In this document: positions 1-64,000 of the stretch, in pieces | Numbering within the stretch: position 1 is the stretch's first letter | Layout: each line of letters begins with the position of its first letter | Assembly: GCF_008630635.1 (NCBI RefSeq) | Contig: NZ_CP043869.1 | Coordinates: 2,914,501 to 2,978,500 of the forward strand | Direction: 5' to 3' | Source: Neptunomonas concharum | GTDB taxonomy: Bacteria; Pseudomonadota; Gammaproteobacteria; Pseudomonadales; Balneatricaceae | DNA: 64,000 nt | Made by a program: the position numbers and the translations under genes | The notes under the pieces: generated by a model | Seen by the model: only the letters and a program-made list of their open reading frames with translations | Told to the model about the DNA's origin: nothing | Database searches by the model: none

Positions 1-2
1 TG

Positions 3-86
3 AATGATGCCGTTACGCAAGTATTTACCCACCAAGCCTTACCAAGAACACCTGTCTTAACTGAGGTTACACAGCGTGCTGCTTGA
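3..86 (+). CDS. exbB: ExbB/TolQ-type proton channel protein, 3' end only (partial)
   Basis: An open frame enters from the left edge and stops at the TGA at 84-86, giving a 27-residue tail that ends TEVTQRAA. The tail has no diagnostic motif. The assignment rests on context: it overlaps by 11 nt an ExbD gene that is followed by a second exbD and tonB, the place where exbB normally sits. ExbB forms the inner-membrane proton channel that energises TonB. It could also be an unrelated upstream gene in the operon. Confidence 0.6.
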   Translation, partial: NDAVTQVFTHQALPRTPVLTEVTQRAA

Positions 87-471
87 TATTTTACCGGCCC
101 AGAAACGAAAGGCTATCAGCCTTACACCACTAATCGATGTCGTGTTCATCTTGCTGCTTTTTTTTATGTTATCGACCAGTTTTATAAGATGGAAAGAGAT
201 CACAATTTCAAGCGCACAAGGCTCTACTGAAAGCACAAGAAGCATCGTTAAAGTGGAGCTGATTTCTGAAAGTGGCCGCTTTCTTGTTAACGGCACAAAA
301 TATGAAAGTGATGACTTGGGAAGTGTTAATCGGATCATTCAGCAACAGCCAGACAGTGTCTTTGCAATAGCTGCCAACCCGCATATCTCGACACAAGCAC
401 TAATAGATTTACTCGAGCACTTTAAACAAGCGGGAGCTCAACATGTTTCATTAACGGCGGTCGTACCATGA
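76..471 (+). CDS. exbD: ExbD-family TonB energiser subunit (first copy)
   Basis: 131-aa inner-membrane protein of the ExbD/TolR family, which with ExbB couples proton-motive force to TonB. The N-terminus carries the family motif ISLTPLIDVVFILLLFFM, with the transmembrane aspartate (Asp in LIDVV) that is protonated in ExbD/TolR. The rest is the periplasmic domain. The start is GTG at 76, with GAGG about 9 nt upstream, overlapping the preceding stop. The stop overlaps the next gene in ATGA (468-471), so translation is probably coupled. The length is typical of the family. Confidence 0.9.
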   Translation: MLLDILPAQKRKAISLTPLIDVVFILLLFFMLSTSFIRWKEITISSAQGSTESTRSIVKVELISESGRFLVNGTKYESDDLGSVNRIIQQQPDSVFAIAANPHISTQALIDLLEHFKQAGAQHVSLTAVVP

Positions 472-896
472 AACCTTTGATGATAAATCTGCCTGATAGC
501 GGCAAATCAAACAGCAGTGATGACAACCTAATACCACTGATCAATATTGTCTTTCTTATGTTGATCTTCTTTATGGTTGCCGGGCAAATACAACGTACAG
601 ATAGCATCAAAATAGAACCACCCCAATCAGTAAGTTCTCTATCACCAGAGGATGAAAAAGTCTCGCTTATCATTGAGCATGATGGCTCAATCCACTTAGA
701 AGACACAGCCGTCGAACTTGATCAACTCGCAAACCTTTTAGCACTCCAGATAAGCCATCAACCAACATCAAGCTTACTGATAAAAACTGATGCAACGCTT
801 CCTGCAGAGAAGTTGTATGAAATTTTAAAGTATGTGCGTGCGGCTGGGTTTCAAAAGATCAGTCTGGCCACCCGCTTACGAGTGGAGGCATCATGA
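468..896 (+). CDS. exbD: ExbD-family TonB energiser subunit (second copy)
   Basis: 142-aa ExbD/TolR paralogue. The N-terminal segment DNLIPLINIVFLMLIFFMV aligns with the transmembrane motif of the first copy, but the position of the conserved transmembrane aspartate is asparagine (LINIV instead of LIDVV). This subunit may therefore not carry the proton itself. The C-terminal periplasmic part (…VRAAGFQKISLATR) matches the usual ExbD end. It starts at the ATGA overlap with copy one and overlaps tonB at 893-896. Tandem exbD genes before tonB occur in marine bacteria; how the copies divide the work is inference. Confidence 0.88.
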   Translation: MKPLMINLPDSGKSNSSDDNLIPLINIVFLMLIFFMVAGQIQRTDSIKIEPPQSVSSLSPEDEKVSLIIEHDGSIHLEDTAVELDQLANLLALQISHQPTSSLLIKTDATLPAEKLYEILKYVRAAGFQKISLATRLRVEAS

Positions 897-1693
897 TAGG
901 CACCTCTCCTCTTATACGAACCTATCAGGTAGCTATCGCCTTATTTTTTGCGGTCGCTTTACACTTGCTGCTCCTGTTCACGTTAAGCGCCCAAGCAGAG
1001 ACAGGAGCAAAAAACGAAGGCGAAATGGGAATCGAGATCGATTTAGGCATGCTAGGTGACCTTGGAACATCTCAAGAAACAGTTGACGAGCCACCTGCTG
1101 AAACACAGCCTGTGGAACCTGTGACAACGCCATCAGAGACTGTTGTAGAACCAGATATTGCTGAAGTTATACCGGACCCTGAACCAGAGCCAGTAGTGGC
1201 ACCGCTACACGTTAAGCAAAAACCAAAACCCAAAACACAGATAAAGACGAAAAATCATGTGGTTAAAGCACCAGATACACCGCAGCCGGATAAGTTGCCA
1301 TCTGATCTCCCCCCTTCAGATCAGCCAGCAACTCAGCCGGTATCGATGCAAAAACAATCCACAGGCCGTGGACAAGCTTTAACCCATGGTGGGCAACCGG
1401 CTGCTGAACGCTCTTACTATGCGTTATTGGCAGCAAAGTTAGCCCAACATAAGCGGTATCCTAAGTCTTCTAGACGACGGGGCGAAGAAGGTGAAGTGAC
1501 ACTTTTCTTTGTACTTGATCGTTCAGGTCGCGTCTTAGAATCCCGTATTCACACCAGCTCAGGCTTTCCTAAGCTGGATAATGCTGTCATCAAAATGTTG
1601 CATAAAGCCGCGCCTTTACCGGCATTCCCCAAAGATATGCTACAGCCTCAGCTAACCGTGAAGATACCTGTTTCTTTTAAGCTGAACAGTTAA
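893..1693 (+). CDS. tonB: TonB energy-transducing protein
   Basis: 266-aa TonB. Visible parts in order are an N-terminal transmembrane anchor (about residues 10-33), a Pro/Glu-rich then Lys/Pro-rich spacer (about 60-160) typical of the periplasm-spanning region, and a C-terminal TonB domain (about 170-266) with YYALLAAKLAQHKRYP, GEVTLFFVLDRSGRV and a closing PVSFKL strand. It transmits the energised state of ExbBD to outer-membrane receptors. It overlaps exbD by 4 nt. The receptor gene starts 114 nt downstream, so this TonB is probably dedicated to it. No Fur-like site is visible between tonB and the receptor. Confidence 0.93.
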   Translation: MIGTSPLIRTYQVAIALFFAVALHLLLLFTLSAQAETGAKNEGEMGIEIDLGMLGDLGTSQETVDEPPAETQPVEPVTTPSETVVEPDIAEVIPDPEPEPVVAPLHVKQKPKPKTQIKTKNHVVKAPDTPQPDKLPSDLPPSDQPATQPVSMQKQSTGRGQALTHGGQPAAERSYYALLAAKLAQHKRYPKSSRRRGEEGEVTLFFVLDRSGRVLESRIHTSSGFPKLDNAVIKMLHKAAPLPAFPKDMLQPQLTVKIPVSFKLNS

Positions 1694-1807
1694 CCGATGG
1701 CACTAACTAACAGGGGCTCATAATACAAATCAAACAACAAACCGACAAAGAACCCCAAAGAACCTGCGAGCTATACCTACAACACAATAAACTCTCGGAG
1801 AAAAAAC

Positions 1808-4033
1808 ATGCCATCTCAGGTTTTGGGATCCCAACAAACCAACATACCATGCCTACCAAGTTGCGTCATAAGCAGCTTAGCACTGGCTATCTCAGCTGCG
1901 ATTACTCCGCAAGTAATGGCAGCAGAAGAAGTCAATCTGACGCCGCTACTGATTGAAGACAGAGGCATAGCCGCAGGCCGCAACCCTTACGCAGAGCCCG
2001 ATGCGCCTTATAAAGCCAAACGCCTATCTGATAGCCGCCAGGTTCGTGATATTGCTGACACCCCCCACACGATGACGGTTATCACCAAAGAGGTGATTGA
2101 AGAATCAGGAAAAACAGAATTAAAAGACCTCTTAAGTGCTCAACCCGGTATTACGCTGGGAACAGGCGAAGGCGGGAACTCCTTTGGTGATCGTTATATT
2201 ATCCGTGGTTACGAAGCTCGCAATGATGTTTACACAGACGGCCTGCGCGACCCGGGGCTGATTACACGAGAAACCTTTGCACTCGAACAAGTTGAAATTT
2301 CAAAAGGCCCTAATTCCACATTCGCTGGCCGTGGCTCCACTGGTGGCTCCGTAAACAGTGTTACAAAGAAAGCGAGTCAAGCTGAAAGTTTCACGACACT
2401 GCAAGGAGGCTTAGGCACAGATAAGTACAAACGATTTACACTGGATACTAACCAAGCCGTCAACGAAGACCTAGCCATACGATTCAACGCATTGTTCAGC
2501 GATGCAGATATACCCGACCGAGCTCCTGCAGCAGAACAACGCCAAGGGGCCTTGTTATCGGGCGTTTTACAAGCCACCGATACCCTAAAAATCTCAGCGG
2601 ATTATTATCACTTTCGCGGAGATGATCTCAGCGATGCAGGAACCTTCTTGGTAGACGGTAAGCCAGACAACCAGGTCAAATATGTAGGACAAGATGGTCT
2701 GGATTTCCAGGACACCGCTGCCGACATTTTCACGCTAAAGTTTGATGCTGATTTAACTGACGACATTCGACTCGAGAATAAGAGCCGTATTGGCCAAACA
2801 GAAAACAATTATATCATCTCGGCTTACAGCAAGCGCCGCGGCAGCCTACGCTCATTCACGGGGTGGCAAGAAAATGATTATATCGGCAATCAAACCAACC
2901 TGATCATTGACAAGAAACTAGGTGATAGCCGCCATACCATCATCGCTGGAATTGAGTATGCCAATGAAAAAACCAAAGCTGGACGCTATACCGTCACTAC
3001 TGACAGTGTAACCATTGATCCTTATAACCCAGACAATAGTAGCTGGAAAGGAACCACCAATCGTGATCCATCTCGCACAGAGCTTGAGCTGAAAACCGTT
3101 TCAGCCTACTTAATGGACACGGTGACATTCAGTCCTCAGTGGGAACTATTCGGCGGTGTTCGTTATGATTACTTTGACTACGACATGTGGGCAGCAGCTC
3201 GTACCAACAGGGACGGCTCCATCACGCCAGAAAAAGAGTATAGCTTTAGCGATGGTTTTCTAAACGGACATCTGGGCGTGGTCTATTCACCTTGGGACAA
3301 TGGTAACATCTACGCCAGCTGGAGCACTTCATCCAATATCAATGGCGGAGAAGCTGACGCAGGTACTAACTGTGGCTATGGGGGACTCTGTTCAGATAGT
3401 GATGGTAACTACAAAAATGCTGACCCAGAGCAATCGACCAACGTTGAATTAGGCACAAAGTGGAACCTAATGAATGAAAAACTGCTACTCACTGCAGCAG
3501 TTTTCCGTACGACCAAGGATAAGGTCATAGAAGGTGGAAGCAACTCTTACGAAAGCGGCGGATCATTAAATACCGGTAAAAATCGCGTCGAAGGTATTGA
3601 ATTGGGGCTGTCCGGCAACCTGACCCCCAAGCTAAGTGCACAAGCGGGTATTGCCATAATGGATTCAGAAACATTGAAATCCTATAACGAAGAAAATATC
3701 GGTAAGCCTAAAGCCAACTTTGCTGAGCAAAGTGCCAACCTACAGCTGAAGTATCAAGCCACACCTCGCTTTGCCTTCGGTGGTACGATGACATACTCCA
3801 GCGAGATTTTTGGAGGCCAACCGGACACTGCGGCTCGAACGTCCATTGAGCTGGATGGTTATACGGTCTACGATCTTTTTGCGAGCTACCAATTTAACGA
3901 CCAACTCAGCCTAAGGGCGAACATCCAAAACCTGACCGATGAAGACTACTACACCGCGGTTTACCGAGGTGGGAGTATTGTATATATCGGTGATGGCCGC
4001 TCAGCCAACGTCAATCTCATCTATAAATTCTAA
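1808..4033 (+). CDS. TonB-dependent siderophore receptor (Fiu/PiuA/FhuE-like)
   Basis: 741-aa outer-membrane receptor with a signal peptide (about residues 1-38, ending in VMA before AEEV). The plug domain (about 60-180) carries RQVRDIADTPHTMTVIT, YIIRGYEARNDVYTDGLRD, VEISKGPNSTFAGRGSTGG and SVNSVTKKA, all typical of siderophore receptors. The 22-strand barrel ends in LIYKF with the terminal aromatic residue. The start has CGGAGA just upstream. Downstream are a piuC-type hydroxylase and an oxidase, as in Pseudomonas piuA-piuC, which favours a ferric catecholate or mixed siderophore. The actual ligand cannot be read from sequence. Confidence 0.92.
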   Translation: MPSQVLGSQQTNIPCLPSCVISSLALAISAAITPQVMAAEEVNLTPLLIEDRGIAAGRNPYAEPDAPYKAKRLSDSRQVRDIADTPHTMTVITKEVIEESGKTELKDLLSAQPGITLGTGEGGNSFGDRYIIRGYEARNDVYTDGLRDPGLITRETFALEQVEISKGPNSTFAGRGSTGGSVNSVTKKASQAESFTTLQGGLGTDKYKRFTLDTNQAVNEDLAIRFNALFSDADIPDRAPAAEQRQGALLSGVLQATDTLKISADYYHFRGDDLSDAGTFLVDGKPDNQVKYVGQDGLDFQDTAADIFTLKFDADLTDDIRLENKSRIGQTENNYIISAYSKRRGSLRSFTGWQENDYIGNQTNLIIDKKLGDSRHTIIAGIEYANEKTKAGRYTVTTDSVTIDPYNPDNSSWKGTTNRDPSRTELELKTVSAYLMDTVTFSPQWELFGGVRYDYFDYDMWAAARTNRDGSITPEKEYSFSDGFLNGHLGVVYSPWDNGNIYASWSTSSNINGGEADAGTNCGYGGLCSDSDGNYKNADPEQSTNVELGTKWNLMNEKLLLTAAVFRTTKDKVIEGGSNSYESGGSLNTGKNRVEGIELGLSGNLTPKLSAQAGIAIMDSETLKSYNEENIGKPKANFAEQSANLQLKYQATPRFAFGGTMTYSSEIFGGQPDTAARTSIELDGYTVYDLFASYQFNDQLSLRANIQNLTDEDYYTAVYRGGSIVYIGDGRSANVNLIYKF

Positions 4034-4039
4034 CCCGTT

Positions 4040-4058
4040 GGGGGCATTAGCCCCCTTT
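4040..4058 (+). terminator. Short GC hairpin after the receptor gene
   Basis: A GGGGGC/GCCCCC stem with an ATTA loop lies 7 nt after the receptor stop and is followed by only TTT. It could be a weak terminator or an RNA-stabilising hairpin that lowers expression of the downstream hydroxylase and oxidase. The T-run is too short for a confident terminator call. Confidence 0.45.
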
Positions 4059-4080
4059 CCTCGTTGGATATAACCCACAC

Positions 4081-4764
4081 ATGATAATTCGAATTCAAAA
4101 GCTGCTCACAAAGAGCGCTGTTGACCAGCTTCGTATTCACCTTGACCAAGCACAATGGGAAGATGGTCGTGCCACAGCAGGCACCCAAGCAAAGGATCAA
4201 AAACGTAATCAACAAATCCCTCAGCAAAGTGAAATAGCTCAGCAAATAGGCGATTTTATTCTAACGGCGTTATCTCAGCACCCCACGTTTATTGCGGCCG
4301 CCTTACCGTTAAAAATTTACCCACCGATGCTAAATCGATATGAACAGGGGGAAACTTATGGGCTGCATGTCGATAATGCGATTCGTATCGTGCCTGGAAC
4401 ACCGGTTCGAGTAAGAACCGATCTCTCTGCCACCCTATTTCTGAGCGAGCCTGATGAATATCAAGGCGGTGAATTGCAGATAGAAGATAACTACGGCACT
4501 CACAATGTAAAGCTTGCAGCTGGTGATATGATCCTCTACCCCTCCACCCGTTTGCACCAAGTGACACCTGTCACCCAAGGTTGCCGCACCAGTGCTTTTC
4601 TTTGGTTACAAAGCATGGTGCGTAGCCATGAACAGCGTGAAATACTATTCGATCTTGATCAAAGTATTCAATCGCTAACGCCCATTCATGGCCATGAACA
4701 CCCTGATGTGATGCGTCTTACCACCACTTATCACCGACTCATTCGCCAATGGTGCGATACTTGA
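4081..4764 (+). CDS. piuC: Fe(II)/2-oxoglutarate dioxygenase, PKHD-type hydroxylase (PiuC/YbiX)
   Basis: 227-aa cytosolic oxygenase of the PiuC/YbiX family, which accompanies siderophore receptors. The iron triad is intact: His96-x-Asp98 (YGLHVDNA) and His159 (STRLHQVTP), with Arg169 (GCRTS) positioned to bind 2-oxoglutarate. The product after RYEQG through ILYPST follows the family. Length equals the usual 225-227 aa. It lies 47 nt after the receptor stop and 13 nt before an FMN oxidase gene. The family is iron-regulated in other bacteria. Its substrate is unknown, and a role in modifying an imported siderophore is inference. Confidence 0.93.
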   Translation: MIIRIQKLLTKSAVDQLRIHLDQAQWEDGRATAGTQAKDQKRNQQIPQQSEIAQQIGDFILTALSQHPTFIAAALPLKIYPPMLNRYEQGETYGLHVDNAIRIVPGTPVRVRTDLSATLFLSEPDEYQGGELQIEDNYGTHNVKLAAGDMILYPSTRLHQVTPVTQGCRTSAFLWLQSMVRSHEQREILFDLDQSIQSLTPIHGHEHPDVMRLTTTYHRLIRQWCDT

Positions 4765-4777
4765 TACTGGAGCAGCC

Positions 4778-5896
4778 ATGCACTACCCATCCACACTAAC
4801 ACAAATCCCCCGCGATCTTGTTAGTCTAAGCGACTATGAGCGGTACGCTAAACGCCACCTATCCGGTGCAATTTACGACTATATTTCAGGCGGCGGTGCT
4901 GACGAAGTTACCCTCAAGCGCAACCGCAAAATTTTGGATCAATATTTCATACAGCCGAGAGTTTTGCAGGATGTAACCAAAGGAACAACCGCAACCCGCC
5001 TTTTAGGTGAATCGTTTCGCCACCCCATTTTGCTTGCACCGGTAGCATTTCAAAAAATCGCTCACCCAGACGGAGAACTGGCCACAGCTGCTGCCGCAAG
5101 CTTACTCGAGGCAGGGATGGTGGTAAGCACATTGGCCTCTGAGTCGATTGAAAATATTGCCCAAACACTTAAGTCGCCAAAGTGGTTTCAGCTATACTTT
5201 CAGCAAAGTAAAGCGTTTACATTAGAGCTGATTAAACGCGCAGAAGCGGCTGGCTATACCGCCTTAATCGTAACTGTCGACGCGCCACTACATGGCATTC
5301 GTAATCGCGCTCAACGAGCAGGGTTCCAGCTACCTAAAGGCATCGAAGCCGTCAATTTAAGAGATCGCCCTCCCTTACCTGAAGCGATACTGGATCCTAA
5401 TGAGAGTATTGTTTTCCAAGGGATGATGACCGAAGCTCCCACCTGGAATGAAATTGAGTGGCTTATCAAAAACACTCAACTGCCTATCATTCTCAAGGGT
5501 GTTTTACATCCTGCCGATGCGCTACGCGCTAAAGATATGGGAGTCTCTGGTATCGTTGTATCTAACCATGGCGGGCGGGTGCTGGATTGCGTCCCAACCG
5601 CCATTGAGATGCTGCCTGTTATCAGATCTCATGCTGGGGATGATTTTTTACTCCTAATGGATGGTGCTATCGAGCGAGGTACGGACGTATTTAAAGCGAT
5701 CGCTCTCGGTGCAGATGCCGTAATGGTCGGGCGACCCCAAATCTATGCATTAGCAGTTGCAGGATCCTTAGGCGTAGCGCATATGTTGCGCATCATTAGA
5801 GAAGAACTGGAAGTCACTATGGCTTTAGCCGGAACCTCAAACGTATCGGATATTCGCCAAGCAATACTCTGGCAAGGCGGGTTTCAAAGGCTATAG
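4778..5896 (+). CDS. FMN-dependent alpha-hydroxy-acid oxidase/dehydrogenase
   Basis: 372-aa TIM-barrel flavoenzyme of the lactate/glycolate/mandelate oxidase family. Visible landmarks are YDYISGGGADE near the N-terminus, PILLAPVAFQKIAHPDGE, WFQLYFQQ, TVDAPLHGIRNR, LKGVL (flavin lysine), VSNHGGRVLD with the catalytic His and substrate-binding Arg, and DGAIERGTDVFKAIALGA plus VMVGRP for FMN phosphate binding. It oxidises a 2-hydroxy acid to the 2-oxo acid. Position after piuC, in an iron cluster rather than beside lactate permease genes, suggests a substrate other than lactate; that is inference. Confidence 0.9.
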   Translation: MHYPSTLTQIPRDLVSLSDYERYAKRHLSGAIYDYISGGGADEVTLKRNRKILDQYFIQPRVLQDVTKGTTATRLLGESFRHPILLAPVAFQKIAHPDGELATAAAASLLEAGMVVSTLASESIENIAQTLKSPKWFQLYFQQSKAFTLELIKRAEAAGYTALIVTVDAPLHGIRNRAQRAGFQLPKGIEAVNLRDRPPLPEAILDPNESIVFQGMMTEAPTWNEIEWLIKNTQLPIILKGVLHPADALRAKDMGVSGIVVSNHGGRVLDCVPTAIEMLPVIRSHAGDDFLLLMDGAIERGTDVFKAIALGADAVMVGRPQIYALAVAGSLGVAHMLRIIREELEVTMALAGTSNVSDIRQAILWQGGFQRL

Positions 5897-5970
5897 ATCT
5901 TTAATATAAATGCCCCTAGAATCGGTTGGTCTGCCTCGGCCCCTCCGAGGAGCAGCGTTTGTGAGGCCAT

Positions 5971-7038
5971 ATGCTTTCAGCTTTGTTTCGACCGCTCTCA
6001 TTCATTTGTATTCTTGGGGTATTTGGCACCGGATGCTCTGAAGCACCACCTCCTACTCGTGCTCAGAAGCCCACTCGCCAACACTTAGTCGAGGCAATTC
6101 ACGCCCAACCTTCTATTAACTCAATCATACGAGAAAGAGCTGGCACGCTAAAAGCCATCCGCGAAATACAGGTCTTCAATCAGGAGGAGGGACGCATTAT
6201 TGAGATGCCTTTCTTCGAGGGAGATACGATTAACAAAGGAGATCTTATTGTTCGCTTGGATGATCATTTACTGAAAGCTCAACTGCAACGGACACAAGCA
6301 ATAAGACGCAAAGCCGAAAAAGATCTACAGCGTGTTCGTAGCCTCAATCAGCGTAAACTTACTTCAGTGACTGACTTAAATGATGCTGAGACGGCGCTTG
6401 AAATTGCAAAAGCTGATGAGCAGCTTCTCCAAACGCGACTTGACTACACCCGCTTATATGCCCCTATCAGTGGGATTGTCAGTGAGCGGCTAAGTGAAAC
6501 TAACAATATTGCCGAGCGCTATACCCACCTACTTACCCTATCTGACCAAAGTGCTTTAGTCACTGAAGTACCGATTTCAGAGCTATTGCTGAATCAACTA
6601 TCTATCGGTGATGAGGTTGATATTCGTATCGATGCGCTTACGCACTTAAACACCCTTAAAGGGGAAATCACACGCATACACCCTAATCTAAACCCTATAA
6701 CACGCACAGGCACTGTAGAAATATCAATTAATCCGGTTCCCTCAGGAGCAAGACCCGGACAATTAGCCAGAGTAACGCTCAATACCCAAACTGCTGAGCG
6801 ACTACTCGTCCCCTTCTCCTCGTTACGTAGAGATGCGCAAGGAGATTATTTATTCATTTTGAACAACCAACAGAAGGCGAAAAAATCCTACATAAGAACA
6901 GGTGAACGAATTGCAGAAAGCATTGAGGTTCTGGAGGGGCTAAATGCAGGCGATCAAGTTATCACAAGAGGTTTTACTAACCTAAAATCAGGTACTGATG
7001 TCACGCTCGTCAAATCCGCACAAGGTACTTTACCGTGA
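5971..7038 (+). CDS. RND efflux membrane-fusion (adaptor) lipoprotein
   Basis: 355-aa periplasmic adaptor of the AcrA/HlyD type. The N-terminus is a lipoprotein signal with a GTGC lipobox near residue 22. Two lipoyl half-motifs flank an alpha-hairpin (GRIIEMPFFEGDTINKGDLI then YAPISGIVSERLSETNNI), followed by a beta-barrel and a membrane-proximal domain. GAGG lies just upstream of the ATG. It overlaps the RND permease start in GTGA (7035-7038). No outer-membrane TolC partner is encoded nearby, so a shared TolC is likely. Confidence 0.9.
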   Translation: MLSALFRPLSFICILGVFGTGCSEAPPPTRAQKPTRQHLVEAIHAQPSINSIIRERAGTLKAIREIQVFNQEEGRIIEMPFFEGDTINKGDLIVRLDDHLLKAQLQRTQAIRRKAEKDLQRVRSLNQRKLTSVTDLNDAETALEIAKADEQLLQTRLDYTRLYAPISGIVSERLSETNNIAERYTHLLTLSDQSALVTEVPISELLLNQLSIGDEVDIRIDALTHLNTLKGEITRIHPNLNPITRTGTVEISINPVPSGARPGQLARVTLNTQTAERLLVPFSSLRRDAQGDYLFILNNQQKAKKSYIRTGERIAESIEVLEGLNAGDQVITRGFTNLKSGTDVTLVKSAQGTLP

Positions 7039-10000
7039 GTAGCCCCCAAAGAGGATTAGCCGCCTGGTCGATTCGTCACCCTGTAGGCGTCAGTATGATA
7101 GCGCTTGCCGTCATTGTCTTGGGTATGTTTGCACTAAGTAAACTGGCGATAGATCTGCTTCCCCATATCATTTACCCAGAGATCCGTGTACGTATCACCG
7201 ACTCAGGCGTTCCTTCAACTGTCATGGAAGATAAAATAACTCGACAATTGGAGGAACAACTCGCCATTACTGAAGATGTCATCAGCATTCAATCGAATAC
7301 CAGTCGGGGCTTAAGCACCGTCGATCTCGCCTTTGAGTATGGCAAAGATATTGATATAGCACTGCGGGATGCCAGCACACGTTTGGATAGAGCCAAACGT
7401 TTTTTACCTGACTCAATTGACCCACCCGTCATCTACAAACTTGACCCTTCACAAATTCCCGTCATGGAGTTTGTCATTAGTTCACCACTGAGAGAAACCA
7501 TAGAGCTGAGGCGTTGGGTAGACCACCAACTGAGTAAGTGGTTTATTAATCTGCCCGGTGTTGCTGCAGCGGAAGTGGGAGGCGGCGTTGAAAGAGAGAT
7601 ACAAGTCATTCCCGATCAAAAACGACTAGCCGGCTTAGGCCTCACCTACAAAGACCTTACCAATGCCATCCAAAAAGCCAATAGCGACGAACCGATTGGG
7701 CGCATTCAGATGCCATCCAATGAAATCACCGGACGCATCCAAGGGCGTATTCACTCACTTGATCAATTACGCCAACTGCCTATTAGCCAACAGAATGGAC
7801 AAATTTTCTACCTCAGTGATGTAGCACGCGTTATTGATCATCAAGAAGATGAGCGGATTTTGATTCGAGCAAATGGTATTAGCGGTATCAAGTTATCTAT
7901 TCAAAAACAGCCAACCGCCAACACAACCGCTGTGGCCGAGATTGTACAACAGCGACTGGAATGGCTAACAGAGCAAGGAGTGATACCGCAGGATGTTGAG
8001 ATTATACCGGTAGCTGATCAGTCGGTTTATATTGTGCAATCCCTTAAAAATGCCACGCTTGCGGCAATCAGCGGCGCTTTGTTAGCAATGGCGGTCGTTT
8101 ATATATTTTTAGGCAATTTAAGACGCACGGTCATTATTGGCAGCGCGATCCCCATTGCCGTCATGTTTACCTGTATTTTAATGGGATTAGGCGGTCTAAC
8201 ACTCAATGTTATGACCCTAGGCGGCTTGGCATTAGGCATTGGAATGTTAGTCGATAACACCATTGTGATGTTAGAAAACATTTACCGCCACCAAGCCGAT
8301 AATGAACCCTCGAAAGAGGCCGCAACCACAGCGGCAACCGAAGTTAACGGTGCTATTGTGGCCTCGACCTCCACCAACCTGTCAGCCGTTTTGCCCTTTC
8401 TATTTATCGGCGGATTAACAGGGTTACTTTTCCGAGAGCTGATTTTCACCATTTCAGCCGCTATTTTTGCGTCAATGGTTATCGCGCTGACGCTAGTTCC
8501 CGCCTTTGCCGCTAAAGTAACAACTCTAAGCCGAAACCGTTTTAGAGTATGGTTCGACCATAAAATTGACACGTTACAAACATGCTACGCATGTTTAATC
8601 ACCAGACTACTCCCGCTTCGTTGGCTCATCGTTTTGCTTTTTTGCAGCGGACTAGCGCTTAGCCTTCCTGTTTTTCTATCCGGCAAGCAAATATTCTTAC
8701 CCAAACTAGATGACGGGCGTATTCGTATTACCCTATTAGCCGATAGTGGCGTATCGCTTGATGAGATGAATAGCCGCACCCAACAAATTGAATCCCTCTT
8801 TGCCGCCCAACCTGAAACCGACACGCTGTTTACCTTAGTTGGAGGCTCCGTATTTGGCCGCACCGCAAGAGAGATCCCTAGCCGCTCCACAATCATTGCT
8901 CAACTCAAACCTCTGTCACAACGCACCCTGACAAGTGAAGAGTGGATTGCCAATATGAAGCGACAGATTGCACAGATGCAATTGGCAGGTTTTACCGTGC
9001 GCATGTCACAAAGGGGTATACGCGGCATTCGAACCAACAGCGGTGACGACGACATCAGCCTACGACTGCAAGGAAATGATCTCTCAACAATGAAGTTATT
9101 AGCTGATGACCTGACTCAGAAAATGCGCGATATCCGCGGCCTTAAAAACATCTCTCACTCTGCAGAAGAGGAGCAGTTTGAACTTGCGATTACATTAGAT
9201 AGGCAACGTGCCGTCCAACTAGGCCTAGATATTCAGTCACTTACTCAGGCGGCTCGGATCGCTTTGCAAGGCAGCGTCATTAGTGATTTTCTGGATGGCG
9301 ACCGCAGCTACGATATTCGCTTACGCTTAGCTCAAGAGGAGATAGCCACACCTCAGGATTTAGACGCCATCCTGCTTTTTCCTGAGAACAAATCTCAGCA
9401 ACCGGTTTATTTAGGTCATGTAGCCGATATCACGCTGATAGAGACACCCGCCTCTATCAAACGCGACAACCAGATGAGGATTATCGAACTCACTGCTACG
9501 CTAAGTGAAGAAACCACGCTAGGAGAAGCTATAACTGAATTGCGTCAGCTTCGACAAAACTTCCCTTTACCCGAAGGTTACACGTTATATGACGGCGGTT
9601 CAGAGCAGGCATTACAAGCACAGCAACAGCTCACCCACGTACTCTTGTTACTGGCACTCTTTCTTGTATTTGTCGTCATGGCTATTCAATACGAGTCATT
9701 ACTGAACCCATTGATCATTATTATTAGTGTGCCTTTTGCAGCCTGCGGTGTCTCATTGGCAATCTACTTTTTAAAATTGCCCCTATCCATGCCTATATGG
9801 CTCGGCATGATTATGCTCATTGGTATCGTGGTAAACAATGCTATTTTATTAGTGGAGTATATAGAACTTGCGCGAATCAAAGGGAAGTCACTCGATCATG
9901 CGGTACGGGAAGCCGCTCGCCTTCGCCTGCGTCCCATTCTGATGACCACACTCAGTACTGTTGTAGGGATGCTGCCTCTGGCTTTAGGGTGGGGAGAAGG

Positions 10001-10121
10001 TGCCGAAATGCTTCAACCCTTGGCAATAACAGTTGTTTGGGGCCTCAGCTTTTCCATGCTGGTCAGCCTCATCTTAGTACCCATGATGTATAAGCTATTC
10101 CACGAATTCAGGCGCACCTAG
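7035..10121 (+). CDS. RND family efflux permease (HAE1 type)
   Basis: 1028-aa inner-membrane proton-driven exporter. It shows the two-fold RND plan: TM1 (about 15-35), large periplasmic loop, six TM segments (about 335-540), second loop and final TM cluster (about 865-1020). The TM4 motif is [19 protein letters not shown], which keeps the first proton-relay Asp and has Asn at the second, as in the SwrC-like branch. The start is GTG, coupled to the adaptor stop. Location at the end of the iron-uptake run raises the possibility of exporting a siderophore or its breakdown product. Drug or metal export is equally possible. Confidence 0.93.
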
Positions 10122-10242
10122 GCTCCTAATGGCCAGTTAAGTGCGTTGATTTTGCTAAGACCAGTACAGGGTACTGAGTGCATCAGTCCAAACGGGTTAC
10201 CTGCGTCTAATCTCTTGACTTTAGTCCGGCCTGTTTGGTGTG

Positions 10243-10263
10243 TACCATAGGCCGTTTATGGTA
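10243..10263. repeat. Inverted repeat TACCATA/TATGGTA upstream of a membrane-protein gene
   Basis: A 7-bp perfect inverted repeat separated by 7 nt lies about 20 nt before the ATG at 10285. It could form a 5'-UTR hairpin or serve as a small operator. No T-run follows, so it is not a terminator. Confidence 0.35.
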
Positions 10264-10284
10264 ACCCTATGAATTTAAAAAGAT

Positions 10285-10998
10285 ATGAACGCACATTACC
10301 AAGCCTTACCCGATAAAGTAAAAAAACTCCTGCGCCCTGAAGCGGATGGTTCAGGCCTCAGTCTGCATACAAAAAAAGGGGTAATGATTAAGCTAGGCGG
10401 TGCCTTTCTGTTGTTTTTGTGTGTTCAGTCGCTGGTCTTAAGTGTGGTGCTGGAAGGGCATGAAGGTGCTTTTTACGGCGTACTTACATTGATTAGCGCT
10501 TTTACCGGTTTCTATCTATTTGGTCAGTCACACCGACTGGTGTTTGATAGGATGACGAATCGGGTGTTTCTGCAGCGGTCTGCTTGGTGGCGAGCAGAGC
10601 AGATGATAGACGCCCATCACGCAGAAACGGTAGAAATACTGCTAACCCGCGGAGAAAGCAACCAACGTCTACAGGTGAGCCTCTTAAACCAATTGTATGT
10701 GTTTGATCAGCCTAGTGATGCGCATGCGTTAATGGACTACCTTCAGCAACAGTTTCGTGTCGTGGCGCTTGAGCAAATCAGTGATTGGCCCAATAAGCAC
10801 CCGTGGCGGGCTGAAGGAGCTGCCCCTCATGCTATTAAACCGGTCCCTGAGAAAACTTCAGCCAAGGTAGAACCTCCTTTATATAAATCTAGTTTAGTGG
10901 TACCCATCTGGTCACGCGGAGCATTGTTAAAGCTAGCTTTGCCTATTCCTGTATTTAGTGTGCTAGCGGCGCTTATAGAGTCTGGGGTGTTGTTATGA
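10285..10998 (+). CDS. Hypothetical membrane protein
   Basis: 237-aa protein I do not recognise. It has two adjacent hydrophobic helices (about residues 35-80), then a cytoplasmic PH-like region beginning HRLVFDRMTNRVFLQRSAWW, and a third hydrophobic segment at the C-terminus (about 205-235). The TM pair followed by 'R-V-FDR-TNRVF' resembles bacterial PH-domain membrane proteins, and the next gene has a similar layout. The two overlap by 4 nt (ATGA), so they probably act together. GC-rich hairpins and a 160-nt gap separate it from the RND genes. Confidence 0.8.
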   Translation: MNAHYQALPDKVKKLLRPEADGSGLSLHTKKGVMIKLGGAFLLFLCVQSLVLSVVLEGHEGAFYGVLTLISAFTGFYLFGQSHRLVFDRMTNRVFLQRSAWWRAEQMIDAHHAETVEILLTRGESNQRLQVSLLNQLYVFDQPSDAHALMDYLQQQFRVVALEQISDWPNKHPWRAEGAAPHAIKPVPEKTSAKVEPPLYKSSLVVPIWSRGALLKLALPIPVFSVLAALIESGVLL

Positions 10999-11465
10999 TT
11001 TTTAAAGTACACTCACCCAATCGCGCCAGCTATCGACAAGATCTGTTTTCACGCATTCTATTAAGTGGGCTGGGCGCTGTTATTTTGTTGGTGGGTCTAT
11101 TAAATATCTATTTTGCTGCAGGCCCCGGCGATTTACCGTTTTGGGCGATTGGCCTGATCACCACACTGGGCTGGCACGCTACCTTTACTCACTACAGAGT
11201 AAGGGTAAACCTACAAACCCGTAAAATAGTGTTGAAAGCCTCTAGTATCTACCCCATTTTTTACCGTGAATATAATTTAAACGACGTACTTGGGTTTAGA
11301 GTGATTAGCCGTGGTGCAAAGAATCTGCCTTACCAGGTCGTGATGATGTGCAAAAATGGTGAGCAGGTGGCGATCAGTAATCTTCGCTATCCAGCCTATG
11401 CAAAGCAAGTCGCACAAGAGTTTGCTGACTTTACACACCTGCCTGTGACGGTGGATATGATTTAG
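10995..11465 (+). CDS. Hypothetical membrane protein, partner of the upstream gene
   Basis: 156-aa protein with two N-terminal TM helices (about residues 20-62), then HYRVRVNLQTRKIVLKASS and IFYREYNLNDVLGFRVISR, a beta-rich PH-like cytoplasmic domain. The architecture mirrors the second half of the upstream protein, suggesting an old duplication or a two-subunit complex. It is translationally coupled through ATGA at 10995-10998. Function unknown; the PH-like reading is by pattern only. Confidence 0.78.
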   Translation: MIFKVHSPNRASYRQDLFSRILLSGLGAVILLVGLLNIYFAAGPGDLPFWAIGLITTLGWHATFTHYRVRVNLQTRKIVLKASSIYPIFYREYNLNDVLGFRVISRGAKNLPYQVVMMCKNGEQVAISNLRYPAYAKQVAQEFADFTHLPVTVDMI

Positions 11466-11511
11466 GTTTCTAGACACAACAATCCCATCACTTACCTACC
11501 GCTGAAAAGCA

Positions 11512-11537
11512 AAACGCCCGAAAAATATCGGGCGTTT
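11512..11537. terminator. Bidirectional rho-independent terminator
   Basis: A 9-bp stem AAACGCCCG/CGGGCGTTT with an A/T loop lies 46 nt after the + strand gene ending at 11465 and 37 nt after the end of the minus-strand small gene (11575). T-rich flanks occur on both strands (GTTTACTT on +, GTTTTGCTTTT on -), so it probably serves both convergent units. Confidence 0.85.
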
Positions 11538-11574
11538 ACTTAGAACCTATATAAGGGTTGGACAGACTGTAAGA

Positions 11575-11709
11575 TTACTTCTTGGTTTGGTCTTCGTTCA
11601 TCAGATGACGAACTTTGAAGAACCCCCACACCATCACCGCAGTCATGCCTGCCACACCCAGAAGGCTAGGCCAGAGAGTTTCAAAAGCATAAGGATCAAT
11701 ACCAAACAT
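11575..11709 (-). CDS. Small (44-aa) single-pass membrane protein
   Basis: A short frame read right to left: ATG at 11709, TAA at 11575-11577. The peptide begins MFGIDPYAFETLWPSLLG, has one hydrophobic helix (about residues 13-32, ending MVWGFF), then a positively charged KVRHLMNED and a QTKK tail. GAGG about 8 nt before the ATG is a good ribosome site, and a terminator hairpin follows 37 nt after the stop, so it looks like a complete monocistronic gene. Positive-inside orientation puts the C-terminus in the cytoplasm. I do not recognise a family; size and layout resemble accessory subunits of respiratory complexes. Confidence 0.75.
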   Translation of the reverse strand: MFGIDPYAFETLWPSLLGVAGMTAVMVWGFFKVRHLMNEDQTKK

Positions 11710-11879
11710 AACCACACCTCATTGAGAATTCTTTTTAACGTTGGTAACAGATTACACGGCAACACATTAGAAAAAATTGATATGGCTCAACACTTCTACC
11801 TGATATTTCTTAACCACAAGTAACCACATGATTTAAAAGAATTTTATATCACCCATCATTAACTTAGCAGATCAAACAC

Positions 11880-11893
11880 TTGATCTAAGTCAA
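11880..11893. promoter_or_regulatory. FNR/Anr-type binding site
   Basis: TTGATCTAAGTCAA matches the FNR/Anr palindrome TTGAT-N4-(A/G)TCAA completely. An extra half-site to its left makes GATCAAACACTTGATC, a second 6-bp inverted repeat sharing the TTGAT. The site lies 170 nt before the ATG of the minus-strand 44-aa gene and about 340 nt before the gene at 12233. No good -10 element sits at the canonical -41.5 spacing on either strand, so the target is uncertain. Confidence 0.5.
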
Positions 11894-12160
11894 AAGTTTC
11901 CCTCCCGCCCTCTACCCCACGAGCTCGCAGTTAGCAGCCTGGAAGGCTTATCGATAAATATAAACTTTATGAATTATCAAAATTAAGTAAAGATTTACTA
12001 AAAATTATTTTTGTTTATTCATATATGCAAAAATTTAAAATTAAATTTCTATATATAACAACAAATTATAAATTTTACTAAGAAGCATTTATAACGCAGA
12101 AAATTTTTATTTATTCGTTATAAATCAATAATTTAAATAGAACAAAAAACCTTTAAAAAC

Positions 12161-12188
12161 TTGACTTAAAATCAATATATAATATAAA
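12161..12188 (+). promoter_or_regulatory. Predicted sigma-70 promoter of the 12233 gene
   Basis: TTGACT (12161-12166), 16-nt spacer, TATAAA (12183-12188), in an A/T-rich context. The transcript would start near 12195 and have a leader of about 38 nt, with AAGGTGA ahead of the ATG at 12233. An alternative -10, TAAAAT, gives an 18-nt spacer. Confidence 0.6.
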
Positions 12189-12232
12189 ATAATCATTAAG
12201 ATTTAACGATTAATCAAAAAAGGTGAAAGACA

Positions 12233-12490
12233 ATGCAAGAGAGAGAAATAAAACTTCTTTTTAATGCGGGTGTTTTTGAATCTTGCCAAGCAACACCTGT
12301 TGCTATGTCACGAGGATGGACACTGAAATTTATCGTTAAAGACGCGAGCGTAATCACGCTGGATCTTCAGAGAAGTAAGAAAGAGAGGGAATTTAAAAGT
12401 CTGGACGGAGCTGCTGCCGTCGCTAAACGAATAGGGTTTGAGTGGTTAAATGTGCATATTGGTGAGCTAGAATGGAGAGAAAAAGTATAA
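12233..12490 (+). CDS. Small protein resembling plasmid partition-associated (ParC-like) proteins
   Basis: 85-aa cytosolic protein beginning MQEREIKLLFNAGVF, with VAMSRGWTLKFIVKD, ITLDLQRSKKEREFKSLDGAAAVAKRIGF and a C-terminal LNVHIGEL. The plan 'EIK-L-GV…W-L-F-DK…L…R…F-S-DAA…IGF' resembles small ParC/RepB-annotated plasmid proteins seen near partition genes, from memory and at low confidence. It has its own promoter, a strong AAGGTGA ribosome site and a terminator, i.e. a self-contained unit in AT-rich DNA, suggestive of acquired DNA. No par genes are near. Confidence 0.8.
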   Translation: MQEREIKLLFNAGVFESCQATPVAMSRGWTLKFIVKDASVITLDLQRSKKEREFKSLDGAAAVAKRIGFEWLNVHIGELEWREKV

Positions 12491-12514
12491 GGCGTTTGCA
12501 CTAACAAACGCCTT
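12489..12514. terminator. Hairpin terminator between convergent genes
   Basis: A perfect 10-bp stem AAGGCGTTTG/CAAACGCCTT with a 6-nt loop begins at the stop codon of the 12233 gene and lies 14 nt beyond the end of the minus-strand SlyD-like gene. The U-tracts are short, but the position between converging genes fits a shared terminator. Confidence 0.75.
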
Positions 12515-12527
12515 TAGTATCGAGAAA

Positions 12528-12992
12528 TCAGATAATCTGACCGGCTTCTAACTCTTGCGGGGTGGCCAGTCTGACATCAACAATTTCTACATCAAACGTC
12601 AGTGATTGGCCGGCATAAGGGTGATTGGCGTCAACGGTCACGTAATCGTCGCCGACTTCCAAAACAGAGACAAGCTCCTGCTCGCCTGACTCATTTGTCA
12701 TCTGACACATGAACCCTGGCTCAACACCTTCGATACCAGCAAAGAGCTGAGGATCAACATCATAGACCTTCTCTTCATCACGAGAGCCATAGGCTTGCTG
12801 AGGAGCTAAGGTGATTTTAAAGGTATCTCCAGCGCTTTTTCCTTCCATTGCCTCTTCCAAACCTGGAACAATATTCCGATGGCCATGAAGATATGGAATA
12901 GCGTTACCTGCACGGGAGCCATCTAGGACCTCGCCTTGATCATTGATCAACGCATAGTGAAAAGAGACAACATGGTTTTCTGTAATTTGCAT
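12528..12992 (-). CDS. FKBP-type peptidyl-prolyl isomerase, SlyD-like
   Basis: 154-aa cytosolic prolyl isomerase/chaperone. The FKBP core is visible: VVSFHYALINDQGEVLDGS, YLHGHRNIVPGLEEAMEGK, APQQAYG, then an insert-in-flap domain with VEPGFM and VTVDANHPYAGQSLTFDVEI before the closing strand, the SlyD order. It lacks the His/Cys-rich metal-binding tail of E. coli SlyD. The start is the ATG at 12992, with AAGGAAG upstream; the frame extends further up but without a ribosome site. It ends the pdxH-esterase-slyD-like minus-strand run. Confidence 0.9.
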   Translation of the reverse strand: MQITENHVVSFHYALINDQGEVLDGSRAGNAIPYLHGHRNIVPGLEEAMEGKSAGDTFKITLAPQQAYGSRDEEKVYDVDPQLFAGIEGVEPGFMCQMTNESGEQELVSVLEVGDDYVTVDANHPYAGQSLTFDVEIVDVRLATPQELEAGQII

Positions 12993-13003
12993 GCAATGCT
13001 TCC

Positions 13004-13663
13004 TTAATGGTGGAGCCGTTCGCTCATCCATCGGCCTAATGTGTTAAGTGATTCAATGGATACTTCGTGCCCCATAGGAAACGTTTTCCACTGTGGCTTA
13101 TAACCCACTTTACTGAGTTGCTCCACCGCAGACTCTCCCATCGCCAAGGACACAACATCATCCATAGTGCCATGAAGCGCAATGATGGGTAGATCTTTCA
13201 CTGCGCTTGGAGCGACCTCATCTAAATGGCGAGGTAAGTAAGTCGACATAGCAGCAATTCCGCCAATTTTCTGTGGGTAAGTCAGACCGGTTTCATAAGC
13301 TACGGCGCCCCCTTGAGAAAAGCCCACCAATAAAATCCGTTCAGGTGCAATCCCTGCTGCAGTCTGAGCCTGAATAATAGCGCTAATGCTATCCACAGAA
13401 GATCGCAGCTCATCACGACTAATCTCCCGGCCATTATTATCCATGCTAAGAATGTCATACCACGAACGCATCACCCAGCCTCCATTGATCGTCACCGGGC
13501 GTTCAGGTGCATTAGGGAAAAGAAAGCGTATTTTAAGCTCTTCCGGCAATCTCAAATAAGGTATCGTGGGAGGAAAATCAGCGCCATCTGCACCTAATCC
13601 ATGCATCCAGATAACAACGGCATCACACACAGGAGCCGTTTCAACCGTTAGCATATCGATCAT
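13004..13663 (-). CDS. Carboxylesterase / alpha-beta hydrolase (EstB/YpfH-phospholipase type)
   Basis: 219-aa serine hydrolase of the carboxylesterase/lysophospholipase (acyl-protein thioesterase-like) family. Features include VIWMHGLGADG near the N-terminus, RFLFPNAPERPVTINGG, the nucleophile elbow GFSQGG (Ser), ALHGTMDDVV (Asp) and PMGHEVS (His), giving a full catalytic triad. The ATG at 13663 overlaps the pdxH stop as ATGA and has GAGG 9 nt upstream, so I prefer it to the upstream ATG at 13687. It hydrolyses short-chain esters; the natural substrate is unknown. Confidence 0.9.
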   Translation of the reverse strand: MIDMLTVETAPVCDAVVIWMHGLGADGADFPPTIPYLRLPEELKIRFLFPNAPERPVTINGGWVMRSWYDILSMDNNGREISRDELRSSVDSISAIIQAQTAAGIAPERILLVGFSQGGAVAYETGLTYPQKIGGIAAMSTYLPRHLDEVAPSAVKDLPIIALHGTMDDVVSLAMGESAVEQLSKVGYKPQWKTFPMGHEVSIESLNTLGRWMSERLHH

Positions 13664-14310
13664 GGTTGCAACCTCGTGATATGCCACTGATCAGCTTCAC
13701 GGTCATAACGAAACCGATCATGCAAACGGCTTTCACGCCCCTGCCAAAACTCAAATACATCGGGTATCAGACGATAACCGCCCCATCTTGCAGGTCGTGG
13801 TACTTCATTTTCGCTATGTAGTGTTTCAAGCTCAGCCACTCGACGCTCTAAAAGCTCACGAGACTCAACAGGTTGGCTTTGATGGGAGGCCAGCGCGCTC
13901 AGCTGGCTACCTAGTGGTCGGGCATGAAAGTATGTATCAGCCTGCTCGCCGCTTAGCGTTTCTACCCGCCCTTTAATACGGATCTGTCGCTCCAACCCAT
14001 ACCAGTAAAACAGTATTTCTGCCTGAGGATTTTCGGCTAGCTCTTTCCCTTTCTGGCTTTCCTGATCGGTGTACCAACAAAAACCTTCACGATCAAAATG
14101 CTTCAGCAACACGATTCTCGCTGAAGGGCGCCCCTGCTTATCAGCCGTCGCTAACGTCATTGATGTCGCATCATCGGGCCTTGCTCGACAAGCCACATCA
14201 AACCACTTGGAAAATTGCATAACGGGATCGTGACTTAAGTCGCTTCGGCTGACGCCCTGAGCAAGATACTCTCGTCTGAGTTGACTGATATCTGCCGTAA
14301 AATCTGACAT
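13660..14310 (-). CDS. pdxH: Pyridoxamine/pyridoxine 5'-phosphate oxidase
   Basis: 216-aa FMN enzyme that makes pyridoxal 5'-phosphate in the last step of vitamin B6 biosynthesis and salvage. Diagnostic stretches are MTLATADKQGRPSARIVLLK, FCWYTDQESQKGKELAENP, FYWYGLERQIRIKG, SALASHQSQPV, PARWGGYRLIPDVFEFWQG and the RLHDRFRY…W-I-RLQP end typical of PdxH. The start is ATG at 14310, preceded by AGGAGGGC; the longer frame upstream has no ribosome site. First gene of a coupled minus-strand unit with the esterase. Confidence 0.96.
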   Translation of the reverse strand: MSDFTADISQLRREYLAQGVSRSDLSHDPVMQFSKWFDVACRARPDDATSMTLATADKQGRPSARIVLLKHFDREGFCWYTDQESQKGKELAENPQAEILFYWYGLERQIRIKGRVETLSGEQADTYFHARPLGSQLSALASHQSQPVESRELLERRVAELETLHSENEVPRPARWGGYRLIPDVFEFWQGRESRLHDRFRYDREADQWHITRLQP

Positions 14311-14444
14311 AGTTGCCCTCCTTTTGAATCGCTCTACTATAACGAATTCTCCTGTAGACGGCATCTTGAATAACCGAGTCACGATAGCCATCATCGGCAA
14401 AAATCTGGCATACTGCCTTCTCAATTTCGTTCAGAAAACACTCT

Positions 14445-15101
14445 ATGACCAAGCAGGACGATCAGTTGATACAACCGGAAAAGTTTTGGATCTGTTCTGA
14501 ATGTGACCTCTTATTGAACCGGTGTGCTGTACCCGATCAATTTGAAGCACACTGCCCACGCTGCCAATCGACTCTGGTTGCCAGTAAGCATCGCTCCATT
14601 GAGAGAACATTGGCGCTGGCCATCGCGGGTTTAATACTCTTTTTTCCTGCCAATCTCTTTCCCATACTGTCACTCAATGCACTCGGTTTATCACAATCAG
14701 AGACTATTTTCACATCAGTTAAGGCTTTGTACGATAGCCATCTGTATGCTGTCTCTGGACTAGTGCTGCTATCCGCCATTGTCGTACCGTTGTTCAAACT
14801 CCTACTGCTCATTTATCTCAGCAGCTGCTTACTGTTACACAAGCCTGCTCCCTTACTGAGTTGGGCAATGAAAAGTTATCAACAGATGGATAGTTGGGGA
14901 ATGTTAGAGATTTATATGTTGGGAATCCTCGTATCTATTATAAAACTGGTTGATGTCGCAGAAGTGACCCCCGGCATTGGTTTATACAGCCTCACAGGGT
15001 TAATCATTACAACGCTATTAACCTCAACACAGCTGGACAAACATCGCTTTTGGAGACGAATCGAACAACTGGAGCGCAGAACATGCAACAATCAGCGCTA
15101 A
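14445..15101 (+). CDS. PqiA/LetA-type membrane protein, N-terminal-half homologue
   Basis: 218-aa inner-membrane protein. An N-terminal zinc-ribbon-like segment has two Cys pairs (CSECD and CPRCQ). It is followed by LALAIAGLILFFPANLFPI and three further TM helices, with MDSWGMLEIYMLGILVSIIKLVD, the PqiA-domain signature. E. coli LetA (YebS) is one 427-aa polypeptide with two such domains; here this domain is its own gene, overlapping the next by 19 nt. LetA works with LetB in lipid transport between inner and outer membranes. Confidence 0.9.
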   Translation: MTKQDDQLIQPEKFWICSECDLLLNRCAVPDQFEAHCPRCQSTLVASKHRSIERTLALAIAGLILFFPANLFPILSLNALGLSQSETIFTSVKALYDSHLYAVSGLVLLSAIVVPLFKLLLLIYLSSCLLLHKPAPLLSWAMKSYQQMDSWGMLEIYMLGILVSIIKLVDVAEVTPGIGLYSLTGLIITTLLTSTQLDKHRFWRRIEQLERRTCNNQR

Positions 15102-15709
15102 GCCGTGGGCTTATTACCTGCCATTGCTGCAATAAACCCGCCCACTTACGCCACGAGGGTCAAAAATGCAACCGCTGTGGGACGCGACTTCATGCAAGAA
15201 TCCCAAACTCCCTCACCTATACATGGGCGCTATTGGTGGCATCCGCTGCGATGCTGTTGCCCGCTAACCTATTACCGATTATGACATTCAAATCCCTCGG
15301 TCAAGGAGATCCTGCTACGATCATGCAGGGGGTCATACAACTGCTAGAGCACGATATGCTCTGGATAGCCTTGGTCGTGCTCACGGCATCCATTATCATA
15401 CCGCTGCTTAAAATCGTTGGACTCGTTATATTACTGTTGACGGTTCAAATGGGATGGACCACCAATGTACATCAAAAGATGCTCATGTATCGCTTCGTAG
15501 AGTGGATTGGACGCTGGTCTATGCTGGATATATTTGTTGTCGCCATCTTAGCCGCGATTGTTCAGCTAGGGAACCTCGCCAGTGTCGTTGGCAATACAGG
15601 CGCTACCGCTTTCGCTGCAGCCGTTATTTTAACGATGCTGGCTGCTAATAGTTTTGATACTCGTCTCATTTGGGATAAACATCTGGAGCTTTCTGAGGCT
15701 GACACATGA
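15083..15709 (+). CDS. PqiA/LetA-type membrane protein, C-terminal-half homologue
   Basis: 208-aa inner-membrane protein with the same plan as its upstream neighbour: CHCCN and CNRCG zinc-ribbon pairs, MLLPANLLPIMTFKSLG, then FVEWIGRWSMLDIFVVAIL, the second PqiA-domain signature. I chose ATG 15083 because GGAG precedes it by 9 nt. The start lies inside the previous gene and the stop overlaps the MCE gene in ATGA, so three genes are translationally chained. Together the two PqiA proteins replace the single fused LetA. Confidence 0.9.
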   Translation: MQQSALSRGLITCHCCNKPAHLRHEGQKCNRCGTRLHARIPNSLTYTWALLVASAAMLLPANLLPIMTFKSLGQGDPATIMQGVIQLLEHDMLWIALVVLTASIIIPLLKIVGLVILLLTVQMGWTTNVHQKMLMYRFVEWIGRWSMLDIFVVAILAAIVQLGNLASVVGNTGATAFAAAVILTMLAANSFDTRLIWDKHLELSEADT

Positions 15710-18318
15710 GTGACCAAGACCCAGTAATTACACGCCGCCATCTCCCTTCTGCTATTTGGTTTTTACCATTATTAGCGGCCATTATTGCAGGCTGGCTGGT
15801 CTATAAAAACTATAGCGATAAAGGCGTGGAGATCGATATCATCTTCGATTCAGCCGCCGGCTTAGAAGCCAATAAAACCAAAGTGCTTTATCGAGGCTTG
15901 CCTGCGGGTGTTGTCAAAGAGCTGACAATTGACCAAGACCTTAGACGTGTCAAAGCGCGCGTTGAAATGGTGCCTGAAACTGCCGATACACTCACCCATA
16001 ACGCACAATTCTGGCTCGTAAAGCCTCAAGTCTCTCTCTCGGGCGTAAGAGGGCTGGAAACATTACTGTCCGGGCACTATATTGGCTTTCAACCGGGTCT
16101 TGAAGGGGATACGCAATCCCGATTTGAGGCACTTGATCAACCACCGCCACCGGTTAAAAACTCTAGTGGACTGTATCTCACCTTAGTGGCTGATAGCGCC
16201 CGTTCCGTTTATCAAGGTGCAAAAGTTTATTACCGAGATATCGAGGTAGGCGAAGTCTTAAGCCATGCCCTTAGTCCTGACGGAAAGCAGGTACAGATTG
16301 AGACCTATATTGAGCCCCATTTTACCTATTTAATCAAAACGAACACCCGATTCTGGAATGCCAGTGGCATTAAAGTTAAAGCTGACCTGCCTAAACTGGA
16401 TATACAAATTGGATCATTGGCCTCGATTATCGCCGGGGGGATTCACTTCTCTACGCCCGACGAAACAGCTAAACAGGCAGACAATGGGCTGACATTTTCC
16501 CTTTATGATGACTATGAAGATGCTCAAGATGGCATTCCTGTCACTCTGCGCTTTCCTGGGGCGACCAATCTTTCTGAAGGCACATTAGTGGAAAGCCAAG
16601 GCATCACCATTGGGCGCGTTACTCAAGCTGTGCTAACCGATGACTTTCAACATTTAGATGCTCACTTACTGATCGACCCTCGGGCAGCTGACATGCTCAG
16701 AGAAGGCTCTCGGTTTTGGCTGCAAAAGCCCGAGATTTCCTTACAAACGTTAAGTTCAGTCAGCACGCTACTCAAAGGCAGCTTCATTGAAATGGAACCG
16801 GGCCAAGGCTCGAAAAAGCGTGACTTTACTGCACTCGACTTTGCCCCTGCTAAGCACCAGTTGCGAAATGGAACCACAATTGAACTACGCACCAGTTCAT
16901 TAGGCTCTATAGACAAAGGCTCGCCTATTCTCTTTCGTCAACTACCGGTGGGTGAAGTCATCGATTATCAACTATCGGATAACGGCAAAGAGATCATTAT
17001 CAAGGCGGCTATAGAGCAGCGTTACCAACATTTGATTAAGCCCACCTCTCGCTTCTGGAACGCCAGCGGCGTACGTATCAATGCCTCTCTGGAGCAAGGT
17101 GTCCAGCTAACCACGGAGTCGGCTTCTGCTTTGTTTCGGGGTGGCATCGCCTTTTTTAACCCTGTCACTGGGAATAAGACAAAACAGCCCGCGCATTACT
17201 CTTTATTTTCCAGCTACCATGCAGCATCCGATCATGGAAAACTCGCAGACAGCCAATACAAAAATGCGTTACGGATCCGATTACACACTGAATCAGCTGG
17301 CGGTTTATCCCCGGGCGATCCTATCCTTTACAAACGGTTTAAGGTGGGTGAATTAGTAGAAACCGTCTTAGACAAGGATGGCAAAAGCTTAACTATTTAC
17401 GGTCTGATCGAGGCCCCTTATCGCCACTTGATTAATGATGGCAGCCGTTTTTGGGATACCAGTGGTGTAACCGTCAAAGGAACGCTCAAGGAAATTGATA
17501 TTCGCACAGAGTCCCTAGCTTCACTCGTCAGCGGCGGCGTGGCTTTTGAGAACGACTTCGTTGGAGAGAAAGTGTCCTCCAACCACCTATTTACCCTGTA
17601 CCCCGATCGTACCAGCAGTATTGAGCAACCCCTGCGAATAGAAGTGGACTTTCCTGCAGGAAGAAATATCAAGCGACACGCTGATGTCCGCTACAAAGGT
17701 CAGATTATTGGCAAGGTGAGCGATGCACGCGTAATCAACAGCGGCACACAGATCAGAGCAGGGATTGATCTGTTTAGAGATGGGCACTTTTTAGCAGCGC
17801 AAGGCAGCAGTTTTTGGGTTGTAGAGCCTGTGATCAGGCTTAGCGCCATCGAAAACCCCGCAGGCGTGCTGACAGGCAACTATATTGAGTCTATGAACGG
17901 ACAACGAGGGGGCAAGGCACAGTTTAAATTTACCGGCTTAACTAAGCCACCGTCTTTCCAAAATCTGTCAGGCCTGAATATCACGATCCAAGCCCCTGAT
18001 TTAGGCTCTATTATCAAAGGCAGTCCGATTTTATACCGCAAGATGCCTGTTGGCAGCGTGACGGGCTATGACTTGACCTCTAATGGTAAATACGTGGAAA
18101 TTTTTATCAATGTGAAACCCGAATACGCCACTCTGGTCAAACAAGATAGCGTATTTACTAATGCCAGTGGCGTAAACGTGGACCTATCGCTACTCGGTGG
18201 CTTAAACGTACGCGCTGACAGCTTAGAAACCATTATCGGAGGGGGATTAAGCTTTACTTCCCCTGAGGATAGCCCTCCCGCACAATCTGGAGCATTATTT
18301 AACATTGATGAGATGTGA
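15706..18318 (+). CDS. letB: LetB/YebT-like MCE protein with seven MCE domains
   Basis: 870-aa periplasm-spanning MCE-family protein. One N-terminal TM anchor (about residues 14-32) is followed by seven MCE repeats, each marked by a variant of 'RFWNASGV…DSLASLIAGGI-F'. I count blocks near FWLVKPQVSLSG, FWNASGIKV, FWLQKPEISL, FWNASGVRI, FWDTSGVTV, FWVVEPVIRL and FTNASGVNV. Seven repeats and about 870 aa match E. coli LetB (877 aa), whose hexamer forms a lipid tunnel, rather than PqiB (three). It overlaps the neighbours at both ends. Confidence 0.93.
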   Translation: MSDQDPVITRRHLPSAIWFLPLLAAIIAGWLVYKNYSDKGVEIDIIFDSAAGLEANKTKVLYRGLPAGVVKELTIDQDLRRVKARVEMVPETADTLTHNAQFWLVKPQVSLSGVRGLETLLSGHYIGFQPGLEGDTQSRFEALDQPPPPVKNSSGLYLTLVADSARSVYQGAKVYYRDIEVGEVLSHALSPDGKQVQIETYIEPHFTYLIKTNTRFWNASGIKVKADLPKLDIQIGSLASIIAGGIHFSTPDETAKQADNGLTFSLYDDYEDAQDGIPVTLRFPGATNLSEGTLVESQGITIGRVTQAVLTDDFQHLDAHLLIDPRAADMLREGSRFWLQKPEISLQTLSSVSTLLKGSFIEMEPGQGSKKRDFTALDFAPAKHQLRNGTTIELRTSSLGSIDKGSPILFRQLPVGEVIDYQLSDNGKEIIIKAAIEQRYQHLIKPTSRFWNASGVRINASLEQGVQLTTESASALFRGGIAFFNPVTGNKTKQPAHYSLFSSYHAASDHGKLADSQYKNALRIRLHTESAGGLSPGDPILYKRFKVGELVETVLDKDGKSLTIYGLIEAPYRHLINDGSRFWDTSGVTVKGTLKEIDIRTESLASLVSGGVAFENDFVGEKVSSNHLFTLYPDRTSSIEQPLRIEVDFPAGRNIKRHADVRYKGQIIGKVSDARVINSGTQIRAGIDLFRDGHFLAAQGSSFWVVEPVIRLSAIENPAGVLTGNYIESMNGQRGGKAQFKFTGLTKPPSFQNLSGLNITIQAPDLGSIIKGSPILYRKMPVGSVTGYDLTSNGKYVEIFINVKPEYATLVKQDSVFTNASGVNVDLSLLGGLNVRADSLETIIGGGLSFTSPEDSPPAQSGALFNIDEM

Positions 18319-19036
18319 CCTGAACATTTTTCAGCCGTTAACTTATTCACATGTAGCAGCGCTACTGCTTTCGCTTTTATTGCTAACGGGCTGCCAACAA
18401 GGAGGCACTCGGCCATTTCATATCAAAAACCTCGGTAAATCCGATATTGATATGGTGACTGATGCGCATATGCAGGAACTTAATACACTGGCAAAAGCCC
18501 TGATGATTAAGCTCTATAAGCTCAACCCAAGAGAACTCAAGAAAGCCCCTAAAGGTACGACCATTGCGAAGCGAGTTCAGCAGCTATTTGGTATGCCTCG
18601 CACCGTTCGCTTCACTGAATTAGGGAACGCTTACGGAAACAGTGCCATTCCTCTTACTTTTAACCCCGACTTCCAAGGTGATCGCGTGTTTGCTCTGATG
18701 GCAGGCGTTGCAGGCATGATTCATACTTCTTACAACTTCCAAGATGAGTTCTTCATGCTGGACAAACTCGACCAGCAGAAAATATATAACTGCGCGAGGA
18801 ATTTAGAGTCTATCGCGTGGTTACTAAATAATCGTCGTGATGGCCATGGGAACTTACTGTTATTGAGTAATAGCATTGACGGGGAGACCCGTATTAGCAA
18901 CCTGAGCTTCGAGCGCTTATTTGGGAAAATGATCTCTTTGCAGGATATGATGGCCCGACTGATCGCCGATCAGAACAATCGAGCCATTAACAAAGTGTTA
19001 CATGGCGTGGCTTCAACGACACTCCTGCCGATTTAA
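18308..19036 (+). CDS. Unknown lipoprotein at the end of the Let-type operon
   Basis: 242-aa protein with a lipoprotein signal (hydrophobic stretch to LLTGC, Cys near residue 29), so probably outer-membrane or inner-membrane anchored in the periplasm. It contains LNTLAKALMIKLYKLNPRELKK, FGMPRTVRFTELGN and a helical C-terminal half. I do not recognise the family; it is not PqiC (DUF330). Its start lies inside letB (11-nt overlap), so it probably belongs to the same complex. The ATG at 18308 has a poor ribosome site, and a TTG precedes it directly; coupling to letB translation is likely. Confidence 0.85.
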   Translation: MRCDLNIFQPLTYSHVAALLLSLLLLTGCQQGGTRPFHIKNLGKSDIDMVTDAHMQELNTLAKALMIKLYKLNPRELKKAPKGTTIAKRVQQLFGMPRTVRFTELGNAYGNSAIPLTFNPDFQGDRVFALMAGVAGMIHTSYNFQDEFFMLDKLDQQKIYNCARNLESIAWLLNNRRDGHGNLLLLSNSIDGETRISNLSFERLFGKMISLQDMMARLIADQNNRAINKVLHGVASTTLLPI

Positions 19037-19040
19037 AAGC

Positions 19041-19691
19041 CTAGGATGAACGACTGCTTTCCATCGAGCGAATAAAAGCATCCGATTCTTGAATCGAGCG
19101 CTGCATATCATTAATCAACCGGTCAATGTTTTGGCGTATTCCCGCAAACTCACCTTTCAGCGCCCCAACAGCTCGGGCATTGAGGTTATGTTTGAGGTAT
19201 AAAACATTATCATTCAGCGCGGTAAGGACAGGCTTCATACGTTTTTCCGCGCGCTTCATCACGTACACCAGCTCACCATATCTGCGCTTGGTATCTTTGA
19301 GTTGTTTAGCACTCTGTGCCCTTAAATTCTCGCTTTGATATTGGCCAAGCTCCTCTTCCCACTCTTTAAAAAGGGCTTCAGCGACACTTTCAACACTATC
19401 GATACGCTCAGACACCTGCTCGGCAGCTTCAGCGCTTTGGTCATATTCCTCTTTTAATCGGTTGTAGAGCACATCAAGCTCTCCGCCGCTAAACTGAACA
19501 ACGGCCCGGTATTGTTCCAGAGCATCCCGAAACTGCTCCTGAGCCTCACCTTGAGCATCTCGCGCCTCTTCAACCCGATCCACCAAAATATCGCGCTTAT
19601 GTACACCGACCTTTTCCATAGCCGAGTAATATGCACTTTGACACCCAGACAACAAAATAACTGCCGCCATGAACACGATGCGTTTCAACAT
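19041..19691 (-). CDS. DUF2959-family lipoprotein
   Basis: 216-aa lipoprotein with a signal ending LLSGC (Cys about residue 17), then YYSAMEKVGVHKRDILVDRV, which is the DUF2959 family opening. The rest is almost all helical with heptad-like repeats (EEARDAQGEAQEQFRDALEQ and following), predicted as a long coiled coil. Function unknown. It converges on the Let-type operon, with 4 nt between the stops. It follows the kinase gene by 12 nt on the same strand, so it may share the kinase transcript. Confidence 0.88.
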   Translation of the reverse strand: MLKRIVFMAAVILLSGCQSAYYSAMEKVGVHKRDILVDRVEEARDAQGEAQEQFRDALEQYRAVVQFSGGELDVLYNRLKEEYDQSAEAAEQVSERIDSVESVAEALFKEWEEELGQYQSENLRAQSAKQLKDTKRRYGELVYVMKRAEKRMKPVLTALNDNVLYLKHNLNARAVGALKGEFAGIRQNIDRLINDMQRSIQESDAFIRSMESSRSS

Positions 19692-19703
19692 AGAATTAAC
19701 TCC

Positions 19704-20714
19704 TCAAGCCTCGCGGCAATGCGCCAAGGGCTGATTAATCTGAATCTGACTAATTTTATGGTTTTCATTGAGCATCAGGGTAACATCAGCCCTATCAGGC
19801 ATTTCACCCAACATAGAGCGGGTCAGACGCTCGTAATGCTGAATAAAGCGGTTGATTTCTTCCTCGTTCATGATTCTTAGATGGTCGGTAGGCTGCTGGG
19901 TATCAAAAATATACTTTACTCTGTCTGCAAGTTTCTTCTCTTGGAGAGAGCGCCACTCATATACCGCCTCCATACTAGGAACCTTAAGCATCACCAGCGT
20001 ATCTATCATGCTGAAGAGTTCCTGATATTTCTCTTCGATTTGGCGGTTCACATAACGGCGCCAATCACCATTAGCATCTTCCACCCTCTCAAGCATATTG
20101 ACAGGCTCACTCAGCTGTTGCTGGCTCTGTGGTAAAGCCCCAACACACCAGCCTTCAAACACAATCACATCCACAGGGCCTTGCCACTCTTGCCACACCG
20201 ACGGTGGGCAGCGGTCATCAATCGACTTATCAAAAACCGGTATCTTAGTGGGCTGATCAGGATCTCCCTTTTTTAAGGAGCGAATAATATCGATACCTAG
20301 CTGAACATCATGTGTACCGGGCACACCACGAGTGATGAGTAAAGGATGGACAATTTCTGCCAAGCGCTCCCGTTCGAAACGCGTTTTATACAAGTCATCC
20401 AGAGAAAAACCGACAACCTTCAGACCAAAGGCCTCACTAAGAATCACCTCAATCAAATTAAAGAGTGTTGATTTACCAGCCCCTTGAGCACCATTAATTC
20501 CAACAACCAATGGTCCATTGTGCTGTTTTTTCCGGCACATTAACCAAGCGCCCAAAGGTACATAGATGGACTCAAACATCTCCACCAAACCTATATCCAC
20601 TTTGAGAGACGCAAGCGCCGTAGCAAAGGCTTTTTCGACAGACTTAACAGCCTCTTTTCGCTCAGCATGACTCATACACAACTGGTCTTTGGGCCAGAGT
20701 ACATTCCGATTCAT
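19704..20714 (-). CDS. P-loop kinase, D-glycerate 3-kinase-like (PRK/uridine kinase fold)
   Basis: 336-aa kinase. It has a Walker A motif in VGINGAQGAGKSTLFNLI (about residues 95-110), then VVGFSLDDLYKTRFERERLA and PVFDKSIDDRCP. VIVFEGWCVG follows as the Walker-B/lid region, and then NRQIEEKYQELFSMIDTLVMLKVPS. This order fits the plant GLYK / yeast YGR205W-type glycerate kinase group. It would phosphorylate D-glycerate to 3-phosphoglycerate; the substrate is by similarity only. AAGGG precedes the ATG. It lies 16 nt downstream of an alpha/beta hydrolase. Confidence 0.85.
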   Translation of the reverse strand: MNRNVLWPKDQLCMSHAERKEAVKSVEKAFATALASLKVDIGLVEMFESIYVPLGAWLMCRKKQHNGPLVVGINGAQGAGKSTLFNLIEVILSEAFGLKVVGFSLDDLYKTRFERERLAEIVHPLLITRGVPGTHDVQLGIDIIRSLKKGDPDQPTKIPVFDKSIDDRCPPSVWQEWQGPVDVIVFEGWCVGALPQSQQQLSEPVNMLERVEDANGDWRRYVNRQIEEKYQELFSMIDTLVMLKVPSMEAVYEWRSLQEKKLADRVKYIFDTQQPTDHLRIMNEEEINRFIQHYERLTRSMLGEMPDRADVTLMLNENHKISQIQINQPLAHCREA

Positions 20715-20730
20715 GAACTACCCTTTTCGC

Positions 20731-21657
20731 CTAGTGACTTCTTAACCATTGAATTATTTCTTTAATCTGAACATCCTCCATTAAAGAAGGCACATGGGGA
20801 ACCCCGGGCAAACGGTACAGATGTAAATCTGGGTTTTCGGTTTGCATCTGCTCCACGGTTGCCTGATTGAGCACATCAGACGCATCCCCCCAAATCAACA
20901 TTTGCGGGCAAGATATCATTCGCCATACAGGCCAAAGATCCACATTTTGATCGGAAACCGCGCGAGTGATATCACCAATAGCAGGATCATAATGCTGGGT
21001 CCATTCACTGCCATCTTGCCGAAAGCTATGTTGGGTAACATGTGCCCACTGAGATTCTGTCAGGTTTTTTAGGCCCGGGTAGGTCGCTTGCATAAACTGA
21101 CAGGCTGACGCTAGCGTTGCAAAACGCTTGGGTACTAAGTAATCACCAATACGCTGCAACGACTCTTTTGCAACAAAAGCTCCAATATCGTTGAGTATCA
21201 GCTTGCGAATGGGTGTTTGTGGCATAGCAGCCAATAGCATACCGATAATGCCACCCATGGATGTACCTAACCAATCAACCTGCTTAACATTAAGTCGCGC
21301 CAGCAAAGCCGTCATATCCGATAAGTATTGAGGCATCCCATAACCTGTGGGATCGGATAGCCAGTCGCTTTCCCCACGTCCAACCACATCAGGGCAGATT
21401 ACCCGATAATCTCTGGATAAAGCTTTGGCAATTTCATCGAAGTCTCGACTATTACGGGCAAGACCATGAACGCAGACGATAACTCGGTCGTTATCCTGAC
21501 TCCCCCACTCATGATAAACCATGTTGTGAAAGCCCTTAGCATTTAACCCTTTGACCGATTCTGTTCGCACAGAGTGAATCCTCTTTTGAAGATAGGTTGA
21601 AACGTGACCGGCGCTTGTGATGAAGGCCACAATAGATTTGTCTAAGTTAACACGCAT
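20731..21657 (-). CDS. Alpha/beta hydrolase
   Basis: Serine hydrolase (308 aa from the chosen start) with VCVHGLARNSRDFDEIAKAL, CPDVVGRGESDW, the nucleophile GTSMGG (Ser), LIWGDASDVL (Asp) and a C-terminal PGVPHVPSL (His). The family covers esterases and C-C hydrolases; no substrate can be given. The start is uncertain: ATG 21657 lacks a clear ribosome site, a TTG lies 27 nt further up, and an internal ATG at 21522 (MVYHEW) with AAGGG upstream matches where many homologues begin. It is divergent from the RND pair. Confidence 0.85.
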   Translation of the reverse strand: MRVNLDKSIVAFITSAGHVSTYLQKRIHSVRTESVKGLNAKGFHNMVYHEWGSQDNDRVIVCVHGLARNSRDFDEIAKALSRDYRVICPDVVGRGESDWLSDPTGYGMPQYLSDMTALLARLNVKQVDWLGTSMGGIIGMLLAAMPQTPIRKLILNDIGAFVAKESLQRIGDYLVPKRFATLASACQFMQATYPGLKNLTESQWAHVTQHSFRQDGSEWTQHYDPAIGDITRAVSDQNVDLWPVWRMISCPQMLIWGDASDVLNQATVEQMQTENPDLHLYRLPGVPHVPSLMEDVQIKEIIQWLRSH

Positions 21658-21794
21658 CCGAAAATTGTAAAGTTGCGTAAACAATACCCACGTACACCCA
21701 TAAAACAGTTAAACTATTTTTAGTTTCAAGCACTAACACGATGGAACTAACCCGTTAAGTAGCACTTACGTCTTTGTTCAGGAAAAGAACAGTC

Positions 21795-23069
21795 ATGTCG
21801 GATACAGAAAAAAGCAGTTCAACTTCTCCAGCAACTCGACACCTCAAGTGGCTTTTACCCGTAATCTTTTTAATCGTCGCAGGTGGGGGCTTTTACTTGC
21901 TCAAATCGACAAAACCTCAGGCCCCGTCAAAGCCTGTGACTGAAAAGGTTTGGTCGGTGCAAACTCAGCCGGTGACTTTTCAAAGCCTCAGTCCTGAAAT
22001 CATTCTGTACGGGCAGGTAGAGTCACCTCAACTGACCCAATTATCTTCGGCAGTAACCGCCTTTGTGGATGCTGTGCCCGCACGCGAAGGTATTGCTGTA
22101 TCTAAAGGGGACTTATTAATTCAACTGGACTCAAGGGATGCACAGCTAGTTGTACAGCAGCGCCAAGCAGATTTACACAGCATCCAAGCAAAAATTGATG
22201 CGGCCAATATTCAACATGCCTCAGATCAGGCCGCTTTAAAAATTGAACAAAATCTCTACTCACTCGCTGCGAAAACCGTATCTCGCTATCAGGACTTAGT
22301 AAAACGCAAAGTAGGTTCAGAAGACCAACTCGATAACGCACGACGCAGTTATCAACAACAGGCACTCTCCTTAAACAACCGCAAACAGGCCATTACATCT
22401 TTTCCAGCACAGTTGGCACAACTTGAAGCCGAAAAAAGTCGGATTTCCTCATTATTAGCTACAGCAAAACTCGATCTGGAGCGCACTCAAATCGTGGCTC
22501 CCTATGATGCGCGTGTAGCGTCGATTGCCATCGCATCTGGAGATCGAGTACGTAGCGGCGACCCACTGTTGTCCTTATACAACCCCAAAACGCTACAAGT
22601 ACGTTCACAAATCCCTTCGCGTATATTACCGCAAATCAGGCAAGGGCTGAGTGGGGAGCAAGGGCTAATGGCTCAAGCGAACATTGACGCCACTCCGGTA
22701 ACATTACGTCTTAGCCGCCTCGCCAGCGAAGTCGATAAAGGCAAGTCCGGGGTTGATGCCCTATTTGAGATAGAAGACGGAAAAATCGCACCCGAACCGG
22801 GTCGAACTCTCTCGCTAACCCTGACGCTACCAGCTCAAGATAATATCATTGCTATACCGCCGCTGGCTCTTTACGGAACGGACAGAGTGTATCGGGTTAA
22901 TGACGGTAAACTTGAAGCTGTCACCGTCAATCGCGTGGGTGATACCCGCGCTACAAACAACCAGCCTTGGGTGTTGGTTACCTCCGAGCAACTCTCAGAG
23001 GGCGATAAGATCATCACAACACAGCTTCCTAACGCCATTACTGGCCTCCCTGTAAAGGCGATGGAGTAA
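21795..23069 (+). CDS. RND efflux membrane-fusion (adaptor) protein
   Basis: 424-aa HlyD/AcrA-type adaptor with an N-terminal TM anchor (about residues 18-36, LPVIFLIVAGGGFYLL). The lipoyl halves are FVDAVPAREGIAVSKGDLLIQLD and VAPYDARVASIAIASGDRV, and a long alpha-hairpin between them (about 95-215) has SIQAKIDAANIQHA and NRKQAITSFPAQLAQLEAEK. ATG 21795 is preceded by AGGA. It lies 3 nt before the RND permease. No TolC-like gene is present. Confidence 0.9.
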   Translation: MSDTEKSSSTSPATRHLKWLLPVIFLIVAGGGFYLLKSTKPQAPSKPVTEKVWSVQTQPVTFQSLSPEIILYGQVESPQLTQLSSAVTAFVDAVPAREGIAVSKGDLLIQLDSRDAQLVVQQRQADLHSIQAKIDAANIQHASDQAALKIEQNLYSLAAKTVSRYQDLVKRKVGSEDQLDNARRSYQQQALSLNNRKQAITSFPAQLAQLEAEKSRISSLLATAKLDLERTQIVAPYDARVASIAIASGDRVRSGDPLLSLYNPKTLQVRSQIPSRILPQIRQGLSGEQGLMAQANIDATPVTLRLSRLASEVDKGKSGVDALFEIEDGKIAPEPGRTLSLTLTLPAQDNIIAIPPLALYGTDRVYRVNDGKLEAVTVNRVGDTRATNNQPWVLVTSEQLSEGDKIITTQLPNAITGLPVKAME

Positions 23070-23072
23070 ACG

Positions 23073-26000
23073 ATGAGCAAGCAAATGGGGCCTTTGCAAA
23101 ACCTAACTAGCCTGTTTACCGAGCACAGGGTAGCAGCTAACTTATTGATGATTCTGATGATTTTAGGGGGCGTTTGGGGCATCAAGAAGCTCAACACCCA
23201 GTTTTTCCCCTCTTTTGAGCTTGATATTATCACGGTCGGCGTCTCATGGAGTGGCGCAGCTGCAGAGGATGTTGAACGTTCCATCATTTTGCCCATTGAA
23301 GAGGAGATTCGCGCCATCAATGGCATCGACACCCTCTACTCCACCAGCAGTTTAGGCCGAGCCTCCATTCGCTTGGAACTTGTTGAGGGAGCAGATGTTC
23401 AGTACACACTTGATGAAGTAAAGCAGAAAATGGACAGCATTCGTAACTCGCTGCCCTCTGACGCCGAAGAGCCGGTCGTGCAGCGGGTGATACGTTATGA
23501 AAATATCGCCTCCATGCTGATCACATCCAGCAAAGCCAACCTAGCAGAGCTTCGCTACTTAGCCAGAAAGTTTGAACGGGAACTGCTCGATAAAGGCATT
23601 CGAAAAATTGATTTCTCAGGAATGCCCTCAGAAGAGATTGCTATACAAGTATCCTCTGGGCAACTTAATGCCTTGGGTATGTCACTGAATGACATCGCTA
23701 CAGACATCAGCCAGCGAAGTTTAGATCTACCGGCAGGTACAGCGGCTAAAAGCGATGGCTCTCGGCAAATCCGTAGCCTGAGTCAACAACGGGATGTCGA
23801 AGGTTTTAAACAACTACCTATCATTGCCGATGCGGATGGGCGACTGGTGCGTCTAGGGGATATTGCCGATATCCAATGGCGAGCAGAAGACAAACAGATC
23901 GAGCTAAGCTACCAAGGCCAGCCTGCTATTCTCATGGTGCTTAAACGTACCGAAAACGAAGATACGCTCAAAGCCGCGGCCATTTTAGAAAACTGGCTAA
24001 CAACAGCACGCACCGGACTGCCCGAAGATATTCAACTCATCACCTATGATGAACGCTGGACCCAGGTTCAAGCGCGTATCGACCTACTTCTTAAAAATGG
24101 TTTAGGTGGCTTGGTACTCGTCATTGTTATTCTGTTTCTGTTCTTAAACGCACGAGTGGCGTTCTGGGTCACCGTCGGCATCCCTGTGTCTTTTATGGCA
24201 ACTCTAGCCGTGCTTTACATGATTGGCGGCTCCATCAATATGATCAGCCTATTTGGTCTGATCATGGCACTCGGTATTATCGTGGATGATGCCATTGTCG
24301 TGGGGGAGGATACTTTAACCCATGTTCAGATGGGTGAGAGCGGCTTATCGGCTGCCATCGGTGGTGCTCATCGTATGCTAGGGCCGGTTATCGCCTCCTC
24401 TCTCACTACCATTGCCGCTTTTTTACCCCTGCTGATTATTGGCGGCACCATCGGCAATATTTTGGTGGATATTCCCACAGTAGTGATCTGCGTTATCCTT
24501 GCCTCACTCGTCGAGTGTTTCCTGATACTACCTGGGCATCTGCATCATAGCCTACGTAGCAAAGCCGATTTACATCCATCCAAGATACGTATCGCCCTTG
24601 ATGCTGGCTTTAATCACTTTAAAGACAAAACGTTTCGTCGCATTGTACAAGCAGCGATCCGCTTCAGATGGGCAACACTGGCTGGCGCACTTGCCATGTT
24701 TGTTATTGCCATTGGGCTTATGGCCGGTGGCCGCGTTAAATTTACCTTCTTCCCTGCCGTAGAACGCGAAGTAGTCACTGCCAATGTACAATTTGCAGCA
24801 GGGACGGATAATACTCGTGTCAGGGAGTTTCTTTCTCATTTGGATGCCACCTTGCAAGCAACGGAAGAGCAGCTAGGCGGCGACTTAATTAAGATCGCTT
24901 TTCGCGAGTATGGTAAAGCCAATTTCCCAAGAACCAGCTCAGCACCAACCAATGGTGATGAGTTTGGCTCCCTGTATATCGAGATGACTCCCATCGACAG
25001 CCGTACACTAACCAACCGTGAGATTATTCGTGAATGGCGAAAACAGATTCACGTTCCAGCCGGTGTAGAGAAGTTTTCGATAGATCAATCCACCAGTGGG
25101 CCTCGGGGCAAACCGATAGAGATTAAACTCTCTGGGGCCGATGTTAACCTGCTTAAACAAGCTTCCACAGAAGTGCAAACTCTACTTAAAGAGTATGCAG
25201 GCCTATCGAATATTGATGATGACCTACCCTATGGAACATCCCAGCTCATCTACGAGCTAACGCCCGAGGGCAAAGTCACCGGATTGAAACTGCAACAGGT
25301 AGGGCGACAACTGCGGGCCTCCTTTGAAGGGGTAGAAATACAAACCTTTTACGCAGGGCAAGATGAGGTTGCCGTCAAAGTCATGCTGCCAGATGAAGAG
25401 CGTGATCGTTTAAGTGCACTGGATTATCTGCCCATCGTACTGCCTGATGGTAGCACCGCCCCGCTATCCAATATCGTGAACTTCTCGGCACAGCGGGGTT
25501 TGGACTCTATGCAGCGCATAAACGGTCAGCTCTCCATCAACGTCACCGCTGATCTAGATGAAGCAGCCGCCAACGCCAATGAGATTATTGCCGACCTTGA
25601 AACCGGTAAGCTGGATGCTGTTTTAGACAAATACGGTATCGAAGCCAGCTTTGAAGGCAAGAACAAAAACCAACGCGAAACACTGGCCGATATGCAAACC
25701 GGGTTAATGCTAGCATTAGCGTTAATTTACATTATTCTAGCGTGGGTGTTTGCCTCCTACAGCTGGCCAATTACCGTGATGCTGGCGATACCTCTGGGTC
25801 TGACGGGTGCTATCTTCGGCCACTATATATCCGGCCTAAACCTAACGATTCTTTCGCTCTTTGGTTTCTTTGGCTTATCCGGCATTGTGATCAACGATTC
25901 TATCGTTCTCATCACCTTCTATAAGAAGCTTAGAGCACAAGGGATAGCAGTTGAAAAAGCGATCGAAGAAGCGGCTTGCCAACGTTTACGCGCCGTACTG

Positions 26001-26228
26001 CTCACCTCGCTAACGACCATTGCCGGCTTAACGCCGATTATTTTTGAAACCTCCCTACAGGCCCAGTTCCTGATACCCATGGCCACCTCTATTGTCTTTG
26101 GTCTTGCCTATGGCACGCTGCTGATCTTACTGTTTATTCCAGCCATACTGACCATCTTCGAGCACACCAAAAAATTCTTGGGTTTACGCCTGCACCACGG
26201 CCAATTATCAGACCTTCCAAGAGCCTGA
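23073..26228 (+). CDS. RND family efflux permease (AcrB-type)
   Basis: 1051-aa proton-driven exporter. Visible are TM1 (about 20-40), the FFPSFELDIITVGVSWSGAAAEDVE opening, the TM4 relay GIIVDDAIVVGE with both aspartates, ILPGHLHH after TM6, and a second half with VFASYSWPITVMLAIPLG and GIVINDSIVL. It differs from the permease at 7035 in sequence and in the TM4 motif, so the two pumps are not a recent duplication. Probably cotranscribed with the adaptor. Substrate unknown. Confidence 0.92.
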   Translation: MSKQMGPLQNLTSLFTEHRVAANLLMILMILGGVWGIKKLNTQFFPSFELDIITVGVSWSGAAAEDVERSIILPIEEEIRAINGIDTLYSTSSLGRASIRLELVEGADVQYTLDEVKQKMDSIRNSLPSDAEEPVVQRVIRYENIASMLITSSKANLAELRYLARKFERELLDKGIRKIDFSGMPSEEIAIQVSSGQLNALGMSLNDIATDISQRSLDLPAGTAAKSDGSRQIRSLSQQRDVEGFKQLPIIADADGRLVRLGDIADIQWRAEDKQIELSYQGQPAILMVLKRTENEDTLKAAAILENWLTTARTGLPEDIQLITYDERWTQVQARIDLLLKNGLGGLVLVIVILFLFLNARVAFWVTVGIPVSFMATLAVLYMIGGSINMISLFGLIMALGIIVDDAIVVGEDTLTHVQMGESGLSAAIGGAHRMLGPVIASSLTTIAAFLPLLIIGGTIGNILVDIPTVVICVILASLVECFLILPGHLHHSLRSKADLHPSKIRIALDAGFNHFKDKTFRRIVQAAIRFRWATLAGALAMFVIAIGLMAGGRVKFTFFPAVEREVVTANVQFAAGTDNTRVREFLSHLDATLQATEEQLGGDLIKIAFREYGKANFPRTSSAPTNGDEFGSLYIEMTPIDSRTLTNREIIREWRKQIHVPAGVEKFSIDQSTSGPRGKPIEIKLSGADVNLLKQASTEVQTLLKEYAGLSNIDDDLPYGTSQLIYELTPEGKVTGLKLQQVGRQLRASFEGVEIQTFYAGQDEVAVKVMLPDEERDRLSALDYLPIVLPDGSTAPLSNIVNFSAQRGLDSMQRINGQLSINVTADLDEAAANANEIIADLETGKLDAVLDKYGIEASFEGKNKNQRETLADMQTGLMLALALIYIILAWVFASYSWPITVMLAIPLGLTGAIFGHYISGLNLTILSLFGFFGLSGIVINDSIVLITFYKKLRAQGIAVEKAIEEAACQRLRAVLLTSLTTIAGLTPIIFETSLQAQFLIPMATSIVFGLAYGTLLILLFIPAILTIFEHTKKFLGLRLHHGQLSDLPRA

Positions 26229-26497
26229 TAAATAAGACTATACGGCGGCTTTCCAAACCATAGTCGCCGTATAGATACGCCCTAACCATCTGTTTTAAAA
26301 AACAAAAAAACCAATAACATAAGACTCGTCTCCTTTAAGCAACACAATTTATAAATATTGACCCACGATTAATCCAATACGGCCCTAAAAAACAAAAAAT
26401 AATACGTAACTATTTGTTTTTTAAAAATTTATAAAAACATGGCACATAACCCGCTATTACCTATCTGTCTTTATCACAACATATAGGAAATATGACG
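26229..26497. other. AT-rich intergenic region before the EF-hand gene
   Basis: 269 nt, rich in A/T with repeated AAAACAAAAAA blocks (26300-26310, 26386-26400). It probably carries the promoter of the EF-hand gene. I see no RNA gene or further frame. Confidence 0.5.
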
Positions 26498-26794
26498 ATG
26501 AAAAAACTAATCTCAATCACTGCAATCGCTCTTTTCTCAACAGCGGCTTTAGCACAAACCGCTGAAGTAACCACTGAGCAAACGACAACAGGTGTTGTAC
26601 CTGCGATGCCACTGGTTGCGCAGCCTATTGGCGGCACTGATCTATTTAAAGTATTGGATGCTGATAGCAATGAGATGATCAGCGAAGAGGAAGCCGCAGC
26701 ACACGAACCCGTGCTGGCTCAGTTCAAGGATCTGGACATCAACCAAGATGGCCAATTGAGCGCCGACGAATTTAGCTTATTAGCTAAAGGCTAA
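26498..26794 (+). CDS. Secreted EF-hand calcium-binding protein
   Basis: 98-aa protein with a signal peptide (MKKLISITAIALFSTAALA before QTAEV) and two EF-hand loops: DADSNEMISEEE and DINQDGQLSADE, each with Asp/Asn/Ser at the calcium positions and Glu at position 12. The first loop has Met where Gly is usual. Mature size is about 79 aa. ATG 26498 is preferred over the ATG 6 nt upstream because AGGA then sits at proper distance. Monocistronic with its own terminator. Role unknown; periplasmic calcium buffering or signalling is inference. Confidence 0.88.
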   Translation: MKKLISITAIALFSTAALAQTAEVTTEQTTTGVVPAMPLVAQPIGGTDLFKVLDADSNEMISEEEAAAHEPVLAQFKDLDINQDGQLSADEFSLLAKG

Positions 26795-26821
26795 TCCACC
26801 CCTTTCTATCCAGCGCGTTTT

Positions 26822-26860
26822 CGCTCCGGCACTACCCTCTTTTCGCCGGAGCGTTTTTTT
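26822..26860 (+). terminator. Rho-independent terminator of the EF-hand gene
   Basis: A 9-bp GC-rich stem CGCTCCGGC/GCCGGAGCG with a 14-nt loop is followed by seven T. It lies 27 nt after the stop codon. Confidence 0.92.
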
Positions 26861-26996
26861 GACTCCTCCCCCACTAAATACGTTGCTCTCACATTGTTAT
26901 TATTGATAACGACGATAAGTGCTTAATAGCAGCGGCTGCATCCGGTATAATTTCCAGCCAATTTTGAATCAGATATACGGCCTACAGGAAATCTTT

Positions 26997-28199
26997 ATGA
27001 ACCGGGATTTATCGCGCCTTCAACCTTACCCGTTTGAAAAGCTAACCAAGCTCAAAGCTGAGGTCACACCACCCGCTGAGCTATCTCACATCGCTTTTTC
27101 AATTGGCGAGCCAAAACACGCGTCTCCTGAGTTCGTGGTTAAAACACTCGCTGACAACCTGAATGCCCTATCAAACTACCCAACCACAAAAGGGATTCCT
27201 GAGCTTCGTGAGGCCATTGCGGCTTGGTGTACCCGGCGTTTTAACTTACCTGAGGGTCAGCTAACAGCCGATCATCATGTGCTGCCCGTTAACGGTACCC
27301 GTGAAGCAATTTTTGCCTTCACGCAAGCCGCAGTAGAGCGCAAAGAGGGCGCGTTGGTTATCTCGCCAAACCCTTTTTACCAGATCTACGAAGGGGCAGC
27401 CTACTTAGCGGGAGCTGAGCCTCACTATCTAAATTGCAACGCAGAAAACGGTTTCATCCCTGATTATGATGCGGTACCTGCTGATATTTGGGAACGTTGC
27501 CAAATTCTTTTTATCTGCTCGCCCAGTAACCCAACGGGCGCTGTTACTGATTTTGATACGCTGGCCAAACTGATCAACCTTGCGGATCAATACGATTTCA
27601 TCATTGCTTCTGACGAGTGCTACTCTGAAATTTATTTTGATGAAGCCAACCCACCGGTAGGGCTTTTAGAAGCCTGTGCACGGCTAGGCCGCACGGACTT
27701 TGATAAGTGCGTAGTGATGCATAGTTTATCCAAACGCTCCAACCTACCCGGATTACGCTCTGGCTTTATTGCTGGCGATGCTAAGTTACTGGGGCCATTC
27801 CTCGAATACCGCACTTATCATGGTTGTTCAATGCCGGTTCAACACCAGCTTGCATCGGTAGCCGCATGGGGCGATGAGGCCCACGTTCTACAGAATCGCG
27901 ATTTATATCGAGAGAAGTTTTCAAAAGTGATCGAGATTCTTTCCCCAGTACTCGAGGTTACACAACCAGAGGCCAGCTTTTACCTCTGGGTGAAAACCCC
28001 CATCGCCGATGACCTGTTTGCTCAAAAGCTGTTTGCTGAAAAACATATGACGGTTCTTCCTGGCCGCTATCTATCCAGAGAAACCGAAGGCGTCGTCCCT
28101 GGCGAAGGCTTTGTACGTATGGCATTGGTTGCCACATTAGAGGAGTGCATCGAAGGCGCTCAACGTATCCGCCGCTTTGTAGAAGGATTAAAGGATTAA
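26997..28199 (+). CDS. dapC: Succinyldiaminopimelate transaminase
   Basis: 400-aa PLP-dependent class I/II aminotransferase for the N-succinyl-L,L-diaminopimelate branch of lysine and peptidoglycan precursor synthesis. Landmarks are [32 protein letters not shown], the [10 protein letters not shown] motif, [11 protein letters not shown], and [18 protein letters not shown] with the PLP lysine. The ATG at 26997 has AGGA upstream; the open frame begins further up but without a ribosome site. First gene of dapC-yffB-dapD-dapE, which supports DapC over other aminotransferases. Confidence 0.93.
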
Positions 28200-28203
28200 A
28201 ACA

Positions 28204-28563
28204 ATGGCTGTTACACTCTATGGTATTAAAAACTGCGACACCATTAAGAAAGCACGCAAGTGGTTAGAGGCTCAGCAGATCGACTATAGCTTTCACGATT
28301 TTAGAGTCGATGGCTTAGACACCAATCTGCTGGAGCAGTGGTTTGCCGACGTAGGTTGGGAAACACTGCTCAACAAACGAGGCACCACATGGCGACAGCT
28401 TTCTGAAGAGATTAAAAGCAGCATCAATGAAGCCTCTGCGCGCCAGCTAATGTTGGATAATCCAGCCATTATCAAACGCCCTGTTCTGGATACAGGTAGC
28501 GAGCGTCATGTAGGCTTTAGTGAGGCAAGCTATCAAACCTATTTTAAACATCAGACGTCATAG
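28204..28563 (+). CDS. ArsC/Spx-family protein (YffB-like)
   Basis: 119-aa thioredoxin-fold protein with one active-site-like cysteine in [17 protein letters not shown], followed by DFRVDGLD and the [12 protein letters not shown] and [10 protein letters not shown] segments of the ArsC/YffB group. It lacks the arsenate reductase CX5R details that I would need for an arsenate claim. Homologues sit between dapC and dapD in Pseudomonas-type operons. Four nt after dapC and 12 nt before dapD. Likely glutathione-dependent thiol reductase; substrate unknown. Confidence 0.9.
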
Positions 28564-28575
28564 ACGGAGAATATT

Positions 28576-29607
28576 ATGAGTTATTTTGCTTTTGGCCTAG
28601 GTATCGGCACCCAATCTTCAGCGGGTGATTGGCTGGAAATTTACTACAACAAACCCGTCTTAAACCCTTCAGAGGCATTGATCAATGCCGTTTCTGACAT
28701 TATCGGTTATGAGGGTGGCGATGCAGCAATCGAAATCTGCGAAGCACAACTGAAAGCTCTGGAAGCGGCTTTCCTCAGTGTTGATGCGGAAGATCAAGCT
28801 GAAGTGGTTGAGATCCTCAAGGGTACACAGCAGCCGATGATCATGACGATTCTGGCCACTGATTCAGCACCCGCGACCACTGCCGAAGTTTACCTAAAAT
28901 TAGCACTGCTTTCGCACCGTTTGGTCAAACCTCATGGTACAGACTTATCCGGTATGTTTGGTTTACTACCGAATGTTGCTTGGACCAGCGAAGGCGCTAT
29001 CGCTCTAGAAGATCTGCCTCGCCGCCAGCTGGCCGCTCGTGCTCAGGGCCGTATTCTAAACGTCCAGTCCGTCGATAAGTTCCCACAAATGACAAACTAC
29101 GTTGTACCAGCAGGTATCCGTGTTGGTGATGCTTCCCGTATCCGTTTAGGCGCTTATGTGGGTGAAGGTACAACCGTCATGCACGAAGGCTTTATCAACT
29201 TTAATGCCGGTACAATGGGTGTCAGCATGGTTGAAGGGCGAATCTCTGCGGGTGTTGTAGTAGGTAACGGTTCTGATCTAGGTGGCGGCTGCTCAACCAT
29301 GGGCACACTGTCTGGCGGCAACAATGTTGTTATCTCTGTTGGCGAAAACTGCCTACTCGGCGCTAACGCAGGTCTAGGCTTACCTTTGGGTGATCGCTGC
29401 ACCATCGAAGCAGGCTTATACGTAACAGGCGGATCGAAAGTGACCGTACTTGATGATCAGAATAATGAAGTCGATACCGTTAAAGCTGCTGAGCTTGCTG
29501 GTAAATCAGACCTGCTATTCCGCCGGAATTCACAGAATGGGCGCATCGAAGTAAAAACCAATAAGTCTGCGATTGAACTTAACGCAGAACTTCACAAGCA
29601 CAACTAA
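28576..29607 (+). CDS. dapD: 2,3,4,5-tetrahydropyridine-2,6-dicarboxylate N-succinyltransferase (long type)
   Basis: 343-aa acyltransferase that adds succinyl from succinyl-CoA to tetrahydrodipicolinate. It is the long gammaproteobacterial form (about 344 aa in Pseudomonas) rather than the 274-aa enterobacterial form. The C-terminal two-thirds contains the left-handed beta-helix hexapeptide repeats: VPAGIRVGDASRIRLGAYVG, GTMGVSMVEGRISAGVVVG, GGGCSTMGTLSGG and NCLLGANAGLGLPLGDRC. Supplies the substrate of DapC encoded two genes upstream. Confidence 0.95.
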   Translation: MSYFAFGLGIGTQSSAGDWLEIYYNKPVLNPSEALINAVSDIIGYEGGDAAIEICEAQLKALEAAFLSVDAEDQAEVVEILKGTQQPMIMTILATDSAPATTAEVYLKLALLSHRLVKPHGTDLSGMFGLLPNVAWTSEGAIALEDLPRRQLAARAQGRILNVQSVDKFPQMTNYVVPAGIRVGDASRIRLGAYVGEGTTVMHEGFINFNAGTMGVSMVEGRISAGVVVGNGSDLGGGCSTMGTLSGGNNVVISVGENCLLGANAGLGLPLGDRCTIEAGLYVTGGSKVTVLDDQNNEVDTVKAAELAGKSDLLFRRNSQNGRIEVKTNKSAIELNAELHKHN

Positions 29608-30807
<1,200 letters not shown>

Positions 30808-30813
30808 GCACGG

Positions 30814-31653
30814 ATGAGCCTACCCTCTCCTCTATTTCGTTGCCCAGTGTGTCAGGAGCCCCTGATACAAAAAGAGCGGACGCTGGCGTGTAACCAGCGC
30901 CATAGCTACGATCAGGCCAAGCAAGGCTATTGGAACCTTTTACTGGTACAGCGTAAACGCTCTAAGGATCCAGGGGATAATCCCGAGATGGTTTCGGCGC
31001 GTTCGCGCTTTTTGGATCAACAGCACTATAAACCCCTAGCGGAGGCGGTCTGCCGTATCGCTTTAGAGCAACTGAAAGACACCCCCTCCCCAAAGGTGCT
31101 GGATATGGGGTGTGGAGAGGGCTACTACACAGAGCACGTAGCTAATGCACTGTTTACAAAAACACCCTCCCTTATTGGCCTTGATATATCCAAACATGCA
31201 ATCAAAGCGGCATGTAAACGCACCAAAGCGGTCCACTGGCTTGTCGCCTCAGGGGCAGAGATGCCTGTACCTGAATCAAGTCAGGATCTGCTGCTCGTGA
31301 TGTTCAGCCGCGTCATGCCGGAGCCTTTCGCCAAAGTCGTCAAACACGGGGGAACACTGATACTGGTATGGCCAGCTCAGCAGCATCTCATTGAGCTAAG
31401 GCAGGCTATCTATTCGCAGATCAAAACCTCTAATTTTAACCCTGTGGCAGACCTCGACCTTTATTTTGAATGCCAGCGTCAAGACAAATTAACCTTTCAA
31501 TTCGCCCTCGATGACAACGATGATATTGAAGCGCTGTTATCCATGACGCCTCACAGCCAACGTATGGCCCCCGATAACCGTGCTCGCTTGCTAGACCAGA
31601 AACCGCTTCATCTGACCTTTGACGTTAATATCGGAGTGTTCAGTAGACGATGA
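30814..31653 (+). CDS. rlmA: 23S rRNA (guanine-N1) methyltransferase RlmA-like
   Basis: 279-aa SAM-dependent methyltransferase. An N-terminal zinc finger uses Cys10, Cys13, Cys26 and His30 (FRCPVCQEPL … LACNQRHSYD), followed by GYWNLLLVQRKRSKDPGDNPEM, the RlmA hallmark, and the SAM motif VLDMGCGEGYYTEH. RlmA(I) methylates G745 in helix 35 of 23S rRNA. Six nt after dapE, so probably cotranscribed. Its stop overlaps the next gene in ATGA. Confidence 0.92.
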   Translation: MSLPSPLFRCPVCQEPLIQKERTLACNQRHSYDQAKQGYWNLLLVQRKRSKDPGDNPEMVSARSRFLDQQHYKPLAEAVCRIALEQLKDTPSPKVLDMGCGEGYYTEHVANALFTKTPSLIGLDISKHAIKAACKRTKAVHWLVASGAEMPVPESSQDLLLVMFSRVMPEPFAKVVKHGGTLILVWPAQQHLIELRQAIYSQIKTSNFNPVADLDLYFECQRQDKLTFQFALDDNDDIEALLSMTPHSQRMAPDNRARLLDQKPLHLTFDVNIGVFSRR

Positions 31654-31928
31654 GGTGGCAGAAGCTCAAAGCACGATTAGTTAAGCAGGCGGATAACGTT
31701 CAGCAAAACCTGACTTGGCTCCTGTCGGGCTTTGGTTTGTGTATGCTTGGCTTATTTTTAGTGGTGATGGCCGAATACTTGTTTGGCCAATCCCTGAAGC
31801 AAGAGCTGGTTGCGTTATTGGGGTTGATTATGGTTGTGGCAGGTATCCTGCTCGCCGCAACAGGCTATATCAGCCTCAGCCTGTTGCGTATATTTCGCTT
31901 TCTTCAAAACGAAGATAAGCAGGATTGA
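31650..31928 (+). CDS. Small two-helix membrane protein
   Basis: 92-aa protein with a short basic N-terminus (MRWQKLKARLVKQ) and two TM helices (about residues 25-46 and 52-75, the second being LVALLGLIMVVAGILLAATG). The C-terminus is polar. Family not recognised. Coupled to rlmA by the ATGA overlap and last gene of the dap run. Confidence 0.82.
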   Translation: MRWQKLKARLVKQADNVQQNLTWLLSGFGLCMLGLFLVVMAEYLFGQSLKQELVALLGLIMVVAGILLAATGYISLSLLRIFRFLQNEDKQD

Positions 31929-31943
31929 TCACCGCTCAATCAA

Positions 31944-33263
31944 TTACATCGGCATCGGCTGCCCATTTAGCGTCGCCTCACCCTTATTAATCTTCAACTC
32001 AGCGCGATAGTCACCCTCTGGTGTCTTTTGAAGAAAACCCATATCGACCATTCGCTCAAGCTGCTCAGGGTTGTAATCTGGTAACTGATTCACCATAGCC
32101 GCAGGAAACTGAGCGGTAGCATCCAGCGTAAGGTACTGAATCGCCGCCGTTGGCATCATCATCACATCGGATACTTTAAAAGGCGCCAACTCAAGAGCAG
32201 CGTTTGCCTCAGCCTTGAGCTCCCCCTGGCGCACAGACAGATCTTCAATCTGAGCCTGAATACCTTTTAGTGTCAATTGATCTGCTGCACCAGCCAATGC
32301 GTCCATCTGCTGCATCATCGCTTCTTGATCTTCAGGGTTAAGCTGGTTTAACTGTTCCACCAGCCCTCTGGTTGCTTCGGTATCTAAGTTAAACGAGATC
32401 CCAAAGTTTGCATCATTAAAAGAGAACGCCTGTTCCTCTTTGGTTGCCTCAATGCTACCAGCACTGTACACCACCCGCGTTAACATTCGATCCTCTTCCG
32501 GCTGTTGACTTACCATCAATACAAGATCGTTTACCGCAAAATTACCCTCTTGTGTTTTTAGATCAATGTTCTTCACATTGAACAAGGCCTCAAGAGACTC
32601 AGCCATCAATGCTTGAAACGGATCCTCATGGTCCAAAACACCACTTTCAGTACCACTGATACCTTGCACAGCCAGTTGTCCATCTTCACCCACTACACCT
32701 GAGTCTTGCATGGCAAAGTCCAGAGTGAAGTCCCTGCCATCTTGTGAGTAATCTAATGTGACCGCACCGATAGTTGCTTCGTCACCACTGTCTTCATCTT
32801 TGACAATGAATTTATCGGTGTTTATCACAGCATCAACTGACATCTGCTGAGAAAATGGACTAAAACGCTGAAAAGATTCAATACTGATGGGGGCAACGGC
32901 GTGGTTAGCCTGAACAGACTTAAGCTTAGAAGCCAGCTCCCCCTCGGCCAAGGTAACAACGGAGTCAGCACCTAAAAAGCGATGCTTAACAAGCACATCA
33001 AACGGTACTTCTCGTGTGCCTATAAGCTCAGCAAACTCATCTGAAGTGGAAGCTAACGTATAGGTAATACGATAATGAGAGGAGAAAAAACCCAACTGCG
33101 GCTCATTATGAATAAATCCCTGTCCCTGAACGGCAGTTTGTGCTTTCTCCATAGCTGTTTCCATATATTGGGAAGCCTGCTGGCCAGAGAAGTACACCCC
33201 ACCCAGATATATTCCCGAAGCAGCCAATACGCCAATAGCCCCCATAACCATACTTTTTTTCAT
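31944..33263 (-). CDS. DUF945/YdgA-family protein
   Basis: 439-aa protein with an N-terminal signal or anchor (MKKSMVMGAIGVLAASGIYLGGV, about residues 5-25) and a long periplasmic part. Recognisable YdgA-like features are the early YMETAMEKAQTAVQGQGFI region, the repeated 'SVDAVINTDKFIVKD' type strands and a C-terminal ATLNGQPMP. The family is widespread in gammaproteobacteria and has no settled function. It converges with the small membrane protein gene. Confidence 0.87.
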   Translation of the reverse strand: MKKSMVMGAIGVLAASGIYLGGVYFSGQQASQYMETAMEKAQTAVQGQGFIHNEPQLGFFSSHYRITYTLASTSDEFAELIGTREVPFDVLVKHRFLGADSVVTLAEGELASKLKSVQANHAVAPISIESFQRFSPFSQQMSVDAVINTDKFIVKDEDSGDEATIGAVTLDYSQDGRDFTLDFAMQDSGVVGEDGQLAVQGISGTESGVLDHEDPFQALMAESLEALFNVKNIDLKTQEGNFAVNDLVLMVSQQPEEDRMLTRVVYSAGSIEATKEEQAFSFNDANFGISFNLDTEATRGLVEQLNQLNPEDQEAMMQQMDALAGAADQLTLKGIQAQIEDLSVRQGELKAEANAALELAPFKVSDVMMMPTAAIQYLTLDATAQFPAAMVNQLPDYNPEQLERMVDMGFLQKTPEGDYRAELKINKGEATLNGQPMPM

Positions 33264-33414
33264 CGTTCATCCTGATACCAGATTAAATGTCAGCAAAGGA
33301 TACCTTATCTCTACCAAAATGGAATCAAGGGGGAGACGCTTTTCTCCTTGATCATGCCCTTCAAGCAACGCATACTGACCGCCTCTAGCCACCCTATTCT
33401 GAAGCACATACGTT

Positions 33415-33801
33415 ATGACCCAAGAGCGCCACCCAGATATCGAAATTTATGTTAAAAGCTGTTCGATCAGCCAAATCGAAACTTGGTTTTCAGAGCTGAG
33501 CGACACTTGGCAACATGAATTTTCTCAAGGCGTAACGCACGAGTATAAGTTATCTATTGAGGGCAAACAGATCCCCGTACTGATCCATGAAAAGGTGGCA
33601 GGAAAAGCGTGGAGCAGCATCTGGTTTAAATCAGATGAAACCCCTTGGTTTAAAGATCTGGATTGTGCCCGAGTAGCGGCTGTCGCTTTAGCAACCCAAG
33701 TGCGCTGTATTGCCGGTGGCTGGAAGAGCGGCGATGACCCCGACGAATGGTGGAAGATAGAAGGCGACGAAGAAGCCCTGATTCAATGGGCGACTAACTA
33801 G
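33415..33801 (+). CDS. Conserved-looking hypothetical protein
   Basis: 128-aa soluble acidic protein: an IEIYVKSCSISQIETWFSEL start, LSIEGKQIPVLIHEKVAGKAW in the middle and a Trp-rich WKSGDDPDEWWKIEGDEEAL end. Alternating beta strands and helices; no motif I know. It has no clear ribosome site in front of the ATG at 33415. Its end overlaps by 8 nt the convergent permease gene. Confidence 0.75.
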   Translation: MTQERHPDIEIYVKSCSISQIETWFSELSDTWQHEFSQGVTHEYKLSIEGKQIPVLIHEKVAGKAWSSIWFKSDETPWFKDLDCARVAAVALATQVRCIAGGWKSGDDPDEWWKIEGDEEALIQWATN

Positions 33802-34687
33802 CGTTACGTCTTGCACTGTATTGCTGATAACTTACGGCCAATACAATAAGCACTAACCCCACAAAGGTTGATATGCCAATCTCTTCCCCAAGAATATAGT
33901 GGATTAATATCAGTGATAAGAATGGCGATAGAAAGATCAAATTACTGACTCGGCTAGTATACGTAGCAAGCTTCATAGCATTCATCCAGAGTATAAATGT
34001 GACCCCCATTTCGAAAACGCCCACATAGATAGCACTTAACATTCCCTCTGTATTCAAAGGGATACCATCCCACCACCATGCAGCTAACAACACCAACGGG
34101 GTGCCATGTACAAAACAGAGCAATAATGAAACATCAGCAGGCGCTTTGTTCTGAACATTTAGTATCCAATAGAGTGCCCAGATCACTGTACTCAACAAAG
34201 CAAGCAACACACCTAAACCACTATCAAACTGCAGTCCAAGCAGGTCACCTCGGGTCGAAATAATTAACACCCCAAAGTAGCCCAGCACCAACGCAATAAT
34301 ATCAGCTCGGTGTAATTTCTGACCGAGAAGTGGCACCGCCAAAAGGGAAAGCACTAACGCCCATGTATAGTTCAAGGGCTGGGCCTGCTGAGCAGGCAGC
34401 AAGTTATAAGCCTGAAAGAGAATCACGTAGTACAGCAGAGGATTAATGGCACCTAGCAGTAAAAAACGCCATGGAGCCGCCCGCCAGTAGCGCAAAATCG
34501 AGTGCAAGGAATGTTTATAGAGCGTCACTACCAGCAAAAGCACCAGCGACGTCATGCTGGCGATAGCCAATAATTGTAATGGGGTCAAATGCTGCAAAGC
34601 GAGTTTGAAAGCCGTCGCAACAGTAGACCAAAGCAAAACGGCCACTAGACCCAAAGCCATAGCTTTAGACTGATTTTTGTCTTCCAT
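33794..34687 (-). CDS. EamA/DMT-family transporter
   Basis: 297-aa inner-membrane permease with ten predicted TM helices in two EamA repeats (about residues 8-135 and 150-285). Typical points are LLWSTVATAFKLAL in TM1, PLLYYVILFQAYNLLPAQQAQPLNYT and the second-repeat start LLALLSTVIWALYWIL. The family exports amino acids and metabolites; substrate unknown. Confidence 0.9.
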   Translation of the reverse strand: MEDKNQSKAMALGLVAVLLWSTVATAFKLALQHLTPLQLLAIASMTSLVLLLVVTLYKHSLHSILRYWRAAPWRFLLLGAINPLLYYVILFQAYNLLPAQQAQPLNYTWALVLSLLAVPLLGQKLHRADIIALVLGYFGVLIISTRGDLLGLQFDSGLGVLLALLSTVIWALYWILNVQNKAPADVSLLLCFVHGTPLVLLAAWWWDGIPLNTEGMLSAIYVGVFEMGVTFILWMNAMKLATYTSRVSNLIFLSPFLSLILIHYILGEEIGISTFVGLVLIVLAVSYQQYSARRNAS

Positions 34688-34735
34688 TATCTAATGGCCT
34701 ATAAAAAGTGCATATAGTGTCAGAACGACAACAGA

Positions 34736-35182
34736 TTAAGCAAGTACAGAAACACGCGATTCAGAAATGTGATTGAGCATCAATTTACCCGCTGACATTA
34801 AGCTCATCTTAGCGAACTCGTCAGCAATATTAGTTCTGTTTTGAGGGGCTTGAGCACGCGTGAAAATATGACTATTCACATAAGCAAAATCACCCGGCAA
34901 ATTATCGTTAACTGCATGGTTTAATCGACCAACCAACTCTGGCGTATGCAGTTCATCAACAGTGGGGTAAGTAACAGCATCAGGCAACGTAAACTCACCT
35001 GACGCATTGGAAGAGCCGCTCTCACTTAAATGAGGTGCAAACACGCCACCGCCGCTTTCACGATTGGTAGAGATAAGACTAAGCAACATGGCGAACTGCG
35101 CACCATGAGAAGACTGCACCGCCTGAGGCAGTGAAGAGGTGTACGTTTCAATCCTCGATTGTATGCTGTCAGTCTGTATCAT
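34736..35182 (-). CDS. Hypothetical protein
   Basis: 148-aa cytosolic protein with a helical N-terminus (IQSRIETYTSSLPQAVQSSH), a low-complexity Gly/Ser middle (about residues 45-65) and a C-terminal helical DEFAKMSLMSAGKLMLNHISESR. No signal peptide or known motif. It lies 48 nt upstream of the permease on the same strand. Ribosome site weak. Codon frame is open and free of obvious rivals, so I keep it with moderate confidence. Confidence 0.65.
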   Translation of the reverse strand: MIQTDSIQSRIETYTSSLPQAVQSSHGAQFAMLLSLISTNRESGGGVFAPHLSESGSSNASGEFTLPDAVTYPTVDELHTPELVGRLNHAVNDNLPGDFAYVNSHIFTRAQAPQNRTNIADEFAKMSLMSAGKLMLNHISESRVSVLA

Positions 35183-35477
35183 CTGAGATTCGCTATACGC
35201 TGGTTACTTCTGTTATCGGCTGTACAATCTAGTGCTTTAGGGGAAATTGCCTGAGAGTAACCAGAAGGAGTTAAGGAAGCTGCGAACTACTGTCCATAAG
35301 TATCATTAATCGCTAAAAACTCTACAACATAGGACAACGCAAGATCAACAACAAAGACAACGAGCTATAAAATCATTAATAATGCAGCCATTCGAACAGC
35401 GTTTTGAAAGCCAGTATCAGAGTCAAATAAGGGCACAAGTATGCTCGTATTTTCCCTAGCGCCTTAAAGGAAACCCG
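35183..35477. other. Intergenic region, nothing identified
   Basis: 295 nt between tamB (end) and the 148-aa gene (start). It should contain the promoter of the latter. I see no clear terminator, RNA gene, Fur-like or FNR-like site. Confidence 0.5.
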
Positions 35478-38400
35478 TTAGTGTTCCAATGTATAAATCA
35501 GATCACCACCGCTGTTATTAGTACCCGTTTGGGACTCAACACTCCAGCGCTTACTAAGCTGGTAGCGCATCAAAAAAGTACTACCCGGCTCTAGAACACC
35601 TACACCATATTTTACATACAATTTTGGGGAGAGGTATTTACCAATATAAAACGCCGTGCTGTTTAAAGAATCCCCCTCCAATCCAACCTCGTTCAAATCG
35701 AGCAGATCCGATAACTTTTCGGCTACGACGTTGCCCCCTTTCATGGTGAGCGCTGATGCAGCCCTAAACAACAATTCTTGCTCAGAGGCAGAGTTATTCC
35801 CAGCCCCCGGTGGTCGACCAAAGACCAGATATGAAAGTATACCGCTTTCAGGCATTGAAGGTTCCGAAAATAAAGCTAAACGTGGTTCGGATAACGTACC
35901 ACCAACTCGAGCACCAGCAATGACTTCGTCTACCTTGCGTGAAACTCTGAGATCCAGCCCTGGATTATCAACAGGCCCGCCACTAAAAACCAAACTTCCC
36001 CTCTCGATATTTAAGTCCTGCCCATAAAGACGATACTGCCCTGAAGCTACCGCCAAGCTGCCAGTAGCCCGTGTTGCGCGCCGACCATCTTCTTCAATTA
36101 GAACGCTGCCTTGCAAACGGCCTTTAAAGCCTAATGCATCCACCTCTACTTGATCTCCTAAGGTAAGGCGAATCTGCGTATCCAGATGGCGTTTAGGCAC
36201 CTCCTGTCCTGATTGATCACTCTCCTCAAGAATAACGACATCAGAAGACAAAGGATAAGAGGCCGTTGTCTTAGGTGGAAAAATATGCGCCTTAGGCACG
36301 TTTACTTCACCGCGTAATTTAATCAGGGTGGGAGTGACATCCACAGCTATCTGTGGCGAAATCCATACTTTTAACTCTTCAGTCGCTACCGCTTGCAAAC
36401 GCTCACCTTTGATTTGTATTTGCCCAGAACCATTTATAGGATCAAGCTGACCGCTCAATTGTAAAACACCATCCCCAGAACGCATCGAGCCATTGACAAG
36501 CAATGCTGAGTTACCGGCCTGATCGCGCACATCCAGCTCGATATCACCTAACTTAAGGCCTAGCGCCGGAAGTTCAGCCTCGCCTTGTTTTAATGTCAGA
36601 TAGCCCAGCATAACCGGTTCAGTCATACGTCCACGTAAACTGACTTTAGCGTCTAAACCACCCTTCACCCCTTGGAGTTGGGGTAAAAACAATGATACAA
36701 ACCCCAAATCACTCAATTCAGCTTCCATTACGCCTGAAATTTGGCCATCATCATAGAAATCCTTAACGAAGATACGCCCTTGAAGACGCCCAGCAGGCTC
36801 AACAACTGGCAACGAAAAATCAGCATTAAGCTGCCCATTTTCTCCATTTATATTAAAAGCCGATTCTCCACTGATAACTTTCAGATCACTACCGGGCAAC
36901 AACACAACACTGTTTGGAATACGCCCAGCCACTGAAAACTCGGGCTGTTCACCCAAAGCTTGTCGGAATGTTATCTGGCTTTCCAGTTTTCCTTCTACCT
37001 CTATCGCTGGTGGTATGAAAGGAGCCAGCAACCCAAGACTAAGCTGTTGAATATCAAAACGTCCCTGGCTACCTTTTTCAGCAGTCCAACGCCCTTGCCC
37101 GCATAACGCTCCGCTACCTGTGGGGATTCGCCTCCAGCAAAAATGTGCAATACTTGCCGCTTCTCTGCTGATTTCGGTGTCAACAGGCTGTTGTAAGCCC
37201 CACGAACCCAGTAGATCGTTTTGCAGATCAGCACGAAGTAATTTACCTTGCCACAGGGCTTTATCCCACGCTCCTTCTAACTCTACATCCACTTCAGCAG
37301 GACCTTGGGATAAACGTAAGGAAACCTGATGCTTTTCTACTCTCCCAACTCCTTCTACGTTAAGTGATGTCCATTGTTCACCAGCAATTGTTAATTGTTG
37401 TGCCTGAAGATCAAGTTGAGAGGGTTGACCAGCCATCAGGTTTATATCGAGATTGGCAGTGAGACGCTCAACTTTGTTATCTTCGTAAGATAATGAGTTG
37501 GCATTAATTTCAGCCACTAGTTGTAAGCTGTCTTTTGGCCCCTTTAAGGACCCTTTACCTATAAAGGCACCTTTTACATGGGGTAATACCCGCTCTAATG
37601 CGGGCATTTTGACTGCCATATTGAGATCAACTTGCTCACCCACCGTACCCGATGCGTTTAACGTTGCGCTGGCAACATTAAGCGAGAGTGTTTGAATTGA
37701 AATATCCGTGCCCTTCAACAAGCCTACGGCCTGCCCTTTTATAGGCTCACCTCTTAGTGTGCCATTGAGCAACACGTGTTCAATCTCTACTTCGAGTGGC
37801 TGTGCTACAGCTTTAGATCCTCGATTTTTTAATTGAAAGTCAACTAAACCCGACCATTCTGCCCATTGGATCCCGGGATTTAATTGCTCGCCGGTCACAT
37901 CAAGCTTCCAACTTAGAACAGGCAGCCAACTGACCTCCCCTCCCCCTTTCAGAACACCATCAAGGGTTTTTCCAGACAACTCCAAGGCAGTAAAGCCCTG
38001 ATAATTCCCCTCGGCCAGCGCACTCCACTCTCCTGCTGGAAGATCTTTCCCTTTCAGGGCGCTCTGCAGATCCAGGGAGTAGTTATCAACAGTACCATGC
38101 AAGCTAAAGGAGCCTTCACCTTGTAGCAGGGGAGTAACTGCACCTGCGGGGTATCTGAGATCTTGCCAAGCCCCAACTAGATGGAATGGGTATCGCTCTT
38201 TTGGTATCAGAGTACCTGATAGTTCAGCCTTCAGCTCAGGCAGGTCCAGCTCAAAGCGATCCACAATGATGCGCTCCCCCTGAGTATGGGATTGTAATAA
38301 CAACCTATTAACTTGCACTGGCTGTGAGGTAGTTTCTATTTCATTAGCTGGGGAAAAAGCCAACTGACTCAGTAATAGGCGATCAAGATGCAGACTCAGC

Positions 38401-38795
38401 GGCCAGGTAATCTCTGGCAAGCTCAACGTAAAGGCCGGCGTATCATTCTGGGAGGGAGCTTTGACGGGGAATATGTGTACTTCAGGCTCTTGTATATCTA
38501 TTGAGTAAATATGGGCTTTACCATGAACTAAAGCCCACGGATTCCAATCTAATCGTAACTGCTTAACCGATATATTGAGTGCATCATTCTGATAATGCAC
38601 CTGTCTTAAGGTTATTGTATCGAGCAAACGCCCCTCAACTTGCGCCACTTGGAACTCACCAGGAAGCGAGCGTTGCACCAAGCCCAGAAGTTGCTGAAGC
38701 CCATGGGTGCTGGATGAAAGGTAAAGCGCCACTAATAGAAACAATAAAATAATGACGGCAACAGCCAGCAACACTCGTCTGAATATTGACCTCAT
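35478..38795 (-). CDS. tamB: Translocation and assembly module subunit TamB
   Basis: 1105-aa AsmA/TamB-type protein. An N-terminal TM anchor (about residues 8-28) precedes a very long beta-rich periplasmic region of the bridge-forming type. A C-terminal DUF490/TamB domain holds GQYRLYGQDLNIERGSLVFSGG, NPGLDLRVSRKV, LSYLVFGRPPG and KYLSPKLYVKYGVGVLEPGS. Somewhat shorter than E. coli TamB (1259 aa). It overlaps tamA by 4 nt. Works with TamA in autotransporter assembly and inter-membrane phospholipid transport. Confidence 0.94.
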   Translation of the reverse strand: MRSIFRRVLLAVAVIILLFLLVALYLSSSTHGLQQLLGLVQRSLPGEFQVAQVEGRLLDTITLRQVHYQNDALNISVKQLRLDWNPWALVHGKAHIYSIDIQEPEVHIFPVKAPSQNDTPAFTLSLPEITWPLSLHLDRLLLSQLAFSPANEIETTSQPVQVNRLLLQSHTQGERIIVDRFELDLPELKAELSGTLIPKERYPFHLVGAWQDLRYPAGAVTPLLQGEGSFSLHGTVDNYSLDLQSALKGKDLPAGEWSALAEGNYQGFTALELSGKTLDGVLKGGGEVSWLPVLSWKLDVTGEQLNPGIQWAEWSGLVDFQLKNRGSKAVAQPLEVEIEHVLLNGTLRGEPIKGQAVGLLKGTDISIQTLSLNVASATLNASGTVGEQVDLNMAVKMPALERVLPHVKGAFIGKGSLKGPKDSLQLVAEINANSLSYEDNKVERLTANLDINLMAGQPSQLDLQAQQLTIAGEQWTSLNVEGVGRVEKHQVSLRLSQGPAEVDVELEGAWDKALWQGKLLRADLQNDLLGSWGLQQPVDTEISREAASIAHFCWRRIPTGSGALCGQGRWTAEKGSQGRFDIQQLSLGLLAPFIPPAIEVEGKLESQITFRQALGEQPEFSVAGRIPNSVVLLPGSDLKVISGESAFNINGENGQLNADFSLPVVEPAGRLQGRIFVKDFYDDGQISGVMEAELSDLGFVSLFLPQLQGVKGGLDAKVSLRGRMTEPVMLGYLTLKQGEAELPALGLKLGDIELDVRDQAGNSALLVNGSMRSGDGVLQLSGQLDPINGSGQIQIKGERLQAVATEELKVWISPQIAVDVTPTLIKLRGEVNVPKAHIFPPKTTASYPLSSDVVILEESDQSGQEVPKRHLDTQIRLTLGDQVEVDALGFKGRLQGSVLIEEDGRRATRATGSLAVASGQYRLYGQDLNIERGSLVFSGGPVDNPGLDLRVSRKVDEVIAGARVGGTLSEPRLALFSEPSMPESGILSYLVFGRPPGAGNNSASEQELLFRAASALTMKGGNVVAEKLSDLLDLNEVGLEGDSLNSTAFYIGKYLSPKLYVKYGVGVLEPGSTFLMRYQLSKRWSVESQTGTNNSGGDLIYTLEH

Positions 38796-40531
38796 AAATC
38801 AGGCCCTATACTTAGATGAAGACGAACCCCTCTCTCATCGTCATCATAAGGCGTAGCTAAATCAAAACGCACCGGCCCAACTGGGGAAAACCAGCGCAGG
38901 CCTATACCTACTCCGATATGAAGATCAGCTTCAGCTCCTTTGAAGGCGTTACCTACATCCATAAAAGCGGCAACTCCCCACTTATCCGTCAGCCGATAAT
39001 CCATTTCCACACTGCCAACTAATAGGTTCTGGCCGCCTAAATCATCCCCCTGATTATCCTTAGGCCCCAAGCTCTGATAAGCATACCCGCGTACACTGTT
39101 GTCACCGCCTGCATAAAAACGTTGTGAAACGGGTAACTTGTCGAACGTATCAACAAAAGTAACCCCTAAATCCGCTCTCCCCAACAGGCGTAACTTTGTA
39201 TTAACACTATGTACAGCCTTTGCCCCTAAGCGCAATTGCAAAAAGTCTGTGTCTGATAATAGCTGCGCACTTCCTCCTGATGCTTGCAGTGTCAGACGAT
39301 ACCCATTATCAACATTGAGCCTGTCCTTAACGGAGACGGTGGATAAACTAATACGAGGGATCAAAAAAGTACTTTGCGTGGTATTGGGCCCCACCGCAAA
39401 AGTTTCCTGCTGGAACCCTAATGAGGCTACCTGCTGCCAACCTCCCCATTGCTTTTGCCATGACGCCCCTAAATATTGGCTACGAGTGTCTACGCTATCC
39501 GAATGCTCATCATTCAGGTTCACATTGACCGTATACCGGTCCTGTTGTGGGCGAAACCCCGGGATAACATATTCCGCTGCCAAACTGTTACGAATCTGCG
39601 AAGCTCGTAACAATGTATTAAACTGATGACCCCGTTTATTGACCCAGCGTCGAGTCATCCCTAGGGTCATTCGGGCTCCTGTATCTGTCCCATACCCAAA
39701 CCCGCCGCGATACTTAGTTCTTTCATGAGCATCAAGGGTTACTTCCAAGGGGACTTGCGCGCCACTGGCTTGCTCCCATAAAGGCCTCACTTCCACCCTC
39801 TGAAAGTAATCACTGTCCACTAGCACTCCCTGCAGCGATAAAAGCTGAGCGCTATTAATAGGCTCTCCAGACTCGAAAGGTACATAACGTCTCAAGAAAC
39901 CCTCAGACAAAGGGCTCTTCGAAAACCTAATCTCACCAATACTGTAACGCGGGCCGCTATCATAGTGCAGCACAATCGAAGCTTGATAAGCTATTAGATC
40001 GACTTCAACACGATGCTCAATAAATTCGGCACGATAGTAGCCTCGCTCTGCCGCAAGAGAGCGTATGCGCTTTTTCAGCGTTTCATAGTGATTATGGATA
40101 AGAGGACTTCCAACCTGAACGGGTGAGTCAGCTAGTAGATCTGAAAAAACCTGATCATTGAGGGCATCACCCAATAGCTGCAAATCCAACTTTGAGATAT
40201 GCAGTAAAGGCCCAGGATCTATGATGAACTTGGCCACCCACTGGTCATCTCCAGTTTGCAATTGAGACTCTATCTTAGGCTGATAATAGCCAAAAGGTTG
40301 TAGCGCTTTTTTTATGTCTGCATCCGCTTTACTGAAAAGATAGCGTAGACGACTCTCATGGGTAATCTCTTTTTTATGAAGGGACTCCAAACCGAGCATC
40401 GTACGGATGTTTTGTTGCTGCTGTGAATCAACACCTTCAATCACAACAGTCAACTCAGCCGCGTGGAGCCTCAGAGTACCGATCATTATCAATATTCCAA
40501 TCAACGCACTAAGCGCACCACGGGTTAACAT
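38792..40531 (-). CDS. tamA: Outer-membrane translocation and assembly module TamA
   Basis: 579-aa Omp85-family protein. A signal peptide (to LRLHAAE) is followed by three POTRA domains (about residues 25-260). The 16-strand barrel has the Omp85 signature RFYAGGDNSVRGYAYQSLGP with the lid-lock VRGY and ends VRFDLATPYDDD…LHLSIGPDL. ATG 40531 has GAGG 5 nt away; an upstream TTG extends the frame but is less likely. Cotranscribed with tamB. Confidence 0.95.
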   Translation of the reverse strand: MLTRGALSALIGILIMIGTLRLHAAELTVVIEGVDSQQQQNIRTMLGLESLHKKEITHESRLRYLFSKADADIKKALQPFGYYQPKIESQLQTGDDQWVAKFIIDPGPLLHISKLDLQLLGDALNDQVFSDLLADSPVQVGSPLIHNHYETLKKRIRSLAAERGYYRAEFIEHRVEVDLIAYQASIVLHYDSGPRYSIGEIRFSKSPLSEGFLRRYVPFESGEPINSAQLLSLQGVLVDSDYFQRVEVRPLWEQASGAQVPLEVTLDAHERTKYRGGFGYGTDTGARMTLGMTRRWVNKRGHQFNTLLRASQIRNSLAAEYVIPGFRPQQDRYTVNVNLNDEHSDSVDTRSQYLGASWQKQWGGWQQVASLGFQQETFAVGPNTTQSTFLIPRISLSTVSVKDRLNVDNGYRLTLQASGGSAQLLSDTDFLQLRLGAKAVHSVNTKLRLLGRADLGVTFVDTFDKLPVSQRFYAGGDNSVRGYAYQSLGPKDNQGDDLGGQNLLVGSVEMDYRLTDKWGVAAFMDVGNAFKGAEADLHIGVGIGLRWFSPVGPVRFDLATPYDDDERGVRLHLSIGPDL

Positions 40532-40613
40532 GCATACCTCGCATTTCCTGATCAAGAGTGAAGCTGCTACTTGAAAGCATCAGCTGGTTAGGACAGAAAG
40601 CTAGCGCAAATGT

Positions 40614-41096
40614 TCATTCAGGCGTTTGCGGGTAAGAGATCGCATTAACATACCAGATTTTATCGCCACTGGGCGTGGGAACAATGGCCTCATCATCAAC
40701 ACTTTTCTTAAGCAGTGCACGAGCCATAGGCGAGTCGATTGAGATGTAATCGCTACGCCCGTAAATTTCATCAACACCCACTATACGAAAGCGCTTTTCT
40801 TCGTCGTCATCGTTAACAATATCGACCCACGCACCAAAAAAGACCTTTCCATCTTGTTGTGGTGAATACTCAACGATCTGTAATTCATCTAACCTTTTGC
40901 GCAGGTAGCGCACACGACGATCAATCTCACGTAAGATTTTTTTATTGTATTGATAATCGGCATTTTCGCTACGATCACCCAAACTCGCTGCCCATGTTAC
41001 CTTTCGGGTGATTTCTGGGCGGTACTCTTTCCAGAGATAATTAAGCTCGGTTTGTAGCGCTTCGTAGCCCTCGCGGGTGATCAATTTTGCTTTCAT
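40614..41096 (-). CDS. greB: Transcription elongation factor GreB
   Basis: 160-aa Gre factor that stimulates transcript cleavage by backtracked RNA polymerase. The N-terminal coiled coil contains LGDRSENADYQYNKKILREIDRR, with the acidic tip Asp and Glu (DRSENADY), and the C-terminal FKBP-like domain includes SPMARALLKKS. The WKEYRPEITRKV and YQYNKK sequences favour GreB over GreA. Start ATG at 41096. Confidence 0.95.
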   Translation of the reverse strand: MKAKLITREGYEALQTELNYLWKEYRPEITRKVTWAASLGDRSENADYQYNKKILREIDRRVRYLRKRLDELQIVEYSPQQDGKVFFGAWVDIVNDDDEEKRFRIVGVDEIYGRSDYISIDSPMARALLKKSVDDEAIVPTPSGDKIWYVNAISYPQTPE

Positions 41097-41185
41097 ACAG
41101 ACAGCCTGAATACATCAACAACGTGACTTGAGTGAGAAGTCTATTTTTACAGAAGCGATTGGGTAAAGATAACAGAAAAAGAAAA

Positions 41186-41260
41186 TGGTGGGTCGTATAG
41201 GATTTGAACCTATGACCAATTGGTTAAAAGCCAACTGCTCTACCACTGAGCTAACGACCC
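41186..41260 (-). tRNA. tRNA-Lys(TTT), copy A (CCA encoded)
   Basis: On the minus strand the cloverleaf runs GGGTCGTTAGCTCAGTGGTA… with acceptor GGGTCGT/ACGACCC, discriminator A and encoded CCA. The anticodon loop CTTTTAA gives TTT, and the T arm contains GGTTCAAATCC. 75 nt including CCA. Identical to the neighbouring copy. Confidence 0.97.
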
Positions 41261-41275
41261 GCAGGGAGGAAAAAG

Positions 41276-41350
41276 TGGTGGGTCGTATAGGATTTGAACC
41301 TATGACCAATTGGTTAAAAGCCAACTGCTCTACCACTGAGCTAACGACCC
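41276..41350 (-). tRNA. tRNA-Lys(TTT), copy B (CCA encoded)
   Basis: Second, identical 75-nt copy 15 nt from the first, with the same acceptor stem, anticodon TTT, T arm and CCA. Same strand, so one precursor transcript is likely. Confidence 0.97.
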
Positions 41351-41357
41351 ACTGAAG

Positions 41358-41433
41358 TGGCTCCTCGAGCTGGACTCGAACCAGCGACCAATAGATTAAC
41401 AGTCTACTGCTCTACCAACTGAGCTATCGAGGA
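41358..41433 (-). tRNA. tRNA-Asn(GTT) (CCA encoded)
   Basis: Acceptor TCCTCGA/TCGAGGA with discriminator G and encoded CCA, D arm TAGCTCAGTTGGTAGAGC, anticodon loop CTGTTAA giving GTT, and T arm GGTTCGAGTCC. 76 nt, 7 nt upstream of tRNA-Lys copy B on the minus strand. Confidence 0.97.
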
Positions 41434-41451
41434 ACTTCAGTATCCTTTAAA

Positions 41452-41539
41452 TGGCGGAGGGGCAGGGATTCGAACCCTGGGAGCCTCTCGACTCGCCGGT
41501 TTTCAAGACCGGTGCTTTCGACCACTCAGCCACCCCTCC
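41452..41539 (-). tRNA. tRNA-Ser(TGA) (CCA encoded)
   Basis: 88-nt class II tRNA: acceptor GGAGGGG/CCCCTCC, discriminator G, CCA, anticodon loop CTTGAAA giving TGA, a long variable arm typical of serine tRNA, and T arm GGGTTCGAATCCC. First gene of the minus-strand tRNA run. Confidence 0.97.
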
Positions 41540-41657
41540 AAAGGATGGGCGCAGATTTTATAGAGTTGAGAAAAAGTGTCAATACTTAATGTAAATAATT
41601 TCACATAAAAGTGAAAAAAACCGTGTTTTTTCATAAACCTGCTCACTTACTAAGCAG

Positions 41658-42551
41658 TCAGTGCCAATTTTGCTCAAGTTTTGCACACATAGACAGCCAA
41701 TGGCGTATGCCTGCACTTTGGTACTTTTGTTTATGGAGCACCAAATAAAATTGGCGGTGCATATTACGACCAGGGATACCAAGTTCCACAAGAGAGCCAT
41801 TTTGGAAAGATTCTTGTAAGGCAATGCGTGATAGACAGGAAATTCCAAGACCTGCCCGGACAGAGCGCTTAATCGCCTCTGTGTGCTGTAACTCCAAAAG
41901 CACATTTAACCGAGGCAACAACCCACGCATCGCCCAATCAAAGGCTTGCCGCGTGCCAGAGCCTTGCTCACGTAAAATCCACCCCGCATTTTGAAGATCC
42001 TGATCCGATAACTGTTTTTTTGTTGCAAGAGGATGGCGAGGCGAGCAGAACACAACCAACTCATCCTCTAACCAAGGGGTAAATATCAGATTGGGGTGGT
42101 TGGCCTCTCCTTCGATCAAGCCAATATCCAATTCAAAGTTGCTGATTTTTTCAACAATAGCCGAGGTGTTTGCCACTTCAAGCGTCACCCTTCTCCCTGG
42201 GTGTTCTGACATATAGCTTGCCATCAGCTCTACGGCCAGATAATTGCCAATCGTCAGTGTTGCGCCTAATTTCAAACTCCCAGGCGTTTGGTGTTGATTG
42301 AGCTCCTGCTCTAGACTTCGCGCTTGAGCGATCAATGCCTCAACTCTCGGACGTACCAACCTCCCAAGTTCATTGATTTGCAGCCGTTTACCAACGCGAT
42401 CAAATAAACGGATATCAAATTGCTCCTCCAAATCACGTAATGCACTACTCGCGGCCGATTGAGACATCGCAAGGCTTTCTGCTGCTCGGGTAATATTGTC
42501 GTAGTGAGCAACCGCTAGAAAAACTTCAAGTTGACGTAGGGAATACTTCAT
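41658..42551 (-). CDS. finR: LysR-family regulator, FinR-like, divergent from fpr
   Basis: 297-aa LysR-type activator. The N-terminal winged HTH (about residues 1-60) reads MKYSLRQLEVFLAVAHYDNI … MSQSAASSALRDLEEQFDI. The effector domain begins about residue 90 (LKLGATLTIGNYLAVELM). FinR is divergently transcribed from fpr in pseudomonads and activates it under oxidative or iron stress; the same arrangement here, with 107 nt between the two starts, is the reason for the name. Sequence alone would only support 'LysR'. Confidence 0.85.
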   Translation of the reverse strand: MKYSLRQLEVFLAVAHYDNITRAAESLAMSQSAASSALRDLEEQFDIRLFDRVGKRLQINELGRLVRPRVEALIAQARSLEQELNQHQTPGSLKLGATLTIGNYLAVELMASYMSEHPGRRVTLEVANTSAIVEKISNFELDIGLIEGEANHPNLIFTPWLEDELVVFCSPRHPLATKKQLSDQDLQNAGWILREQGSGTRQAFDWAMRGLLPRLNVLLELQHTEAIKRSVRAGLGISCLSRIALQESFQNGSLVELGIPGRNMHRQFYLVLHKQKYQSAGIRHWLSMCAKLEQNWH

Positions 42552-42589
42552 TATCGATTTTTCCGATTAGATATATAAATACTACTCGC

Positions 42590-42617
42590 TTTACCGATAA
42601 ATTAGTCTCTTTATACT
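42590..42617 (+). promoter_or_regulatory. Predicted fpr promoter
   Basis: TTTACC (42590-42595), 16-nt spacer, TATACT (42612-42617), about 40 nt before the fpr ATG. Upstream, CCGAT-containing repeats (42563-42567 and 42594-42598, the second overlapping the -35) could be regulator half-sites. Confidence 0.5.
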
Positions 42618-42658
42618 CGGATAGCAATTATCAACAGTTCGATATGCAGGTCAGTATT

Positions 42659-43432
42659 ATGTCAACGATCGGTCACGAAGAAGTTATTAGCGTCCACCAC
42701 TGGAACGACACGCTTTTCAGTTTTAAAACGACCCGTGATCCGGGATTCCGTTTTAAGAACGGCCACTTTACGATGATTGGGTTAGAGCACGAGGGAAAGC
42801 CTCTGATGCGCGCTTACAGTATCGCCAGTGCCAACTATGAAGACGAGCTGGAGTTTTTCAGTATCAAAGTACAAGATGGGCCATTGACGTCGAAACTACA
42901 GCGCATTCAAGTTGGCGACCGCATTCTTATCAGCAAGAAGCCGACAGGAACGTTGATCAATGACAACCTGATACCCGGTAAGCACTTATACCTTATCAGT
43001 ACGGGCACAGGCTTAGCGCCCTTCATGAGCATTATCAAGGATCCAGAGATCTACGAAGCGTATGACAAAGTCATTTTAACCCACGGTGTACGTTATGTTT
43101 CGGAGCTCGCTTACGCTGATACCATCATGCATGAGCTCCCAAATAACGAGTACTTTGGGGAGATGATTAAAGACAAGTTACTTTATTACCCAACTGTCAC
43201 CCGCGAACCCTATCGCAATAACGGTCGCCTCACTGATCTTATGCGTTGCGGTAAACTGACTCAAGATTTGGGATTGCCGTCACTAAGCCCGGAGCATGAC
43301 CGTTTTATGATTTGCGGAAGCCCAGCCATGCTAAAGGACACATGCGGCTTACTGAATCAAATGGGCTTTAACGAGGCTCGACATGGTGACCTTGGCCATT
43401 ATGTTATAGAACGTGCGTTTGTGGAGAAGTAG
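42659..43432 (+). CDS. fpr: Ferredoxin/flavodoxin-NADP reductase
   Basis: 257-aa FAD enzyme that shuttles electrons between NADPH and ferredoxin or flavodoxin. The FAD site is RAYSIASANYEDELEFFSI and KPTGTL, NADP binding is LISTGTGLAPFMSII and MICGSPAML, and the C-terminus ends VIERAFVEK as in the Azotobacter/Pseudomonas type. ATG 42659 has AGG upstream; the more distal ATG adds five residues. Its divergent LysR neighbour is the likely regulator. Confidence 0.95.
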   Translation: MSTIGHEEVISVHHWNDTLFSFKTTRDPGFRFKNGHFTMIGLEHEGKPLMRAYSIASANYEDELEFFSIKVQDGPLTSKLQRIQVGDRILISKKPTGTLINDNLIPGKHLYLISTGTGLAPFMSIIKDPEIYEAYDKVILTHGVRYVSELAYADTIMHELPNNEYFGEMIKDKLLYYPTVTREPYRNNGRLTDLMRCGKLTQDLGLPSLSPEHDRFMICGSPAMLKDTCGLLNQMGFNEARHGDLGHYVIERAFVEK

Positions 43433-43441
43433 TCGAGTGTT

Positions 43442-43471
43442 GCCGGAAGGCCCCCTCCTTCCGGCTTTTTT
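43442..43471 (+). terminator. Rho-independent terminator of fpr
   Basis: 9-bp stem GCCGGAAGG/CCTTCCGGC, 6-nt loop, then six T, 9 nt after the fpr stop. Confidence 0.93.
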
Positions 43472-43566
43472 GTTTCTTTAATAAGTCAAACTGTTGCTCA
43501 AAACATCCCTACTCTCAAATACAAGAAAAGGTTATTGTTAAACCTCAACGTATTGTGAGATCACCC

Positions 43567-44757
43567 ATGGCATCGTCTTCATCCACACCTTCTTGGCAAC
43601 AGCCAATTGTATTGTTGTATATCATGGCCGCTGCTATGCCATTTTCGATGGGTACGTGGATGGCGCTTATCAACAACTTTTCTATTGAATATGCACAGTT
43701 CAATGGTGCTGATATGGGGATTTTACAGAGCCTTAGAGAGATTCCTGGCTTTTTATCCTTTGCTGTCATTTTTCTGCTGCTCATTATTAAAGAGCAGACC
43801 CTTGCGGTGTTCTCTTTAGCGTTATTGGGGTTAGGCACCGCATTAACCGGTTTTCTACCCAGCTTTTATGGGCTGTGTTTCACCACCGTGCTGATGTCGA
43901 TAGGTTTTCATTACTTTGAAACGGTCAATCAATCGCTACAATTACAGTGGCTGGAAAAAGGCGAAGCACCCAAGGTCATGGGGAAACTCGTTGCTATTGG
44001 ATCAGTATCTTCTCTCACAGCCTATGGAAGCGTCTATATCGCATTAGAATACTTTGGGTTATCGATGGTATGGGTTTACTTCCTAGGCGGCTGTACAACG
44101 CTCATGCTCGCTACAGCCGCCTGGACCTTATTCCCTCATTACCCAGAAAAAGTGGAACAACGAAAAAAACTCTTTCTAAAAAAACGCTACTGGCTCTATT
44201 ACTCACTGGTATTTATGAGTGGTGCTCGTCGCCAAATATTTGTTGTCTTTGCAGGCTTTTTGATGGTGGAGAAGTTTGATTTCTCAGCCTCAGAAATCAC
44301 ACTGATGTTTATCGCCAACATGGCGATCAATATTATTGCCGCGCCACTAATCGGGCGATTGATTGCTCACTGGGGCGAACGCCGAGCACTCACCTTTGAG
44401 TACATTGGATTAATCGGTGTCTTTACGTCTTACGCCCTAGTTGAAAGTGCCACTTGGGCGGCCGCCCTTTATATTATTGATCATCTGTTTTTTGCCATGG
44501 CAATCGCCATTAAAACTTACTTTCAGAAGATAGCCTCACCGGAAGATATCGCGCCAACAGCAGGTGTCTCCTTTACTATCAACCATATTGCGGCTGTAGT
44601 GATTCCAGCGGCATTTGGGTTACTCTGGTTAATATCACCTTCTATTGTATTTTATGCAGGTGCAGGTATGGCAGGGATCTCCCTACTCCTAGCGCTACTG
44701 ATACCTAACAAACCTATAGAAGGCAGTGAAACCCGACTCAGCACCACATTGGCCTAA
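43567..44757 (+). CDS. MFS transporter
   Basis: 396-aa permease with about 12 TM helices. The segments PFSMGTWMALINNFSIEYAQ and LREIPGFLSFAVIFLLLI open the first half. A central basic loop (EKVEQRKKLFLKKRYW, about residue 200) divides the two six-helix halves, and GARRQIFVVFAGFLMV follows. ATG 43567 is taken; a GTG four codons earlier is possible. Substrate unknown. Confidence 0.9.
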   Translation: MASSSSTPSWQQPIVLLYIMAAAMPFSMGTWMALINNFSIEYAQFNGADMGILQSLREIPGFLSFAVIFLLLIIKEQTLAVFSLALLGLGTALTGFLPSFYGLCFTTVLMSIGFHYFETVNQSLQLQWLEKGEAPKVMGKLVAIGSVSSLTAYGSVYIALEYFGLSMVWVYFLGGCTTLMLATAAWTLFPHYPEKVEQRKKLFLKKRYWLYYSLVFMSGARRQIFVVFAGFLMVEKFDFSASEITLMFIANMAINIIAAPLIGRLIAHWGERRALTFEYIGLIGVFTSYALVESATWAAALYIIDHLFFAMAIAIKTYFQKIASPEDIAPTAGVSFTINHIAAVVIPAAFGLLWLISPSIVFYAGAGMAGISLLLALLIPNKPIEGSETRLSTTLA

Positions 44758-44768
44758 ATAGTTGAATC

Positions 44769-45374
44769 TCAGCTGATCAGTGCCATATTGACGATACCAT
44801 CATGAACAAACTGAATAGCCAGCGCAGCCAAAATAACACCTAAGAATCGGCGCAAAACGTCATCGCCTGTGCGGCCAATAATGCGCTTCACATAGCGGGA
44901 CAGGATCATCAATAACAAGGTAGCCGCGCTGATGGTTAATATGGCTAACGTAATAGACAGTGTCGTACTGCCACTATCCGCTTTTGAATATAACAGGATT
45001 GCAAGGGTTAGCGAGCCAGGCCCTGCCAACATAGGGATCGACATCGGAAAGACAGCAATATCTTTACGAACATCGGTACTGGTGTACTCAATATCTTGAG
45101 TGATCATATGGAACGCCGTGTAAAAAAGCAGAATGCCCCCCGAGATACGCAGCGCATCTATACTGATACCTAGTTTGTGGAGCAGAGGTTCACCAAAACT
45201 GCCAAACAGCACCAGCAAAGAAGCAGAGATCAGCGTCGCTTTAATGGCCATTTTAACTCGATGGCGCATATCATCAGGTGGGACTAGTGAGTGAAAAATG
45301 AGCGCTGCACCAATCGGGTCAATAATGACAAACAACGCAATCATTGCGTTTAAATAAGCTGCCAAATCCATCAC
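44769..45374 (-). CDS. MarC/UPF0056-family inner-membrane protein
   Basis: 201-aa protein with six TM helices. It opens with LNAMIALFVIIDPIGAALIFHSL, contains the FRISGG-like ISIDALRISGGILLFYTAFHM and PMSIPMLAGPGSLTLAILL, and ends in LAALAIQFVHDGI. These are MarC family marks. Function unsettled. It converges with the MFS gene, 11 nt between stops. Confidence 0.92.
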   Translation of the reverse strand: MMDLAAYLNAMIALFVIIDPIGAALIFHSLVPPDDMRHRVKMAIKATLISASLLVLFGSFGEPLLHKLGISIDALRISGGILLFYTAFHMITQDIEYTSTDVRKDIAVFPMSIPMLAGPGSLTLAILLYSKADSGSTTLSITLAILTISAATLLLMILSRYVKRIIGRTGDDVLRRFLGVILAALAIQFVHDGIVNMALIS

Positions 45375-45443
45375 TCACTCCACTCACACTAGACAAACGT
45401 CTTAATATCAAGGGCGCAATAGTAATACGTTACGAAGTACCAT

Positions 45444-45479
45444 CCAATAAAAAAGCACCCGAAGGTGCTTTTTTATTGG
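45444..45479. terminator. Strong bidirectional terminator hairpin
   Basis: A perfect 16-bp inverted repeat, CCAATAAAAAAGCACC and its complement, with a 4-nt CGAA loop. It lies 10 nt beyond the end of the minus-strand gene 45490-46803 and separates it from marC. The U-tract is built into both arms. Confidence 0.95.
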
Positions 45480-45489
45480 AATGGAGCGA

Positions 45490-46803
45490 CTACTCACGAT
45501 TAAAGTAACGATGGGGTGTGAGTAACGCATAATTGGCTAGCGTATTACCATTGTCCAGAGTTCCATTCTTAAAGGACGTTAAGCGAAACCCTAACACCGG
45601 AGCCTGATCATAACTTCCTGTGTGATAAAGGGTAGACCGCGTCACAGGCCCGGGAAGCACATTATCCACACGAGTGGCTAAAATTGACCCAGATTCCTGA
45701 AGTATAGAAGGTCTATCAAACGATACAACATTCACGGCATGACATAAATCTGCAGCCACTTTAGGATGATCCGGTAGGAGTCCAATATCATAATAGTCCT
45801 TATATGCATCATATACTTCACCACCCCCTACACTACCAATAAAAGAGTTATCACCTATCCACAAATACTGCTGAACTGCCACTTTTCCTTCTTCAACGGG
45901 TAAGCCTAGTGTGCCACAGTATTTTGTTCTTCCGTCCATTAACACACTGAATGGCTTATGGTTTTTATAGCCAGCTAGAGGGTAACTAATCACCCAATCT
46001 GTCTGGGCATTTAGCTCATCCAACACCACAACTTCATTGCTGATATGCATTGCCATCATTAACTTAGCCAGTGCATCGATTCCACCCTGCACTCGTGAAA
46101 GATTAATGTAGGTATTTAAAGGGTGAATAGACCGTGCATCCCGCGAGCCTAGCAGAGCATGCATGCGCGTATTGGTAATAGCAGTAGCCTCATAAGCAGC
46201 TGACAAACCCTGTTGCACGTTCATTAAATTAGCCGTACCGTAAATTAAATCATCTCGTATATCATACTGCCCAACAGGCTCTGCATCGGGTTCGATGCCA
46301 GCCAAATAGTCTGCTTGCTCGGCACAATGAGACTCTTCAGGCTGAGGGAGTAGCGCTAAATCGTTTCCTCCTAAATGGTATACTTCTAAGCTGCCCGTAT
46401 TAATGGGTATATCGAACTGCGCGCCTGAACCAAAGCCATATCCAACACCATCGAGTACACATAAGCCCTCAGCAACCCGCAGGGTCACTTTACCTGCTTC
46501 ATCTTTACTCAAGCTAAAACGGAAATTATTCCCTGACCCTACATAAGCATTCAATGACTTAACAACGTCGCCTGTTTCAGCACTTCTGAATTTGAGATGC
46601 AACAGGGGTGAGGCACTCGATATAGGGTAGCGCCCTGAGTGACGAAATACATTGATATAGGTGTCCCACCCATTTTGGGTTGTGAAAAATGGGAAAATAA
46701 GTACTTCACCTACACCGTCCTGAGTGATTTTCATGTTGTCGTCGGCAGCCAGTGATTTAGCCGTAAACAACAGAATCAGAGATAACATTAAATAACGTAT
46801 CAT
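45490..46803 (-). CDS. Secreted protein of unknown family, tandem paralogue 3
   Basis: 437-aa protein with a signal peptide (MIRYLMLSLILLFTAKSLA before ADD). It shares with its two upstream neighbours GVGEVLIFPFFTTQNGWDTYINV, LLHLKFRSAETGDVV, VISYPLAGYKNHKPF, DGRTKYCG, CHAVNVVSF and the end VLGFRLTSFKNGTLD / YALLTPHRYF. The pattern of beta-rich blocks suggests a repeated sandwich fold. Cysteines are few and paired. A good AAGGAAGG ribosome site precedes the start. No enzyme motif visible; likely periplasmic, outer-membrane-associated or exported. Confidence 0.88.
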   Translation of the reverse strand: MIRYLMLSLILLFTAKSLAADDNMKITQDGVGEVLIFPFFTTQNGWDTYINVFRHSGRYPISSASPLLHLKFRSAETGDVVKSLNAYVGSGNNFRFSLSKDEAGKVTLRVAEGLCVLDGVGYGFGSGAQFDIPINTGSLEVYHLGGNDLALLPQPEESHCAEQADYLAGIEPDAEPVGQYDIRDDLIYGTANLMNVQQGLSAAYEATAITNTRMHALLGSRDARSIHPLNTYINLSRVQGGIDALAKLMMAMHISNEVVVLDELNAQTDWVISYPLAGYKNHKPFSVLMDGRTKYCGTLGLPVEEGKVAVQQYLWIGDNSFIGSVGGGEVYDAYKDYYDIGLLPDHPKVAADLCHAVNVVSFDRPSILQESGSILATRVDNVLPGPVTRSTLYHTGSYDQAPVLGFRLTSFKNGTLDNGNTLANYALLTPHRYFNRE

Positions 46804-46847
46804 CAGCAGTCCTTCCTTTCTGTTAAAGTACCTATGGTAATGTAAGA

Positions 46848-48137
46848 TTAATCAAACTTATGTGGTGTTAAGATAGAGTAGTTCGATAACGTTTTCCCGC
46901 CATCCAATGTTCCATTGCTGAAGTTCGTTATCCGAAAGCCTAGGACAGGTGATGGTTGCTCCATTGACCAAGAAAGCACCCCTGCACCGCCAATACTCTT
47001 CAGCATCTGAGAGACTTTCTGCTGCTTAACCGAGAAGAGATCCTCCCCAGTGGACAAGAGGCTCTCAGGTTGAAAACTAATTAAATTAACCGCATAGCAG
47101 GCATCAAAGCTGGACCAGCTAGCGTTCGGGATCTTTACGACTTCTTGACCACCACCGTAGAGACTTAAACGTATAGGGTCACCCAACAACGCCCCTCCTA
47201 ACGGTGAATCAGGGCCAAGATTATCAGTACCGAAACTATCACAGTACCTCACCTGCCCATCAATGAGGGTCTCTCGACCTTGATGATAACCATAACCCGC
47301 CAAAGGGTACGTCAACACCCATTCTGTGGAGGCGTTGATACTTTCCAGATTCACGATATCATTCGTTATCTTGGAAGCATTCAACGCTTTTGCAACAGCT
47401 TCTATTCCCCCCGTCACACGGGATAAATCGATCGTACTTCTGAGTGGGTGCTCATGAACCGATTCAATGCCTGTGTTGGAAAGCGCTGTCGCTGTATAGT
47501 TAACCGACACCGCCTCTTCTATATTGATTAGTGTGACGAACGCCCTCGCCTTTGGATTACTGACCGAAGTGACCCAGAGTAGCGGTTCTGTCTGCCAACG
47601 GCCCCCGTCATCCCACCTTCCTATCAAGGTCGAACACCCAATGTAAGGGTTTTTCGCCTCCGTATTATAGCGTAGTGAATAGACTTCTATACTGCCAATA
47701 GTATGAGCTATAGGAAACATGCGATTTCCACGACCATAACCACGATCATAACCACCCCACGACGGCTCGCCTATAGCACCACCGACAACACACATGCTGC
47801 CTGCATCACTCGCAAACGAAATGCCCGGCCCTCCTGGGTAGTTGCCGAAACTATCGGGAGACGACAATGTAGCACGAAGCACTCCATTTTTTGGTAAGTA
47901 AACGTTAAAAGCGCTAAATACATCGCCTGTCTCTGCACTACGTAGTTTCAGGTGCAACATACCTCCGTTATTATTAATATCGATATATGTATGCCACCCA
48001 TTCTGCACGCTAAAAAAGGGGATAATAAGGGCTTCACCGTATCCATCATCTCTGACCTGAAGTGAAGTACTATCCTGAGCCTGTGCATTCATAATCCATA
48101 ATACAAGTAGGCAGCAAAACGTCCTTATTTTACACAT
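46848..48137 (-). CDS. Secreted protein of unknown family, tandem paralogue 2
   Basis: 429-aa paralogue with a signal peptide (to MNAQAQ) and the family opening DGYGEALIIPFFSVQNGWHTYID, then LHLKLRSAETGDVF, WVLTYPLAGYGYHQGRE, IDGQVRYCDSF and VLGFRITNFSNGTLD / SILTPHKFD. It carries a Gly/Tyr/Arg-rich insert (WGGYDRGYGRGNRM, about residue 130) that the others lack. Start overlaps the end of paralogue 1 by 13 nt. Confidence 0.88.
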   Translation of the reverse strand: MCKIRTFCCLLVLWIMNAQAQDSTSLQVRDDGYGEALIIPFFSVQNGWHTYIDINNNGGMLHLKLRSAETGDVFSAFNVYLPKNGVLRATLSSPDSFGNYPGGPGISFASDAGSMCVVGGAIGEPSWGGYDRGYGRGNRMFPIAHTIGSIEVYSLRYNTEAKNPYIGCSTLIGRWDDGGRWQTEPLLWVTSVSNPKARAFVTLINIEEAVSVNYTATALSNTGIESVHEHPLRSTIDLSRVTGGIEAVAKALNASKITNDIVNLESINASTEWVLTYPLAGYGYHQGRETLIDGQVRYCDSFGTDNLGPDSPLGGALLGDPIRLSLYGGGQEVVKIPNASWSSFDACYAVNLISFQPESLLSTGEDLFSVKQQKVSQMLKSIGGAGVLSWSMEQPSPVLGFRITNFSNGTLDGGKTLSNYSILTPHKFD

Positions 48138-49441
48138 GGCGAATTATCCTTATTGATACAGGTAAAGTGGTGCGGTAATAACACTGAAAAATTCGCCAGA
48201 ATATTCTCGTCTCTCACCCTACTATTCACAAAGGTTGTCATACGAAAACCTAACAGCGGCACCTTGCGAGGGATAATAGTTCCATGATCACTATTCCAAA
48301 AGAAGAGCTTAGCTTTAGAGGTGTCCCATAATATTTCGTCTGAATGGAAATAATAGTGAGCTTTACGAGCAAGACTAGAGGACGTATCGGTATCCTCCAT
48401 ATAAACTTCTAAGACTAGCAAATTTACAGCGTTGCAAAAGTAAGGCTCCGGCTTCAGCTCCAACCCCGGATTAAGGGTGTCATTTGGATTGTCCATAAAA
48501 AAACGATCATCATCTTCGTCATAATAACTCTTCGTCATAGAATCAAAGTCTACTGTGTGATCAAAAAAAGTTCTAATAACCTCACAAGCATAAGTCCGCC
48601 CATCGATTACTTGCGCGTATGGCTTATCATTCTTATAGCCATCCAGCACATAGCTCACAACCCATTCTGTATTACCATTGATAGTGCTGACATTCACGAT
48701 CTCATTTTCCAAACTCGTCACAGCCAAAGCGGCCTCGACCGCATCAAGCCCCCCAACTACACGTCTCAGGTCGACTGTATTGTTCGTTGGATGTTCGTGC
48801 CTATAGTCGATCGCAGTGCCTGTCAGCGCTGTGGCAGAATACGTAGACGATAAGCCTTGATTAACGTTAACTAAATTTATATCCGCATAGATATGTGCTT
48901 CATTACGATAGGAGAAATTAACAAGACCACCCTCTTCGTTTGCCCAAAGGGCCCTACGAGCCTCACAACTAAGTGCTTTAAAGTCGGCAGGCAACACAAG
49001 ATTGGTTGAATATACCTCTGCGCTACCAAGACTTTCGGCGATTAGAAACTCAGCACCTACGCCGCCAGAGCGTAATAATTGAGCATCTCCTCCAATCAGG
49101 CAAGCGCCCTCAGCAATACGCAATATTGTATGACCTGCGTCATTCTCAGAAATGCTCGCGCGGAAGGTTTCATAACCATCGGGGTAATAGGAGAATGTTG
49201 TGATGACCTCTCCCGTTTTGCCACTGCGAAGCTTGATATGTAATAACTCAGAAGCGCTAGGGTTATATATATTGAAGTAGGTGTCCCAACCGTTTTCGGA
49301 TGTGTAAAACGGAATAATTAACACCCCTCCTGAACCATCGGGGGAGATACTAACACGCTCGTTCTCTGCCAATACTAACGAAGACAGACAAGCGGCAGCA
49401 AAGAGAAAAACAACAGAGAAAAACCGAAAGACCACCTTCAT
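48125..49441 (-). CDS. Secreted protein of unknown family, tandem paralogue 1
   Basis: 438-aa paralogue, first in transcription order. Signal peptide to SLVLA. Family blocks are GSGGVLIIPFYTSENGWDTYFNI, LLHIKLRSGKTGEVI, AEGACLIGG, WVVSYVLDGYKNDKPY, CNAVNLLVL and LLGFRMTTFVNSRV … VLLPHHF. It is the most diverged of the three and has an extra acidic stretch (SYYDEDDDRFFMD, about residue 305) that could bind a cation. Confidence 0.88.
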   Translation of the reverse strand: MKVVFRFFSVVFLFAAACLSSLVLAENERVSISPDGSGGVLIIPFYTSENGWDTYFNIYNPSASELLHIKLRSGKTGEVITTFSYYPDGYETFRASISENDAGHTILRIAEGACLIGGDAQLLRSGGVGAEFLIAESLGSAEVYSTNLVLPADFKALSCEARRALWANEEGGLVNFSYRNEAHIYADINLVNVNQGLSSTYSATALTGTAIDYRHEHPTNNTVDLRRVVGGLDAVEAALAVTSLENEIVNVSTINGNTEWVVSYVLDGYKNDKPYAQVIDGRTYACEVIRTFFDHTVDFDSMTKSYYDEDDDRFFMDNPNDTLNPGLELKPEPYFCNAVNLLVLEVYMEDTDTSSSLARKAHYYFHSDEILWDTSKAKLFFWNSDHGTIIPRKVPLLGFRMTTFVNSRVRDENILANFSVLLPHHFTCINKDNSPCVK

Positions 49442-49612
49442 GTAAACTCCCTTTTCATCATCAGCTATTCCATTACATCATTCAGTTGTATTACATAATA
49501 CACAGGGCATCAAGTCAGAAACAAAATACACTCTGAGCACTACTTACTCAAGATAAACGTTTCAATTAACCAACACTCTCTTTTAAGTTTGACTCTTGAG
49601 CGTGAAGATAAG

Positions 49613-49632
49613 AAGCCCGGAGAACCGGGCTT
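49613..49632. terminator. Hairpin terminator downstream of ETF-QO
   Basis: 8-bp stem AAGCCCGG/CCGGGCTT with an AGAA loop, 8 nt past the end of the minus-strand gene 49641-51296, followed on that strand by CTTATCTTC. Confidence 0.75.
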
Positions 49633-49640
49633 TATTTTCA

Positions 49641-51296
49641 TCACATATTCGGGTAGTTAGGCCCACCGCCGCCTTCTGGAGTAATCCAGATGATATTCTG
49701 AGACGGATCTTTAATATCACAGGTTTTACAGTGGACGCAGTTCTGCGAGTTGATCTGGAACTTCGCCTCTCCCGCTTCAGTTTCCACAATCTCATAAACG
49801 CCTGCAGGGCAGTAGCGTTGTGCCGGTTCTGCGTACAGTGGCAGGTTTTTACCCAACGGAATACTGCTGTCTTTTAGCGTTAAGTGGCACGGTTGATCTT
49901 CTTCATGGTTGGTGTTGGAGAGGAACACCGAGCTGAGCTTATCAAAGCTCAAAACACCGTCCGGTTTCGGGTAGGTGATCTCACTGAACTCACTGGCGGG
50001 GCGCATCTGTGCATAATCTTCATGATTATCACGTAGTGTGATTGGCAGCTTGCCGCCAAAGAGGTTCTGATCGATAAAGTTGAACGCGCCACCCAGATAC
50101 GGGCCAAACTTGTGCATCGCCGGGCCAAAGTTACGGGAGCGATACAACTCTTCATATAACCAAGAGTCTTTAAACGCGCTATCGAAGCTATCAAGTTTTT
50201 TACCGCCAGTACAGCCGCCTTTAATCGCTTCAAACACCGATTCAGCCGCAATCATGCCAGACTTCATCGCGGTATGGGTGCCTTTGATCTTAGCGAAGTT
50301 CAACGTGCCTGCATTACAACCGATCAAAAGACCGCCTGGGAAGGTCATTTCAGGCAGTGCATTAAAGCCACCTTTAGCGATAGCACGCGCACCATAAGAG
50401 ACACGTTTACCGCCTGCTAAGTATTGTTTGAGCACCGGGTGATGCTTCATCCGCTGGAATTCATCAAACGGACTGACGTAAGGGTTGGCGTAGTTCAGGT
50501 CGACAATCAGACCCACCACCACTTGATTGTTCTCTGCATGGTAAAGGAAGAAGCCACCGCTGGTACCTCCTTCCAGTGGCCAACCCGACCCATGTACCAC
50601 TAAGCCCTCTTCGTGTTTCGCTGGATCGATATCCCACAGCTCTTTAATACCGATACCGTAGTGCTGAGCATCGGCGTTTTTATCCAGCTGGAACGTCTGA
50701 TACAGCTGTTTGCCCAGATGGCCACGGCAACCTTCCGCAAACAAGGTGTATTTGGCATGCAGCTCCATACCCGGCATATAGCTGTCTTTCTCGCCGCCAT
50801 CCTCAGCGACACCCATATCACCGGTAGCGATACCCTTGACGCTGCCATCCTCATTGAGAAGGATTTCCGCAGCGGTAAAGCCTGGGAAGATCTCGACACC
50901 GAGTTGCTCCGCCTGCTCACCCAGCCAACGGGTTAAGTTACCGAGGCTGACAATATAGTTACCATGGTTGTGCATGGTTTTAGGGATCAGCGCGCTCGGT
51001 AGCTTGGTGGCTCTTTCGTTATCTTTGAGCAGATACAGCTCATCACGGGTGACGGGCGTGTTGAGAGGGGCGCCAAGCTCTTTCCAGTTGGGGAAGAGTT
51101 CATCCAATGCACGGGATTCAACCACCGCACCCGAAAGGATATGGGCACCCACTTCAGAACCCTTTTCAACCACACATACGGTCAGTTCTTGTTCTTGCTC
51201 GTTTGCCATCTGCATCAAGCGGCAGGCAGCGGATAATCCGGCTGGGCCTGCGCCTACGACGACAACATCAAATTCCATCGATTCGCGTTCTGACAT
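49641..51296 (-). CDS. Electron transfer flavoprotein-ubiquinone oxidoreductase
   Basis: 551-aa membrane-associated FAD/[4Fe-4S] enzyme passing electrons from ETF to ubiquinone. FAD-binding VVVVGAGPAGLSAACRL lies at the N-terminus, followed by SGAVVESRALDELFPNWKELG and a long middle with the quinone-binding region. The C-terminal cluster motif spans RYCPAGVYE and NCVHCKTCDIKDPSQNI, then the closing EGGGGPNYPNM that ends the family. It lies 14 nt after an acyl-CoA dehydrogenase gene. No etfAB in view. Confidence 0.96.
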   Translation of the reverse strand: MSERESMEFDVVVVGAGPAGLSAACRLMQMANEQEQELTVCVVEKGSEVGAHILSGAVVESRALDELFPNWKELGAPLNTPVTRDELYLLKDNERATKLPSALIPKTMHNHGNYIVSLGNLTRWLGEQAEQLGVEIFPGFTAAEILLNEDGSVKGIATGDMGVAEDGGEKDSYMPGMELHAKYTLFAEGCRGHLGKQLYQTFQLDKNADAQHYGIGIKELWDIDPAKHEEGLVVHGSGWPLEGGTSGGFFLYHAENNQVVVGLIVDLNYANPYVSPFDEFQRMKHHPVLKQYLAGGKRVSYGARAIAKGGFNALPEMTFPGGLLIGCNAGTLNFAKIKGTHTAMKSGMIAAESVFEAIKGGCTGGKKLDSFDSAFKDSWLYEELYRSRNFGPAMHKFGPYLGGAFNFIDQNLFGGKLPITLRDNHEDYAQMRPASEFSEITYPKPDGVLSFDKLSSVFLSNTNHEEDQPCHLTLKDSSIPLGKNLPLYAEPAQRYCPAGVYEIVETEAGEAKFQINSQNCVHCKTCDIKDPSQNIIWITPEGGGGPNYPNM

Positions 51297-51310
51297 CTTT
51301 TTTGTTCTCC

Positions 51311-53074
51311 TCAGAACTGTGCTTCATCCAATGCCAGAATAGCTTCACTTCCGGCTTTAATAGTCTGCCAATGGGCCGCTACACGAGGTACAAAATGCTC
51401 GCAATAAAAACGTGCGCTAACCAGCTTGGCATCAAGGAAACTTATATCTTGAGTGCTATCCGCTCGTAAAGCATGAGCCGCGGCAGCACTGCGTAACATA
51501 AGCCATCCCCCACAAAGATACCCGAATAGCATCATCAGGTTAACACCTATCGACGATGCATCTTCCTTGTGGGATAACAACCAAACAACTGCCTCCCTTG
51601 CATCTTGCTCTGCTTGAACCATCAATTCATTGGCAGCTTGCATATTATCAGGTAACTGCAGAGTAACCAGCTCATCGCGAATCTGATCCAACAACGCCAA
51701 CATCCCAGCCCCTTTATCTGATAAACCTTTGCGGCCCACCAAATCTAAACCTTGTATCCCTGTTGTACCTTCATAGATAGGTAAAATACGTGCATCCCGG
51801 TAAAACTGGGCGGCTCCCGTTTCTTCAATAAACCCCATCCCTCCATGAATTTGCACACCAAGCGATGTTAACTCTTGAGCAAGTTCCGTTATCCAACCTT
51901 TTACAATGGGGGTATAGAGATCAAGGCGGGTTTGACAAAGGGCTTTATCGTGAGGCGCGGCTACTTTTAGCCGATCCGCTTCCGAAGCGGCAACATAGGC
52001 TAACGTGCGCATCGCTTCGCTACCTGACTTCATCATCATGAGCATACGGCGAACATCCGGATGCTGAATAATAGCAACCCGACTACCATCACGCTGTGTG
52101 CCTTGAATACGATCTTTTGCATACTGAAGTGCATGTTGATAAGCCCGCTCGGAAATAGCCAGCCCCTGCAAACCAACACCTTGCCTTGCGTCATTCATCA
52201 TAGTGAACATACAAGCTAGGCCAGTATGCGGTTCACCAACGAGATAGCCTACTGCACCACCTTGATCACCATAGCTCATCACACACGTCGGGCTGCCATG
52301 AATACCAAGCTTATGCTCAAGCGAGACGGCTTTAGCGTCATTCAGTTCACCTAATGAGCCGTCTGAATTGACCAAGAATTTAGGTACAATAAACAGAGAG
52401 ATACCCTTGACGCCCTCAGGTGCATCCGGCAAGCGAGCCAAAACAAGATGGACAATATTGTCCGTCATCTGGTGATCCCCCCAAGTGATGAAGATCTTTT
52501 GGCCGGTAATCCGGTAGTGATCACCTTGCGGAATCGCTTTTGCTTTAATAGCAGCTAGATCAGAGCCTGCATCTGGCTCTGTTAAATTCATCGTAGCCGT
52601 CCATTCGCCGCTGATCATTTTTTCTAAATAGATCGCTTTTAGCTCATCTGAGGCATGCTCAGTAACCGCTTCAACAGCACCCTGAGTGAGTAGAGGGCAC
52701 AACGAAAATGCCATATTAGCTGATTGCCAAATTTCCATTACCGCTGTGGATAGTGCTCGCGGTAATCCTTGTCCACCATATTCAGGATCACCTGCGAGTG
52801 ACGGCCAACCACTCTCTATAAACTGCTGGTATGCCTCACTAAAACCTGCCGTTTCTTGTACACCACTGGCACCCAGCTGCGCACCCTGCCTGTCACCGAT
52901 CTGATTAAGTGGAGCTAAAACCTCGTGACCCAACTTGGCAGCTTCTTCCAAAATCGCATCCGTCAGCCCTGAGTTCAGGTCATTTTGGTCTAGTTGATTA
53001 CACAAATCTGAAAAGCCAACTACCTGCTGCAACACAAACTTGGCATCTTGATCGGGGAAAAAATACTCGCTCAT
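51311..53074 (-). CDS. Acyl-CoA dehydrogenase (long, about 590 aa type)
   Basis: 587-aa FAD dehydrogenase that introduces the trans-2 double bond in acyl-CoA. Features are MNLTEPDAGSDLAAIKAKA and FITWGDHQMTDNIVHLVLAR (FAD loop), HKLGIHGSPTC, MMNDARQGVGLQGLAISERA, and GVQIHGGMGFIEETGAAQFYRDARI. LPIYEGTTGIQGLD then holds the catalytic Glu. The extra C-terminal domain (about residue 460 on) is typical of the proteobacterial 590-aa group. Electrons would go via ETF to the adjacent ETF-QO. Confidence 0.94.
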   Translation of the reverse strand: MSEYFFPDQDAKFVLQQVVGFSDLCNQLDQNDLNSGLTDAILEEAAKLGHEVLAPLNQIGDRQGAQLGASGVQETAGFSEAYQQFIESGWPSLAGDPEYGGQGLPRALSTAVMEIWQSANMAFSLCPLLTQGAVEAVTEHASDELKAIYLEKMISGEWTATMNLTEPDAGSDLAAIKAKAIPQGDHYRITGQKIFITWGDHQMTDNIVHLVLARLPDAPEGVKGISLFIVPKFLVNSDGSLGELNDAKAVSLEHKLGIHGSPTCVMSYGDQGGAVGYLVGEPHTGLACMFTMMNDARQGVGLQGLAISERAYQHALQYAKDRIQGTQRDGSRVAIIQHPDVRRMLMMMKSGSEAMRTLAYVAASEADRLKVAAPHDKALCQTRLDLYTPIVKGWITELAQELTSLGVQIHGGMGFIEETGAAQFYRDARILPIYEGTTGIQGLDLVGRKGLSDKGAGMLALLDQIRDELVTLQLPDNMQAANELMVQAEQDAREAVVWLLSHKEDASSIGVNLMMLFGYLCGGWLMLRSAAAAHALRADSTQDISFLDAKLVSARFYCEHFVPRVAAHWQTIKAGSEAILALDEAQF

Positions 53075-53260
53075 AACGGCGCTCCTGTCTCCCGATAAGC
53101 TCGGGATTTATCATTCTTATTGATACAGGAATGATCCGGCAGAGAAGCCTGCCCCTCAATAACATTATTAACCTTATATTATGACAATTACGCTCAGCAT
53201 CGATCAGGCCACCTATTAATTCCCTAAATACTAAACAAAGAGCCCGGGGTCAGATTTCTG

Positions 53261-54319
53261 CTATTGTTCAAACTGATGACAGTAAACTTCACTCTTGCGG
53301 TATTCGCCAGGTGTCATCCCTGTCCATTTTTTAAACGATCTAAAAAATGCGGAGGGCTCATCAAACCCCATTAATCCAGCCACATCATTAATTGATAACT
53401 GGGGAGAGTTCATATAATTCACGGCGGCTGATTTGCGGCAATCGTCTTTGATTTTTTGATACGACGTGCCCTCATCTAACAGGCGGCGACGCAATGTCGA
53501 AACTGACATATGCAACACATTCGCCACTTCATCTGCACTGGGTAATTCGCGGCTGAAATCCTTACCTATCATCGCGATGACTTGGGACTTTAGACTTTTA
53601 TCATCGTCCACCATGACATGTAACTGGAAAGGCGCGGTCTTTAAAAAGCCTCGCATCGTCTCTTCAGTTTGGACAATGGGGTAATCCAAATAACGGGCAG
53701 GAAAGACCAATGCATTATCATGCTGATCAAATTTTATTTCTGAACGAAAAAGGGTCTCATAATAGTCAGCATCCGCCGGCTCACTAAACGTAAAGTAAGC
53801 CGCTTTGATCTCCAAACGTGTACCTATTAGCCAACTGGTAAAGTGTTGCCATACCGACAGAGACGTTCGAATACGATCAGATGATTCCTTTTCTAATAGG
53901 TCTTTAAATCCTTCTGCATCAAATTCCTGGGTTGGTGCAAAAGATATCTTTGCATAGCGGCCACGGCGGACCAGTACCGGCTTAATTTTGGAGCCTCTGC
54001 ATATTTCATAAAAATCACTACAGCGCCATAACGCTTTCTCCAACGTTTTCGCATGTAAGATAGCGTGACACATCATGCGAAAGGTGCCATTGGGTACTTT
54101 GCCTCCGCTGATCATGCCAAAGGACTCATCTTGGGTTATCCAGATAATTCGTTGATACAGCTGCCCAAATTTTTGCGCAGGAAACTCTGTCTGGTTTTCT
54201 ATATCTTCTGGGCTAATACCCACGTGATCAAGCAAACTATTAACATCGAAGCCCTGACTCTCAGCATGGCCAAGCAAGTATTTGACGTAACCATTCGGCA
54301 CTGTAATCTTGCGTTCCAT
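53261..54319 (-). CDS. AraC-family transcriptional regulator
   Basis: 352-aa regulator with an N-terminal AraC-arabinose-binding-like (ligand) domain (about residues 15-200) and a C-terminal double HTH (about 250-350). The HTH shows LPSADEVANVLHMSVSTLRRRL and LSINDVAGLMGFDEPSAFFRSFKKWTGMTPGEYR, the AraC signature. ATG 54319 is preferred because GGGG lies 6 nt away; the ATG two codons earlier abuts it. Divergent from DUF1302/1329, which it may control. Confidence 0.93.
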   Translation of the reverse strand: MERKITVPNGYVKYLLGHAESQGFDVNSLLDHVGISPEDIENQTEFPAQKFGQLYQRIIWITQDESFGMISGGKVPNGTFRMMCHAILHAKTLEKALWRCSDFYEICRGSKIKPVLVRRGRYAKISFAPTQEFDAEGFKDLLEKESSDRIRTSLSVWQHFTSWLIGTRLEIKAAYFTFSEPADADYYETLFRSEIKFDQHDNALVFPARYLDYPIVQTEETMRGFLKTAPFQLHVMVDDDKSLKSQVIAMIGKDFSRELPSADEVANVLHMSVSTLRRRLLDEGTSYQKIKDDCRKSAAVNYMNSPQLSINDVAGLMGFDEPSAFFRSFKKWTGMTPGEYRKSEVYCHQFEQ

Positions 54320-54457
54320 AATCATCCCCAGTTCAGTTCCAAGTGTGCATTATTATTTTTGTTACTATTTTAAGCCCTCCTTTTGACCACGCAATCTGGC
54401 AAGCGAACTCTTTTGTCAGTCATTATGGAGAGAAATGTTATTGTTGAACTAATTAAC

Positions 54458-54487
54458 AGTGTAGATGATAGTTTTGCAAGCTACACT
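54458..54487. repeat. Inverted repeat AGTGTAG/CTACACT in the regulator-DUF1302 gap
   Basis: A 7-bp perfect inverted repeat with a 16-nt spacer in the 315-nt region between the AraC gene and the DUF1302 gene. It could be an operator for that regulator or a leader hairpin. The rest of the gap shows no RNA gene or further frame; promoters for both genes must be in it. Confidence 0.35.
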
Positions 54488-54634
54488 GAAGAAATAACAT
54501 CCCCGTTCAAGTAGTTAGAGTGGGTATGGATTTGGCGCTTCAGTGCTAGGTTTTCCAAGAAGATGGTTAGATCTAATGCCTGATTTCTTGGTACATAGCC
54601 GTTGCTACAAAAATAACAATGCAAGGTGAACGAA

Positions 54635-56608
54635 ATGGCAATAAAAAACACCAGAGTGAATAACAGCGCTCTACTGCCTACCCGCGTCCTCAAACGTAAG
54701 TTTTTCCCCGCTCTGCTCGCGGCTACCTTAGCCGGGCAGGCACATGGCGTTGAATTTCAACTCGGTGAAATTGATGGCCGTTTTGATTCTCAATTATCAG
54801 TCGGAGCCAGCTGGCGCCTTAACGACCCTGATTCTGATCTATTCTCCGAACCCAATGGTGGAACGGGCAAAGGCTCCGGTAGCTTTGATGATGGCAACCA
54901 AAACTTCAAAAAAGGTGAAACCTTTTCAAAGATTTTCAAAGGGACCCACGAACTCTCCCTTAGCTATCAAAACTTTGGGGCTTTTGTTCGCGGGAAGTAT
55001 TGGGCAGATTTTGAGTTAAAAGACGGCGACCGCGCGCATGGGCACACCGGCAACGGTTACATTCCCGGCTCTGAACTCAATGATGATGGCTTTAATGATT
55101 TTGCTAAATTTTCAGGGGCCGAACTTTTAGATGCTTACATCTATGGCAACTTCGAATTAGGCGACAAACCGTTAGATTTACGCCTAGGTCGCCAAGTAGT
55201 TAACTGGGGTGAAAGTACTTTTATCCAAGGCGGTATTAACGTTATTAACCCCTTTGATGTTAGCGCTTTTCGTCGACCAGGCTCCGAAGTTAAAGAGGGA
55301 TTGTTGCCTGTCAATATGGCTTTTGCCTCACTCGGGTTAACCGATAATCTAAGCGTAGAAGCGTTCTATCAATTAGGCTGGGAGCCTACGGTGGAAGATG
55401 GTTGTGGTACCTATTTCTCCGCAAACGATTTTGCCGCTGAAGGATGTAACGGTATTCGCGTTGATTCTGGCGCTTTCAATGGCGTTCCTGACTCTCTCTA
55501 CTTTAACGGTGTTGCTGGCACATCGCCTTGGAACCTCACAGGCACCAGCCCTGTTGTAGCTCGCGATAGCAACGGCGTACGTGAAGCAAAAGACGGCGGC
55601 CAATTTGGTCTAGCTGCACGCTATCTCGCCGAGGACCTCAACGATACGGAATTTGGTTTCTACTTTGCTAAATACCATAGCCGCCTGCCTATCGTCAGCG
55701 GCATCAAGACAGATACGAATATGGCGGCACTTGGTGCAGCCTTGACACCTGGCGTCACCGCACAAGTAACTCAGCAATTTATTGCTGCAGGTCAGGATGT
55801 CACTAACCCAGCTGTACAGGCTGCCATTGCATCCACTGTATCGGGCACTGTCACCCGAATCGTTCAGGGGACGGCTCCGTTCAATAGTCGTTATTTCACA
55901 GAATACCCTGAAGATATCAAGATGCTAGGCTTCAGCTGGAACACCAACATCGGCGAATTAGCTTGGTCCGGTGAAATCAGCCACAAACAAGATGTACCCA
56001 TTCAGCTAAACGGGCCTATGTTGGTTGCTTCTATGCTGACACTCGGTACGCAGCCAGGAAACCCAGCTAATGGAGCCGTTGTACCAGTAGGTTCAGCAGG
56101 TCTAGGTGATGAGGTGCATGGCTATAAAACCTTCTCCGTCACTCAAGCACAGAGCACAGTCATCAAAACGCTTAATAACGTCATGGGGGCTAGCCGCTTG
56201 GCGCTGATAGGGGAACTAGGTTGGACTCACATTCACGACTTTGACGAAAGCGCCGAAGCCTTAAAATTCGGTCGCAGTGGTGTATTTGGCTACACACCGG
56301 GTGACAATGATGGCTTCGTCACTCAGGACTCTTTCGGCTATGTCGTGCGTGCAGCTTTGTCTTACCCTAACGCCTTTGCAGGTGTTAATTTGACGCCTCA
56401 AATCAGCTTTAAGCATGGTATTAGTGGTTATGGCCCACAGCCTGGCGCCGCATTTAATGAGGGACAAAAGTCGATCAACCTCAGTCTGACCGCAGACTAT
56501 CTAGAGCGTTACTCTGCCCAACTTTCTTATACAAATTTCTTTGGCGGAGATTTTAACGAATTAGCAGATCGTGACTTTATTTCTCTAAGCGCATCTGTGT
56601 CTTTTTAA
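54635..56608 (+). CDS. DUF1302-family outer-membrane protein
   Basis: 657-aa protein with a signal peptide (FFPALLAATLAGQAHG) and a beta-rich mature part. Family landmarks are FDSQLSVGASWRLNDPD near the N-terminus, FVRGKYWADFELKD, LRLGRQVVNWGESTFIQGGINVINPFDVSA, FGLAARYLAEDLNDTEFGFYFAKYHSR, and a strand ending in SASVSF with the terminal aromatic typical of outer-membrane barrels. ATG 54635 has AAGGTGA 8 nt away, better than the GTG three codons up. DUF1302 genes are usually next to DUF1329; role in uptake or export of hydrophobic compounds is inferred elsewhere, not proven. Confidence 0.93.
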   Translation: MAIKNTRVNNSALLPTRVLKRKFFPALLAATLAGQAHGVEFQLGEIDGRFDSQLSVGASWRLNDPDSDLFSEPNGGTGKGSGSFDDGNQNFKKGETFSKIFKGTHELSLSYQNFGAFVRGKYWADFELKDGDRAHGHTGNGYIPGSELNDDGFNDFAKFSGAELLDAYIYGNFELGDKPLDLRLGRQVVNWGESTFIQGGINVINPFDVSAFRRPGSEVKEGLLPVNMAFASLGLTDNLSVEAFYQLGWEPTVEDGCGTYFSANDFAAEGCNGIRVDSGAFNGVPDSLYFNGVAGTSPWNLTGTSPVVARDSNGVREAKDGGQFGLAARYLAEDLNDTEFGFYFAKYHSRLPIVSGIKTDTNMAALGAALTPGVTAQVTQQFIAAGQDVTNPAVQAAIASTVSGTVTRIVQGTAPFNSRYFTEYPEDIKMLGFSWNTNIGELAWSGEISHKQDVPIQLNGPMLVASMLTLGTQPGNPANGAVVPVGSAGLGDEVHGYKTFSVTQAQSTVIKTLNNVMGASRLALIGELGWTHIHDFDESAEALKFGRSGVFGYTPGDNDGFVTQDSFGYVVRAALSYPNAFAGVNLTPQISFKHGISGYGPQPGAAFNEGQKSINLSLTADYLERYSAQLSYTNFFGGDFNELADRDFISLSASVSF

Positions 56609-56635
56609 GTCCGGCAGGAATGATGGAGTTTAATA

Positions 56636-57985
56636 ATGAAATTTAATCCAAAAGCACTGCTGATGACATCAGCAATTACATTAGCATTTGGCGGTATGGC
56701 GACTGCTGCTGTGTCGCCTCAAGAAGCAGCCAAGCTTGGAGCATCATTGACACCAGTTGGTGCCGAAAAAGCCGGCAACGCCAGTGGCACAATTCCAGCT
56801 TGGACTGGCGGCCTAGCCAGCACTTCTGATAGATATGCCAACCCCTATGCAGATGAAAGGCCGCTGTTCACTATTACTGCTCAAAATGCCGAGCAATATA
56901 AACAGCATTTAACACCCGGGCAACTGGCTATGCTAGCTAAATACCCTGACTCTTTTAAGATGCCAGTGTACCCATCTCACCGATCCGCTGCTATGCCGCA
57001 ATCTATCTATGATTCAATAGCGAAAAATGCCACCAGCGCGCAACTTACCGATGAGGGCAACGGAATTTCAGGCATGGCAGAAGCCATCCCCTTTCCTATT
57101 CCTTCGAATGGCCTTGAGGTGATCTGGAATCACATGACGCGTTATCGTGGCGGTGCGCTGGAGCGAACTTTTGTGCAAGTTCCGGTTCAAGCCAATGGTG
57201 CCTTCACTGCTGTTAAAATCAACGAGAAGATGTCATGGCCAAGCTACTTATCAGACGGATATGATGCGAAAACCGATGACAATATCCTGTTCTATTTCGT
57301 GCAAAAAGTTGAAGCGCCAGCTCGCTTAACGGGTAACGTACTACTAGTGCATGAAACCATGAATCAGATTACACAACCTCGTCAGGCTTGGACTTACAAT
57401 GCAGGTCAGCGACGGGTCCGACGGGCACCGCAGATTGCTTATGATGCACCAGGAACCGCCACTGACGGCCAACGCACCACTGACAATTTAGATATGTTTA
57501 ATGGTGCGCCTGATCGCTATGACTGGAAACTGGTGGGCAAACAAGAGCTGTATATACCCTACAACAGCTTCAAACTGGCTGATCGTGGATTGAAATATGA
57601 TGATATACTTCAGGCGGGGCATCTCAACCCAGAATTAACACGTTATGAGTTACACCGTGTTTGGAAGGTTGAAGCCACTCTTAAAGAAGGGGCTCGACAC
57701 GTTTACGCCAAACGTACTTTTTATATTGATGAAGATACATGGCAAGCTGCTGTTGTCGACCATTACGATGGCCGCGGCGAACTCTGGCGTGTTGGTGAAG
57801 CTCATAAGTTCCAATACCGCGATGTCAATGTGCCATGGATTGCAGCAGAGATGCTGTATGACTTGCAGTCTGGTCGCTACCTTGCCGGTGGTTTAACAAA
57901 CGAAGAAGGCAACGGTTTCGATTTTACTAAGCGCTTTGTACATAAGGATTTCACTCCTCAGGCTATCCGTCGTATGGGCAAGTAA
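56636..57985 (+). CDS. DUF1329-family periplasmic protein
   Basis: 449-aa protein with a signal peptide (to GGMATAA before VSPQ). Landmarks are EAAKLGASLTPVGAEKAGNA, TIPAWTGGL, VIWNHMTRYRGGALERTF, WTYNAGQRRVRRAPQIAYD, NLDMFNGAPDRYDWKLVGKQE, and RHVYAKRTFYIDEDTWQ in a LolA-like sandwich. It lies 27 nt after the DUF1302 gene, the usual pairing. Probably shuttles or anchors a lipidic molecule in the periplasm; function is inference. Confidence 0.94.
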   Translation: MKFNPKALLMTSAITLAFGGMATAAVSPQEAAKLGASLTPVGAEKAGNASGTIPAWTGGLASTSDRYANPYADERPLFTITAQNAEQYKQHLTPGQLAMLAKYPDSFKMPVYPSHRSAAMPQSIYDSIAKNATSAQLTDEGNGISGMAEAIPFPIPSNGLEVIWNHMTRYRGGALERTFVQVPVQANGAFTAVKINEKMSWPSYLSDGYDAKTDDNILFYFVQKVEAPARLTGNVLLVHETMNQITQPRQAWTYNAGQRRVRRAPQIAYDAPGTATDGQRTTDNLDMFNGAPDRYDWKLVGKQELYIPYNSFKLADRGLKYDDILQAGHLNPELTRYELHRVWKVEATLKEGARHVYAKRTFYIDEDTWQAAVVDHYDGRGELWRVGEAHKFQYRDVNVPWIAAEMLYDLQSGRYLAGGLTNEEGNGFDFTKRFVHKDFTPQAIRRMGK

Positions 57986-58004
57986 ACGTCTTTTTATCCC
58001 CATT

Positions 58005-58036
58005 AAAAAGCCCCGCAACAAACTGCGGGGCTTTTT
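58005..58036. terminator. Bidirectional rho-independent terminator
   Basis: 13-bp stem AAAAAGCCCCGCA/TGCGGGGCTTTTT with a 6-nt loop. It lies 19 nt after the DUF1329 stop and 9 nt before the end of the convergent GGDEF-EAL gene; T-runs are built in on both strands. Confidence 0.95.
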
Positions 58037-58045
58037 TAAACGTGT

Positions 58046-60844
58046 TTATACGTCATCCAAATGAAACGCTTCAAGGTTCTCTAATGTGAGAGGCCGTGAA
58101 TAGTAAAACCCTTGTATCTCATCACATCCCTTCGATTCCAGAAAGCTCACCTGCTCAGTCGACTCTGCCCCTTCAGCAATCACTTTAATGCCCATCGCAT
58201 GAGACATCGCAATAACGGTCTGCACAATTGTTTGGTCATCTTCATCTCTACCAATATCCTGCACAAAGGTCCTGTCGATTTTAAGATACTGAATCGGCAT
58301 TTTTTTCAGGTAGCTTAAAGAGGAATACCCCGTTCCGAAATCATCGATAGCGATTGACGCACCTAAACGCCTAACCTGCTTTAATTGATCAAGTGTTTGA
58401 TCCAAGGAATCAACCAAGGCCGTTTCTGTGACCTCTACCGTTATTTGCTTGGCATCAAGCTTACCCGTGTTATTCAATCGACGTAACGTGTTTAGCCACT
58501 TCGTACTGCGGAACTGCTTGGCTGAGATGTTAATGGCGATATTCGCATCAATAAGTGTCGGTGATCGCTGCTTATCTAAAGCCACTTGGTGAATCACCCA
58601 GTCTGTAATGTGATCAATCTCTCCAGATTCCTCTGATACAGGGATAAACTCTGCAGGAGATACATAGCCTAAATCCCGGCTATTCCATCTAAGTAGGGCT
58701 TCATAACCGGTAATCACTAAGCGTTTAGGGTCAACTTTAGGCTGATACACTAAGTGGTATTCATTGCGTTCTATTGCCCCTCGCATCGCTTGCTTGACTC
58801 TTATTAACTTTTGATTTCGCGCGTTGATGGTAAAATCGAAAAAGGAGAAGCAACCGCGGCCTGCTTCTTTTGCATGATACATAGCCGCATCCGCATGTTT
58901 TAATAACTGTTCTGTATTTCCGCCATCTCTTGGATAAATAGCAATCCCGATACTACAACCAATAATAAATTCATTTACCCCAATCTCGTATGCAGCGCTA
59001 AGCGATTTGATGATTTGGCTCGCCATCACGGCCAAACCTGACTCCGTGACACTACCTGGCACCAAAACTGTAAACTCATCTCCCCCCAGTCGGCTAACCA
59101 CATCGACCACGCGCGTATTTTCCTTTAGCCGCTCAGCAACCATAGTCAACAATTTGTCTCCAGCTTCATGCCCCTGTGAATCATTAACCTCTTTAAAGTG
59201 ATCAAGATCGATGAATAAAACACCAAAAGAGTTTTGATAACGCTTTGCATACTCTATCGTTTCTACTAATTTATTTTTGAAGGCCTCACGGTTATGCAAA
59301 CCGGTTAAAGGGTCGGTAAATGCCAGTTTCGCAAGATTTTCTGTCGCCTCTTTTTCCTTGGATACATCCTGAAAGATCCCTATATAACCGGTCATATGGC
59401 CGTCTCTATCCATGATTTTATTGACAGATAGTCGTTTAAAGAACTCTTCTCCAGATTTCTTGCGGCTGACAAGCTCCCCTGTCCAATGGCCTTGCATCTT
59501 GAGTGAGGTCCATATCTTATTAAACATCGCTTTAGGATTTTTTTCTGGCTTTAGAAAAGCAGGTGTATGACCAACCACATCCTCTTTCGAATACCCCGTT
59601 ATACGTTCAAAGGAGCTATTAACATCCAATATCCGCCATCGCCCGTCGGTTATGATTATGGCCTCTACGGTATTCTGGAAAATGCTGCGTGATATACTAA
59701 GCAACGTCTCTGTTTGCTCTTGCTCTGATAAATCGGAAGCAATGGTGCAGATAGCATAAGCACACCCATTACGATCAAATAGAGGAAACTTCACCATATG
59801 TAGCTGACGAAGTGTATTTTGGGAGCTGAAGGACGTGTACCTAGCGATAGGCTCCCCCAGCTCTAAAACTTCGGCATCATATTGGGCAAATTTCTCAGCC
59901 TCGTCTTTAGGAAGAATATCAAATGCAGTGTGTCCTTGAGATGAAGCCACACTAGGGAATGCTTCTTTAAAACGATCATTCATCATAAGGTACTGCCCTT
60001 CTCTATCTTTGATATACACCATCGAAGGGATATTTGTTAGTATGCTCTCTAGCTGCAGATGATGATTGAGCAATTCTCTATGGTCTTCTTCCAACTGGGA
60101 GGCCATGGTATCGATTGTGTTCGCGATCTCTGTTAACTCATCATCACCCGCCATATTAAGACGGGTATTAAACTGCCCTTTTGCGATCTTTTGTGCTGCT
60201 ACTACAATCGTTGCTAAACGCGTACTAATCGAGTGGTTAAAGACCTTCCAAAACAACAGCCCTATAACACCTATTACAATAGAGACTCCCCAGAAGAAAA
60301 AATCGAAGCGGTTTAACAAAGATGCTTGCCTTCTTTCTAAATCAATTTCAAGAATTAAAAGCCCCTGTTGTTCTCTTCGACTTCCATCTTTGCCTAGCAG
60401 TCTAATGGGAGCAAAACCATATAAGGCATTTTCCATGTTATTACTTTCATGAATAGATAACGAAGTTTGCCGCATCAACTCATTGATCTGTTCTGAAATG
60501 TGTAAATGTTCGCTATTAAACACCAACCCCTCTTCACTTAATTTCGAAGATGCGAGTATTCTCTTCTCTTCATCTAATACCAGTAAATGCAGTACATCCC
60601 TGCTCGCACTGTTGGCAGAAATTTCTCGCTTTAATCCCTCGGTATCATTGATAGAGAGCAAATACTCAACGGTGCCTTGCAGGCGATTGACAGTTGAAAC
60701 AGTATCTTGGCGGGATTGCTCAGCAACGACTTCCTTAACATGAGGCTTTAAAACAAATAAATTCAAGCTCACCAATGAGAGCGAGAAGAAGATAACTAAC
60801 AGTAAGAAACTGCTTCTTAGTGAGAGCTGAAAAGGTGTGATCAT
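58046..60844 (-). CDS. Membrane sensor GGDEF-EAL protein (c-di-GMP turnover)
   Basis: 932-aa inner-membrane signalling protein. In order it has TM1 (about residues 11-31), a periplasmic sensor region (about 35-175), TM2 (about 180-200), HAMP, a PAS domain (about 265-385, IPSMVYIKDREGQYLMMND) and a second PAS (about 390-510, TVEAIIITDGRWRILDVNSS). A GGDEF domain with intact RLGGDEF and an RxxD I-site (RVVD) five residues before it, and an EAL domain with YEALLRWN, DDFGTGYSSL and VIAEGAES, complete it. Both enzymes look competent. It is coupled to the upstream binding-lipoprotein gene by a 4-nt overlap. Confidence 0.94.
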   Translation of the reverse strand: MITPFQLSLRSSFLLLVIFFSLSLVSLNLFVLKPHVKEVVAEQSRQDTVSTVNRLQGTVEYLLSINDTEGLKREISANSASRDVLHLLVLDEEKRILASSKLSEEGLVFNSEHLHISEQINELMRQTSLSIHESNNMENALYGFAPIRLLGKDGSRREQQGLLILEIDLERRQASLLNRFDFFFWGVSIVIGVIGLLFWKVFNHSISTRLATIVVAAQKIAKGQFNTRLNMAGDDELTEIANTIDTMASQLEEDHRELLNHHLQLESILTNIPSMVYIKDREGQYLMMNDRFKEAFPSVASSQGHTAFDILPKDEAEKFAQYDAEVLELGEPIARYTSFSSQNTLRQLHMVKFPLFDRNGCAYAICTIASDLSEQEQTETLLSISRSIFQNTVEAIIITDGRWRILDVNSSFERITGYSKEDVVGHTPAFLKPEKNPKAMFNKIWTSLKMQGHWTGELVSRKKSGEEFFKRLSVNKIMDRDGHMTGYIGIFQDVSKEKEATENLAKLAFTDPLTGLHNREAFKNKLVETIEYAKRYQNSFGVLFIDLDHFKEVNDSQGHEAGDKLLTMVAERLKENTRVVDVVSRLGGDEFTVLVPGSVTESGLAVMASQIIKSLSAAYEIGVNEFIIGCSIGIAIYPRDGGNTEQLLKHADAAMYHAKEAGRGCFSFFDFTINARNQKLIRVKQAMRGAIERNEYHLVYQPKVDPKRLVITGYEALLRWNSRDLGYVSPAEFIPVSEESGEIDHITDWVIHQVALDKQRSPTLIDANIAINISAKQFRSTKWLNTLRRLNNTGKLDAKQITVEVTETALVDSLDQTLDQLKQVRRLGASIAIDDFGTGYSSLSYLKKMPIQYLKIDRTFVQDIGRDEDDQTIVQTVIAMSHAMGIKVIAEGAESTEQVSFLESKGCDEIQGFYYSRPLTLENLEAFHLDDV

Positions 60845-61791
60845 TGCGATAAAAACCGACTATCAATTACGTTTTCAGTGAGTACTTCTTTATAGAGCAA
60901 CCCACTTTTCAACAATAAATTTTCTACTTTCCTACCTGTAGATAAAATATTGGGGGGCTCGCCACTCAATAGCTGCTTATTCTCCTCCCTTCCCAATAAA
61001 ATCATCCCATCATAAGCAGCAGCTAACGCCTCTTGATCCATTTTAAGGCGCCCACCCATCTCTTGAAGAGCCTGTGTTTTTTCATCGTTCAAAAATTTTA
61101 GCCCAGCAAACCACCCATTTACTAAATTAGATAACTGTGACGGATGCCGATCTATAAGAGACTCACGCGCAACTAACACATCCACGATTTCACCAGGTAT
61201 CTCTTTGCTGGAAAACAAAACCTTCCCACCAGCTTCTATTAATTGGGACTTCACTGGCTCAAATGTCACTACAACATCGACCTCCTGATTAAGAAAAGCG
61301 CGTTCATGGCGATTGAACTCCATATTGATTATTTTAACGTCAGTAAGCTCTGGAGCATGTATATCCATAGCCCTTGCCCACACAAAGGCACCAAGAGCCG
61401 AAGATTCCAGCCCAACACGCTTACCAGATAGCTCACTTAAGTCTCCTATATATTGTTGAGCAATCACGACGTCTGCGCCTGCAGAGAAGTCCATAACAAG
61501 GATAATTTTCGTATCTGGCTGATCTTGAATGAGAAAGAGAGCTTCATCTAACGTTAAAGCAGCGACATCAATGGTCTTATTACGGTATGCCCTTAACACT
61601 TCTGAAGCGGCGGTAAACTCAACAAAACGAACCCCTTTTGTGTCAAATAACTCTCTGTTTTTTGCTAAATACAGAGGCTCATAACCAGGCCATATATTGG
61701 TACCAACATTAATGATGCCCTCATCAGGCTGGCTACAACCACTCAAGGACACTCCAACAATCAGACTTAGAATACATACAAATAATTTCAC
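60841..61791 (-). CDS. Periplasmic substrate-binding lipoprotein, NMT1/SsuA-like
   Basis: 316-aa protein of the ABC-transporter substrate-binding (NMT1/THI5-like) group. A lipoprotein signal ends VGVSLSGC, then INVGTNIWPGYEPLYLAKNREL, VRFVEFTAASEVLRAYRNKTID, SGKRVGLESSALGAFVWARA and NQEVDVVVTFEPVKSQL. I take GTG 61791 as the start because GGAG lies 7 nt before it and it gives a canonical short signal; a longer frame (to 61899) lacks both. No ABC permease or ATPase follows; the partner is a GGDEF-EAL sensor overlapping by 4 nt. Confidence 0.88.
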   Translation of the reverse strand: MKLFVCILSLIVGVSLSGCSQPDEGIINVGTNIWPGYEPLYLAKNRELFDTKGVRFVEFTAASEVLRAYRNKTIDVAALTLDEALFLIQDQPDTKIILVMDFSAGADVVIAQQYIGDLSELSGKRVGLESSALGAFVWARAMDIHAPELTDVKIINMEFNRHERAFLNQEVDVVVTFEPVKSQLIEAGGKVLFSSKEIPGEIVDVLVARESLIDRHPSQLSNLVNGWFAGLKFLNDEKTQALQEMGGRLKMDQEALAAAYDGMILLGREENKQLLSGEPPNILSTGRKVENLLLKSGLLYKEVLTENVIDSRFLSQ

Positions 61792-61958
61792 ACATAAGCT
61801 CCGTGCTATCTCTATAGGTTTCAGTCTAGCAGTAATTCTTATCCTTGCTTCCAACTCATATGAAGTACCGAAATTCCCCCAAATTAAACTCTCATTCATC
61901 TCGCATCTTTTTAAATAGCAGATTCAAAAAGGATTTATGATCATAACTGGAGACCACT

Positions 61959-62393
61959 ATGCTAAAGCCCGTACACCGCATCACTACAGCTAGCTTACTT
62001 TTTGCAGGTATTCTTCTAAGCACACCTGCCTTATCTGCAGCCGCATGCAAAGGGGAATCGCAAACAACCTGCAGTAATAGCACCAGCTGTTACTGGGTAG
62101 ATGCTTATAAGCGCTCTGACGGAGCCTCAGTTAAGGGACATTGCCGCGCTAAACCAAGCGCTTCTATTAAGAAATCAGAAACTAAAAAGGCAGCTGCAAA
62201 AAATGAGCGGCCTAATGAAAAGGCACAGTCAAAGGCCGAAGGTGCGAAAACAACAAAAGCGCCTGAAGTGAAAAAGACAAACAAACCTAAGACCGATAAG
62301 CAAAAAACAACTTCCGACAAAAAGTCGTCTAAAACTAATCAAGATGTTAAAAACAAAGAAACCAAGACAAACCAGAAAAATACTAAACAATAG
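61959..62393 (+). CDS. Secreted Cys-rich, Lys-rich small protein
   Basis: 144-aa protein with a signal peptide (to STPALSAA), a compact cysteine segment (ACKGE…TTCSNSTSCYWV…GHCRAKP, four cysteines, about residues 29-67) and a Lys/Thr/Ser/Asn-rich unstructured tail of about 75 residues. The tail is strongly basic. The cysteine block resembles short 'ACKGxxxxxCxxxxxCxWV' modules in secreted bacterial proteins. I cannot name a family. Start at ATG 61959. Confidence 0.8.
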   Translation: MLKPVHRITTASLLFAGILLSTPALSAAACKGESQTTCSNSTSCYWVDAYKRSDGASVKGHCRAKPSASIKKSETKKAAAKNERPNEKAQSKAEGAKTTKAPEVKKTNKPKTDKQKTTSDKKSSKTNQDVKNKETKTNQKNTKQ

Positions 62394-62430
62394 TCTATCC
62401 AGAATAAGCACCTAGATAGCTATTGGAGCT

Positions 62431-62456
62431 AAAAAAAGGGGGCTGAATCAGCCCCT
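62431..62456 (-). terminator. Rho-independent terminator of the predicted sRNA
   Basis: Read on the minus strand, GGGGCTG-ATT-CAGCCCC forms a 7-bp GC-rich stem directly followed by C and seven T (62437-62431). It lies 283 nt past the NlpC gene and before the convergent gene's stop, so it best fits the transcript starting near 62557. Confidence 0.88.
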
Positions 62457-62557
62457 AATGACAAGAACCGTGTAATCACCTGAAAGATAAGGGCTTTCTG
62501 ATGATTGAGTGAAGCATACCGCAATAGATTTTGACTAGTGCGGTATAACTTGCGAGC
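62431..62557 (-). ncRNA. Predicted Fur-regulated small RNA (about 127 nt)
   Basis: No protein gene begins here, yet the minus strand has a promoter (62564-62592), a predicted start near 62557 and a terminator ending at 62431. The predicted RNA has a 5' hairpin ATACCGCA/TGCGGTAT (62516-62546), a middle hairpin with GAAAG/CTTTC inside AATCA/TGATT, an unpaired stretch before the terminator, and a seven-U tail suited to Hfq. Size and layout resemble PrrF and RyhB, but I cannot see clear sequence identity to either. Confidence 0.65.
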
Positions 62558-62563
62558 CAAGAC

Positions 62564-62592
62564 ATAATATTAAAAACGAGAATCATTATCAA
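62564..62592 (-). promoter_or_regulatory. Sigma-70 promoter of the predicted sRNA
   Basis: Minus strand TTGATA (62592-62587), exactly 17 nt, TATTAT (62569-62564). This is close to consensus at both boxes and ideal in spacing. Confidence 0.75.
62572..62590. promoter_or_regulatory. Fur box overlapping the sRNA promoter
   Basis: AAAAACGAGAATCATTATC matches the 19-bp Fur consensus GATAATGATAATCATTATC at 15 of 19 positions, with the right half AATCATTATC perfect. It covers the -35 box end and the spacer of the minus-strand promoter, where Fur binding would block RNA polymerase. Confidence 0.75.
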
Positions 62593-62738
62593 TAGCATTT
62601 GCATATTTTATTGGATTTTATCACCAGCTGCTCTGTGTAACCCTATTTACAAGGTGTGTATAACCTCTTAGTAAGTCGCATCATTCCTATACAGCCGCGA
62701 CTTCAGGCTAGTTGGACGATTCTTGAACGCACCTTCCG

Positions 62739-63224
62739 TTAATTATCAAGGTTAACAGGGCGAACCACCTTCCAGAACGCTCTTTGCCAATAAGGGTTAT
62801 CTAAACGCGATCGGGTCACCCCTTTGGATTGGGATGCATGTATGAAAGATCCATTTCCGTTATAAATACCTATATGGCGATCGAAGAACCCCGTTTTAAA
62901 CAAAACTAAGTCTCCCGGTTGAACCTTACTCGCGGCGACTGCGCGCCCAGCACTGGCTTGCTGCTCAGTTGTTCTTGGGAGGACCACACCAAACAATTCT
63001 CGATAGGCATTGGCTACAAAAGCAGAGCAATCCAACCCCGAACGTCCTTGCCCTCCGTACTGATATGGCGTCCCTCTCCAATCATCAAAATAAGTGTTGA
63101 GTTGGGAGTTAATCACTTGAATCCGTATACTGTCATTAACTCCCCTGCGCTCACCTTGGCTTGAACACCCCGCCAAAACTAAGCTCAGTACAAGTACTGG
63201 AATTAGGTGGTTATTCACAAGCAA
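62739..63224 (-). CDS. NlpC/P60-family lipoprotein (cell-wall endopeptidase, Spr/MepS-like)
   Basis: 161-aa lipoprotein with lipobox VLAGC (Cys20) and an NlpC/P60 domain (about residues 40-160): WRGTPYQYGGQGRSGLDCSAF with catalytic Cys66, DRHIGIY with His117 and SFIHASQS with His129. Members cleave peptidoglycan cross-links or stem peptides. TTG at 63224 has AGGA 6 nt upstream; a GTG two codons on is the alternative. The N-terminal part faces the oxygenase gene divergently, with the starts close together. Confidence 0.9.
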   Translation of the reverse strand: MLVNNHLIPVLVLSLVLAGCSSQGERRGVNDSIRIQVINSQLNTYFDDWRGTPYQYGGQGRSGLDCSAFVANAYRELFGVVLPRTTEQQASAGRAVAASKVQPGDLVLFKTGFFDRHIGIYNGNGSFIHASQSKGVTRSRLDNPYWQRAFWKVVRPVNLDN

Positions 63225-63322
63225 TATCCTATTTAAAAAGCGATGAAATACAGTTTTTAGCGACAGTCATTTCAAGTTCAATTATTCTTAGCTCTCTTTT
63301 TTGCCTTGGGAGCAATAACTAT

Positions 63323-63985
63323 TTGGACAGCCAGCCTTTATCTTCCCCGCTTGCATCTCTAATCGAAGATGCTTGGTCCAATGAAATTACCGAAAGCCTT
63401 GCCCACTGCGGGTATTATATTAAGACAAATGCTCTACCTGAACGACTCATCGATGAACTAACACTCACCGCCCAAGACTCAAAGCCTCAGTTTCAGTCAG
63501 CAGGGATTGGTAGAAGTGACGACCACCAAATTAACCAAGTCATCCGCAATGATACTATCCACTGGATAACTGGCACAGATCAAGCACAAGCAATCTATCT
63601 GAATGAAATGGAGCTCTTACGTGTAGCTATTAATAGGCGCCTTTATTTGGGGTTATTTGATTATGAAGCTCATTTTGCCAATTATCCTATTGGCGGCTTT
63701 TACAAAAAACATGTCGATGCTTTTAAGGGACAGTCAAACAGAGTACTTACTACGGTTCTTTATCTCAACAAGCACTGGCGCGAAGAAGACCAAGGGCATC
63801 TTCTTCTTTATAACTCAAAAGGCTCGTTGATTAAATCGGTGCTGCCAGATGCTGGAACGCTCGTCATATTTTTGAGTGAAGAGTTCCCTCACGAAGTTAT
63901 TCCCACCGCACGTGAGCGGTTAAGCATTGCGGGTTGGTTCAGAATCAATACCTCTACCTCCGACAAAGTAGATCCACCTACCTAG
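63323..63985 (+). CDS. Fe(II)/2-oxoglutarate oxygenase (prolyl-hydroxylase-like)
   Basis: 220-aa soluble oxygenase. Metal ligands are His130-x-Asp132 (YKKHVDAF) and His190 (FPHEVIP), with Arg199 (RERLSIAGWF) for 2-oxoglutarate. VLTTVLYLNKHW and GTLVIFLSEEF are typical strands of the double-stranded beta-helix. The open frame extends left to 63161, but this would overlap the NlpC gene; TTG 63323 with GGGAG 10 nt upstream gives a normal-length protein. The start remains uncertain. Substrate unknown. Confidence 0.85.
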   Translation: MDSQPLSSPLASLIEDAWSNEITESLAHCGYYIKTNALPERLIDELTLTAQDSKPQFQSAGIGRSDDHQINQVIRNDTIHWITGTDQAQAIYLNEMELLRVAINRRLYLGLFDYEAHFANYPIGGFYKKHVDAFKGQSNRVLTTVLYLNKHWREEDQGHLLLYNSKGSLIKSVLPDAGTLVIFLSEEFPHEVIPTARERLSIAGWFRINTSTSDKVDPPT

Positions 63986-64000
63986 CCCCACTGGCAAATG

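Follow-up and report, generated by a model that had tools for sequence, protein, structure and literature searches.

Between two convergent genes of Neptunomonas, the minus strand very probably encodes a Fur-repressed, trans-acting, iron-sparing non-coding RNA (62557..62431), as judged by sequence comparison. The whole 64-kb stretch of DNA analysed is called the window here, and G000 is the genome it comes from. A promoter, a Fur box, a structure and a terminator, together with their conservation and the complementarity of a short core to iron-enzyme genes, are read directly from the DNA. Most likely this is an undescribed relative or analogue of the PrrF-like RNAs, found so far in Neptunomonas and in one sister genus. 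The first-pass annotation had proposed a lineage-specific, Fur-controlled RNA of RyhB/PrrF type, a proposal that is now supported by homologues, by the conservation of Fur box and promoter, by covariation and by predicted targets among iron enzymes. If true, an iron-sparing RNA whose pairing core is defined and whose targets can be tested would be in place for Neptunomonas and for the group to which the Osedax bone-worm symbiont Rs1 belongs.

The interval is bordered by the gene of a Lys-rich protein of 144 aa, for which Pfam gave no match at E 0.001 (61959-62393, plus strand), and by that of an NlpC/P60 protein (PF00877; 62739-63224, minus strand). Both genes end there, as had been described. 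A promoter-word scan of the minus strand found a -35 box TTGATA (62587..62592) and a -10 box TATTAT (62564..62569) separated by 17 bases, the pair at 62592..62564 matching 10 of 12 consensus positions; both boxes keep their position in other copies. The predicted Fur box TGATAATGATTCTCG (62577..62591, minus strand) overlaps the -35 box and the spacer. As the best 15-mer it matches 12 of 14 positions of the 7-1-7 consensus, and the best 19-mer match, on the minus strand from 62596 down, reaches 15/19. Fur sites of at least 12/14 occur twice in the 64-kb window versus a mean of 0.45 in the 2-mer-shuffled window, the sole further one lying at 9712-9726. Downstream, a terminator hairpin (62455..62439, minus strand) is followed by CTTTTTTT. 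The scans thus found again the promoter, the 15/19 Fur box and the 7-bp hairpin with seven T that had been noted on this strand. Promoter-like words in the region numbered 4 versus 3.8 (sd 2.1) in shuffles, which is the chance level when taken alone, and terminator-like sites 6 versus 2.1 (sd 1.5), somewhat above chance; the case therefore rests on comparison.

The predicted small RNA is about 127 nt long (62431..62557, minus strand), its start being deduced from the -10 box and its end from the T-run. Its 5' head, GGCTCGCAAGT (also given as GCUCGCAAG; 62548..62558, minus strand), is conserved in most copies. Folding and covariation define helix P1 (62512..62551, minus strand, with arms at about 62551-62541 and 62521-62512). 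Helix P2 (62474..62506, minus strand, arms at about 62506-62496 and 62484-62474) varies in sequence, with compensatory changes that keep the pairing. Then comes an unpaired, PrrF-like core, ACACGGTTCTTGTCATT (62457..62473, minus strand), which alignment and target pairing mark as the predicted mRNA-pairing region. It is followed by the intrinsic terminator hairpin P3 (62439..62455, minus strand; 7 pairs, 6 of them G-C) and by the T-run TTTTTTT (62431..62437, minus strand). The window RNA folds 4.8 SD better than shuffles, and the four copies first recovered (folding z -4.8, -5.1, -5.4 and -3.7) all fold as P1, P2, unpaired core and terminator.

The query behind these four founder copies (L043, L044, L045 and L054) contained the Fur box. 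A BLAST search of 57 relatives with the interval as query matched it over its full or nearly full length in G004 and, at two places, in G003. The G004 copy and the G003 copy on C45 sit between the same two convergent genes as in G000, and the second G003 copy adjoins a gene read by eye as antiporter-like. When the four were aligned, the Fur box, the 5' head, a GCUUCA block, the core GGUUCUUGUCAU and the terminator were found to be conserved. A covariance model of the transcript only, with promoter and terminator left out (R1), returned 16 rows in the 57 genomes, of which 13 were judged real and three false (L052, L053 and L058), their printed flanks being without Fur box and terminator. A second model (R2), built on these 13 copies and run on 116 genomes of the family with search filters that lose weak matches, returned 27 rows in which 25 were judged real and two false on the same grounds (L115 and L123). 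The 25 copies lie in 14 genomes: nine in seven of the eight Neptunomonas genomes and 16 in seven genomes of one sister genus. While G000 carries one copy, G002, G003 and the seven matching sister-genus genomes carry two or three. Among 390 genomes drawn from the order, searched with strict filters at E 0.01, G000 and G004 alone matched. With laxer filters in 28 family genomes, G000 matched, and a match in G026 at E 0.13 was judged false (L251, one of two rows, whose printed flanks were again without Fur box and terminator). Three model searches, one of them with laxer filters, detected no copy in G005, of the genus Neptunomonas, although this genome keeps the sodB, sdhC and fumA sites described below (L153, L162 and L249); its RNA may be diverged or unassembled. 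Finally, a species-genome collection was searched with the exact pattern GCTTCA-N(24-54)-ACGGTTCTTGTCAT, which overlooks some true copies, among them the second in G003. Seven of the 50 stretches obtained combined a T-rich stretch with a Fur score of 11 or more and were judged real: four from Neptunomonas, one from the Osedax symbiont Rs1 and two from MAGs titled Nitrincolaceae. The remaining 43 were rejected for not having both, the score of 11 in L106 being a contig-edge artefact.

The first-pass annotation had set conservation of promoter, Fur box and terminator in relatives as a test beforehand, and each was found in most or all copies. A Fur score of at least 11/14 within 62 bases upstream occurs in 21 of the 25 copies, versus 58 of 5000 background sequences, and in 17 of the 21 copies other than the four founders; the other four of the 25 score 9-10. 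The best Fur site lies 32-33 bases ahead of the model start in 23 copies and 50 ahead of it in two. Each of the 25 has a -35/-10 pair, spaced by 16-17 bases, whose end falls exactly 5 bases ahead of the model start; at this fixed place 24 copies match at least 8 of 12 promoter positions (background 374/5000). Every copy has a T-run 13-27 bases past the core, and the terminator hairpin reaches -12 kcal/mol or better in 24. One copy, L118 (G135:C45), has a 6/12 promoter, a poor Fur box and a poor terminator hairpin with an intact TTCTTGTCAT core, and is perhaps decaying. Pairing is maintained as well. Across 25 distinct rows, 90.9% of cells are paired, and compensatory change affects 18 of 21 pairs, in 122 cells; none of 500 shuffles reached any of the five measures and slid controls were far lower, the alignment having been fitted to the structure, which favours these measures. 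Seventeen core positions hold an identical base in 23-25 of the 25 copies, in rows anchored on TTCTTGTCAT, which is present in all of them.

We then looked at what the core could recognise. Target prediction against 5' regions had been suggested as a check, and it gave a strong sdhC site, a high-ranking fumarase, a moderate sodB site and, in Neptunomonas, a weak acnA site. The pairing energy of the core was computed against regions -40 to +20 of gene starts, with mRNA structure ignored. As controls, we used 406 starts from crude gene calls on the window and 20 further stretches, together about 13% of the genome. The nearly invariant, unpaired core ACACGGUUCUUGUCAUU pairs with sdhC of G000 at -21.9 kcal/mol over its GUG start codon, a value reached by none of the 406 control starts. 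Second among the controls, at -17.8, came a class I fumarase (PF05681) that was not sought beforehand. Ranks 1 and 3 were a FixJ-like regulator (-18.8) and a methyltransferase-like protein (-17.5), both named by eye and with no evident iron link, and rank 4 a cytochrome b561 (PF01292; -16.8). The gene sodB is a PrrF target; here its pairing was moderate (-13.9 in G000, with 17 of the 406 controls as strong). Scored against gene starts in the same way, the 5' head (62548-62558) showed no pairing role, and neither it nor the linker favoured the sdhC and fumarase genes.

Pairing with sdhC is kept in all eight Neptunomonas genomes (-17.7 to -21.9) and in the six sister-genus genomes examined (-17.1 in each). 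Pairing with sodB ranges from -13.9 to -14.7 in the eight Neptunomonas genomes, the G003 start having been reset by hand. For fumA, it ranges from -10.6 to -20.4 in the same eight, being weak in G004 and G007, and reaches only -8.9 to -13.4 in five genomes of the sister genus. As a target in Neptunomonas, acnA is unsupported, with weak values of -7.5 to -11.2 in the seven genomes examined; six sister-genus genomes gave -10.5 to -16.7, some of the starts being doubtful. The leuC gene was also dropped, its pairing being mixed across 10 genomes. Shuffled cores, 2000 in number, half of which keep dinucleotides, paired on average as strongly as the real one in 2 cases for sdhC, 53 for sodB, 43 for fumA and none for the three summed, a sum favoured by choice, since it omits acnA and leuC and includes fumA, which joined the set once it had surfaced. 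A search for Fe/Mn superoxide dismutase (PF00081, E 1e-5) gave no match in the sister-genus genomes G018, G031, G132, G134, G135 and G136, and these six bear two or three copies of the RNA each.

A 14-mer core complement with up to two mismatches occurs at 25 places in its own genome (15+10), compared with 12+10 for a backward control. One of these places is the RNA gene itself. At the 24 that were examined (L141 excluded), no iron enzyme was recognised by eye and few lay at a start: L148 begins a 463-aa frame, and the distance downstream of a called start is 39 to 102 bases for L139, L145 and L147. A gene read by eye as radical-SAM holds, within its coding sequence, a perfect or near-perfect complement to much of the core in G003, G015 and G090 and, less exactly, in G000 (L058, L052, L115 and L136). 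It was set aside as a target because G015 and G090 are without a copy of the RNA.

From these features, we infer how the RNA would act. In the presence of iron, Fe-Fur bound to the box over the -35 and spacer would block the promoter. In its absence, the RNA would be transcribed up to its intrinsic terminator, and its two hairpins and the terminator would present the unpaired core ACACGGUUCUUGUCAUU. The core would then pair with the start regions of iron-enzyme mRNAs, those of sdhC in sdhCDAB and of the class I fumarase, with the Fe/Mn superoxide dismutase mRNA as a less sure target. Such pairing would lower translation of the targets, as for PrrF and RyhB, and thereby spare iron. Hfq and RNase E would probably take part, Hfq by analogy: PrrF2-antR pairing is inefficient without Hfq (PMC5501646).

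Where the RNA comes from is less settled than what it would do. The whole 64-kb window has four tRNAs at the Rfam thresholds and nothing else; these tRNA genes stand in a row on the minus strand (41189-41539), and two of them share score and length. Scans of the window and 13 homologous loci found no sRNA family at threshold, in agreement with the first view that the RNA was unannotated. The proposed covariance searches with the PrrF and RyhB models stayed below their thresholds. The PrrF model (RF00444) gave 17.6 bits on L044 and 18.3 on L045, far below a threshold of 90, and the L045 alignment joins the terminators and not the cores; at E up to 10 the window shows no listed match to it or to the RyhB model (RF00057), and RF00444 is above its gathering cut-off in none of the 116 family genomes. 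The RNA is not filed under RF00444 because its score is below the gathering score and this genome holds no sibling copy. The core nevertheless resembles that of PrrF: CACGGUUCUUG matches 10 of the 11 bases of PrrF CACGGUUUUUG, and 9 of 3000 shuffles do as well at any offset. Moreover, two other genera of the family have tandem PrrF-like RNAs below the RF00444 threshold, three in G020 (50.7 to 59.9 bits) and two in G012 (51.2 and 39.2). They carry the core variant CACGGUUCUU just before the terminator and end in AAUCACGGUUCUUUACCCCG or AAUCACGGUUCUUAGCCCCG (L252, L263 and L265; L253 and L264), with Fur scores of 13, 11, 14, 13 and 10 of 14 inside the five matches. Weaker PrrF-like candidates were seen in G011 (L254, UCACGGCUUAUGACC, Fur 11/14) and in G080 (L255, UCACGGCUUUUAUCC, Fur only 8/14).

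These comparisons lead us to think it rather probable that the family is by descent a strongly diverged PrrF type. An independent origin, in which a Fur-controlled iron-sparing RNA converged on a PrrF-like core, differs from this only in descent and is a possibility to be taken seriously, even if we lean against it. It fits the low RF00444 scores and the helices, which differ from those of PrrF. The PrrF consensus ends in CUAAUCACGGUUUUUGaCCCGG, with the core directly before the terminator, whereas in the Neptunomonas RNA it lies several bases further away. Since 9 of 3000 shuffles match the core equally well, the likeness could stem from chance or from selection towards the same targets. On the other hand, the tandem RNAs of the other family genera, with their Fur boxes (10 to 14 of 14) and the same CACGGUUCUU variant before the terminator, speak against it. 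Because of these RNAs and the 10/11 core, a wholly unrelated analogue is improbable. Going beyond descent from PrrF, we tentatively suggest, without quite favouring it, that a so far unrecognised superfamily of Fur-controlled RNAs, with CACGGUU(Y)UUG as its signature, extends across marine Pseudomonadales. With the same reserve, PrrF, the tandem PrrF-like RNAs and the Neptunomonas RNAs would keep the core while the scaffold is almost wholly replaced, so that a covariance model of one form would miss the others. Here, possibly, the targeting core of an sRNA would have persisted longer than its scaffold. In that case, marine Pseudomonadales in which no PrrF match reaches the Rfam threshold should not be taken to be without an iron-sparing RNA.

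Readings other than a free-standing regulatory RNA fare worse. The transcript could derive from the NlpC/P60 mRNA, as its 3' untranslated region or through processing, with a fortuitous Fur box: it follows that gene on the same strand, and no terminator-like site is listed between them. This is very unlikely, as the RNA has its own promoter and Fur box. Furthermore, gene context was examined for four of the 22 copies beyond those of G000, G004 and G003 C45, namely the copies of G001, G006 and G031 and the second of G003, and none is by an NlpC gene while Fur box and promoter are kept. A cis-acting leader or a small-protein gene is more improbable still: no gene starts on the minus strand before the terminator, and although the window copy has a 31-codon open frame with a TTG start, the longest frames of the 13 copies examined (out of 25) run from 0 to 31 codons, are not conserved, and coexist with sequence changes that keep the pairing. 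That promoter, Fur box and hairpin arose by chance and have no function is the least credible reading, agreeing with the chance level of the promoter word alone and contradicted by conservation and covariation.

We therefore return to the iron-sparing RNA and to its place among known ones. In the titles and abstract openings of literature on Neptunomonas small RNAs or Fur, or on PrrF in Oceanospirillales or Marinobacter, no such RNA is described. RyhB (RF00057) follows the same functional logic and scores 22.2 bits on L045, mainly through the terminator region, against a threshold of 55. The Burkholderia RNA ncS16, or Bc_KC_sr1 (RF02866), has UCUUGUC followed by a terminator, as here, and scores 30.1 bits on L044 and 12.7 on the window, both below the threshold of 48. 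Bc_KC_sr1 rises upon iron depletion and BrrF is an iron- or Fur-regulated RNA (PMC10987360), as are NrrF and ArrF (PMC2851614) and HrrF (PMC4144887); BrrF, NrrF, ArrF and HrrF were compared with the Neptunomonas RNA through Rfam scans only. The closest resemblance is to PrrF. PrrF1 (116 nt) and PrrF2 (114 nt) act on sdhCDAB and aconitases (PMC2851614), and PrrF has two sibling copies (PMC4211561). The Neptunomonas-type RNA has several copies in relatives but one in G000. Unlike PrrF, it has other helices and another 5' head, carries UCAUU between core and terminator, and finds no support for acnA as a target in Neptunomonas. In common with PrrF of Pseudomonas, it has a Fur box at the promoter, two hairpins and a predicted sdh target, and its unpaired CACGGUU-UUG core before the terminator resembles that of PrrF in 10 of 11 bases, at a different spacing from the terminator.
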